In this document: in pieces, positions 1 to 34,888 of the stretch | Layout of the letters: each line of letters begins with the position of its first letter | Position numbering within the stretch: the first letter of the stretch is position 1 | Assembly (NCBI GenBank): GCA_947476485.1 | Contig: CANJQU010000037.1 | Location: forward strand, 1-34,888 | Direction of reading: 5' to 3' | DNA from: Chitinophagaceae bacterium | GTDB taxonomy: Bacteria > Bacteroidota > Bacteroidia > Chitinophagales > Chitinophagaceae | Length of the DNA stretch: 34,888 nucleotides | The notes under the pieces: generated by a model | Seen by the model: only the letters and a program-made list of their open reading frames with translations | The model's database searches: none | What the model was told of the DNA's origin: nothing | Translations under genes and position numbers: made by a program

Positions 1-125
1 GCTACAATCAGTCTGCGATAGCTTTTTATAAGAAGACAGGATTTACTCATTATATGGATGAGGATATTGAGATCGGCAATGGCTATTTTATGAATGACCA
101 TGTGCTGAGGATGGCGATGGGATAA
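1..125 (+). CDS. GNAT-type acetyltransferase, C-terminal fragment
   Basis: The window opens inside this gene; about 40 codons remain, read in the frame beginning at base 3 and ending with TAA at 123-125. The visible residues include N-x-x-A-I-A-F-Y-K-K-T-G-F, the typical last helix and strand of Gcn5-related N-acetyltransferases, in which an Asn and a Tyr lie near the acetyl-CoA pantetheine arm. The tail is short and ends MAMG. The substrate cannot be told from this end. It is followed by a non-coding gap with palindromes. Confidence 0.7.
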   Translation, partial: YNQSAIAFYKKTGFTHYMDEDIEIGNGYFMNDHVLRMAMG

Positions 126-190
126 ACTTCCCGTTCACATTGTTTGACGGCAGGTCTTAAAAAATGTGCAGAGCGGTATATAACGGTGTG

Positions 191-212
191 GAGACGAAAG
201 GCATTGCGTCTC
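191..212. repeat. Imperfect palindrome, GAGACG-CGTCTC family
   Basis: GAGACG (191-196) is mirrored by CGTCTC (207-212) around an AAAGGCATTG core. The same unit with perfect arms is at 34539-34560, which shows a dispersed palindromic repeat. It lies in a gap of about 190 bases between convergent genes. Confidence 0.7.
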
Positions 213-253
213 TACATAACCTGAATAACAGCGTAGCGGTGCCCATAAAACGA

Positions 254-282
254 GCAGAGACGTTGCGGTGCAACGTCTCTGC
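254..282. repeat. Perfect 13-bp hairpin with 3-base loop
   Basis: GCAGAGACGTTGC (254-266) pairs perfectly with GCAACGTCTCTGC (270-282) around GGT. It carries the same GAGACG / CGTCTC core as the palindromes at 191-212 and 34539-34560, so it is probably another variant of that dispersed repeat. It may also act as a transcription barrier between the convergent acetyltransferase and tonB genes, although no T-run follows it. Confidence 0.75.
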
Positions 283-318
283 GTGATTCTAATACTATAT
301 GGCGCTTTTGCGCTGAAG

Positions 319-1107
319 CTACTCTAACTTGAACTGGATAGGCAGGGTGAAGTAAACCTTCACAGCCTTACCGTTTTGTTTACCTGCTTTCCAGTGTGGC
401 ATTGCTGCTACCACACGTCTTGCTTCATCGTCACAACCACTGCCAATGCCACGCACGATGGTTACATCACTTACTGCGCCATCTTCATTTACTACGAACT
501 TCACAATAACACGGCCTTCCACATTTGCCTCACGCGCCGCATCGGGATAGTGAAGGTTTTTCTGGAGGTAGCTCTGCATGTCGAAACTTGGTGCAGGCTG
601 CTGCTCCACATAGTTAAATATGGCAGGCGCAGCAGGTGCAGCAACTACCCCTGTACTTGGAGGAGCAACGATACCCGGATCGATACCGTTAGGGTCACCT
701 TTTTCATCTTTAGGACCAGACGCAGTAATTTCTTTCTGCGGTGGCGGCACTTCCTCTTCCTTTACTTCCTCATCCTTTTTGATCACCGGCGGTGTAAACT
801 TTACCATCGGCTTCACCGGTGGTGGCGGTGGTGGCGGCGGTGGTGGCGGTGGCTTATGAGGATCTATCGGCGGAGGTTCTGCCAGCACGACTTCCTTAGG
901 TGGTGGCGGCTTCTTTTTCTCTGCATGAACGCTCATTGTAATTATCGCATACAGCGCAACTGCGACAGCTATACCGGCAAGTACGATCAAAGCACGATAA
1001 ACACGCTTGGGATAATTCTTGCGCAACTCATATCCGCCGTATATTTTATTACGGCCTTCGAATATGATATCGATATAGTCGGCGGTTAATATTTTATTAA
1101 TATCCAT
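319..1107 (-). CDS. tonB: Energy transducer TonB
   Basis: TonB passes proton-motive energy from ExbB-ExbD in the inner membrane to TonB-dependent receptors in the outer membrane. The 262-residue product has a short cytoplasmic N-terminus, one transmembrane segment at about residues 37-58, a long Pro-rich and Lys/Glu-rich periplasmic stretch at about 65-125 (including a run of 12 prolines), and a C-terminal TonB domain from about 175. That domain shows YPDAAREANVEGRVIVKF and ends in LPIQFKLE. It is the last gene of a four-gene minus-strand cluster, 111 bases after the second exbD. The N-terminal MDINKILTADYIDIIFEGR stretch resembles those of other Bacteroidota TonB proteins. Confidence 0.95.
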   Translation of the reverse strand: MDINKILTADYIDIIFEGRNKIYGGYELRKNYPKRVYRALIVLAGIAVAVALYAIITMSVHAEKKKPPPPKEVVLAEPPPIDPHKPPPPPPPPPPPPVKPMVKFTPPVIKKDEEVKEEEVPPPQKEITASGPKDEKGDPNGIDPGIVAPPSTGVVAAPAAPAIFNYVEQQPAPSFDMQSYLQKNLHYPDAAREANVEGRVIVKFVVNEDGAVSDVTIVRGIGSGCDDEARRVVAAMPHWKAGKQNGKAVKVYFTLPIQFKLE

Positions 1108-1218
1108 TTTATATCTTTTTAGCTGAAAGCGAAGTTGTGATGGTCCTCCTTAAACTCCCTGCTGTTTTAATTCTAATAACCTGCAAAAACACCCTGCCAG
1201 TAACAGGATCTTTCACTT

Positions 1219-1803
1219 CTATTTTATACCGTTTGCCACTTCTGTTTCTTTAATGAAACCCTGCTCAATATCTGTAATGTCGACAATGGCGTAAACTTTT
1301 ACTTCATTGATCGTCATTTCATCAAGCATACCAACAAGGTCTCCGTAAGTGCTGGTGGTATCGGGCTTAATCAGTACAGTAGCTTCATCCTTAACCCCAA
1401 GAGCGCCGGAATTCTTCAATTCCCGTACCGTTTTGATCTTATCAATAAGAACCTGGCGGATACCTTTTTTATTAGTGGATTGCAGTTCCGGTGGCTTGTT
1501 AGGATCGTCGCCGATACCCTGGTAGTAGTATATGTGGCCATTTTTGCTCAGCAAAACAGTAAGAGCAGCACTCGCTTTGAGTTTGTTCTTTTCTTCCTGC
1601 TTCAGATCCTTGTCCTTGTATGGCATATTGATCTCCATAGTTTTAGGCCGGGCCAGTGTTGTCGTGTACATAAAGAACGTGATCAACAGAAAGCCAAGAT
1701 CCACCATGGGAGTGAGATCGATACGTGTGCTTAGTTTTTTACCCTTTTTGACGCCGGGGCCCTTTTTATGCCCCCCGCTACTCGAGGTATCCATTTCTGC
1801 CAT
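1219..1803 (-). CDS. exbD: ExbD/TolR family biopolymer transporter (second copy)
   Basis: This is the second ExbD-like subunit of the proton channel that powers TonB, with 194 residues. A basic Lys/Gly-rich N-terminus (about 1-27) precedes one transmembrane helix at about 33-52. The RIDLTPMVDLGFLLITFF segment carries the membrane Asp (residue 35) expected to take part in proton transfer. A periplasmic ExbD domain follows (IKPDTTSTYGDLVGMLDEM). It lies between the first exbD and tonB, with 67 bases to the upstream gene. Two ExbD paralogues in one cluster are common in Bacteroidota and may form mixed dimers (inference). Confidence 0.93.
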   Translation of the reverse strand: MAEMDTSSSGGHKKGPGVKKGKKLSTRIDLTPMVDLGFLLITFFMYTTTLARPKTMEINMPYKDKDLKQEEKNKLKASAALTVLLSKNGHIYYYQGIGDDPNKPPELQSTNKKGIRQVLIDKIKTVRELKNSGALGVKDEATVLIKPDTTSTYGDLVGMLDEMTINEVKVYAIVDITDIEQGFIKETEVANGIK

Positions 1804-1870
1804 AAAAACAATTTTATAGTTTAAAATTTACAATTGGCAGCTTATCACCCGCCTTTTCCTATCAATTTTA

Positions 1871-2533
1871 TCACTTATGAGTATCGCCTTTATGGGCAGC
1901 CTCATAAACAGCCGTACCCGGAGGCAATGGCTCGAGATCAGTGATCAGGTTAAACTTAAATATCTTATACCCTTCCAGAGTTTTAATGATCTTCTGAACA
2001 CTGGGATAAGAAGCCTTTCCGTCGGCCTTGATACAAATACGCAACTGTGGATTTGTTTCTCTTGCAGCCAATATCCATACAGCCAGATCGTTGTTTGGCG
2101 CCAGCACAGCGGTGTCGGCAGGAATGCCGGGAGCAGTAATTTCCGCTGCTTTCTGCTGCTCGGGATTAGATGCCAGGTACTCCTTCAGCATACTGAAAGG
2201 AATACCCTCTGATGCGTCAACGGTGAACGCTGCTTTTTCTTCCTTAGTGAGGTTGAGATTTTTCTTAAAGTTGATACTCTCAATAAGGCTCTGCCGCATG
2301 TTCTTATTATCGATAGCAAAGAATATTCTTCCTTTCTGATCAACGGTAAGCAACATCACATCTTTCTCGGGCAGTGGCGTTTCCGCAATGGACTTAGGTG
2401 TAGACACTACTACAGGCTCCGGCGGCTTGAATTTAGTTGCCAGCATGAAAAACGTGAGCAGCAGAAACGCCACATCGCACATCGCGGTCATGTCGATGTG
2501 CGTACTTTGTCGTGGTAATTTTGCGTGAGGCAT
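1871..2533 (-). CDS. exbD: ExbD/TolR family biopolymer transporter (first copy)
   Basis: This 220-residue ExbD-like protein lies directly downstream of exbB. The single transmembrane helix at about 18-35 includes HIDMTAMCDVAFLLLTFF, with the conserved membrane Asp at residue 20. The periplasmic domain is longer than in the partner ExbD: it has an insertion rich in Glu, Lys and Ala between the first strand and the RICIKADGKASYPSVQKII core. It probably works with the exbB and tonB products in the same cluster. The start is the only ATG ahead of the conserved N-terminus. Confidence 0.93.
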   Translation of the reverse strand: MPHAKLPRQSTHIDMTAMCDVAFLLLTFFMLATKFKPPEPVVVSTPKSIAETPLPEKDVMLLTVDQKGRIFFAIDNKNMRQSLIESINFKKNLNLTKEEKAAFTVDASEGIPFSMLKEYLASNPEQQKAAEITAPGIPADTAVLAPNNDLAVWILAARETNPQLRICIKADGKASYPSVQKIIKTLEGYKIFKFNLITDLEPLPPGTAVYEAAHKGDTHK

Positions 2534-2648
2534 TTTATTAATTCAAAAGTTTAAATTCAAAAGTCAAAAGCCGCATCAAAAACAAAATGGAGCTTGTTGT
2601 TTTATATAGACACAAATTCATTCAAATTCCACAAACTTTCTTTATAGA

Positions 2649-2679
2649 CGTAATGCGGAGCGCCAGGCCCCGCATTACG
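2649..2679. repeat. Strong palindrome between exbB and exbD
   Basis: CGTAATGCGG (2649-2658) and CCGCATTACG (2670-2679) form a perfect 10-bp stem around an 11-base loop. It starts eight bases past the exbB stop on the minus strand and has no T-run, so it looks more like a REP-type element or an mRNA-stabilising hairpin than a terminator. It could help raise exbB transcript level over the downstream genes (inference). Confidence 0.6.
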
Positions 2680-2686
2680 CAATTTA

Positions 2687-3541
2687 TTATTTGTAGTTAG
2701 ACGCGAAGCTCTGCGTAAGCGTAAAGCCGCTTTCGTCGATACCGTAAGTAACGCCATCGATGATGGTGGTGAAGAAGTTATAAGCTACGATCGCCATGAA
2801 CGAAGTGCTGATACCGAGGGCCGTGTTGATAAGGGCCTCAGAGATACCTTGTGCAAGCGCAGTAGCATCGCCGCCGCCGCCGCTGGATCCCAGAGCCGAG
2901 AATGAACGGATCATACCAAGTACCGTACCGAAAAGACCAAGCAGCGTAGCGCAGGAAGCGATCGTAGAAAGGAACACGAGGTTCTTCTCCAGCATCGGCA
3001 GCTCCAGCGCTGTAGCTTCTTCTATTTCTTTCTGTATGCTCAGTACTTTCTGGTCAGTATCGAGATCGTGGTTATGGGTCATCTCGCGATACTTCACGAG
3101 GCCGGAACGCATTACGTTACCAACTGAACCTGCCTGCTTATCGCACTCTGCGATAGCTGCATCAATGTTCTTATTGGCAAGATGATACTGAACTTTGCGC
3201 ACAAACTCTCCTGAATCCATTTTACCTTTTGCCTTGAATATTGTAAGCGCACGCTCAACCACGAAAGAAATAAGCGTAAGCAGTGTAGCGAGAAGTATAG
3301 GTACCACAAAACCACCCTGGTACATCAGGCCTAATAAGTTCCCTTCTTTAGCATGTTTTTTATCAACGTCCTGGAAGTTGCTTCCGTTGCCCATAACGAA
3401 TTTCCAGGTAAGGTACCCTACTACAACGCAGGACGCCACTACAATAAGATTTACCAAAAAATTGTTAGCGTTTTTTGGTTTGCCGGCCGTGTTACCTTGT
3501 GGAGCTGATGGTCTCGGTGCTGCCGTTTTTACGTCTGCCAT
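2687..3541 (-). CDS. exbB: MotA/TolQ/ExbB proton channel family protein
   Basis: ExbB is the multi-spanning subunit of the proton channel that energises TonB. The 284-residue protein has an extra N-terminal transmembrane helix at about 28-50, typical of Bacteroidota ExbB. It then has the three family helices at about 70-100, 190-212 and 234-258. The conserved segments LLGLFGTVLGMIRSF and GISEALINTALGIS are present. The N-terminus is Pro/Ala-rich and probably cytoplasmic. It is the first gene of exbB-exbD-exbD-tonB and has a good -33/-7 promoter upstream, with a leader of roughly 55 bases. Confidence 0.95.
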   Translation of the reverse strand: MADVKTAAPRPSAPQGNTAGKPKNANNFLVNLIVVASCVVVGYLTWKFVMGNGSNFQDVDKKHAKEGNLLGLMYQGGFVVPILLATLLTLISFVVERALTIFKAKGKMDSGEFVRKVQYHLANKNIDAAIAECDKQAGSVGNVMRSGLVKYREMTHNHDLDTDQKVLSIQKEIEEATALELPMLEKNLVFLSTIASCATLLGLFGTVLGMIRSFSALGSSGGGGDATALAQGISEALINTALGISTSFMAIVAYNFFTTIIDGVTYGIDESGFTLTQSFASNYK

Positions 3542-3602
3542 AATACTGGTTTTTGTTTTTGTGTTTTCTGAATATTAGTTAAAGAAAAATTTTGTGCGTT
3601 TG

Positions 3603-3632
3603 CAAAGATATAAGTACGCGTCAAAAAAACAA
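3603..3632 (-). promoter_or_regulatory. Promoter of exbB-exbD-exbD-tonB
   Basis: Read on the minus strand, TTG (3632-3630) is followed after exactly 19 bases by TATCTTTG (3610-3603). This fits the Bacteroidota -33 TTG / -7 TAnnTTTG pattern. The exbB ATG is about 60 bases downstream. Confidence 0.65.
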
Positions 3633-3940
3633 TTTTGCCGCTGAAATATTTCCAAAAATAGGGTATTAGGGATATGAAACAATAAAATTACATCAGGTGC
3701 CGCCGGCCTAAGTGCCTTGAAAACGCAGGCTAATGTAATATATTGCGTTGTAAATCACTATTCTGTAATACTGTTATCATATTGTAAAGTGTGGGTTGCT
3801 AAACTATATAGACGTAATCTATCCGCTATTCCTTGGTAATTGTGAAAAATATTTTTTTACAGAGAAATTTGACCTGGAGTGACAACTGCATAACGCACTG
3901 CCAAACTATAGCTCAAACGCACGTTTTTTTATTTTATACT
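3633..3940. other. Non-coding gap between divergent exbB and the TSUP gene
   Basis: About 300 AT-rich bases without a convincing reading frame, RNA structure or repeat. Apart from the two promoters at its edges I see nothing supportable here. Confidence 0.5.
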
Positions 3941-3943
3941 CCC

Positions 3944-3951
3944 TACTTTTG
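3944..3951 (+). promoter_or_regulatory. -7 element upstream of the TSUP permease gene
   Basis: TACTTTTG matches TAnnTTTG. It ends 16 bases before the ATG at 3968, so the transcript would have only a very short leader. No clear -33 TTTG is seen at the expected distance. Confidence 0.5.
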
Positions 3952-3967
3952 ACCCAAACTTACAACG

Positions 3968-4348
3968 ATGAATATTAGCATGACAACTATACTCGGGCTA
4001 CTGGCACTAGGATTGGTGGCCGGGATGCTCAGCAGCATGGTAGGCATTGGCGGCGGCGTGGTGATCGTGCCGGCCCTTGTCATGATCTTCGCGGTGAGCC
4101 AGAAGACGGCGCAAGGCACATCGTTAGCGATGCTGCTGCCTCCAATCGGTGTATTTGCGGTGATCAATTACTACAAGGCGGGATATGTGGATTTCAAATT
4201 GGCGGGGATCCTGTGCCTGGCGTTTGTTGTGGGTAGCTATTTTGGCAGTAAAGTAGCATTGAATTTGCAGGAAAGCACATTAAAAAGGATATTTGGCGTC
4301 TTTTTGATGATATTGGCAGTTAAGTTCCTGTTTTTTAATAAGGGGTGA
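3968..4348 (+). CDS. Half-size TSUP (TauE/SafE) membrane permease
   Basis: TSUP proteins move small organic or sulfur-containing anions across the inner membrane. The product has only 126 residues, about half the usual length of around 250, so it carries a single copy of the internally duplicated unit. It shows about four hydrophobic helices and the family signatures GMLSSMVGIGGGVVIVPAL (about 19-37) and AQGTSLAMLLPP. It would need to pair with itself or a partner to form a full transporter (inference). The substrate is unknown. It stands alone between the exbB operon and asnS. Confidence 0.8.
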   Translation: MNISMTTILGLLALGLVAGMLSSMVGIGGGVVIVPALVMIFAVSQKTAQGTSLAMLLPPIGVFAVINYYKAGYVDFKLAGILCLAFVVGSYFGSKVALNLQESTLKRIFGVFLMILAVKFLFFNKG

Positions 4349-4380
4349 AATAAAGCATGGTATATGCTATTTAGTAAGTT

Positions 4381-4535
4381 AACCCTGAAGGGCAATGTCA
4401 TTAAGTTAAGTGGTATTGCGCCCATACAGGGCTATGTGTTGTGTGCATTTATGTCCGGGGGCTTCACCCCGGCTGATATGTTACGCCCTTTCAGGGCTTT
4501 GTGTTTTCAACAAGGGTAAAAACCTCCGGGTGAAC
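4381..4535. repeat. Cluster of short palindromes before asnS
   Basis: Several small hairpins are packed together: GCCC/GGGC (4420-4432), CCGGGG-GCTTCA-CCCCGG (4455-4472) and GCCCT-TTC-AGGGC (4485-4497). This type of GC-rich patch, with CCCTGAAGGGC-like words and GGGGCTTCACCCC, resembles dispersed intergenic repeats of Bacteroidota genomes. No gene is seen in it. Confidence 0.55.
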
Positions 4536-4551
4536 AAATAAATTAAGCAAA

Positions 4552-5982
4552 ATGAAACGTACAAAGATCAAAGACATCTTAGCAAACGAAGCAGCGGATT
4601 ATAAAGTAAACGTGAAAGGATGGGTGCGCTCATTCCGCAATAACCAGTTCATAGCGCTCAATGATGGTTCGTGCATGGGTAATATCCAGGTAGTGGTGGA
4701 ACTAGGGACAGATGAAGCTATCGTAAAACGCATTGCTACCGGTGCATCGGTGAGTGTGGACGGAACTGTGGTTCCATCACTGGGCAAGGGCCAGCGTGTG
4801 GAGGTGAAAGCAGAAAACATCACGATACTGGGAGAGTGTGATAATGACCAGTACCCGTTGCAATTGAAGAACAAGCCCAGCCTGGAGTATTTGCGAGAGA
4901 TCGCGCATCTTCGTTTCCGCACCAATACGTTTGGAGCAGTATTCCGTGTGCGCCACACCCTGGCATACGCCATTCATAAATTCTTTAACGACCGTGGGTT
5001 TGTGTATCTGCATACACCCATCGTAACCGCATCGGATGCCGAGGGCGCAGGAGAAATGTTCAAGGTCACTACCCTGCCGTTTGATAATGCCCCACATAAT
5101 GAAGATGGCACCATCAACTTCAAAGAAGATTTCTTCGGACGGGCAACCAACCTTACTGTTAGCGGCCAACTGGAAGCCGAACTGGGCGCAATGGCGTTCA
5201 GCGAGGTATATACCTTCGGGCCGACGTTCCGTGCAGAAAATTCCAATACCGCACGCCACCTTGCGGAGTTCTGGATGATAGAACCGGAGGTTGCGTTCAA
5301 CGATATCTATGACAATATGGACCTGGCCGAGGACCTATTGAAATATGTGATCAGCTATGCACTTGAACACAACCGCGAAGACCTTGACTTCCTGGCTCAG
5401 CGCCTTGTGGATGAAGAGAAACAAAAGCCTATGAATGAGCGCAGCGATATGCCGCTTATTGAAAAGCTGGAGTTTGTGCTGAACAATAAATTTGAACGCA
5501 TCACTTATACCGAGGCTATTAATATACTTCTTGAATCGCCTGCGTATAAAAAGAAGAAATTCCAGTATGATGTGAGCTGGGGCATAGATATGCAGAGCGA
5601 ACATGAGCGCTACCTGGTGGAAAAGCACTTTAAGAAGCCGGTGATCGTAACTGGCTACCCTAAAGAAATAAAAGCCTTCTACATGCGCCAGAATGATGAC
5701 GGCAAAACAGTAGCGGCAATGGACATACTGGCACCGGGGATTGGCGAGATAGTAGGCGGATCTCAAAGAGAAGAAAGGCTGGATAAGCTTACGCAGCGTA
5801 TGAACGAGATGCACATACCCACGGATGAAATGTTCTGGTACCTGGATACCCGTCGCTTTGGCACAGTGCCACATGCAGGCTTCGGGCTCGGTTTTGAGCG
5901 TATGGTATTATTCGTGACTGGCATGACCAATATACGTGACGTAATACCGTTCCCGAGAACACCGAAGAACGCGGAGTTTTAA
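4552..5982 (+). CDS. asnS: Asparagine-tRNA ligase
   Basis: This class IIb aminoacyl-tRNA synthetase charges tRNA-Asn with asparagine in the cytoplasm. The 476-residue product has the usual length. An N-terminal OB-fold anticodon-binding domain (about 18-95, with [11 protein letters not shown]) precedes the catalytic domain. Motif 2 is at about 226-244 ([16 protein letters not shown]) and motif 3 at about 441-457 ([17 protein letters not shown]), followed by [10 protein letters not shown]. The presence of AsnRS rather than AspRS signatures is supported by the [11 protein letters not shown] stretch. A strong hairpin terminator follows within 20 bases. Confidence 0.97.
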
Positions 5983-6000
5983 TTTATTGATAAAATACAC

Positions 6001-6036
6001 AAAAGGCGCTCCTATTTATTTACTGGAGCGCCTTTT
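6001..6036 (+). terminator. Rho-independent terminator after asnS
   Basis: AAAAGGCGCTCC (6001-6012) pairs with GGAGCGCCTTTT (6025-6036) across a 12-base loop. A T-rich stretch (ACTTTTTT) follows on the plus strand. It begins 18 bases past the asnS stop. Confidence 0.85.
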
Positions 6037-6201
6037 ACTTTTTTGGATGAGCGTACATTTCTTTACAAACCAATGTACCCTCATGGCTTTCACCAGGAAT
6101 TTATTGCTCTTATGGTCGGTAAACATTTGAGCTGTGCCCTGATGCTCACTTTAGACCTGCGATAATTTAATACACTACCTTAGCAGGTAATAACAGCTAC
6201 G

Positions 6202-6666
6202 ATGTTCAAAACGCAACTATTAATTTCCGGCCTGGTACTTCTTTCATTCGTTGCCTATACACAACAGGTGAAGCAGCCATACTATTACCAGTCTGTCAAT
6301 AACCAGGACAAGACAATTGATTTTGTTTTTGGCCTGTACCCGGCAACGATCAACTATTATGAAAGCAAGGATTTCCCCCCTTACACGGCAATAAGAACAG
6401 CGGTTTTCAATAAGTCGAAAAAGGACACGCTAAAATGGAACAATTTCAAAGTGGATATACTATTAAAATCAGGTCAACTGATCAGCAATTATATCCCTTT
6501 TTCGAAAGAAAACGCTTACATATGTACTTACAAGGTCATTGCCGATTCCACGCATTACCAGTACTTCTGCTTTCATACAAAATTCTCCAATGGTGATATA
6601 GACAGAGCATGGCTGCAGATAAGTGAAGACGAGATATTTAGTCTGAACTATGAAAAAAACGAATAG
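6202..6666 (+). CDS. Secreted protein of unknown function, paralogue of the 9520-9984 product
   Basis: I do not recognise a named family. The 154-residue product begins with a clear signal peptide (MFKTQLLISGLVLLSFVAYTQ), so it should be periplasmic or surface-exposed. The body is rich in Tyr, Phe, Asn and Lys and is predicted to be mostly beta strand. It shares about half of its residues (about 75 of 153 by hand alignment) with the 154-residue protein encoded at 9520-9984. The shared parts include the YPAT/YPTS region, K-V-x-I-L-L-x-S-G, and the identical string THYQYFCFH near residue 115. The two genes bracket a sensor kinase and response regulator on the same strand, suggesting a role in that pathway (inference). 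Confidence 0.75.
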   Translation: MFKTQLLISGLVLLSFVAYTQQVKQPYYYQSVNNQDKTIDFVFGLYPATINYYESKDFPPYTAIRTAVFNKSKKDTLKWNNFKVDILLKSGQLISNYIPFSKENAYICTYKVIADSTHYQYFCFHTKFSNGDIDRAWLQISEDEIFSLNYEKNE

Positions 6667-6808
6667 TGCCACCCACTACTGGAATTGCATAGGGTTCTAT
6701 AAAAAATATCTGCAAGTAAATTAAATACGCCCGTTATTTTGTGCACCTGCTCAATATCATTTTATTTCTCCTCCGAAAAGAATATTTTTATAGGATAATC
6801 ACATTTTG

Positions 6809-8728
6809 ATGAAGGTCAAAGCCATATTAGTAATCATACTGTATTTTTTTGCCTTTAATGCCCGTGCCCAAAAAGAGGATAGTATCCTCCAGTATGGCAT
6901 CAGCCTGTATCAAAAAGGCGACTATGAACAATCGATCGCCATACTTGAAGAGAGATTGCAAACAGCGCTGAAACGAAGCGAAAAAAATGTTCAGAAGGTC
7001 ATATACAATAACCTTGGCAATAACTACAGCAACATAGGAAATACCGCAGAGGCGTTGAAAGCATACCAAAATGCGATCTCCATTGCAGAAGAACAGAATG
7101 ATAAAAAAAGCGTAGCAAAATGCACAAAGAATATAGGCGCCTTGTTTTCAGAGTCAAAGGATTTCGAAAAGGCCTTACAAAAATATACAGAGGCTGAGAA
7201 GATAGCCCTTTCTATCAATGACACCTTTACCCTTGCCGATTGCGCCAATAACAGGGGGGTGATCTATGAACAGCAGAAAAAATATGACGAAGCGCTCAAA
7301 AGCTATACCTCGGCATTGAAGCTTTATCAGCAGTTAAAAATGGACGACCGTATCGCGATCACCTATATCAACATTGGTGTTGTTTACAAATACCTTAAGG
7401 ATTATGACAAGTCTATTGAGTTTTATGAGCAATCCCTGGCCATATCGGAGAAACTCGGCGACAAGTTCATGGTGGCTGCCAATCAAGTGAATATAGGCAA
7501 TGTGTATGAGATGAAGGGCGACTATAAAAAGGCCATAGCCCTTAACGAAAAGGGCCTGCAGACGGGCAGGGAGATAAATTCCCAGGAACTCATCATGGAA
7601 GTGTATGGAAACCTGGCTGAGGATTATGCAAAAAGCGGTGACTATAAAACAGGTTTCGAGCTTTACAAAAAATACACTGCCGTTAAGGATAGTTTTATAA
7701 GTGTGGAGCGGTCGAAACAAGTGGCAGAAATGCAAACGAAGTATGAGACCGAAAAAAAGGAAAAGCAAATTATAAAACTGGAAAAAACAAGATACCAGAT
7801 GTTCGCCATTATCGGCATTATGGTGCTTGTGCTGGTGATCGCATTTTTGCTGTATAACCGTCAACAGACACTGCAGAAACAAAAACGTGAAAAAGCAATT
7901 GCAGAGGCCGAATATAATGAGCGTATGCGCATAGCCAAGGACGTACACGATGACCTGGGTTCCGGCCTTTCGAAAATATCATTGATGGCCGACATGGCGC
8001 AAAGGCGCGTAAGTGGAAATGAACAATTGGGAAGCGACATAGAAAACATTGCAGCGGTATCAAAGAAGCTTGCCGAAGTGATCGGGAACCTGCTATGGGT
8101 GAAAGACCCTGAAAACACAACAGTGAGCCACCTGACTGCAAATATGGAAAACCTCACGGCGGGCCTTTCCCAGATATCTGATGCGGCTGAAACGGCACGA
8201 AAGAAAGCAGGCGACAACATTTACCTGGGCAATGAAATAAAGCATATATCCGTGATGTCCCGCGAGCTGGTTGACAATATGCGGGATCTTATCTGGGTAT
8301 TAAACCCGGAGAACACGACATTGGAACAACTGGTAGCCCGCCTAAGGGAATATTGCAGCGACTACCTTGACGGGATGCAGGTTGATGTAATGCTTGATTT
8401 CCCTATGGATGCGCCGCACTTAAAGATATCGAGGGAAGGACAAAGGAACATTTTCCTTACCGTGAAAGAGTCCGTCAACAACAGCATAAAGCACTCAGGT
8501 ACCACGGCAATGAACATCAGTCTGAAGATCACAAAAAGCGACCTGCAGATATCCGTAGGTGATAATGGACGGGGATTTGACATAGGTAGTATCAGGAGCG
8601 GTGGCAACGGCCTCCGGAATATGAAGCAACGCATTGAATCGGTAGGTGGTAATTATGAGATCAGTTCGGTGCTGAATAAAGGAACTATCACCACAATATC
8701 CGTATTTTTAAACAGGCTGGCTGTTTAA
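6809..8728 (+). CDS. TPR-repeat sensor histidine kinase with duplicated DHp domain
   Basis: The protein (639 residues from the ATG at 6809) has a signal peptide ending near ARAQ (residue 21), about six tetratricopeptide repeats at about 25-290, a coiled coil, and one transmembrane helix at about 331-350 (IIGIMVLVLVIAFLLY). A HisKA_3-type domain follows, with phosphoacceptor His380 in KDVHDDLGSGLSKIS. The C-terminal ATPase domain has ESVNNSIKHSG (N box), GDNGRGFD and GGNGLRNMKQR. The DHp unit is tandemly duplicated: residues 380-445 and 446-511 align without gaps, share PENTT, and the second copy lacks the His. A TTG three bases upstream could also start it, but ATG is preferred. The likely partner is the regulator encoded 68 bases downstream. 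Confidence 0.92.
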   Translation: MKVKAILVIILYFFAFNARAQKEDSILQYGISLYQKGDYEQSIAILEERLQTALKRSEKNVQKVIYNNLGNNYSNIGNTAEALKAYQNAISIAEEQNDKKSVAKCTKNIGALFSESKDFEKALQKYTEAEKIALSINDTFTLADCANNRGVIYEQQKKYDEALKSYTSALKLYQQLKMDDRIAITYINIGVVYKYLKDYDKSIEFYEQSLAISEKLGDKFMVAANQVNIGNVYEMKGDYKKAIALNEKGLQTGREINSQELIMEVYGNLAEDYAKSGDYKTGFELYKKYTAVKDSFISVERSKQVAEMQTKYETEKKEKQIIKLEKTRYQMFAIIGIMVLVLVIAFLLYNRQQTLQKQKREKAIAEAEYNERMRIAKDVHDDLGSGLSKISLMADMAQRRVSGNEQLGSDIENIAAVSKKLAEVIGNLLWVKDPENTTVSHLTANMENLTAGLSQISDAAETARKKAGDNIYLGNEIKHISVMSRELVDNMRDLIWVLNPENTTLEQLVARLREYCSDYLDGMQVDVMLDFPMDAPHLKISREGQRNIFLTVKESVNNSIKHSGTTAMNISLKITKSDLQISVGDNGRGFDIGSIRSGGNGLRNMKQRIESVGGNYEISSVLNKGTITTISVFLNRLAV

Positions 8729-8796
8729 AAAATACTACTAAAGTGTAATTGACGAAAGCTGCCCTAAGGATTACTTTTACTTTTTATTCTCAGAAT

Positions 8797-9438
8797 ATGG
8801 GCACAATACGAGTTGCGATAGTAGAAGATCAGCTGCATACCCGGCAGATGCTCTCTGAGCTTATAAACGCAGCCGAGGGCTATGACTGTGTTGCCGCATT
8901 TGACAGCGCAGAGCAAGCGATAAGTGCCATTCCAGATCTGGAACCCCAGGTAGTATTGATGGATATACATATGCCCGGAGGGATGCCCGGTACAGAATGT
9001 GTGCGTGTGCTTAAGAGCCTGAAACCAGAGATAGAATTTATTATGTGCACCTCGCTGGAGGATACGGATAATATTTTTTCGGCCCTGCAGGCTGGCGCCA
9101 CCGGATACCTGGTGAAGTCGACACCGCCGGCAAAAATACTGGAGGCAATAACCGATGCCCATAATGGCGGGGCGCCCATGAGCAGCCAGATAGCCCGGAA
9201 AGTGACCAGCTACTTCTTTGCTTCAGAACGCGAAAAAAAAAATGCTGAGTTAGGGAAGTTATCGACCCGCGAGCAGGAGATCCTTGTGTACCTGTCGAAA
9301 GGATACCGTTACAAAGAGATCGCTGCATTACTGTTCATCAATATAGAAACGGTACGGAAGCATATTCACAATATATACGAGAAGCTACAGGTTAATTCGC
9401 GCACTGATGCTTTAAATAAGGTGTATCCTAAAAGTTAG
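8797..9438 (+). CDS. NarL/LuxR-family response regulator
   Basis: This DNA-binding regulator has 213 residues from the ATG at 8797. The receiver domain (about 1-125) has the acidic pair E10-D11, phosphoacceptor Asp56 in VVLMDIHMPGG, and a late Lys in TGYLVKS. A LuxR-type helix-turn-helix occupies about 155-213 (LSTREQEILVYLSKG, then INIETVRKHIHNIYEKL). It probably receives phosphate from the TPR kinase encoded just upstream. An in-frame TTG at 8749 would add 16 residues unlike the family, so the ATG is chosen. A TTGAC (8748-8752) and TACTTTTA (8772-8779) pair may give it its own promoter. Confidence 0.93.
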   Translation: MGTIRVAIVEDQLHTRQMLSELINAAEGYDCVAAFDSAEQAISAIPDLEPQVVLMDIHMPGGMPGTECVRVLKSLKPEIEFIMCTSLEDTDNIFSALQAGATGYLVKSTPPAKILEAITDAHNGGAPMSSQIARKVTSYFFASEREKKNAELGKLSTREQEILVYLSKGYRYKEIAALLFINIETVRKHIHNIYEKLQVNSRTDALNKVYPKS

Positions 9439-9480
9439 AAATACCACTTTAGTCGTATTTCACCGAACAACCAGGAGATA

Positions 9481-9488
9481 TAGATTTG
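9481..9488 (+). promoter_or_regulatory. Promoter element before the second secreted paralogue
   Basis: TAGATTTG fits the -7 TAnnTTTG pattern. TTTC sits 19 bases upstream as a weak -33 element. The ATG at 9520 is 31 bases downstream of the box, so this gene may be transcribed separately from the regulator gene. Confidence 0.5.
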
Positions 9489-9519
9489 TTGCATTCTTTC
9501 ATAAACATAAAACAAGCTT

Positions 9520-9984
9520 ATGCTAAAAAAACAATTACTACTCGCCGGCCTGATCTTACTTTCCGTATTCGCAAAAGCCCAGACAGGAAAGCCTTTTTAC
9601 TACGAGCTCATCAGCAATGAGAGCAAGAGCATCAATTTTGTGTTTGGCTTCTATCCTACAAGCTACGCCTATAATGAGACCAAGGATGTGGACGGATTTA
9701 CGAGTATCAAGGGCGCAGTCATCAACAATTCAAAAGACCGGTTGCATTGGTTAGACTATAAAGTAAACATCCTGTTAAGATCGGGCAAGCTGCTGAGAAG
9801 TTATACTACCGTTGCGAAGGATGGCGATTACCAGTGCAACTATAACGTTGAAGGCAGCGCGACCCACTACCAGTACTTCTGTTTTCATAACAAGTTTACC
9901 AACGATGATATAGACAAAGTGTGGCTGGTAATGGGCGACGACCAGATTTTCGGTCTTCTGTACGATAAAAATGATACCAAATAG
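9520..9984 (+). CDS. Secreted protein of unknown function, paralogue of the 6202-6666 product
   Basis: The product has 154 residues with a signal peptide (MLKKQLLLAGLILLSVFAKAQ). No named family is recognised. It is about 50% identical by hand alignment to the 6202-6666 product, with only two one-residue gaps in the body. The shared core includes INFVFG/IDFVFG, YKVNILLRSGKL versus FKVDILLKSGQL, the identical THYQYFCFH, and DDIDKVWL versus GDIDRAWL. A single Cys near residue 106 and one in FCFH are conserved in both. It follows the LuxR-type regulator gene by 81 bases. One copy may be an output and the other an input of the pathway (inference). Confidence 0.75.
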   Translation: MLKKQLLLAGLILLSVFAKAQTGKPFYYELISNESKSINFVFGFYPTSYAYNETKDVDGFTSIKGAVINNSKDRLHWLDYKVNILLRSGKLLRSYTTVAKDGDYQCNYNVEGSATHYQYFCFHNKFTNDDIDKVWLVMGDDQIFGLLYDKNDTK

Positions 9985-10050
9985 TTTCCAACCGTGACTT
10001 TAGACGGGCCTGTAACCGGAACCTTAAAAAGGAATCAGTTATAGGCCTAT

Positions 10051-10082
10051 TTGTTTGCTGTATAACATGTTTCATAACTTTG
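10051..10082 (+). promoter_or_regulatory. Promoter of the ytxJ-like gene
   Basis: TTG (10051-10053) or TTTG (10054-10057) precedes TAACTTTG (10075-10082), a full TAnnTTTG match. The ATG lies only 5 bases after the box, so the message would be leaderless or nearly so. Confidence 0.6.
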
Positions 10083-10086
10083 CGGG

Positions 10087-10416
10087 ATGAATTGGATAGC
10101 ACTTACAGATAGTGATCAGTTAGATGAGATAAGGGAACAAAGCAAACACCGGCCGGTTGTCATTTTCAAGCACAGCACACGCTGCTCTATAAGCACAATG
10201 GCCAAAAACAGGCTGGAGCGGGAAAAACCAGTTGACAACGTCTCATTTTACTACCTCGATCTGCTGCGTTACCGCCCCATATCCAATAAGGTAGCAGAAG
10301 AGTTCCATGTGCATCATGAATCGCCGCAGGTGCTGCTCATAAAAAACGGGGAATGTACCTATGAGGAAACCCATAACGGAATAAATATGCAGGAAATAGC
10401 TGCGCAGGCACTATGA
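10087..10416 (+). CDS. ytxJ: YtxJ-family monothiol (bacillithiol-system) protein
   Basis: A cytoplasmic thioredoxin-fold protein of 109 residues. The motif VVIFKHSTRCSIS around Cys33 is typical of YtxJ, which is linked by co-occurrence to bacillithiol metabolism and is thought to act as a bacilliredoxin that removes bacillithiol from proteins. The active site reads C-S-I-S, a monothiol arrangement. ESPQVLLIKNGECTYEETH near the C-terminus fits the cis-Pro strand and following beta hairpin of the fold. It is a single-gene unit with its own promoter and converges on the MATE gene with 24 bases between the stops. Confidence 0.85.
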   Translation: MNWIALTDSDQLDEIREQSKHRPVVIFKHSTRCSISTMAKNRLEREKPVDNVSFYYLDLLRYRPISNKVAEEFHVHHESPQVLLIKNGECTYEETHNGINMQEIAAQAL

Positions 10417-10440
10417 AGTCAGCAAGGAACTTGAAGATGC

Positions 10441-11799
10441 TCAAATTTCTTTGCCCTTCCACCGTCCGCTCTTGAGATAAAGACCCGATGCTATCAGCAA
10501 AGTTATCCAGTAGATGAACTCAGACCCCCAGCACAGATATAGCGGGCTGTGCTTTACACTGATGAAATAGTAACAATAAACAAGGTAGCTGGCCACGCAG
10601 CTTACCTCGATCGTCAGGTTTATCAGTGTATTACCTGTACCAACCACCCCATTGAAAACAACCGTTGCCAGGGACATTACCAATGTGGCCAAAACGATTA
10701 CCCGCAGACTAGGAATTGCGAAATTTATCAGGGACAGATCGTTGGAATAGATCGCAAGGAATTCATGTGAAAACGCCAGCAGCAATGCACATACAGCCAC
10801 CGCATATATGAGGCTTAGCCGGCTTATCTTCATAATTATCTTCATTACATCGCGCCGCCGGCCCTGCCCTATCAGATTGCTTACCATTGTGTTGCAGGTG
10901 GTAGCCAGCGCCCAGGTACCGACACCCACGATCCCAAAAATGTTGCGTAACACCTGAGAGGCGGCCAGTGACTGCTCGCCCAGGTGCTCGATGAAAATAA
11001 AAAACACCAGCCACCCGCCAATACTGAACATGAACTGTACAATAAGCGGCATGGCCACTGCCAGTGTGCGCTCAGATAATTCGATATCAAATACCCTGAA
11101 ATTAACAACAGGGAAATCTCCATAAAGCTTTTCGCGGAAGAAGATGCCCACCATTGTCGCACAGTAAAAGATCTCCGCAATCACAGATGCCACTGCGGCC
11201 CCCTTAAAGCCAAGTGCAGGCATCCCGAACTTACCGAAAATAAGCAGGTAGTCGAACAGTACATTTACCAGGGTAGCCACCAGCGAGCCCCAAATCAGCA
11301 ACCGCGACCGGCCAATAGAAATAAAGAAAGAACACAGCAACTGCGTGAGCATTAAAAAGGGCAAGCCCCATACCCGTATATACACAAAACTCACACTCAG
11401 CCCAAAGTTTGCATTGTCGTGGAGGGTATAGCCAAATAACAGCGGCACAAACCATAGCGTCAACAACATCAGCCCGAGCGAAAACATGACGGAGAGCATT
11501 GCCCCGTTGGTAAGTATCTGTGCAAGGCCTTTTTTGTCCTCAGCTCCTGCGCGCCTGGCCATTTGTATCTGCATGCCGCTGTTCAGTCCATAACCAATCA
11601 TAGACAGAATGAGGTAGAATACGCCTGTAATTCCGTTAACCCCAAGCTCCCGCTCTCCCAGCCTGCCCAGGAAGACCGTATTGGTGAAGAAACTTAATTG
11701 CGGGATCAACAGCGCCAGGGAAATAGGCGCCGCCAGCTTTATGATCTGCCTGTTTGTCGTCGAAACGCCAAGTTGACTTATTTGCTCAGTTGAACTCAA
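10441..11799 (-). CDS. MATE family multidrug exporter
   Basis: A 452-residue inner-membrane protein with about twelve hydrophobic helices arranged as two similar halves, matching the MATE family (ion-coupled export of cationic drugs and toxic compounds). Early conserved features include APISLALLIPQLSFFTNTVFLGRLGE, and the middle has a polar segment with ARRAGAEDKKGLAQ. The substrate cannot be assigned. The frame begins with TTG at 11799; no in-frame ATG lies before the first helix, so this start, or another non-ATG start nearby, is needed. Confidence 0.92.
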   Translation of the reverse strand: MSSTEQISQLGVSTTNRQIIKLAAPISLALLIPQLSFFTNTVFLGRLGERELGVNGITGVFYLILSMIGYGLNSGMQIQMARRAGAEDKKGLAQILTNGAMLSVMFSLGLMLLTLWFVPLLFGYTLHDNANFGLSVSFVYIRVWGLPFLMLTQLLCSFFISIGRSRLLIWGSLVATLVNVLFDYLLIFGKFGMPALGFKGAAVASVIAEIFYCATMVGIFFREKLYGDFPVVNFRVFDIELSERTLAVAMPLIVQFMFSIGGWLVFFIFIEHLGEQSLAASQVLRNIFGIVGVGTWALATTCNTMVSNLIGQGRRRDVMKIIMKISRLSLIYAVAVCALLLAFSHEFLAIYSNDLSLINFAIPSLRVIVLATLVMSLATVVFNGVVGTGNTLINLTIEVSCVASYLVYCYYFISVKHSPLYLCWGSEFIYWITLLIASGLYLKSGRWKGKEI

Positions 11800-12003
11800 A
11801 ATACCTTTGCTTTGATAAGCGGAATTACAAATATATGACCGCTGTCTTTATGAATAGTATTGCAAATTTACCTTTTAATAACTTAGTATTATCATCGATA
11901 CATATTTTTGGGAGTAGAAAGGTTTCCGGCACACAGCCACGTGGCAGCACAAAACACAACAATGGGTAAGTTTCCCACACGAAAAATAATCATCGCTTTT
12001 TAG

Positions 12004-12011
12004 TATTTTTG
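12004..12011 (+). promoter_or_regulatory. -7 element upstream of the vapBC-like pair
   Basis: TATTTTTG matches TAnnTTTG and ends 45 bases before the antitoxin ATG. The leader downstream holds an imperfect inverted repeat (TATAAG...GGCA with TTGCCTTATA, about 12012-12046) that could be an operator for antitoxin autorepression (weak inference). Confidence 0.45.
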
Positions 12012-12056
12012 TATAAGATGGCATTTTCTCATTGTATTGCCTTATAAACTGACATT

Positions 12057-12287
12057 ATGGTACGCACTATTATTACGCCTTCAGATACTGACATTCACCT
12101 GTCGATAGCGAAGGAATACGTTGGTAAAACGCTGGAAATCACGTATCTCGCGTTAGAGGAACTTGAGCAAAAAACCACTCCCAAAACGACAATTGCTGAT
12201 TTTTGGAATACAATATCTGATGAGACCGCAGGGAAGCTCCATGATAGTGTTAAAAATATGCGCAACGAATGGGAAAGAGATATTTGA
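12057..12287 (+). CDS. VapB-like antitoxin partner of a PIN toxin
   Basis: A 76-residue small protein directly upstream of, and overlapping by 19 bases, a PIN-domain toxin gene. The N-terminal half (VRTIITPSDTDIHLSIAKEYVGKTLEITYLA) looks like the beta-rich DNA-binding part of Bacteroidota antitoxins of this kind. The C-terminal half carries FWNTISDETAGKLHDSVKNMRNEW, an amphipathic stretch likely to bind and block the toxin. It is expected to neutralise the toxin and autoregulate the operon; this is inferred from gene order and general features of VapBC-type systems. Confidence 0.75.
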   Translation: MVRTIITPSDTDIHLSIAKEYVGKTLEITYLALEELEQKTTPKTTIADFWNTISDETAGKLHDSVKNMRNEWERDI

Positions 12288-12649
12288 TCGATAGCAATGT
12301 CATCATCGATTTTTGCAATGGTAAACTTTCCCATAAAGGGAGACAATTTCTTGAAGCAGTTGAACCCGAAATTTCAATAGTCACGCAAATTGAGCTTTTT
12401 GCCACACAAAATATTTCAAAGGAAGAACACGACCTTCTTGAAAGATTTATTGCGATCACCCTGATCCATCCGGTAACTGCCGATTTAGTGAAAACCACCG
12501 TTAACATCAGGCAAAGGCATAAACTCAAATTACCTGATGCGATTATCGCGGCAACAGCTATTGTATTAAACGGCATACTATTGTCACATAACACATCTGA
12601 CTTTAAGAATATACCCGGTTTGCAAATAGTCGATCCACACAAATTATAA
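12269..12649 (+). CDS. vapC: PIN-domain (VapC-like) ribonuclease toxin
   Basis: A 126-residue PIN domain, the normal size for VapC toxins, which cut specific RNAs in a metal-dependent way. The acidic residues expected at the active site are present: D in LIDSNVIIDF (about residue 8), E in TQIELFAT, D in LPDAIIAATA, and D in HNTSDFKNIPG. The start codon lies inside the antitoxin gene (19-base overlap), implying coupled translation. The target RNA cannot be predicted. Confidence 0.88.
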   Translation: MGKRYLIDSNVIIDFCNGKLSHKGRQFLEAVEPEISIVTQIELFATQNISKEEHDLLERFIAITLIHPVTADLVKTTVNIRQRHKLKLPDAIIAATAIVLNGILLSHNTSDFKNIPGLQIVDPHKL

Positions 12650-12670
12650 AATGAGCTTTGTCCTAACTCA

Positions 12671-12700
12671 TTTGCGGGCGGCATTCTGAAAATATTTTTA
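12671..12700 (+). promoter_or_regulatory. Probable promoter of DUF3822-rsmD-coaD
   Basis: TTTG (12671-12674), then 18 bases, then TATTTTTA (12693-12700), one base off the TAnnTTTG pattern. The ATG at 12719 is 18 bases on. Confidence 0.4.
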
Positions 12701-12718
12701 CTACATTTACTCTCTTAC

Positions 12719-13543
12719 ATGGCTAACTATAATACAAATGAGCAGGTGTATCATGCGCAGGGCGACAAAACAGTCGGCTCCCGCCTGGCTGCCGTGGTCT
12801 GTGTATTGGTGCAAAGAGGCATCTTCATTGCCGGTTTTAGTGCTACGAACGAGTTACTTACCATCCAATATACCGGGTACAATAAAAACAAACCTGTATG
12901 GGAGCTCGATTTTTTCGAGCATATCTTCAACACGGACCCTATGCTATCCAAAAAAGATAGTATCCGGGGCATGTTTATCGGCTCTGAGAAGAACCTTGTA
13001 GTGCCCGATGAGCTTTACGGAAAGACAGAAGCAGGTAAGTGGCTGAGCCAGATACATTTCGTAGAGGCCACGGATATGGTGACAACCTGCCCTCTTGATG
13101 ATGAAAAAGCGGTCTACGTAATGGCAGTACCAGTGGGTATCATCGAACTGGTAAAGATCAATTTTACGCAGGCGGCGGTGCTGCCACTACCCCTTTACCA
13201 GTTCCGCAATACGGATAAGAGCGCATACCTCATGCAGATCTGCCTCAGTGGCGAGCAGGTATGCGTTACCCTGCTCAATGCGGGCAAATTGCTATGGCAT
13301 AAAGTTTATGCCTATAACACGGCCGAGGATATCGCTTATTCGCTGAAACTTTATTGCAGGGAAAATTATGTGGACCCCGCATTGCTTAACATAGTATGCA
13401 CGGGCCTGAGCGCGTCTGAGTTTGAGCGTATCAATGAACTAACGCAATACTTCCCGGATATCAAAACCGGCGATGGCAGCAATTTCACCGGCATCTGGAG
13501 CGGTGCTGTATCGCTGGCCCAACAACTTTTCGCATGCGTATAG
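12719..13543 (+). CDS. DUF3822 family protein
   Basis: A 274-residue soluble protein of the Bacteroidota family DUF3822, which has a fold related to ASKHA/actin-like proteins in my recollection but no established function. The family is usually encoded next to rsmD and coaD, as here. No signal peptide or membrane helix is seen. Recognisable stretches include a short N-terminal region with FFEHIFNTDPML, a central VYVMAVPVGIIELVKINF, and a C-terminal LNIVCTGLSASEFERINELTQYFP. Its last ten bases overlap the rsmD start. Confidence 0.8.
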   Translation: MANYNTNEQVYHAQGDKTVGSRLAAVVCVLVQRGIFIAGFSATNELLTIQYTGYNKNKPVWELDFFEHIFNTDPMLSKKDSIRGMFIGSEKNLVVPDELYGKTEAGKWLSQIHFVEATDMVTTCPLDDEKAVYVMAVPVGIIELVKINFTQAAVLPLPLYQFRNTDKSAYLMQICLSGEQVCVTLLNAGKLLWHKVYAYNTAEDIAYSLKLYCRENYVDPALLNIVCTGLSASEFERINELTQYFPDIKTGDGSNFTGIWSGAVSLAQQLFACV

Positions 13544-14079
13544 TAGGTGGCACATTTGGAGGCAGAAGGTTCAGCCCGCCGGCCCGTATCCCGGCCCGGC
13601 CCACCACCGAGGTGGCTAAGGAAGGGCTTTTCAATATCCTCAATAATATGATCGATTTTGAAGGGCTTAAGACGCTTGATATCTTTGGCGGCACAGGCAG
13701 TATCAGCTATGAGCTTGCTTCCCGTGGCGCTGCCGATCTCACTCTTATTGAGCGCGACCCTGTTACCATAGATTTTATTAAAAAAACGGTTAAGGAACTG
13801 GACATTGCTGACATACTGCACATCATACGCGGTGATGTGTTCAAGTTCCTGAAGCAAAGTACAGACCAGTATAATTTCATTTTCGCAGGTCCGCCGTATG
13901 CCCTGGTCAATATTGACGACCTGCCACTGCTGGTGTTTGAAAAAAATATGTTGCTTCCCGGAGGCATATTTGTGCTGGAGCATACACCACGAAATGATTA
14001 TCAGAAACATCCCCGTTTTCACAAAATGAGAAATTACGGCACCACCGTATTTAGCTTTTTTACCCAACCAACCGAATGA
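13534..14079 (+). CDS. rsmD: 16S rRNA (guanine-966-N2) methyltransferase RsmD, with altered catalytic motif
   Basis: RsmD methylates N2 of G966 in 16S rRNA within the assembled small subunit, using S-adenosylmethionine. The product has 181 residues, a normal length. Family marks are the N-terminal RIVGGTFGGRRFSPP, PTTEVAKEGLFNIL, the SAM-binding TLDIFGGTGSISYELASRG (about 47-65), and LIERDP. The catalytic (D/N)PP(Y/F) motif reads GPPY: Gly119 replaces the expected Asp. The codon at 13888-13890 is GGT, one base from GAT. It overlaps DUF3822 by 10 bases and is followed by coaD one base after its stop. Confidence 0.9.
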   Translation: MRIVGGTFGGRRFSPPARIPARPTTEVAKEGLFNILNNMIDFEGLKTLDIFGGTGSISYELASRGAADLTLIERDPVTIDFIKKTVKELDIADILHIIRGDVFKFLKQSTDQYNFIFAGPPYALVNIDDLPLLVFEKNMLLPGGIFVLEHTPRNDYQKHPRFHKMRNYGTTVFSFFTQPTE

Positions 14080-14080
14080 T

Positions 14081-14539
14081 ATGGAACGTATCTGCTTATT
14101 CCCCGGCACCTTTGACCCCATCACCCTGGGGCACGTGGACATTATAGAGCGGGCAGTATCGCTGTTCGATAAACTGGTGATCGGCGTAGGCATCAACTCA
14201 TCGAAGCAGCCAATGTTTACACTTGAGCAGCGTACCACATGGATACGTGAAATATTTAAAAACGACCCACGCGTAGAAGTTACTGACTACGAAGGGCTGA
14301 CCGTAGACTTCTGCCGGAAAGTAAATGCAAAGTATATATTGCGCGGCATACGCTACGTCAGCGATTTTGAATACGAAAAAGCCATCGCGGATATGAACCG
14401 TATGCTGGTGCCTGATATCGAGACCATCTTTCTTACGTGCGCCCCGCTTTATTCCACCATATCTTCTACGCTTGTCCGTGATGTTATCCGGAATGGCGGC
14501 AATGCGGGGATGTTTGTACCCGGTGTAGTAAAATATTAA
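14081..14539 (+). CDS. coaD: Phosphopantetheine adenylyltransferase
   Basis: CoaD catalyses the fourth step of coenzyme A synthesis, making dephospho-CoA from 4-phosphopantetheine and ATP. The 152-residue product matches the family length. The nucleotidyltransferase signature is seen as FPGTFDPITLGHVDIIERA (TLGH at 15-18), with ILRGIRYVSDFEYE in the middle and the second signature ISSTLVRDVI near residue 128. It starts one base after the rsmD stop, so translation is probably coupled. Confidence 0.97.
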   Translation: MERICLFPGTFDPITLGHVDIIERAVSLFDKLVIGVGINSSKQPMFTLEQRTTWIREIFKNDPRVEVTDYEGLTVDFCRKVNAKYILRGIRYVSDFEYEKAIADMNRMLVPDIETIFLTCAPLYSTISSTLVRDVIRNGGNAGMFVPGVVKY

Positions 14540-14558
14540 TCTGAATTAAGGGGAACGG

Positions 14559-15224
14559 CTATTCCTTTATAAAATCAAAGTGAGCGTTCTGATATGCGCT
14601 AAGCGCTACGTTTTCCTTCAACTTCTTGAATGTAAGGAACGGCCCCTTGGTGACAAACAAGTTGGTAAGCCATGCAGGCACCGAACCTGCGGGGTCGAAG
14701 CTAACTGTGTATACGATCTTTAACAGGTCTTTGCTTACCGGAGTAACATCCCAGCGCGCTGAGGATTTTTTGACCCGCACAATACCATTTTTCGCCGGCA
14801 CCATATCGGGCTCCGAATGAGATTCAATAACAAGCAACTGTGGCGATGGCTGGTTGATGGTAATGTGGGCCACATAATCGCGGTCAGCGCACGGCCATGG
14901 TACTTCTACTTCTGAATGGAAAATAAATTCATTGGATTTGACTGTCTTTACGATTTCTGCGGACCTGCTCCCATACACCCACGCCGGCTGCCTGCTGATG
15001 TCGATCAATAATGCAACAAGCTGGGATTGTGTCGCCTTCACGGTGCATTCTACTTTAATGCACTTGAAATCAGAATTGTCGCTATCTGCAGTAAATACTT
15101 TAATACCATCTTCGTCCCGTTTCAAATGCCAGTCGGGCTGGGCTATAGCAGATATACTAAGCGCCACGAATAGTATAGTTGCCGCTAACATTGAAGGATA
15201 GATATATCTGGAAGGATTCGGCAT
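14559..15224 (-). CDS. START-domain (SRPBCC superfamily) protein with signal peptide
   Basis: A 221-residue protein with a hydrophobic N-terminal segment ending near AIAQPDW (about 12-29), so it is probably exported. The remainder fits the START/Bet v1-like lipid-binding fold: WHLKRDEDGIKVFTADS, the central WPCADRDYVAHIT, and a C-terminal FVTKGPFLTFKKLKENV helix. Such proteins bind lipids or other hydrophobic molecules in a deep pocket; the ligand is unknown. It converges on coaD with 19 bases between the stops. Confidence 0.8.
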   Translation of the reverse strand: MPNPSRYIYPSMLAATILFVALSISAIAQPDWHLKRDEDGIKVFTADSDNSDFKCIKVECTVKATQSQLVALLIDISRQPAWVYGSRSAEIVKTVKSNEFIFHSEVEVPWPCADRDYVAHITINQPSPQLLVIESHSEPDMVPAKNGIVRVKKSSARWDVTPVSKDLLKIVYTVSFDPAGSVPAWLTNLFVTKGPFLTFKKLKENVALSAYQNAHFDFIKE

Positions 15225-15312
15225 AAAAGAAACTACCTAAATTTACAAAAAATGCAAATATGAATGATGGAGACCCGTTTAAAACAGTGTTAATGTTTTG
15301 ATCCAGGTCAGC

Positions 15313-15636
15313 CTACTGCAATCCACCGGAATGCTTCCGTTCCATGGCTTTAGATCTGTTGTAGCGTTGGGTTTCTTTCGTGAGCCGCTTCAGCAAAAAA
15401 TAAAAAATCAACCCATCATCAATCCACCCCAGAAAGGGTATATAATCGGGCAAAAGGTCGAAAGGAAAAATAATGTAGGCTATGGCAAGAATTGTGGCGC
15501 CCATGGTTAAAAAGGACATTTTGTAGCGGCCGCTGACGGCTTCGCGCATCATCTGCCACAATACCTTGCGGTTGCGGAACAAATGTAATCCGTTACGAAA
15601 ATTTTGGGCCGGCCGCACAGGTACTAACTTCGACAT
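15313..15636 (-). CDS. YkvA-like (DUF1232) small membrane protein
   Basis: The DUF1232 region is seen as MGATILAIAYIIFPFDLLPDYIPFLGWIDDG. This family motif (P-x-D-L-x-P-D-x-x-P-x-x-G-x-x-D-D) lies around one hydrophobic helix. The function of the family is not established. The start at 15636 gives 107 residues and is preferred because TACCTTTG lies 14 bases upstream on the minus strand; an upstream GTG at 15666 would overlap that promoter box. Confidence 0.82.
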   Translation of the reverse strand: MSKLVPVRPAQNFRNGLHLFRNRKVLWQMMREAVSGRYKMSFLTMGATILAIAYIIFPFDLLPDYIPFLGWIDDGLIFYFLLKRLTKETQRYNRSKAMERKHSGGLQ

Positions 15637-15650
15637 CACAATTCTTTTTA

Positions 15651-15658
15651 CAAAGGTA
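15651..15658 (-). promoter_or_regulatory. -7 element of the YkvA-like gene
   Basis: On the minus strand TACCTTTG (15658-15651) fits TAnnTTTG. It sits 14 bases before the ATG at 15636 and decides the start choice for that gene. No -33 TTG is seen. Confidence 0.5.
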
Positions 15659-15719
15659 CCTGGCACAGTGTTGCAGCCGTGTTAAGGGAATGAAGAAGGA
15701 ACGTTAAGGTTTGATCAGC

Positions 15720-16361
15720 TTACTTGTTTGCGACCAGCGTCGCCATCTTCAAGACCTCTCTTATTGCTTCATAAGATTTAGCCGCAAACGGTCCAAGGTC
15801 CTTTTCAGCGATCCAGCGTGCCTCCATTATATTCTCTTCTTTCTGAGGTTTGAGTTTGTCGGCCGATGTACCTTTCATTTTGTACCAGGCGGTCCTTTTC
15901 AAAAATTGCTGATTTTTTTGCTCATATATGTGAAAGGTATCGCAGATCTTTTCACCCAACTCCAAATTCACCAGCCCTGTCTCTTCACTTACTTCACGCA
16001 GTGCGCATTGCTCTATGCTTTCTCCCGCGTCCAGTTTACCCTTCGGCAGGTCCCACTTCCCCCGCCTGAAGATCATAAGTATCTCTTTGTCTTCATTGTA
16101 GGCAATGCCCCCGGCCGCATCGAGCAGCATATACATAGCATGAAGCTGCTCCAGCAGGGCTGCCTCGGATATATCCTCAATGATAGCGCCCCGGGTTCCC
16201 AGCTTTTCCATATACCTGAGGGCCTGCGTATAGCTGCGCAGTGTTGCCCCGCTAAAAAACTCGTACTCTTCCGCCGCTGGATTGCTTATCATATATGCTT
16301 CGCTATTGGTAGTGATTACCAATGGCTTATCGTTGTAGTATATTTTCTGATCGAAATTCAT
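15720..16361 (-). CDS. Nudix hydrolase
   Basis: A 213-residue protein with a complete Nudix box at about 108-130 (G-x5-E-x7-R-E-V-S-E-E-T-G-L, with Arg122, Glu123, Glu126 and Glu127). Nudix enzymes hydrolyse nucleoside diphosphates linked to another group, using Mg2+. GKWDLPKGKLDAGES precedes and overlaps the box. The N-terminal 75 residues are not part of the core and may set specificity. The start at 16361 (MNFDQKIYYND) is chosen over an upstream GTG or ATG because the extension runs through pyrE promoter sequence. It is divergent from pyrE, with 49 bases between starts. Confidence 0.9.
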   Translation of the reverse strand: MNFDQKIYYNDKPLVITTNSEAYMISNPAAEEYEFFSGATLRSYTQALRYMEKLGTRGAIIEDISEAALLEQLHAMYMLLDAAGGIAYNEDKEILMIFRRGKWDLPKGKLDAGESIEQCALREVSEETGLVNLELGEKICDTFHIYEQKNQQFLKRTAWYKMKGTSADKLKPQKEENIMEARWIAEKDLGPFAAKSYEAIREVLKMATLVANK

Positions 16362-16373
16362 AGCGCTGTTTTT

Positions 16374-16404
16374 TTTGAAGGTTTGCTTATTTGATGTAGG
16401 TTTG
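16374..16404 (+). promoter_or_regulatory. Promoter of pyrE
   Basis: TTTG (16374-16377), 19 bases, then TAGGTTTG (16397-16404): a full match to the Bacteroidota -33/-7 consensus and spacing. The ATG at 16411 follows the box by 6 bases, giving a leaderless or nearly leaderless message. Confidence 0.7.
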
Positions 16405-16410
16405 AGCGTT

Positions 16411-17040
16411 ATGAGCACTCCAAAACATTTTGCCGAAAAGCTTTTGCAAATTAAGGCATTGCAGATCAACTTACAAAAACCATACACATGGGCATCGGGC
16501 TGGCACTCCCCTGTTTATTGCGACAACCGTAAAGTACTGTCATTCCCATATGTTCGCGATTTTGTAAAAAGCGAACTGGCCAATATTATTCTCGATAAAT
16601 TTCCGGATGCAGAAGTGATAGCCGGTGTTGCCACTGCAGGCATCGCCCATGGAGTTATGGCTGCCGATCTTTTAAAGCTGCCCTTCATATATGTTAGGGC
16701 AAAGCCTAAAGAACACGGCATGGGCAACCAGATAGAAGGCGTGTTGAAACCAGGTCAGAAAGTAGTGGTGGTAGAAGACCTTGTTTCTACGGGCAAAAGC
16801 AGCCTGCAGGTAGTAGACGTGCTGCGTGAGCAAGGAGCGGAAGTACTGGGCATGTGTGCCCTATTTACCTACGGTTTCCCGGTGGCTGATGAAGCATTTG
16901 AAAAGGCGGGGCTGCCGCTTTATACGATCAGTAACTACAAAGCCCTTATGGAAGTGGGTGAAGAACAAAAGCTTTTTGCGGCCGAGGAAAAAGCGACACT
17001 GGAACAATGGAGAGTAGATCCAGGCAATTGGAAACCCTAA
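16411..17040 (+). CDS. pyrE: Orotate phosphoribosyltransferase
   Basis: PyrE joins orotate and PRPP to make orotidine monophosphate in pyrimidine synthesis. From the ATG at 16411 the product has 209 residues, normal for the family. The orotate and PRPP site regions are seen as WASGWHSPVYCDNRKVLSFP, GVATAGIAHGVMAADLL, YVRAKPKEHGMGNQIEG, and the PRPP loop VVVVEDLVSTGKSSLQVV. The TTG at 16375, which would add 12 residues, lies in the promoter and is rejected. Confidence 0.96.
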   Translation: MSTPKHFAEKLLQIKALQINLQKPYTWASGWHSPVYCDNRKVLSFPYVRDFVKSELANIILDKFPDAEVIAGVATAGIAHGVMAADLLKLPFIYVRAKPKEHGMGNQIEGVLKPGQKVVVVEDLVSTGKSSLQVVDVLREQGAEVLGMCALFTYGFPVADEAFEKAGLPLYTISNYKALMEVGEEQKLFAAEEKATLEQWRVDPGNWKP

Positions 17041-17048
17041 CCCTTTAA

Positions 17049-17074
17049 CCCCAAACCCCTAAAGGGGCTTCACT
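17049..17074. repeat. Dispersed palindromic repeat, copy 1
   Basis: The 26-base unit runs CCCCAAACCCCTAAAGGGG then CTTCACT, with an inner hairpin CCCCT-AA-AGGGG-like core. An identical 26-base unit is at 30700-30725 and an inverted, slightly varied one at 17216-17238. It begins eight bases past pyrE. Confidence 0.75.
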
Positions 17075-17121
17075 GGTGAATATATCTTCTACTGGGAACC
17101 TTTCTTCATCTTCGTAATGAT

Positions 17122-17160
17122 AAAAAAAAACAGGATAGCCACCGACTATCCTATTTTTTT
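17122..17160. terminator. Bidirectional terminator between pyrE and pckA
   Basis: AGGATAG (17132-17138) pairs with CTATCCT (17146-17152), flanked by a run of A on the left and T on the right, so it can stop transcription from both convergent genes. Confidence 0.75.
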
Positions 17161-17215
17161 ATTCTCTTCAATACCAAAAGCTCAATATTTGAATTAGCCT
17201 TAAGCTTCATTCCCA

Positions 17216-17238
17216 AGTGAAGCCCCTTTAGGGGTTTG
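17216..17238. repeat. Dispersed palindromic repeat, inverted copy
   Basis: AGTGAAGCCCCTTTAGGGG followed by TTTG is the reverse complement of the repeats at 17049-17074 and 30700-30725. With copy 1 it flanks the pyrE/pckA terminator; it ends just before the pckA stop. Confidence 0.75.
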
Positions 17239-17241
17239 CGG

Positions 17242-18855
17242 TTACGCACTCACCAACACCACCGGTGCAGCAGAACGTATCTCATCATTTGCCTGATCTG
17301 CATATTTTGCAAAGTTCTTAACAAACAATTGAGCGAGTTCGTTAGCTTTCTTGTCATAAGCTTCTTTGTCAGCCCATGTATTGCGTGGCATCAATATTTC
17401 AGACGGAACGTTTGGAACGGCAGTAGGCGCCAGTATGCCAAATACCGAGTGCGGCTCATAAGTTGCGTTTGTAAGCTCACCGTTCATAGCTGCGGTGATC
17501 ATAGCACGTGTGTAGCTAAGTTTCATACGGTTACCTACACCATAGGAACCACCGCTCCAGCCGGTATTTATCAGCCACACATTTATTTCCTTATTGTCGT
17601 CCAGTTTCTTTCCAAGCAGCTCGGCATACTTTGTAGGATGGAGCGGCAGGAATACACGGCCAAAACAAGCCGAGAAAGTAGTTTGTGGTTCAGTAACGCC
17701 TACTTCTGTACCCGCAACCTTTGCAGTGTATCCGCTGATAAAGTGGTACATAGCCTGCGCCTTGGTGAGCTTGGATATAGGAGGTAAAATACCAAAAGCA
17801 TCACAGGTGAGGAAGAATATGTTTTTGGGTTGACCGCCGTAAGATGGTTCCTTTGAATTTGCAATAAAGTCAATCGGATATGCAGCACGGGTATTTTCAG
17901 TAATGCTTGCGTCGGTATAATCAACGGTCTGCGTTCCTGGCAGGAATTTAATGTTTTCAAGCAATGCGCCTGGTTTAATGGCAGCGAATATTTCCGGCTC
18001 CTTTTCAGCGCTGAGGTCTATACATTTCGCATAGCAGCCACCTTCAAAGTTGAAAACTGTCTTATCGGCCCAGCCATGCTCGTCATCACCTATCAGTGCG
18101 CGGTTAGGGTCTGCGCTAAGTGTTGTTTTACCAGTACCGCTCAATCCGAAGAAAAGGGCTACATCACCATTCTTACCTTCGTTGGCGGAGCAATGCATAC
18201 TCAGCACCTTGTGATCATGCGGCAAAATAAAGTTGAGTACGCCGAAAATGCCTTTCTTCATCTCACCGGTATATCCCGAACCACCGATCAATATGATCTT
18301 CCTGGTAAAGTTAACGATGGTGAAGTTTGCCTGGCGGGTGCCATCAAGAGCCGGATCAGCCTGGAAGCCCGGCGCCTGCAGTATCAGCCAGTCGTGTTTC
18401 TGATTTTCTATTTCAGTAGTTGTAGGACGAAGGAACAGGTCATTGCAGAACAGGTTAGCCCATGGAGTTTCGTTCACAACCAATACGTTAAGACGGTAGG
18501 TAGGATCTGCGCATGCGTAGGAATCCCGAACCCACACTTCCTTACCTTCCATATAAGCGCAGACCTTGGTATACAGCTTATCAAAAGTATCCGGAGCCAT
18601 CGGGATATTCACATCACCCCAATCCACGCTGTCCTGCGTTATTGCGTCCTTTACGGTAAACTTATCTTTCGGAGAACGTCCGGTAAATTTCCCCGTGCTC
18701 ACACACAGTGCACCGGTATCGTTCAGCACTCCCTGCCCAAGGGCAATTGTCTTTTTCACAAGGTCTTGTGGGGAAAGGTTCCAATGCGCAGTACCTACAT
18801 TAATACCCAGTTCAGACAAACTCACCGCTGGATTCTTTTTGCCAAATTCTTGCAT
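17242..18855 (-). CDS. pckA: Phosphoenolpyruvate carboxykinase (ATP)
   Basis: PckA converts oxaloacetate and ATP to phosphoenolpyruvate, CO2 and ADP, the entry step to gluconeogenesis. The 537-residue product has the usual length of the ATP-dependent family. Seen are the substrate-binding RSPKDKF (about 60-66), the P-loop kinase-1a motif GLSGTGKTTLSADPNR (237-252), the kinase-2 and metal site DDEHGW, and NTGWSGG near the C-terminus. It is convergent with pyrE across a bidirectional terminator. Confidence 0.97.
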   Translation of the reverse strand: MQEFGKKNPAVSLSELGINVGTAHWNLSPQDLVKKTIALGQGVLNDTGALCVSTGKFTGRSPKDKFTVKDAITQDSVDWGDVNIPMAPDTFDKLYTKVCAYMEGKEVWVRDSYACADPTYRLNVLVVNETPWANLFCNDLFLRPTTTEIENQKHDWLILQAPGFQADPALDGTRQANFTIVNFTRKIILIGGSGYTGEMKKGIFGVLNFILPHDHKVLSMHCSANEGKNGDVALFFGLSGTGKTTLSADPNRALIGDDEHGWADKTVFNFEGGCYAKCIDLSAEKEPEIFAAIKPGALLENIKFLPGTQTVDYTDASITENTRAAYPIDFIANSKEPSYGGQPKNIFFLTCDAFGILPPISKLTKAQAMYHFISGYTAKVAGTEVGVTEPQTTFSACFGRVFLPLHPTKYAELLGKKLDDNKEINVWLINTGWSGGSYGVGNRMKLSYTRAMITAAMNGELTNATYEPHSVFGILAPTAVPNVPSEILMPRNTWADKEAYDKKANELAQLFVKNFAKYADQANDEIRSAAPVVLVSA

Positions 18856-18889
18856 ACGTTATCTTTTTATGAAATAAAATATTAGGCGG

Positions 18890-18897
18890 CAAAAATA
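18890..18897 (-). promoter_or_regulatory. -7 element of pckA
   Basis: On the minus strand TATTTTTG (18897-18890) matches TAnnTTTG, 34 bases before the ATG at 18855. No TTG or TTTG is found at the -33 distance. Confidence 0.5.
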
Positions 18898-19001
18898 ATA
18901 CTAAAAGCTGTAATTGGGAGGTTATTTTTCTCCACATGTGTGAGGTACGTGTTCACTTTCGGCATGTATATAAATAATCTACCTTGAAAAAGTGTTCATC
19001 G

Positions 19002-19041
19002 CAAAAAAAAATCCCTCAGAACAATTGTTCATACCGGGATT
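19002..19041 (-). terminator. Terminator of the small lipoprotein gene
   Basis: Read on the minus strand, AATCCC (19041-19036) pairs with GGGATT (19015-19010), enclosing the palindrome GAACAATTGTTC (19030-19019), and is followed by a run of T (19010-19003). It sits about 40 bases past the stop of the 53-residue gene and upstream of pckA. Confidence 0.7.
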
Positions 19042-19080
19042 GGTGTTCGGATGCAATAATGCAATTAAATGGGAATGACC

Positions 19081-19242
19081 TTACCAGTCGCTATGACGGT
19101 GGCGGTGATGCCAGTTGTAATGCTTACGATGTACGTAATACGTCTTACGGTTGCGGTAACGTGTCCAACGTTCCTTGTAACAACTGGTCAGGTTGACCAG
19201 TAATAACAACAATGCAATTAATCGGAGTATCTTATATTTCAT
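19081..19242 (-). CDS. Tiny His/Arg/Tyr-rich lipoprotein
   Basis: A 53-residue reading frame on the minus strand (ATG at 19242-19240, TAA at 19083-19081) with no recognised family. The N-terminus has a positive start, a run of hydrophobic residues (LIALLLLLVNL) and a lipobox LTSC with Cys21, so it should be a lipoprotein. The mature 33 residues are unusually rich in Arg, His, Tyr and Trp (six His and six Arg; motifs HYNWHH and RHRHSDW), giving a strongly basic, potentially metal- or heme-binding tail (inference). A TACTTTTG promoter 13 bases upstream and a terminator downstream support a true gene. Confidence 0.7.
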   Translation of the reverse strand: MKYKILRLIALLLLLVNLTSCYKERWTRYRNRKTYYVHRKHYNWHHRHRHSDW

Positions 19243-19255
19243 AACAAGCTAAGTT

Positions 19256-19288
19256 CAAAAGTATTGAATCTTGTGATACTTCGGCCAA
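19256..19288 (-). promoter_or_regulatory. Promoter of the small lipoprotein gene
   Basis: On the minus strand TACTTTTG (19263-19256) fits the -7 pattern, with TTG at 19288-19286, 22 bases upstream, as a slightly distant -33. The ATG is 13 bases downstream. Confidence 0.55.
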
Positions 19289-19334
19289 TATCGGGCTTTT
19301 TTTTTTCTTTTTATAATCACGGGCAAAAATCAGA

Positions 19335-20636
19335 TCAGGCGGCCAGGCCAAACTCATCCTTTTTCTCAGCCGGTATCCTCGCCGATTGCGACAGCCTCAT
19401 AACATCAGCCAATATCATACACCACACAATAATGCACGGAACCGCCTTTATTTTATATACATATATAAAATGAGTTTTCACATACATGGGGAATACGTCT
19501 GTTGTGGCCAGGCAGGTAAATACGAAAACGAGCCAGAATAAAACGGTCCTCCATTTAGCCGACGGCATTGCAAAATACCAGATCGCCACACCGGCCACGG
19601 CAATAATAAATGTAGAAGACTCTGCCTTGTGGTTGAAAATAATGACCCACACCAGCATTGACGCAAGCACGAGTAACCTGAAAACCTGGTTGCTGTACAT
19701 TTTAAAACGGACAAAGGGCAGCAGGAATAAACCCATTCCGATCAGGGTCACGTACATCTTTACATTCTCAATGCCAAACCAGCTATAGAGCCAACCGGCG
19801 ACAGACAACCCACGCGCCGCAGCGGCATCTGCGATCATCAGGTTAGCCCAGTTCTGATACTGCCATACAAGTGTTTGAGGCGACGTAACCAATAGCGGCA
19901 GCGCAGCAAAGACGACGGTCCACAAAATGGAATACAAAATGAATTTAAACTTGCCCGGATAAAAAAGGAAGAAACAAAAACCGATGGCGCCATACACTTT
20001 AATATACATGGCAAGCACAAGCCAAAGCGTAGCCAGGACTACTTTCTTGTGTTCCATGCACCCGTAGGCAGCTATGATCAGTCCGCACATAAGACCGTTG
20101 CTCTGGTTGTTCTGGAGGCAGGTAAGCAGTTCCAGTGCAACGAACCATAAAATAAGACATTGTTTTCTGACACTGAAGGGCAGCAAACGGATAGCAAAGA
20201 ATACTGCTATGGCATTGAGTATATTCCATATCGAGAGGCCAATAACGTCCGGCAGGTAAGCGATACCACCCATAAATAAAGCAAAAGTGGGACTATACTT
20301 ATAAAAATCCCAATGCTCTGCGGGGTATAATCCATACAGATCGGTGCCATGAATAAGGTGAAACCAGGAATACTTGAAAATGACGTAGTTATTGTATTCT
20401 GTAAGCTGCCGGCCTATGAACTGGTTCATATATTCCGGCTTGTTCATTATATCTGCCGGAAATACCTTGGGCATGTGAAACATGTGCGTGCCCAATAATA
20501 TCCCCTGTACAGAAGCGATAATGGCCGCAGCAACAAACACAACCAGCAATGTGCCTGGTTTGAACAGTATGGCCCTTATTTTCTGAAGCATTGAATTGAT
20601 ATAACAGGCTAAAAGTACAGTTATACCTTTACTCAT
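19335..20636 (-). CDS. GT87-type (DUF2029) integral membrane protein, second of two
   Basis: A 433-residue polytopic membrane protein with about ten hydrophobic helices. The HWDFYKYSPTFALFMG, WNILNAIAVFF and NNQSNGLMCGLIIAA stretches match glycosyltransferase family 87 / DUF2029 proteins, which use polyprenyl-phosphate sugars on the outer side of the inner membrane. The exact sugar and acceptor are unknown. It is a paralogue of the gene just upstream. The ATGA overlap at 20633-20636 with that gene points to coupled translation; an internal start at MLQKIRAIL (16th residue) is possible. Confidence 0.75.
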   Translation of the reverse strand: MSKGITVLLACYINSMLQKIRAILFKPGTLLVVFVAAAIIASVQGILLGTHMFHMPKVFPADIMNKPEYMNQFIGRQLTEYNNYVIFKYSWFHLIHGTDLYGLYPAEHWDFYKYSPTFALFMGGIAYLPDVIGLSIWNILNAIAVFFAIRLLPFSVRKQCLILWFVALELLTCLQNNQSNGLMCGLIIAAYGCMEHKKVVLATLWLVLAMYIKVYGAIGFCFFLFYPGKFKFILYSILWTVVFAALPLLVTSPQTLVWQYQNWANLMIADAAAARGLSVAGWLYSWFGIENVKMYVTLIGMGLFLLPFVRFKMYSNQVFRLLVLASMLVWVIIFNHKAESSTFIIAVAGVAIWYFAMPSAKWRTVLFWLVFVFTCLATTDVFPMYVKTHFIYVYKIKAVPCIIVWCMILADVMRLSQSARIPAEKKDEFGLAA

Positions 20637-21859
20637 CCAACAATGAACGCAGAAGTTTGGCCCGGATGACTTTGTTTCCTCATCGTCATGAGTTCAAACC
20701 AGGTGATGCACCACACCAGGATACACGGTACGGCCTTTATGGCATAGGGTACAAAAAAATGATCAATAAGATATGGAGAGAAAAGGTCAGTTGGCGATAA
20801 GCAGGTAAAAATAAACACGAGCGCCATTGCCATCATCTGTCCCTTTTTCATAAAGACACCCGATGCACCCGCGGATCGCGCAAAATACCATACCCCTACC
20901 CCGGCAACAGCTATGATATAAGTAGGCGATTCGGCCATATGGCTGAAAATGACGACCCATATGAGCATTGATGCCAGTATGCGCATTCTGAACAACGGAT
21001 CATTATACAGACTCCGTCTGCCGAACGGCAACAGGAACAAAACAATACCTGCTACACTCACTATCCCCTTCCCGATGGTAATGCCAAACCAGGTATGCAG
21101 CCACCCCATCACCGACAAGCCACAACGAATTGACTGATCCTCCAGCAACACATCACCCCAGTTACCATACTGCCATACAAGCGTCTGAACCGGCAGCACG
21201 CCAAGCGGTAGTAAAGCAAATATCAACGTCCACACGATAGTGTATCCGGCGAATTTTATTTTACCAGGATAGAAGAGAACCAGGCACAAGCCTATTCCTC
21301 CATACACTTTAATAAATGTGGCTATCACAATGCACAAAGTTGCCACGCCGACCCGCCGGCGTTCCATGCATGCAAATGCTGCGATCATAAGACCCGCAAC
21401 GAGACCATTGCTCTGTGCATTTTGAACCGAGGTTAACATCTCAACCAAAACAAACCAAAACAGCAGACTCATCTTTTCCTTCTTCATAGGCAGCAGGCGT
21501 ACGGCCGAAAAGAAAACAATAACGTTCAGCAGGTTCCAGGTACAAAGCCCTACAACATCCGGCAAATAAGCAAAGGCAGACATGGCAAGCGCAAATGCAG
21601 GACTGTACTTAAACCGATCCCACTGCTCGGATGGAAAGGACGCGTAGAGGTTTTTACCATCAACCAGGTGGAAAAAGGATTGACGGAAAATGATGTAATT
21701 ATTGTAATCGGTATAGACGAAGTCGCCGCAGGCGTGGGTGCCAATGATCACCGATTGAATGCTCGCTGCAATAGCAACGATTACGTAAACAGCTAAAAGA
21801 GTGCGCTGATTCTGAAGCAAGCCGCGGGCAGCCGGCCGCCAGGCAGAGGAGTTCAACAT
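20633..21859 (-). CDS. GT87-type (DUF2029) integral membrane protein, first of two
   Basis: A 408-residue polytopic membrane protein and tandem paralogue of the next gene. The pair shares YNNYIIF/YNNYVIF, FFHLVDGKNLY/WFHLIHGTDLY, WDRFKYSPAFAL/WDFYKYSPTFAL, the central NAQSNGL/NNQSNGL and AIKAVPCILVWC/KIKAVPCIIVWC. The family (GT87/DUF2029) transfers sugars from polyprenyl-phosphate donors. It begins 111 bases after the thiolase stop on the same strand, with an inverted repeat in that gap, so transcription may be separate. Confidence 0.75.
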   Translation of the reverse strand: MLNSSAWRPAARGLLQNQRTLLAVYVIVAIAASIQSVIIGTHACGDFVYTDYNNYIIFRQSFFHLVDGKNLYASFPSEQWDRFKYSPAFALAMSAFAYLPDVVGLCTWNLLNVIVFFSAVRLLPMKKEKMSLLFWFVLVEMLTSVQNAQSNGLVAGLMIAAFACMERRRVGVATLCIVIATFIKVYGGIGLCLVLFYPGKIKFAGYTIVWTLIFALLPLGVLPVQTLVWQYGNWGDVLLEDQSIRCGLSVMGWLHTWFGITIGKGIVSVAGIVLFLLPFGRRSLYNDPLFRMRILASMLIWVVIFSHMAESPTYIIAVAGVGVWYFARSAGASGVFMKKGQMMAMALVFIFTCLSPTDLFSPYLIDHFFVPYAIKAVPCILVWCITWFELMTMRKQSHPGQTSAFIVG

Positions 21860-21890
21860 GATAGGGTCTATAGAGGTTTATATATAAAAA

Positions 21891-21952
21891 GGTTGGCAAT
21901 CTACAACCGGAAAAACATCTGTTATGTTATACCCAATTGTAAATTGCCAACC
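21891..21952. repeat. Inverted repeat between thiolase and the GT87 genes
   Basis: GGTTGGCAAT (21891-21900) is perfectly mirrored by ATTGCCAACC (21943-21952) across 42 bases. ATTGCCAACC recurs at 25637-25646 in the rpsF leader. It lies between the thiolase stop and the GT87 start. Confidence 0.5.
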
Positions 21953-21970
21953 GAAAAATTGCTAACTCAA

Positions 21971-23149
21971 TTACATCAGTTCTATCACCACTGCACTTGC
22001 ACCGCCACCGCCGTTGCAAATGCCCGCCGCACCGTACTTGCCGCCGTTCTGGCGAAGTACGCTTATCAGCGTGGTAATAATGCGCGCACCACTGGCTCCT
22101 AATGGATGACCCAATGCTACTGCGCCGCCATTTACATTTACCTGTTCTGGTTTCAGGTTCATCTTCTGCATATTCACGATGCCCACCGTACTGAATGCTT
22201 CATTCAGCTCGTAATAGTTGATATCTTCCATCTTCAAACCTGCCTTGGCAACTGCCTTTGGCACGGCCAACGACGGAGAAGTAGTGAACCACTCAGGCGC
22301 CTGCTCGGCATCTGCATATCCGATCAGCTTTGCGATCGGTTTGATACCCAGCTCATCTGCCTTTTCCTTGCTCATCAGCACCAGCGCTGCAGCGCCGTCA
22401 TTCATTGTGCTGCTGTTTGCCGCAGTTGCAGTGCCTTCCTTGCTGAAAGCAGGGCGCAGACCCGCAATCTTATCAAACTTCACATTCCATGGATCTTCGT
22501 CTTTACTGACTTTTATTGCATCGCCTTTTTTCTGAGGCACTTCCACCGGTACTATTTCGCTATCGAACTTACCGGCATCCCATGCAGCCTGGCTGCGCTT
22601 GTAGCTGGTTATTGCAAATTCGTCCTGCGCTTCGCGGCTTATGTTGCATTCCTTTGCACAAAGGTCTGCAGCGTTGCCCATGGCGTAGTTATGGTATACA
22701 TCAGTAAGGCCATCTTTCGCCAGTCCATCTATTAACGTCACGTCGCCATACTTATTGCCCCAGCGTATGCTGGTGTTGTAGAAAGGCACATTGCTCATGC
22801 TCTCCATACCACCTGCTACTACCACATCATTGTCACCAAGCATAATGCTTTGCGCACCCTGCATTACAGCCTTCATGCCGCTGGCACACACCTTGTTTAT
22901 GGTAGTACACGGCACATTGTCCGGCACACCGGCAAAACGTGCAGCCTGCCGTGCAGGTGCCTGTCCCAGGTTGGCCTGCATTACGCTGCCCATAAGTACT
23001 TCATTTACTTTGTCTGCACTTACTCCTGCGCGCTCTAAAGCGCCCTTGATTGCTATCGATCCAAGCCTGGTTGCAGAAAAATCCTTCAATGCTCCACCCC
23101 ATGCGCCTATTGGTGTACGCACAGCGGAGACTATATATACTTCTTTCAT
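21971..23149 (-). CDS. Acetyl-CoA C-acetyltransferase (thiolase)
   Basis: Thiolase that joins two acetyl-CoA units or splits acetoacetyl-CoA. The 392-residue length is standard. The catalytic residues are all present: nucleophile Cys88 in NKVCASGMKA, His348 in GHPLGASGARI, and Cys378 in CNGGGGASA. Signatures of acetyl-CoA-specific thiolases (GGMESMSNVPFY, PEWFTTSPSLA) are seen. Whether it serves fatty-acid breakdown or biosynthesis of acetoacetyl-CoA is not shown by its neighbours. It has its own TACCTTTG promoter. Confidence 0.95.
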   Translation of the reverse strand: MKEVYIVSAVRTPIGAWGGALKDFSATRLGSIAIKGALERAGVSADKVNEVLMGSVMQANLGQAPARQAARFAGVPDNVPCTTINKVCASGMKAVMQGAQSIMLGDNDVVVAGGMESMSNVPFYNTSIRWGNKYGDVTLIDGLAKDGLTDVYHNYAMGNAADLCAKECNISREAQDEFAITSYKRSQAAWDAGKFDSEIVPVEVPQKKGDAIKVSKDEDPWNVKFDKIAGLRPAFSKEGTATAANSSTMNDGAAALVLMSKEKADELGIKPIAKLIGYADAEQAPEWFTTSPSLAVPKAVAKAGLKMEDINYYELNEAFSTVGIVNMQKMNLKPEQVNVNGGAVALGHPLGASGARIITTLISVLRQNGGKYGAAGICNGGGGASAVVIELM

Positions 23150-23167
23150 AAAAAAAATTTAGTGGCG

Positions 23168-23175
23168 CAAAGGTA
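23168..23175 (-). promoter_or_regulatory. -7 element of the thiolase gene
   Basis: On the minus strand TACCTTTG (23175-23168) matches TAnnTTTG. The ATG at 23149 lies 18 bases downstream. No -33 TTG is seen. Confidence 0.5.
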
Positions 23176-23281
23176 GGGAAAAGCACATTAGTGCGATATG
23201 CTTTGTATGAATTGTTCACTCAGTGTTAATTACGATGAACCGGCGCAGGCAGCTAACGCCTCAGAATATCCCTTTTCTAAC

Positions 23282-23542
23282 TCAAGAATAATGCCCGTGA
23301 CAACTACAGATGTAAATTATGTCTTTTTCGATTTTGTATATCAACCTGTGTTCATCAGTTATTCTGCGTGACCAATAACCTTTAAAATTTCCTTTTAGAG
23401 GCTCGGGCTTACCCAGACCTTTAAATAAATTCCTGTCTATATCAATAATTAGTTTGTTGATCTTATCAAAGATGTCATCATTGGCCTTAGCCCAATCTAC
23501 ATAGTCCAGATAAGCGGAAGATTCAAATTGAATGGGTTTCAT
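23282..23542 (-). CDS. yoeB: YoeB/Txe-family ribosome-dependent mRNA interferase toxin
   Basis: An 86-residue toxin whose length and sequence match the Txe/YoeB family, which cleaves mRNA at the ribosomal A site. The residues aligned with the E. coli catalytic set are present: Glu47 in GKPEPLKG, Arg66 in DEHRLIYK, His84 and Tyr85 at the end. WSRRITDEHRL is strongly conserved. It begins inside the end of the upstream small gene (4-base overlap), as expected for a toxin-antitoxin pair. Confidence 0.9.
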   Translation of the reverse strand: MKPIQFESSAYLDYVDWAKANDDIFDKINKLIIDIDRNLFKGLGKPEPLKGNFKGYWSRRITDEHRLIYKIEKDIIYICSCHGHYS

Positions 23543-23799
23543 TTGATACCTGAGAGGACTTTCGATAACTGTATGAATTCACTACCTGTAAAGGAGACAT
23601 TGTTCTTATCAATGTTTTTAATTGCTTTTTCAATTCGCAATTTCATTTCTTCCGGCGTTTCATCACGTAATGATTTCTTTTTGGGAGTTGAAAAACTAAT
23701 AGTTATCTCTTTAGCATTAATAGCCTGGAAATATTTTCTCAAGCCCTCCACCAATGTAGGCTGCAATTCATTGGTTTTTATTTTTATCGACTGTTCCAT
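23539..23799 (-). CDS. Putative antitoxin of the YoeB toxin, unrecognised family
   Basis: An 86-residue small protein upstream of yoeB with an ATGA overlap at 23539-23542. It does not look like the usual YefM/Phd antitoxin. The N-terminus (MEQSIKIKTNELQPTLVEGLRKYFQ) could be a strand-helix unit, and the middle holds a Lys-rich PKKKSLRDETPEEM stretch. The rest (KLRIEKAIKNIDKNN) is predicted helical, a common form for the toxin-binding arm. Its role is inferred from position only. It has its own TAACTTTG promoter. Confidence 0.65.
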   Translation of the reverse strand: MEQSIKIKTNELQPTLVEGLRKYFQAINAKEITISFSTPKKKSLRDETPEEMKLRIEKAIKNIDKNNVSFTGSEFIQLSKVLSGIK

Positions 23800-23806
23800 T
23801 GCACAA

Positions 23807-23814
23807 CAAAGTTA
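23807..23814 (-). promoter_or_regulatory. -7 element of the yoeB module
   Basis: On the minus strand TAACTTTG (23814-23807) fits TAnnTTTG, 7 bases ahead of the antitoxin ATG at 23799. Confidence 0.5.
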
Positions 23815-23850
23815 TTAAAAAAACATGATGTCTGCCCTGCACAACGTTTA

Positions 23851-24342
23851 TTACCTGTTCAAAAAATACTCGCGGAATTCCATCATCTCAGAAAGCTCAG
23901 TTTCAATATATTTTTCAAATAATTTATCTCCAACCTGGGAGCGCAATGCAGAGATACTGACATCTATCAAGCGCAGTCCGTCAGTAGTAAGGAGGATATT
24001 CTCATATGTTACACATCTGTGCACAAATCCAGCCTCATGCAATTGTTTCATCTGGCCTTCAAATACTTCCCACCAAAGTTCGCACTGCGCCACTTCATAA
24101 GTGGTGTAATCTATGGCATCTATATACTCCATCACAAGCATTTCAGCCTGCAATGATTCGTCAAAATCCAGCCGCACAAACTTTGAGACAAGGCCATTCA
24201 CGTTATTTGCGAACTTCATTTTTTCGGCTTGCGAGCCAATCTCCGTTCGCGTTTCGCGAGTAAACAGTTTTGCTACTTCCGTTTCAGAAAGAGCGACTAT
24301 TTTGTTATTGATACCCGAATGAAGGAGTTGTGGATATTTCAT
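23851..24342 (-). CDS. Miniature protein-kinase-like protein lacking the catalytic Asp
   Basis: A 163-residue protein whose motifs line up with the protein-kinase/Bud32-RIO fold: Lys25 in EVAKLF (ATP-binding Lys), Glu40 (helix C), the hinge stretch MLVMEYIDA at about 68-76, a catalytic loop HRCVTYENILL at 108-118, and LIDVS at 125-129 in place of DFG. The HRD Asp is Cys110, while Asn115 and Asp127 are kept. There is almost no C-lobe after Asp127 and no Gly-rich loop is seen. It is thus a probable pseudokinase or a much-reduced kinase-like protein. It lies between the rplI terminator and the yoeB module. Confidence 0.65.
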   Translation of the reverse strand: MKYPQLLHSGINNKIVALSETEVAKLFTRETRTEIGSQAEKMKFANNVNGLVSKFVRLDFDESLQAEMLVMEYIDAIDYTTYEVAQCELWWEVFEGQMKQLHEAGFVHRCVTYENILLTTDGLRLIDVSISALRSQVGDKLFEKYIETELSEMMEFREYFLNR

Positions 24343-24386
24343 ATTTTGCTCATTAAGTTAATGAAAGTTGAAGATTCTCCATTCAA

Positions 24387-24414
24387 TAAAAAACCACCCC
24401 TCATCGAGGGGTGG
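24387..24414 (-). terminator. Terminator of rpsF-rpsR-rplI
   Basis: On the minus strand CCACCCCTC (24414-24406) pairs with GAGGGGTGG (24402-24394) around a 3-base loop, followed by a T-run (24393-24387). It lies about 30 bases past the rplI stop. Confidence 0.85.
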
Positions 24415-24445
24415 CTAATATATTCAGTTTGCCTTATACTGGAAA

Positions 24446-24892
24446 TTACTCGCCAGCTACTTCAAACTCGATCTCAACAACATTGTCTTTGCCGAAGTCG
24501 ATGCTTGCTTTGTGCATGCCTGCTTCCTTCACATCACCGATGATAGAGATACGGCGGCGGTCAATTTCGTAGCCTTTCTGCTCACGGATAGCGCGTGCGA
24601 TCTGTATAGCGGTAACAGAACCGAAGATCTTGCCACTGGTACCGATCTTTGCACCCACCTTGATCGGTGATGCCTTCAGTACTTCAGTAACATTAGCTAC
24701 TTCAGCCATCAGTTTGTCTTCTTTCTTCTGCAACTGCTTGCGGCGCTCTTCCATTATTTTGGTGTTGCTGCCACTTGCTTCAATTGCATACTTCTGTGGT
24801 ATGAGGTAGTTGCGGGCGTATCCCGGTCTTACATCCACCATTTCGTGGGCCGAGCCCAGGTTGTCAACGTCTTTTATAAGAATTACTTGCAT
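24446..24892 (-). CDS. rplI: 50S ribosomal protein L9
   Basis: L9 binds the L1 stalk base of 23S rRNA. The 148-residue product shows the N-terminal domain MQVILIKDVDNLGSAHEMVDVRPGYARNYLIPQKYA, a long linking helix, and a C-terminal domain with KIFGSVTAIQIARAI. It is the last gene of rpsF-rpsR-rplI, with six bases separating it from rpsR. Confidence 0.97.
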   Translation of the reverse strand: MQVILIKDVDNLGSAHEMVDVRPGYARNYLIPQKYAIEASGSNTKIMEERRKQLQKKEDKLMAEVANVTEVLKASPIKVGAKIGTSGKIFGSVTAIQIARAIREQKGYEIDRRRISIIGDVKEAGMHKASIDFGKDNVVEIEFEVAGE

Positions 24893-24898
24893 GATTTT

Positions 24899-25165
24899 CT
24901 ACTTTAAAAGGTCAGTAACGTAAGGTAAAATAGCCATCTGGCGGGCTTTTTTTATCGCCTGTGATACTTTGCGCTGGAATTTCAGCGAGTTCCCGGTTAT
25001 GCGGCGTGGTAACATTTTACCTTGCTCGTTAAGGAACTTTTTCAGGAATTCTCCGTCTTTATAATCTATATAACGGATGCCCATTTTCTTAAAACGGCAG
25101 TATTTCTTCTGGCGTTTTTCCACACGCTGTGTGGTCAAAAATTTTATTTCGTTTTGCTTAGCCAT
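24899..25165 (-). CDS. rpsR: 30S ribosomal protein S18
   Basis: S18 binds S6 and 16S rRNA in the platform of the small subunit. The 88-residue product has the family core [19 protein letters not shown] and [20 protein letters not shown], with a short C-terminal PYVTDLLK. It follows rpsF by 10 bases in the conserved rpsF-rpsR-rplI order. Confidence 0.97.
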
Positions 25166-25175
25166 TGTAAGTTTT

Positions 25176-25541
25176 TTAAGAAGCGTTTTCTACTGTTGCG
25201 TTTTTGTTGCGTTTTCTAAGATTGTACGCTTCTGCGTACTTGTCGAGGCGGGTTACCATATGACGCATGATGCTTTCATCACGGTTCATCTGGATCTCCA
25301 GTTTCGCGTTGGTCTCAGTTGGAGCTTTGTACTCAACAACGTAGTAAAGGCCGGTTGTCTTTTTTGCAATCGGGTAAGCCAGTGAACGAAGGCCCCATGC
25401 ATCCTGGTGAACGATAGTTCCACCATTTTCTTTAAGGAAATCCTGGTACTTTTTTTGTGCTGCTTTGTAGTCTTCATCCGCCAGTACGGGAGTAAAGACA
25501 AGCATGAGCTCATAGCTCTGCAGAGTGCTTTCTGTTGCCAT
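25176..25541 (-). CDS. rpsF: 30S ribosomal protein S6
   Basis: S6 pairs with S18 on the 16S rRNA platform. From the ATG at 25541 the product has 121 residues, starting [16 protein letters not shown]. Family marks are [30 protein letters not shown] and [17 protein letters not shown]. An in-frame GTG 40 codons upstream lies in a structured leader and is rejected. Confidence 0.97.
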
Positions 25542-25672
25542 AATATTTTTTAAAAGGTTAAACCAATCGTCCGGCAGGAACCTTGGATATCTGTAGCTGG
25601 GCAAACGGCCGGTAGTTTGTAAACTACCAACTGAAATTGCCAACCAAAAATAGCCGGACAAATTTGGGATTG
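25542..25672 (-). promoter_or_regulatory. Structured 5' leader of rpsF (candidate S6:S18 binding site)
   Basis: About 130 bases of transcribed leader separate the promoter from the rpsF ATG. It is closed by a perfect GTCCGGC/GCCGGAC pairing (25659-25653 with 25575-25569) and contains a strong hairpin, GGTAGTTT-GT-AAACTACC (25611-25628). Leaders of rpsF in many bacteria carry an autoregulatory RNA that binds the S6-S18 complex; this leader is a candidate by position and structure, though the family motif was not matched. Confidence 0.5.
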
Positions 25673-25680
25673 CAAAAGTA
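25673..25680 (-). promoter_or_regulatory. -7 element of rpsF-rpsR-rplI
   Basis: On the minus strand TACTTTTG (25680-25673) matches TAnnTTTG. It implies a transcript start near 25667 and a leader of about 130 bases. Confidence 0.55.
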
Positions 25681-25871
25681 TAGAAGTTTATTATTTAATC
25701 CAAAAAAAATCTTACGGATCAAATATCTCTTAATAAGCTGTGCGTAAATATAATAGCTGGTATGCACTTACATAACGCTGACCGCTCTAGATTTACATTG
25801 TTTATAATAATAAAATAGAAACCATTGCGTTATTATATTATTATCAGACTATTAACCCCAAAACTAACATT
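25681..25871. other. AT-rich gap before the first tiny paralogue
   Basis: No gene seen. An AT-rich region with TTATTATATTATTATC-like words (about 25828-25845) and TAGATTTA (25788-25795), which is close to a -7 element for the plus-strand small gene. Confidence 0.4.
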
Positions 25872-26060
25872 ATGAAACCTGAAAATAAAATAATCACATC
25901 GCAAAATCATCGACAAGCGAGTGAAACCGGGTTCTTTAAAAGGCTCGGCCGTAAAGTAGCCGACCTTTTCCAGCCTGAAGAGGTAGAGGTGACCTTTAAG
26001 GAAGAAGGAAGTACGAGAAGTTATACCTATACAAAAGTTTCTCAAAAACAGGTTGCCTGA
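25872..26060 (+). CDS. Tiny EEVEVTF-motif protein, paralogue 1
   Basis: A 62-residue protein without a signal peptide or membrane segment and without a known family. It shares its second half with the next small gene: F-x-RLGRKVADLF, PEEVEVTF, and STRSYTYTK. The N-terminus is Asn/Lys-rich and probably disordered. The codon pattern, normal start and conserved paralogue 145 bases downstream argue for a real gene. The function is unknown. Confidence 0.65.
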   Translation: MKPENKIITSQNHRQASETGFFKRLGRKVADLFQPEEVEVTFKEEGSTRSYTYTKVSQKQVA

Positions 26061-26172
26061 AATACAGATGCAGGCTAAAAGCAACTTTTTACTGCTCAAA
26101 AACACTATAAAACGACATATAATGCCATTTTAACGCCCCTTTTGCGAAATCTGGTACATAGTTGGCATTAAT

Positions 26173-26194
26173 TTTATAACAGTAACGTTATAAA
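26173..26194. promoter_or_regulatory. Perfect inverted repeat before the second tiny gene
   Basis: TTTATAAC (26173-26180) and GTTATAAA (26187-26194) form a perfect 8-bp inverted repeat around six bases, ending 10 bases before the ATG at 26205. Its place and symmetry suggest a repressor or activator site. Confidence 0.5.
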
Positions 26195-26204
26195 TCTATC
26201 CATC

Positions 26205-26387
26205 ATGACTACTATGGCGCTAAAACATAAGACCACAAGGTTGTCCAGATTTGCAGATACAATAAGATATCTTGTAAACAAGATCGGGAACCTTTTTACA
26301 CTTGAAGAAGTGGAGGTCACGTTTACTAAGGTGGGGGATTCCACCCGGTATTCTTACACCAAAATAGAAAATAAACACGCTATTTAA
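26205..26387 (+). CDS. Tiny EEVEVTF-motif protein, paralogue 2
   Basis: A 60-residue protein of unknown function, paralogous to the 25872-26060 product: the common part is VNKIGNLF versus VADLF, LEEVEVTF versus PEEVEVTF, and STRYSYTK versus STRSYTYTK. The N-terminus differs and is basic (KHKTTRLSRF). No membrane helix is seen. A symmetric sequence immediately upstream suggests regulation. It could have one of two ATG starts three codons apart (MTTMALK). Confidence 0.65.
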   Translation: MTTMALKHKTTRLSRFADTIRYLVNKIGNLFTLEEVEVTFTKVGDSTRYSYTKIENKHAI

Positions 26388-26491
26388 GCCCCATCTTGCA
26401 TATATCATTGATTTTCAGTGAAAATAATGACGCATAAGTTGCTTGCAAGGTTAACACAATAAAAAACTACTTTTACCGTTTGGTGAAAGTA

Positions 26492-27364
26492 ATGGTACAA
26501 ATACGCAGAACACTTGCAATTATTATTATCCTGGTAACTGTTGCCTCAATTCCACAAATGAAGGCTCAGAAATACTATACAGCTATTGAGCTTGGTATAT
26601 CCGGCGGTGGCTCACAATATTTTGGTGATCTCAATGAAAATTATGGGTTCAAAACGCCACATGCATACGGCGGAGCTTATCTCCGTAAGCGCATGAATAT
26701 GTATATTGCCCTAAAGGGCGTGGTCAGCTATACCAATATTGGCTACAACGACAAGTACAATTCCGCACTTTACAATAAAACCCGGAACCTTAACTTCAGC
26801 AGCCAGATCTTCGAGGGGGCGTTCCAGGCAGAATTTAACTTCTTTGGTTTCGTGACCGGCGACCCTTATCATCGGTTTACTCCCTATCTTACCGGCGGCA
26901 TCGGGGCGTTTTATTACAGCCCTTATACCGAGTACAATGGCCAGAAATATTCACTGCAGCCATTGGGCACCGAGGGACAGAATGTTAAGGAATACAGCAG
27001 CCGGAAATACAGCAATATAGCCGCTTGCTTTCCGCTGGGAATTGGTATTAAGTATTGGGTTACCGGCGGGGTAAATATTACTGTTGAGATCGCGGATCGG
27101 CTGACTACCACAGACCACATGGACGATGTGAGCTCGACCTATGTGGGTATTGATAAGTTTAAGAAAAATCCAATCGGGGCTGCCCTCCAGGATCGCTCAC
27201 CGGAAGTAAACCAGGGTAGCTCACTGGGCATTGCCGGAAAGCAACGGGGCAACACGGCCAGTATGGATCAGTATATGGTAGCTGAGATCAGTGTATCGTT
27301 CAACTTCACGTCTTACAGGTGCCCCTCTGCTGATAGGAATGATGACCAGTTGAGGATCAGATAA
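26492..27364 (+). CDS. PorG-like (DUF6089) outer-membrane protein
   Basis: A 290-residue protein from the ATG at 26492 with a signal peptide ending near MKAQ. The mature part, LGISGGGSQYFGDLNENYGF, then LRKRMNMYIALKGVVSYTNIG, a middle PYLTGGIGAFYYSP and a C-terminal EISVSFNF, fits the DUF6089 family, which includes PorG of the type IX secretion system. An outer-membrane beta-barrel with periplasm-facing loops is expected. The PorG name rests on this family link and on porX nearby; another barrel of the same family is possible. A TTG at 26480 is rejected as start. Confidence 0.6.
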   Translation: MVQIRRTLAIIIILVTVASIPQMKAQKYYTAIELGISGGGSQYFGDLNENYGFKTPHAYGGAYLRKRMNMYIALKGVVSYTNIGYNDKYNSALYNKTRNLNFSSQIFEGAFQAEFNFFGFVTGDPYHRFTPYLTGGIGAFYYSPYTEYNGQKYSLQPLGTEGQNVKEYSSRKYSNIAACFPLGIGIKYWVTGGVNITVEIADRLTTTDHMDDVSSTYVGIDKFKKNPIGAALQDRSPEVNQGSSLGIAGKQRGNTASMDQYMVAEISVSFNFTSYRCPSADRNDDQLRIR

Positions 27365-27376
27365 TGAGCATTTGTG

Positions 27377-27396
27377 CCTGCCTGCTGAAAGGCAGG
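27377..27396. repeat. Hairpin after the PorG-like gene
   Basis: CCTGCCT (27377-27383) pairs with AGGCAGG (27390-27396) around six bases. No T-run follows, so it is only a weak terminator candidate. Confidence 0.45.
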
Positions 27397-27450
27397 ATTG
27401 AACATGTGAAAGCTACCCTGCGGTCGTAAAAAACATCGGCCAAATCTGGA

Positions 27451-27900
27451 TCAAAAGTCAAGCATCGCGTTCACCCACTCACCGTCAAAACGGGCGTTGA
27501 ACTTTTTGTAGAAGTTAAGGGCTGGCTCGTTCCAGTCAAGTACCTGCCAGGTAATTCCCTGGAAGTTCCTTTCTTTCGCTTCTGAAATCAGCGCATCCAT
27601 CAGCAACGCACCTAAGCCCCTGCCCCGCGCAGCTTCTGTTACAATAATATCCTCCAGGTACATTTTCTGTCCTTTCCAGGTGGAATAGCGGATATAATAA
27701 AGCGCAAAACCATTGATGACACCGTCTTCCTCCGCCACAAATGCCCACCACACAGGGTTTGACCCAAAGCCACTCTCGGCGAAGTGTTCAGCGGAAACAG
27801 TCACTTCATGTGGCGCACGCTCATATAAAGCCAACTCGTTCACAAGTTCCAGCATGCGTGGGCAATCTTCTATTTTAGCTCTTCTTACTATCGGCGGCAT
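27451..27900 (-). CDS. GNAT N-acetyltransferase, diamine/polyamine type
   Basis: A 149-residue acetyltransferase. The acetyl-CoA loop reads VTEAARGRGLGALLMDALI (R-G-R-G-L-G). YYIRYSTWKGQKMYLEDI resembles diamine/spermidine N1-acetyltransferases, and WNEPALNFYKKFNARF is the usual C-terminal GNAT part. The polyamine substrate is inferred from this likeness. It is convergent with the PorG-like gene and divergent from porX. Confidence 0.85.
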   Translation of the reverse strand: MPPIVRRAKIEDCPRMLELVNELALYERAPHEVTVSAEHFAESGFGSNPVWWAFVAEEDGVINGFALYYIRYSTWKGQKMYLEDIIVTEAARGRGLGALLMDALISEAKERNFQGITWQVLDWNEPALNFYKKFNARFDGEWVNAMLDF

Positions 27901-27964
27901 GGTATTTAACTTTCTGTATGCAATACTAATAGCTTATGCACGTTTATCCAAAGGTTACAACTTC

Positions 27965-27972
27965 TAATTTTG
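27965..27972 (+). promoter_or_regulatory. -7 element upstream of porX
   Basis: TAATTTTG matches TAnnTTTG and lies 79 bases before the porX ATG at 28052. A nearer TACTTTTA-like stretch at about 28017 is an alternative. No good -33 is seen. Confidence 0.4.
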
Positions 27973-28051
27973 CGTTAAACCACGCTCCCCTAGCTATCAC
28001 GGAATGCTATTTGTAATACTTTTATCTTCATAATAAAACAACACACACTAT

Positions 28052-29611
28052 ATGAGCAAACAAGGGGAAATACTATGGGTGGATGACGAAATTGACTCAC
28101 TGAAGTCACAAATACTCTTCCTGAAAAATAAAGGTTATGAAGTCACACCACTCAGTAATGGCCACGATGCGCTCGAATTATTGAAAGACAAGATAGTTGA
28201 TGTAGTGCTGCTGGATGAGAGCATGCCAGGCCTTACCGGACTGGAAACACTTGCCAAAATCAAAGAAATGCTGCCGCAGCTTCCCGTGGTAATGATCACC
28301 AAGAATGAGGCCGAAAACATAATGGAAGACGCTCTGGGCGCGCAGATAACCGACTATCTCATCAAGCCGGTCAATCCAAACCAGGTGCTGCTTTCCCTCA
28401 AAAAAATAATGGATGGCAAAAGGCTGGTTTCTGAAAAGACAACCACTGCCTACCAGCAGGACTTCCGTAACCTCTTCATGGCACTGAGCTCAAACCCCAA
28501 TCACGAGGAGTGGAAAGAACTATACAAGAAGCTCGTGTACTGGGAGCTGGAAATGGACAAGAGCAACAGTGAGGAAATGATGGAAGTGCTGCAATCGCAA
28601 AAGACCGAGGCGAACACAGAGTTCTTCAAATACATCTCCAAAAACTACGCAAACTGGATCAAAGACAATGGCGATCAGGGCCCTCTGATGTCTCACAAGG
28701 TGTTTGAGAAAAAAGTGGCCCCGTTTCTTAAACAGGGTAAGCCAACGTTCTTAGTAGTAGTAGATAATCTTCGTCTCGATCATTTTAAGGCCATTCAACC
28801 TGTACTTTCTGAATCGCTTCGTATAGTAGACGAAGACCAGTTTTACAGCATCTTACCTACTGCAACCCAGTATTGCCGCAACGCTATATTTGCCGGCATG
28901 CTGCCAATAGATATAGCGGCACACTTCCCGCTGGAATGGAAAAACGACGACGAAGAAGGCGGCAAGAACCTTCACGAAGAGAAGTTCCTGAGAAACCAGC
29001 TAAAGCACCTGAAACTGGACCACCTCAAAACACAGTACATAAAGATCACCAACAACGAAGACGCCAAGTCGATGGAAGACAATATCCACAACTGTCTATC
29101 GAACGACCTCACTGTGATCGTCTACAACTTTGTGGATATGCTATCGCATGCGCGCACCGAAATGGAGGTGCTGAAAGAACTGGCAGGGGATGAAATATCG
29201 TACCGCTCGCTTGTTGTGAGCTGGTTCGAACATTCGCCGCTGCACAGGGCACTGCGCAAGATAGCCGACAAAAATATCCAGGTGCTGCTGACCACAGACC
29301 ATGGCAGCACACGTGTGAAGACCCCGAGCAAGTGCGTAGGCGATCGTGCCACAACTGCCAACCTGCGCTACAAACATGGCCGTAACCTTCAGTACGAAGA
29401 ACGCGACGTGCTCGCCTTCCGCGACCCAAAGTTCGCGGGATTGCCAAGGCCTAATGTCAGCTCCACATTCATTTTTGCCAAGGGCGATGTGTTCCTATGC
29501 TACCCAAATAACTACAACCATTTTGTGAACTATTATAAGAACACCTTTCAGCATGGCGGCATATCGCTGGAGGAAATGATAGTACCCGTGGTGCGGCTGG
29601 AGAGCAAGTAA
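28052..29611 (+). CDS. porX: PorX-type response regulator with PglZ domain
   Basis: PorX is a response regulator that controls type IX secretion genes in Bacteroidota through a receiver domain fused to an alkaline-phosphatase-like PglZ domain. The 519-residue product matches: receiver at about 1-120 (VDDEIDSLK; phosphoacceptor Asp55 in VVLLDESMPGLTG; Lys in LIKPVNPNQ), then a helical linker and a PglZ domain with FLVVVDNLRLDHFKAIQP, ILPTATQYCRNAIFAG, and the metal site TTDHGSTRVKTPS. It has no adjacent histidine kinase, as is usual for porX. Confidence 0.93.
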   Translation: MSKQGEILWVDDEIDSLKSQILFLKNKGYEVTPLSNGHDALELLKDKIVDVVLLDESMPGLTGLETLAKIKEMLPQLPVVMITKNEAENIMEDALGAQITDYLIKPVNPNQVLLSLKKIMDGKRLVSEKTTTAYQQDFRNLFMALSSNPNHEEWKELYKKLVYWELEMDKSNSEEMMEVLQSQKTEANTEFFKYISKNYANWIKDNGDQGPLMSHKVFEKKVAPFLKQGKPTFLVVVDNLRLDHFKAIQPVLSESLRIVDEDQFYSILPTATQYCRNAIFAGMLPIDIAAHFPLEWKNDDEEGGKNLHEEKFLRNQLKHLKLDHLKTQYIKITNNEDAKSMEDNIHNCLSNDLTVIVYNFVDMLSHARTEMEVLKELAGDEISYRSLVVSWFEHSPLHRALRKIADKNIQVLLTTDHGSTRVKTPSKCVGDRATTANLRYKHGRNLQYEERDVLAFRDPKFAGLPRPNVSSTFIFAKGDVFLCYPNNYNHFVNYYKNTFQHGGISLEEMIVPVVRLESK

Positions 29612-29702
29612 TGAGATTATTTAACGCTGGGTTGACCTAAAGTTAACCTCCTTTGTTAGGGTAATGGTGGAAATAGTTGTGTTTTTGCACAAACTATTCG
29701 TC

Positions 29703-30698
29703 ATGACCCGTTACAGCCGTTTATCATCTTTCGCTATAGCTGCTATAGCTCTTATTTCCTGCAACAAAGGCCGCCAGGTAACAGCACCTACTGCCGGCGT
29801 TGTGCCTGAACAGAAGCATTCGACACAAAGGATAGCCAGTGCGACAGTGCTTGGTGCACCCGTAGCCGAAGCGAAGCTCTACAAATTGCTGCCGGGCTAT
29901 AGCAGTGGCGACAATTTCGAAGCGAGCGGTGTTTACAGCCTTGGCAGCTATTTCTATATTGCCTGCGACAACATGCAGAAAATAACAAAAATAAAGAGCA
30001 CCTTACCCATAAACAGCTCGAGCAACTCGTTATTAAGCACAGGCGCTCCAGGGTCGGGCAGCTCCAATTTTGAAGGCATCACTTACGATAATAACGGTAC
30101 CGTAAACTTCTTCACCGTTGAGGAATCAGCCCAGAACGGGTCTGTTTACCAGCCACGCATTTACGAATATGACGCCAGTATGAATTATCAGCGCAGATCG
30201 TGGGCAAATTATAATTTCACTTCATCAAACAACAACAAAGCGTTTGAAGGCATTACCTGGGTGTACCGTGGCGGCAATGACTACCTGTTAGGTATCGTTG
30301 AAAGCACCGGTGTAATAGCCGTTTTAAGAAAGACCAGCGGCAATTGGGTACTCGATGCGACAATAACACTTCCCTCTTCCGTTACATTCTCTGACTATTC
30401 AGACATCTGCGTATACGGCAACAAGATCGCAATCCTTTCGCAGCAAGACTGCCAGTTTTGGATAGGTACACTAAGCAGCACATCATGGACCATTACCGGA
30501 GGCACCGCCTATGAATTTCCCAAAGGGAGTTCGGGCGGCGTGGTTGGCGCGGGCACCAATGTACTCTATGCCAATGCAGAGGGCATTTCGTTTATCAATG
30601 ACAACCAGGTAGTGGTGGTATCAGATAAGGCAGATAACAGCCAACCCAGTTACCAGAGCTACAAAGACCAGTCTGTGGCTATCTTTAATATACCGTAA
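29703..30698 (+). CDS. SdiA-regulated-domain lipoprotein
   Basis: A 331-residue protein from the ATG at 29703. A lipobox LISC (about residues 19-22) makes it a lipoprotein. The rest looks like a beta-propeller of the SdiA-regulated/YjiK-like type: LPGYSSGDNFEASGVYSLGSYFYIACDN, SNFEGITYDNNGTVNFFTVEES, then KAFEGITWVYRGGNDYLLGIVE and EGISFINDNQVVVVSDK. The repeated FEGIT units at different propeller blades fit. The ligand is unknown. An in-frame GTG or ATG 13 codons earlier is not preferred. Confidence 0.78.
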   Translation: MTRYSRLSSFAIAAIALISCNKGRQVTAPTAGVVPEQKHSTQRIASATVLGAPVAEAKLYKLLPGYSSGDNFEASGVYSLGSYFYIACDNMQKITKIKSTLPINSSSNSLLSTGAPGSGSSNFEGITYDNNGTVNFFTVEESAQNGSVYQPRIYEYDASMNYQRRSWANYNFTSSNNNKAFEGITWVYRGGNDYLLGIVESTGVIAVLRKTSGNWVLDATITLPSSVTFSDYSDICVYGNKIAILSQQDCQFWIGTLSSTSWTITGGTAYEFPKGSSGGVVGAGTNVLYANAEGISFINDNQVVVVSDKADNSQPSYQSYKDQSVAIFNIP

Positions 30699-30699
30699 A

Positions 30700-30725
30700 C
30701 CCCAAACCCCTAAAGGGGCTTCACT
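30700..30725. repeat. Dispersed palindromic repeat, copy 2
   Basis: The same 26-base unit as at 17049-17074 (CCCCAAACCCCTAAAGGGG then CTTCACT), one base after the stop of the SdiA-regulated lipoprotein gene. Confidence 0.75.
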
Positions 30726-30844
30726 TGAGCAACTATATTCAGCAGAGAATCTCTACGCTACTTTCTATTGGTTGCTGATTGTCAGTGCTTTTGCCGGAAG
30801 TGATGAGATAAGCGATAAAGGAGAATCTTTCACAAAATACTCAA

Positions 30845-30874
30845 CCCACCTACCGAGTCAGGTTAGGAGGTGGG
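30845..30874 (-). terminator. Hairpin at the end of the DUF2480 gene
   Basis: CCCACCT (30845-30851) pairs with AGGTGGG (30868-30874). The stem spans the stop codon of the minus-strand gene. The downstream tract (TTGAGTATTTTG on minus) is only partly T-rich. Confidence 0.4.
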
Positions 30875-31382
30875 CTTTCGGCGCTTTGTATATAGGCACC
30901 GTGGAGCATGGCTCTCCGTACATGATGGATTTAGCTACCGGGCGAAGGTGATGGGTGATCATGACGTAGGCTGCGTCTGGTATCGGGGTATCTCCACAAC
31001 CCTTAATGACTACGCGTTTATCCGTGTATTCTGCGGTGTCAATTTCGCTGATGCGCTGCATCACCATTGCTTTGATCATTTCATCTGTGGTACCGAAGTA
31101 TATAGATGCAGCTACCGGCTGCAGGTAAGCGGCCGTGAGCATATAAGCCCAAACCGGCACGATGGCATCAACGCTACAGAAAATGGCTACATGCTTACCT
31201 GCATACTGTTCCCAATCGTGAGTTTGCAATGCGGCGCGGTAGTCCTTCTCTTTGAGTATCATTTCCCGGAACAGGAACGGTTTCAGATCAAATGCGGCGA
31301 GGCTAGTGTCCGCGGGAACGTATGGAGCAAGGTCCAATGTCACTATACCACTCTCTGCTACCTTATTTACTATTGATTCCAT
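30858..31382 (-). CDS. DUF2480 family protein
   Basis: A 174-residue soluble protein from the ATG at 31382 (MESIVNKVAESGIVTLDL). The family DUF2480 is found in Bacteroidota and has no known function. Conserved stretches are REMILKEKDYRAALQTHDW, CSVDAIVPVWAYMLTAAYL and GEPCSTVPIYK at the C-terminus. The upstream 11 codons are not used because MESIVNKV is the family start. A TAAATTTG is found 145 bases upstream, a possible but distant promoter. Confidence 0.8.
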   Translation of the reverse strand: MESIVNKVAESGIVTLDLAPYVPADTSLAAFDLKPFLFREMILKEKDYRAALQTHDWEQYAGKHVAIFCSVDAIVPVWAYMLTAAYLQPVAASIYFGTTDEMIKAMVMQRISEIDTAEYTDKRVVIKGCGDTPIPDAAYVMITHHLRPVAKSIMYGEPCSTVPIYKAPKAHLLT

Positions 31383-31526
31383 AGATACATCTGCTTTATA
31401 ATGACCCGCTATCAAGGATGCCTGTTTAGCAATGCACTAATTTCAGCACCATGGTCCGGCGGGCTCACCATGACAATATTTCAATTTTGCCTTTTCTAAT
31501 AAATTTGAACGGCATATTAATTGCTG

Positions 31527-31534
31527 CAAATTTA
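31527..31534 (-). promoter_or_regulatory. Possible distant -7 element of the DUF2480 gene
   Basis: On the minus strand TAAATTTG (31534-31527) fits TAnnTTTG about 145 bases before the gene. No -33 supports it. Confidence 0.3.
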
Positions 31535-31610
31535 AGCCAATTGCGCATAACCATCCTTATAGTGCAATAAGCAGCAGCAATAATGTGAAATGAGCTATCT
31601 ACAACCGGGC

Positions 31611-32732
31611 TTAGAAGGTCTCGTACTGCAGGTTGTAAGTGGTTGTCCAGGTGTTGGCCACACTATCTACGATCTTGGCAGTGATCTGTGTGACCTTGCT
31701 GTACGCATCGATGTTATAAGTAAGCGTAGTGGTATAGCCGCTATTGGAAATAGATTTCACCAGGTGATTGTTGCGGTACAGGTTGTTACCCCACTTAGTG
31801 AAAGAATTAAGCTGCAGGTAGTCGCCTATACGGTTAGCCATTGTTGTATAGAATGTATACGACTCGTTGGTATAAATGTTATTACCGGGGTAGCGGCAAT
31901 ATGCAGTGTCATTTGCTGTGTCAACCGCAAATACTGTTAGTGGAAATGCGCTGTAGCCACTGAGCTGATCGGTATAAGACCCAAGCCCGCCATGCTGCGT
32001 ATAAACGGTGTAAAAATCGAGCAGGTCGGGGTGCGCAGAGGCAGTATATAAAGTGCCTGGCAAAGTAGGGAAAACCCAGTAATCTCTCATGGCAAATGGA
32101 GAAACAGTCATCGTGTTAGGAAAGGTAGCTGTCAGCACGCCATTAAAGGAATAATTGAGAAAATCTCCATTAACTGAATTGTAGGTGCGCTCATCCGATA
32201 TGGTAGTAGTGGTAACTACAGAGCTTGTTCCGATAGGAGCTGTGTGATAAAATGTTTCCCGCTGCCTGTCTATGAGCTGACCATAGTATTCGTAGTTAGT
32301 GATACGGTTAGGCTCATATATGGTTGTGATAAGGCCCTGCGAGTTAACAAGGAAAGTATCTATTTCAAAAGTAGTGTGGAAAAACGTGTTTAATGGTACT
32401 GTCATTGTTGTCTTGATGACCGTGTCATTTGTATACTTAAATGTTATCGTCTGGCTTCTTTGATTGTTTGGATACATCAAGTCATTCGTTGTATACAATA
32501 TCTGGGATACCCTGCGATTGGCGTCGTAGGTAAACGTATAGTTATCGTTGATGGTGTCTGCAATAGCCACAGGGATCACCATATTTGTTCTGGTTGTAGC
32601 CGTATAACTTACCAGCCGTACATTGTTAGGGGTAGGCGCGTTGGAATGGATTATTTTCTTACAGGAAGGATATAGTATAACAGAAAGGGCTGTCAGAACA
32701 ACAAGCGGATACAGTAAAGTTATTTTTTTCAT
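31611..32732 (-). CDS. DUF4595-like lipoprotein
   Basis: A 373-residue protein from the ATG at 32732 (MKKITLLYPLVV). A hydrophobic segment ends in the lipobox-like LYPSC (Cys24), so it should be a lipoprotein. The body carries YD-like repeats, YTFTYDANRRVSQI near residue 65 and TLTYNIDAYSKVTQI near the C-terminus, as in DUF4595/RHS-like proteins of Bacteroidota. The function is unknown. The longer upstream start is not preferred. Confidence 0.7.
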   Translation of the reverse strand: MKKITLLYPLVVLTALSVILYPSCKKIIHSNAPTPNNVRLVSYTATTRTNMVIPVAIADTINDNYTFTYDANRRVSQILYTTNDLMYPNNQRSQTITFKYTNDTVIKTTMTVPLNTFFHTTFEIDTFLVNSQGLITTIYEPNRITNYEYYGQLIDRQRETFYHTAPIGTSSVVTTTTISDERTYNSVNGDFLNYSFNGVLTATFPNTMTVSPFAMRDYWVFPTLPGTLYTASAHPDLLDFYTVYTQHGGLGSYTDQLSGYSAFPLTVFAVDTANDTAYCRYPGNNIYTNESYTFYTTMANRIGDYLQLNSFTKWGNNLYRNNHLVKSISNSGYTTTLTYNIDAYSKVTQITAKIVDSVANTWTTTYNLQYETF

Positions 32733-32812
32733 CTGAAAACTTTTTTTCAATTGGCCGAGGCAACACATACTTTAAGCATGGGTTTCATACGGGCAGTTTT
32801 AACAATATTAGT

Positions 32813-32842
32813 CAAAAATAGTAAATACGCGGTAATAGTCAA
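32813..32842 (-). promoter_or_regulatory. Promoter of the DUF4595-like lipoprotein gene
   Basis: On the minus strand TTG (32842-32840), exactly 19 bases, then TATTTTTG (32820-32813): a good -33/-7 match. The ATG is about 80 bases downstream. Confidence 0.6.
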
Positions 32843-32895
32843 TGACTGCGCGAAATAAAAGCAGCAAAATATATGCCGATTTTTTTAATTAATTG

Positions 32896-34239
32896 CTACC
32901 AGTTAATATCAGTGATAAAATTGATCAACAATTTTGCGACACCATCCACATTGTTCAGGGTTACTTCTTCGCCTTTGTCGAATACATCATGGTAAAAGCC
33001 CTTACCACCATTGGAATACAGGAAAAATGAAGGTACACCTACTTCCGAGAAATGATAATGATCGCTATTGGCAGCCTTGCCCCGGCTTTTGATGATGGGA
33101 ATATAGTGATTGGCATCGTTTTCGCGGTTCAGCAGCGCAAATGCATCGGGATACTCTGTAGCGTTTACCACCGTGACGCCATCAGTAGCGTCGCCCATGA
33201 TATCAATGTTGGTGAGAAATTTGATCTGCCCCAGCGGAACGACAGGATGCGCCACATAGAACGCCGAGCCCATGAGGCCTACTTCCTCGCCGCTGAAGGC
33301 TATGAATAAAACAGAATAATGTGGCGGATGAGCCGCGAAATAGGAAGACAGGTAGATCAACATCGCGACACCGCTTGCATTGTCGCTGGCACCGGGAAAC
33401 ATTGCTGTTTCACCCATCATCCCCAGGTGGTCATAGTGGGCGGTGATGGCGATAAAAGTATCTTTTACAGTGCCCGGCACACAGGCCATCACATTCTCAC
33501 TACGCTGCTTCGGGATAAAGCGTGATTCAACGCTCACACCGGCATTGTTAATAGCCGCTGGTAATACATCCTTTTTCACATAGAACACGGTGGCATCAAT
33601 AGTATCCCGCTGCACGGTCCAGGTAAGCTTGCTTTTCTGTGGAATGATGTAGCAACCACGTGGCAGTAATGCCCCGAACTTTGATGGCCTTTCATCAAAG
33701 ACCTTGCAGAAGCTATCTACGTTCTCAAGGCAGTAAATATGATCTGCTTTAAAAGACGCGAGTGTTTTGCGCCAGGCACCCTTAGAAGTTATGGTGGCGA
33801 GATCTATTGTTTTGACACTATTGTCTGTGCCGGAATAAGAAACACTGGACGCATCTATCAGAAAATCTGCTCCGGGTGTCAGCTCCCGGCCATTTATGCT
33901 CAGCGACATTTTGCCGGGAAAAGTATTTACAGGGAACGTGTAGCCCTGTATGAAAGCGCCATCAGCGGTTACGGCTTTAAGCTTGTACTCCCTGAACCGC
34001 CTTTGGATGAATATTGATGCCTGCTCTACGCCTTGCCGCACATAACCCCTGCCGTGCATAGCCTCAGACGTGAGGATATTGATGTTGGTTTTAATGGCGT
34101 CTTTTTCGGTTTGGGCGTGTGTAGTGAAAGCTACGAGAAGAAACAAAGTCTGAACCTTGATCTTCCTGATTAAAGGATTGAGGGATTTGTACGTAATAAA
34201 GGAAAGCTCCCATTTTTCTTTTCTGTTTTTTTCTCCCAT
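32896..34239 (-). CDS. M28 family zinc metallopeptidase
   Basis: A 447-residue peptidase from the ATG at 34239 (MGEKNRKEKWEL). A hydrophobic segment ending in THAQ (about 38) suggests export. The M28 zinc ligands and catalytic Glu are visible: ITAHYDHLG, GASDNASG, FSGEEVGLMGS, LTNIDIMGD and NGGKGFYHD. It is probably an aminopeptidase-like enzyme. The start at 34335 runs through the repeat at 34252-34298 and is rejected. The TACGTTTG on the minus strand at 34419-34412 could be its promoter. Confidence 0.85.
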   Translation of the reverse strand: MGEKNRKEKWELSFITYKSLNPLIRKIKVQTLFLLVAFTTHAQTEKDAIKTNINILTSEAMHGRGYVRQGVEQASIFIQRRFREYKLKAVTADGAFIQGYTFPVNTFPGKMSLSINGRELTPGADFLIDASSVSYSGTDNSVKTIDLATITSKGAWRKTLASFKADHIYCLENVDSFCKVFDERPSKFGALLPRGCYIIPQKSKLTWTVQRDTIDATVFYVKKDVLPAAINNAGVSVESRFIPKQRSENVMACVPGTVKDTFIAITAHYDHLGMMGETAMFPGASDNASGVAMLIYLSSYFAAHPPHYSVLFIAFSGEEVGLMGSAFYVAHPVVPLGQIKFLTNIDIMGDATDGVTVVNATEYPDAFALLNRENDANHYIPIIKSRGKAANSDHYHFSEVGVPSFFLYSNGGKGFYHDVFDKGEEVTLNNVDGVAKLLINFITDINW

Positions 34240-34251
34240 GTTGTTTGATGC

Positions 34252-34298
34252 TGTCTGAACTATGATTGCTATGATCGATTTGATTAACGTGATTCCGG
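34252..34298. repeat. 47-bp direct repeat, copy 1
   Basis: TGTCTGAACTATGATT then a variable stretch, TTTGATTAA and TGATTC. It matches 34725-34771 over 47 bases with a few changes. It is a dispersed repeat of a type I know from Bacteroidota genomes. Confidence 0.65.
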
Positions 34299-34406
34299 AT
34301 AAATCTATTGCAACATATATGCCAATAGTCTTCAAATATCACATTAATCACTGAAAAAAAGTTTGCACAGGTTTTTGTTGAAAATCAGCGATCTGTGACG
34401 AAAAAA

Positions 34407-34434
34407 TATCACAAACGTATCACATTCATATCAC
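34407..34434. promoter_or_regulatory. Three phased TATCAC repeats
   Basis: TATCACA occurs at 34407, 34418 and 34429, exactly 11 bases apart, with another TATCAC at 34337. The -7-like TACGTTTG on the minus strand (34419-34412) overlaps the first two. A regulator site upstream of the M28 peptidase gene is possible. Confidence 0.4.
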
Positions 34435-34538
34435 AGTGAATTCGCCGAAAATTTTTAAAGCCCCGCACAAATTAGATGTTCCAGTTCAACGTCACCAATT
34501 TCAATCTGCATATGTTGGTTGTTGCCCAGTGTTATCCG

Positions 34539-34560
34539 GAGACGCAAGGCATTGCGTCTC
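34539..34560. repeat. Perfect palindrome, GAGACG-CGTCTC family
   Basis: GAGACGCAA (34539-34547) and TTGCGTCTC (34552-34560) are perfect arms around GGCA. The same unit with one changed base is at 191-212. Confidence 0.75.
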
Positions 34561-34609
34561 TACCCGATGCAGCGCTCGTCCCACTTTACGGCAAAACATT
34601 CATTTTGTT

Positions 34610-34686
34610 GAATGCCCCATACCCCGCGGAAAAAGAAATCCACAAATGGGGCATTGCAATCTGGCGAAATCCTTTGCTGTGGCTAA
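34610..34686. repeat. 77-bp direct repeat, copy 1
   Basis: GAATGCCCCATA opens and GCTGTGGCTAA ends a 77-base unit, nearly identical to 34812-34888. Copies are 202 bases apart start to start. Confidence 0.75.
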
Positions 34687-34724
34687 TATTAATGATTAAT
34701 TGCATTTCCCGTTATACCCCACTC

Positions 34725-34771
34725 TGTCTGAACTATGATTTTTATGATTTGTTTGATTAATCTGATTCTGC
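34725..34771. repeat. 47-bp direct repeat, copy 2
   Basis: Matches 34252-34298, same orientation. It lies between the two copies of the 77-base repeat. Confidence 0.65.
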
Positions 34772-34811
34772 TTCCTGAATTTATCCAACAATTGCCAGCA
34801 ATGTTTTTTTG

Positions 34812-34888
34812 GAATGCCCCATAGCCCACTGAAAAAGAAATTCACAAATGGGGTATTGCAATCTGGCGAAACCCTTTGCTGTGGCTAA
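34812..34888. repeat. 77-bp direct repeat, copy 2 (runs to the window end)
   Basis: Second copy of the 34610-34686 unit. It ends at the last base of the window, so the repeat may continue and more copies may follow. Confidence 0.75.

Follow-up and report, generated by a model that had tools for sequence, protein, structure and literature searches.

Can a sensor histidine kinase stand in for its own partner by carrying the helical hairpin of its dimerisation and phosphoacceptor (DHp) domain twice in one chain? The question is raised by a gene in the stretch of DNA analysed here, a window of 34,888 nucleotides from a Chitinophagaceae bacterium. The prevailing view, as given in PMC10359499, is that typical sensor kinases depend for their regulation on a dimer joined through the DHp, and the doubled kinase, its single-DHp kin and a chimera-like relative (L057, see below) lend themselves to testing whether an arrangement inside one chain can take over from DHp pairing. 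The protein of 640 amino acids is encoded by one open frame (6806-8728, forward strand) containing both repeat units. Its start codon is TTG at 6806 and the following codon is ATG at 6809, so that the phosphoacceptor His is residue 381 or 380 according to the start. The features concerned are the following:

6806..8728, forward strand: TPR-type sensor histidine kinase with tandem DHp units (open frame; Pfam TPR, HisKA_3 and HATPase_c)
6875..7705, forward strand: TPR sensor region, residues ~24-300 (Pfam TPR_12 at 1.7e-41 and others; limits approximate)
7799..7945, forward strand: hydrophobic, transmembrane-like stretch and helix into the DHp, residues ~332-380 (translation read by eye)
7946..8143, forward strand: DHp unit 1 with the phosphoacceptor His at 7946-7948 (translation, BLASTP, Pfam; helix 1 conserved and helix 2 degenerate in relatives)
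8096..8122, forward strand: WVKDPENTT, the inner of the two W-P motif copies (intact in the window alone of the four species)
8144..8341, forward strand: DHp unit 2, a pseudo-DHp with Met for His (translation, BLASTP, Pfam; helix 1 degenerate)
8342..8713, forward strand: catalytic ATP-binding (CA) region, residues ~513-636 (HATPase_c at 3.8e-9 over 548-633; alignments)
8749..9438, forward strand: NarL/LuxR-type response regulator, 20 bases downstream of the kinase (Response_reg at 1.3e-22, GerE at 8.9e-15)

Pfam recognised TPR families in the first half of the kinase, HisKA_3 as two stretches (E up to 1) and HATPase_c, the last with N and G boxes and 37.4 bits against a cut-off of 26.4. The boxes of the CA region read KESVNNSIKHS, DNGRGFD and GNGLRNM, and residues K203, E204, N208, D235, G237, G239, N250, G251 and N254 (model numbering) are invariant in an alignment of 36 rows. 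The protein is a HisKA_3 kinase by virtue of its first unit, which lies above the Pfam cut-off and carries His381.

The original prediction described two gapless tandem units of 66 residues (7946-8143 and 8144-8341) with 25 of 66 residues identical, and translation and alignment confirmed this. It also placed the phosphoacceptor in unit 1 and a Met at the same place in unit 2, and indeed the codons are CAC at 7946-7948 and ATG at 8144-8146. A chance resemblance of the units was ruled out by BLASTP of one against the other (53.1 bits and E 1e-16 in this single comparison, over 64 of the 66 residues) and by shuffling, the ungapped score of 129 being reached by 0 of 100,000 shuffles of unit 2, the best of which scored 39. 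At the level of DNA the units match at 105 of 198 bases and the repeat must be old, because only 8 of the 25 identical residues keep a common codon. The shared residues are mostly written with different codons and the layout occurs in three further genomes; on these grounds recent events (a duplication, or gene conversion of the W-P motif) and an assembly artefact were rejected as well. A Pfam HisKA_3 search on both halves, the check proposed for the copying of a domain, succeeded for unit 1 with a short flank (37.4 bits, cut-off 24) and failed for unit 2 (16.9 bits), whose match covers profile positions 17-66 only; the missing positions 1-16 carry the phosphoacceptor. Taken alone, unit 2 is not a HisKA_3 domain, being below the cut-off and having Met for His, and a HisKA_3 search of the window's genome reported unit 1 alone for this gene and no unit 2. 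Pseudo-DHp units are rare: His is absent in 0.3% of HisKA_3 domains (56 of 16,025), according to the accessible part of PMC12632262.

A scan of one genome per species yielded 40 homologous loci, and by alignment with the window the extra segment is present in three of them (L050, L051 and L052) and absent in 37; the His and the Trp of the IWV motif lie 105-116 residues apart in these three and 48-60 apart in the 37. Retention in homologues, on which the original prediction had staked the repeat, was thus observed for 3 of the 40 loci and not for the other 37. Among 35 genomes of the genus the long form occurs once each in at least four (the window's own, G005, G001 and G023, the matches in the last three having the coordinates or sequences of L050-L052), a lower bound since 10 of the 35 are less than 90% complete or more than 5% contaminated and a TPR-kinase fragment in G006 (L133) is cut off by a contig end. 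A model of the DHp unit gave 88 matches in the same 35 genomes, with neighbouring pairs in one open frame only in the four known genes. The sequences behind this model included unit 2 of three of the four carriers, and it detects near kin only: in the window's genome it gave 5 matches where the Pfam model gave 10. Of the 75 model positions, the last one matched by the first unit is 53-59 in the three relatives and 75 in the window. When 396 genomes sampled from the order were searched with a model of the doubled stretch, the one genome with a match was that of the window (E 1e-18); the other three carriers were evidently absent from this sample. A widespread tandem-DHp family was not found for near kin of this unit in the 35 genus and 396 order genomes. 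Viral contigs yielded no relative, and none of the 311 plasmid records with a match covered 80% of the protein.

The four doubled kinases group as one clade (support 100/99) in a tree built from the shared helix-2 and CA region; the 51 rows of this tree omit five of 15 single-unit loci, four of them repeats of L053, L054, L056 and L057 and one a contig-end fragment. The layout is therefore inherited, being found in 4 of the 35 genus genomes and in a single clade, and a HisKA_3 sensor kinase with a doubled DHp has so far been seen in this small clade. As L053 and L054 are named Flavipsychrobacter, the genus concerned is probably Flavipsychrobacter. Two details of the window proved not to be general. 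The equal length of the units is one, the extra stretch having 66 residues in the window and 66, 55 and 63 in the other species, and the shared LxWVxxPENTT is the other, the unit 1 motif being whole in the window alone of the four species. The inner W-P motif is altered in L050, and the inner part has lost 11 residues in L051 and three in L052.

The distribution of these changes along the chain is uneven. For unit 1, the six pairwise comparisons of the four doubled kinases give identities of 84-96% in helix 1 and 23-48% in helix 2, followed by 32-60% in helix 1 of unit 2 and 84-96% in its helix 2, the conserved helix that runs to LIWVLNPENTT and adjoins the CA region; the first link has 0-29%, the link after unit 2 86-100% and the CA region 62-76%. 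Comparison with 15 single-DHp kinases (16 minus L058, which was cut at the wrong HDD) gave the same partition: for helix 1, unit 1 is nearer than unit 2 to the single kinases in 15 of 15, and for helix 2, unit 2 is nearer than unit 1, also in 15 of 15. Because helix 1 is best in unit 1 and helix 2 in unit 2, we conclude that an ordinary DHp is split between the units and that the inner hairpin is the surplus. Compared as whole units, unit 2 is closer to the single kinases in 13 cases, tied in 1 and behind in 1, and the nearest single kinases of both units are L053 and L054 (36 and 35 of 66 residues for unit 1, 43 and 43 for unit 2). The claim of a copied HisKA_3 domain holds insofar as a whole HisKA_3-sized unit is doubled, the second without phosphoacceptor, but the arrangement is not an intact DHp followed by its copy. 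The possibility that unit 2 would align better with the linker of ordinary kinases was ruled out, since helix 2 of single kinases is matched better by the second helix of unit 2 than by that of unit 1.

We tentatively favour, at slightly less than an even chance, an explanation in which the working DHp consists of the outer helices, with the inner hairpin as a non-catalytic pseudo-DHp packed in the bundle, where it replaces the helices of the second protomer; on this view a single doubling of the DHp hairpin would have taken place, in the ancestor from which a small clade in one genus of Bacteroidota descends. Phosphate from ATP on the CA domain would be transferred to His381 of unit 1 and from there to the adjacent LuxR-type regulator, for which the two outer helices would form the docking site; the inner hairpin would pack beside these helices in the way the second protomer's helices do in an ordinary DHp dimer. 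The conservation of the outer helices and degeneracy of the inner ones, the loss of the docking residue in unit 2 and the four predicted helices all argue for it.

The inner hairpin evolves fast, which brings in a serious rival, on balance unlikely: that the doubled segment is a neutral insert, tolerated and decaying without function, while the outer helices still form an ordinary DHp dimer. The dN of residues 406-471 (inner) is 0.29-0.82 against 0.02-0.14 in the two outer stretches, and dN/dS in the first inner helix rises to 0.91 and 0.95 in two pairs, dS not being computable in many pairs. Decay would also fit the inner deletions of L051 (11 residues) and L052 (3), the loss of the inner W-P motif in three of the four species and the existence of L057, whose sensor half is 82% like those of L050 and L051 and which lacks the doubling. 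A purely neutral segment is harder to reconcile with a frame that stays intact in four species, the AsnRS of the window and of G023 being 87% identical, with inner columns A-G-L, I, A, A and L, I, S, L that are invariant in the four doubled kinases, and with a dN below dS over the whole inner stretch in 4 of 6 pairs, those for which dS could be computed. The core positions of the inner helices (those hydrophobic in single kinases) were compared with the others: the invariance test, whose outcome suits neutral decay, was not significant (4 of 12 positions invariant versus 9 of 35 others, p 0.71), and all-hydrophobic positions numbered 6 of 12 versus 6 of 35 others, a borderline p of 0.05. From these alignments, selection for the packing of the inner helices appears weakly supported, which counts against the pseudo-DHp explanation as well.

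Structure prediction by AlphaFold was run with 36 rows (36 of 41, the near-copies L066, L077, L081, L082 and L086 omitted) and gave a mean pLDDT of 82, a pTM of 0.62 and four separate helices at 2-51 (including the input helix), 58-79, 89-117 and 124-148, the helix before the DHp beginning at model residue 2. In the 36-row alignment the single kinases are matched to the outer helices, which biases the prediction towards pairing of these two. With the four sequences alone, the pLDDT was 66 and the first two helices merged into one long helix. The Foldseek list for the model was headed by DesK chains with poor whole-model alignment (rmsd ~10-17), and DesK is also the nearest solved structure by sequence. 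The inner hairpin and the outer helices may fold as an intrachain pseudo-dimer. The pTM of 0.62 and the low pLDDT and merged helices of the four-sequence model weigh against our favoured explanation.

The input helix bears on whether chains still pair. Residues 320-370 are 86-92% identical among the window, L050 and L051 and 65-67% identical between these and L052, and the single-DHp kinase L057 is 90% identical to the window over residues 321-360 and 85% over 361-400. An input helix so little changed with respect to L057 suggests that ordinary pairing through it may persist, a point against the pseudo-DHp explanation. The nearness of the transmembrane-like stretch and input helix to those of L057 would rather suit an extended dimer, in which two chains would go on pairing while the extra hairpin supplied another layer of helices acting as spacer, clamp or second interface, as the original prediction had it; the 36-row model, which predicts both units as hairpins, is compatible with it. 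We nevertheless consider this arrangement improbable, since two complete bundles would need both inner helices, one from each unit, and these are precisely the fast-changing ones. Somewhat less doubtful, though still unlikely, is an internalised dimer interface, with a one-chain pseudo-dimeric bundle, one live site and DHp pairing no longer required; helix 1 of unit 1 would then face the CA domain carried by unit 2, in a trans-like geometry within one chain. On whether HisKA_3 (DesK-type) kinases phosphorylate in cis or in trans, no answer was found in the literature passages available to us.

Residue differences between the units also count in favour of the pseudo-DHp explanation. At the place of the His, unit 2 of the four species has M, V, I and L. 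Unit position 13 (His+12) is hydrophobic in 31 of 31 single kinases with an ungapped unit (31 of 47) and is L/M/L/L in unit 1 of the doubled kinases and D/Q/Q/K in unit 2. In the accessible part of PMC5231405, Leu200 of DesK (His188+12) enters a pocket of DesR, and unit position 13 is taken as the regulator-docking place because His+12 equals the position of this Leu200. The same source, as far as available, describes DesR as sitting mainly on helix 1 of one DesK protomer and touching helix 2 of the second to a minor extent; the outer helices would correspond to this docking pair if the chain folds as a pseudo-dimer. The HDxxxQ phosphatase motif, with Gln at its final place (PMC6798134, in the portion available), is absent from the four doubled kinases, which read HDDLGS; unlike HDxxxQ kinases, that of the window has Ser at the Gln place of unit 1. 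This place holds S in 28, A in 8, P in 2 and G in 2 of the 40 homologous loci and never Q, so that the missing Gln does not set the doubled kinases apart, the whole group being without it.

The surroundings of the gene are partly conserved. In the window, L050 and L052 the kinase gene follows asnS and the regulator lies behind the kinase, and the stretch of L051 examined contains kinase, regulator, BrxC and MATE genes. The response regulator also adjoins the kinase in loci L050-L059, and the adjacent LuxR-type regulator is likely the partner of the doubled kinase. The same locus is occupied in L057 by a single-DHp TPR kinase and in L053 and L054 by a kinase that is 1026-1028 codons long and combines a different sensor with a single DHp. 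In G004, the nearest species by AsnRS (97%), no match to kinase or regulator was found at E 1e-8 in the stretch from the AsnRS and 154-aa genes to BrxC (L131), nor any kinase match at 1e-30 in the genome. The kinase-regulator pair of the window is flanked by genes for paralogous 154-aa proteins (6202-6666 and 9520-9984) with no Pfam match at E 1, and relatives of this protein occupy the same locus in several members of the genus.

The L057 kinase (G020) looks like a natural chimera, with sensor, transmembrane-like stretch and input helix as in the doubled kinases, a kinase half and a regulator unlike theirs, and the changeover near the His. Its identity to L050 and L051 is 59-70% over the first 40 residues, 78-92% over 41-400, 80-82% over 481-520 and 30-50% beyond 521 (521-640), and its regulator is 48% identical to that of the window over 79 aa. 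The L057 sensor, 82% like those of L050 and L051, groups with both (90/95, on a branch not starred), in a TPR-only tree that has no starred branch and in which L045 is a very long branch. Judging from these sequences, kinase halves and regulators seem to have been exchanged at the asnS-linked locus, and in L057 the doubling was either lost in an exchange or never present. An exchange of this kind might also have created the repeat, by illegitimate recombination of two kinases of the family and not by tandem duplication in place, with the same protein architecture as a result. The half-exchange near the His that L057 suggests (78-92% over residues 41-400, 30-50% over 521-640, and another regulator) would be a parallel; this origin is nonetheless improbable, since L053 and L054 are the closest single kinases for both units and the signal is too small to place unit 1 elsewhere.

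Among known systems, the closest are DesK of Bacillus subtilis and other kinases with HisKA_3 and HATPase_c, which are alike in the phosphoacceptor helix, the hairpin DHp, the CA boxes and the LuxR-type partner; the window kinase differs from them by two DHp units per chain, the second without His and docking residue. The single-DHp TPR kinases L057/G020, L038/G030 and L045/G024, all three after asnS, and L055 share the TPR-type sensor, the core and the downstream regulator but not the extra 55-66 residues, and the sensor of L045 is only ~30% like the others. EL346, an HWE kinase kept monomeric by its LOV domain on the DHp face and the one exclusive monomer named in the accessible part of PMC10359499, would show that a kinase can function without DHp pairing, a parallel that depends on the pseudo-dimer reading being right. 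EL346 belongs to another DHp family and, in the same part of that source, has no doubled DHp; the window kinase combines HisKA_3 with a TPR sensor and not HWE/HisKA_2 with LOV, and is thus not of the EL346 type. Fungal group XII hybrid kinases share tandem duplication within a chain, with the complete hybrid kinase machinery doubled there (PMC8510515, as far as accessible) versus the DHp alone here. The term "tandem DHp" in the available text of PMC3899027 denotes a DHp followed by a CA and no doubled DHp, and the two DHp domains in the available parts of PMC11371814 and PMC9289397 are those of a dimer. We recognised no report of a doubled DHp alone in the accessible parts of the open-access literature (most subscription journals being outside this scope), including those of PMC5812335, PMC4867686, PMC10663231 and PMC3510030.

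Elsewhere in the window, two adjacent genes for GT87 glycosyltransferases (19335-20636 and 20633-21859, reverse strand) overlap by four bases. Another gene (28052-29611) joins a receiver domain of response regulators to a PglZ domain, a layout known from PorX of Bacteroidota.
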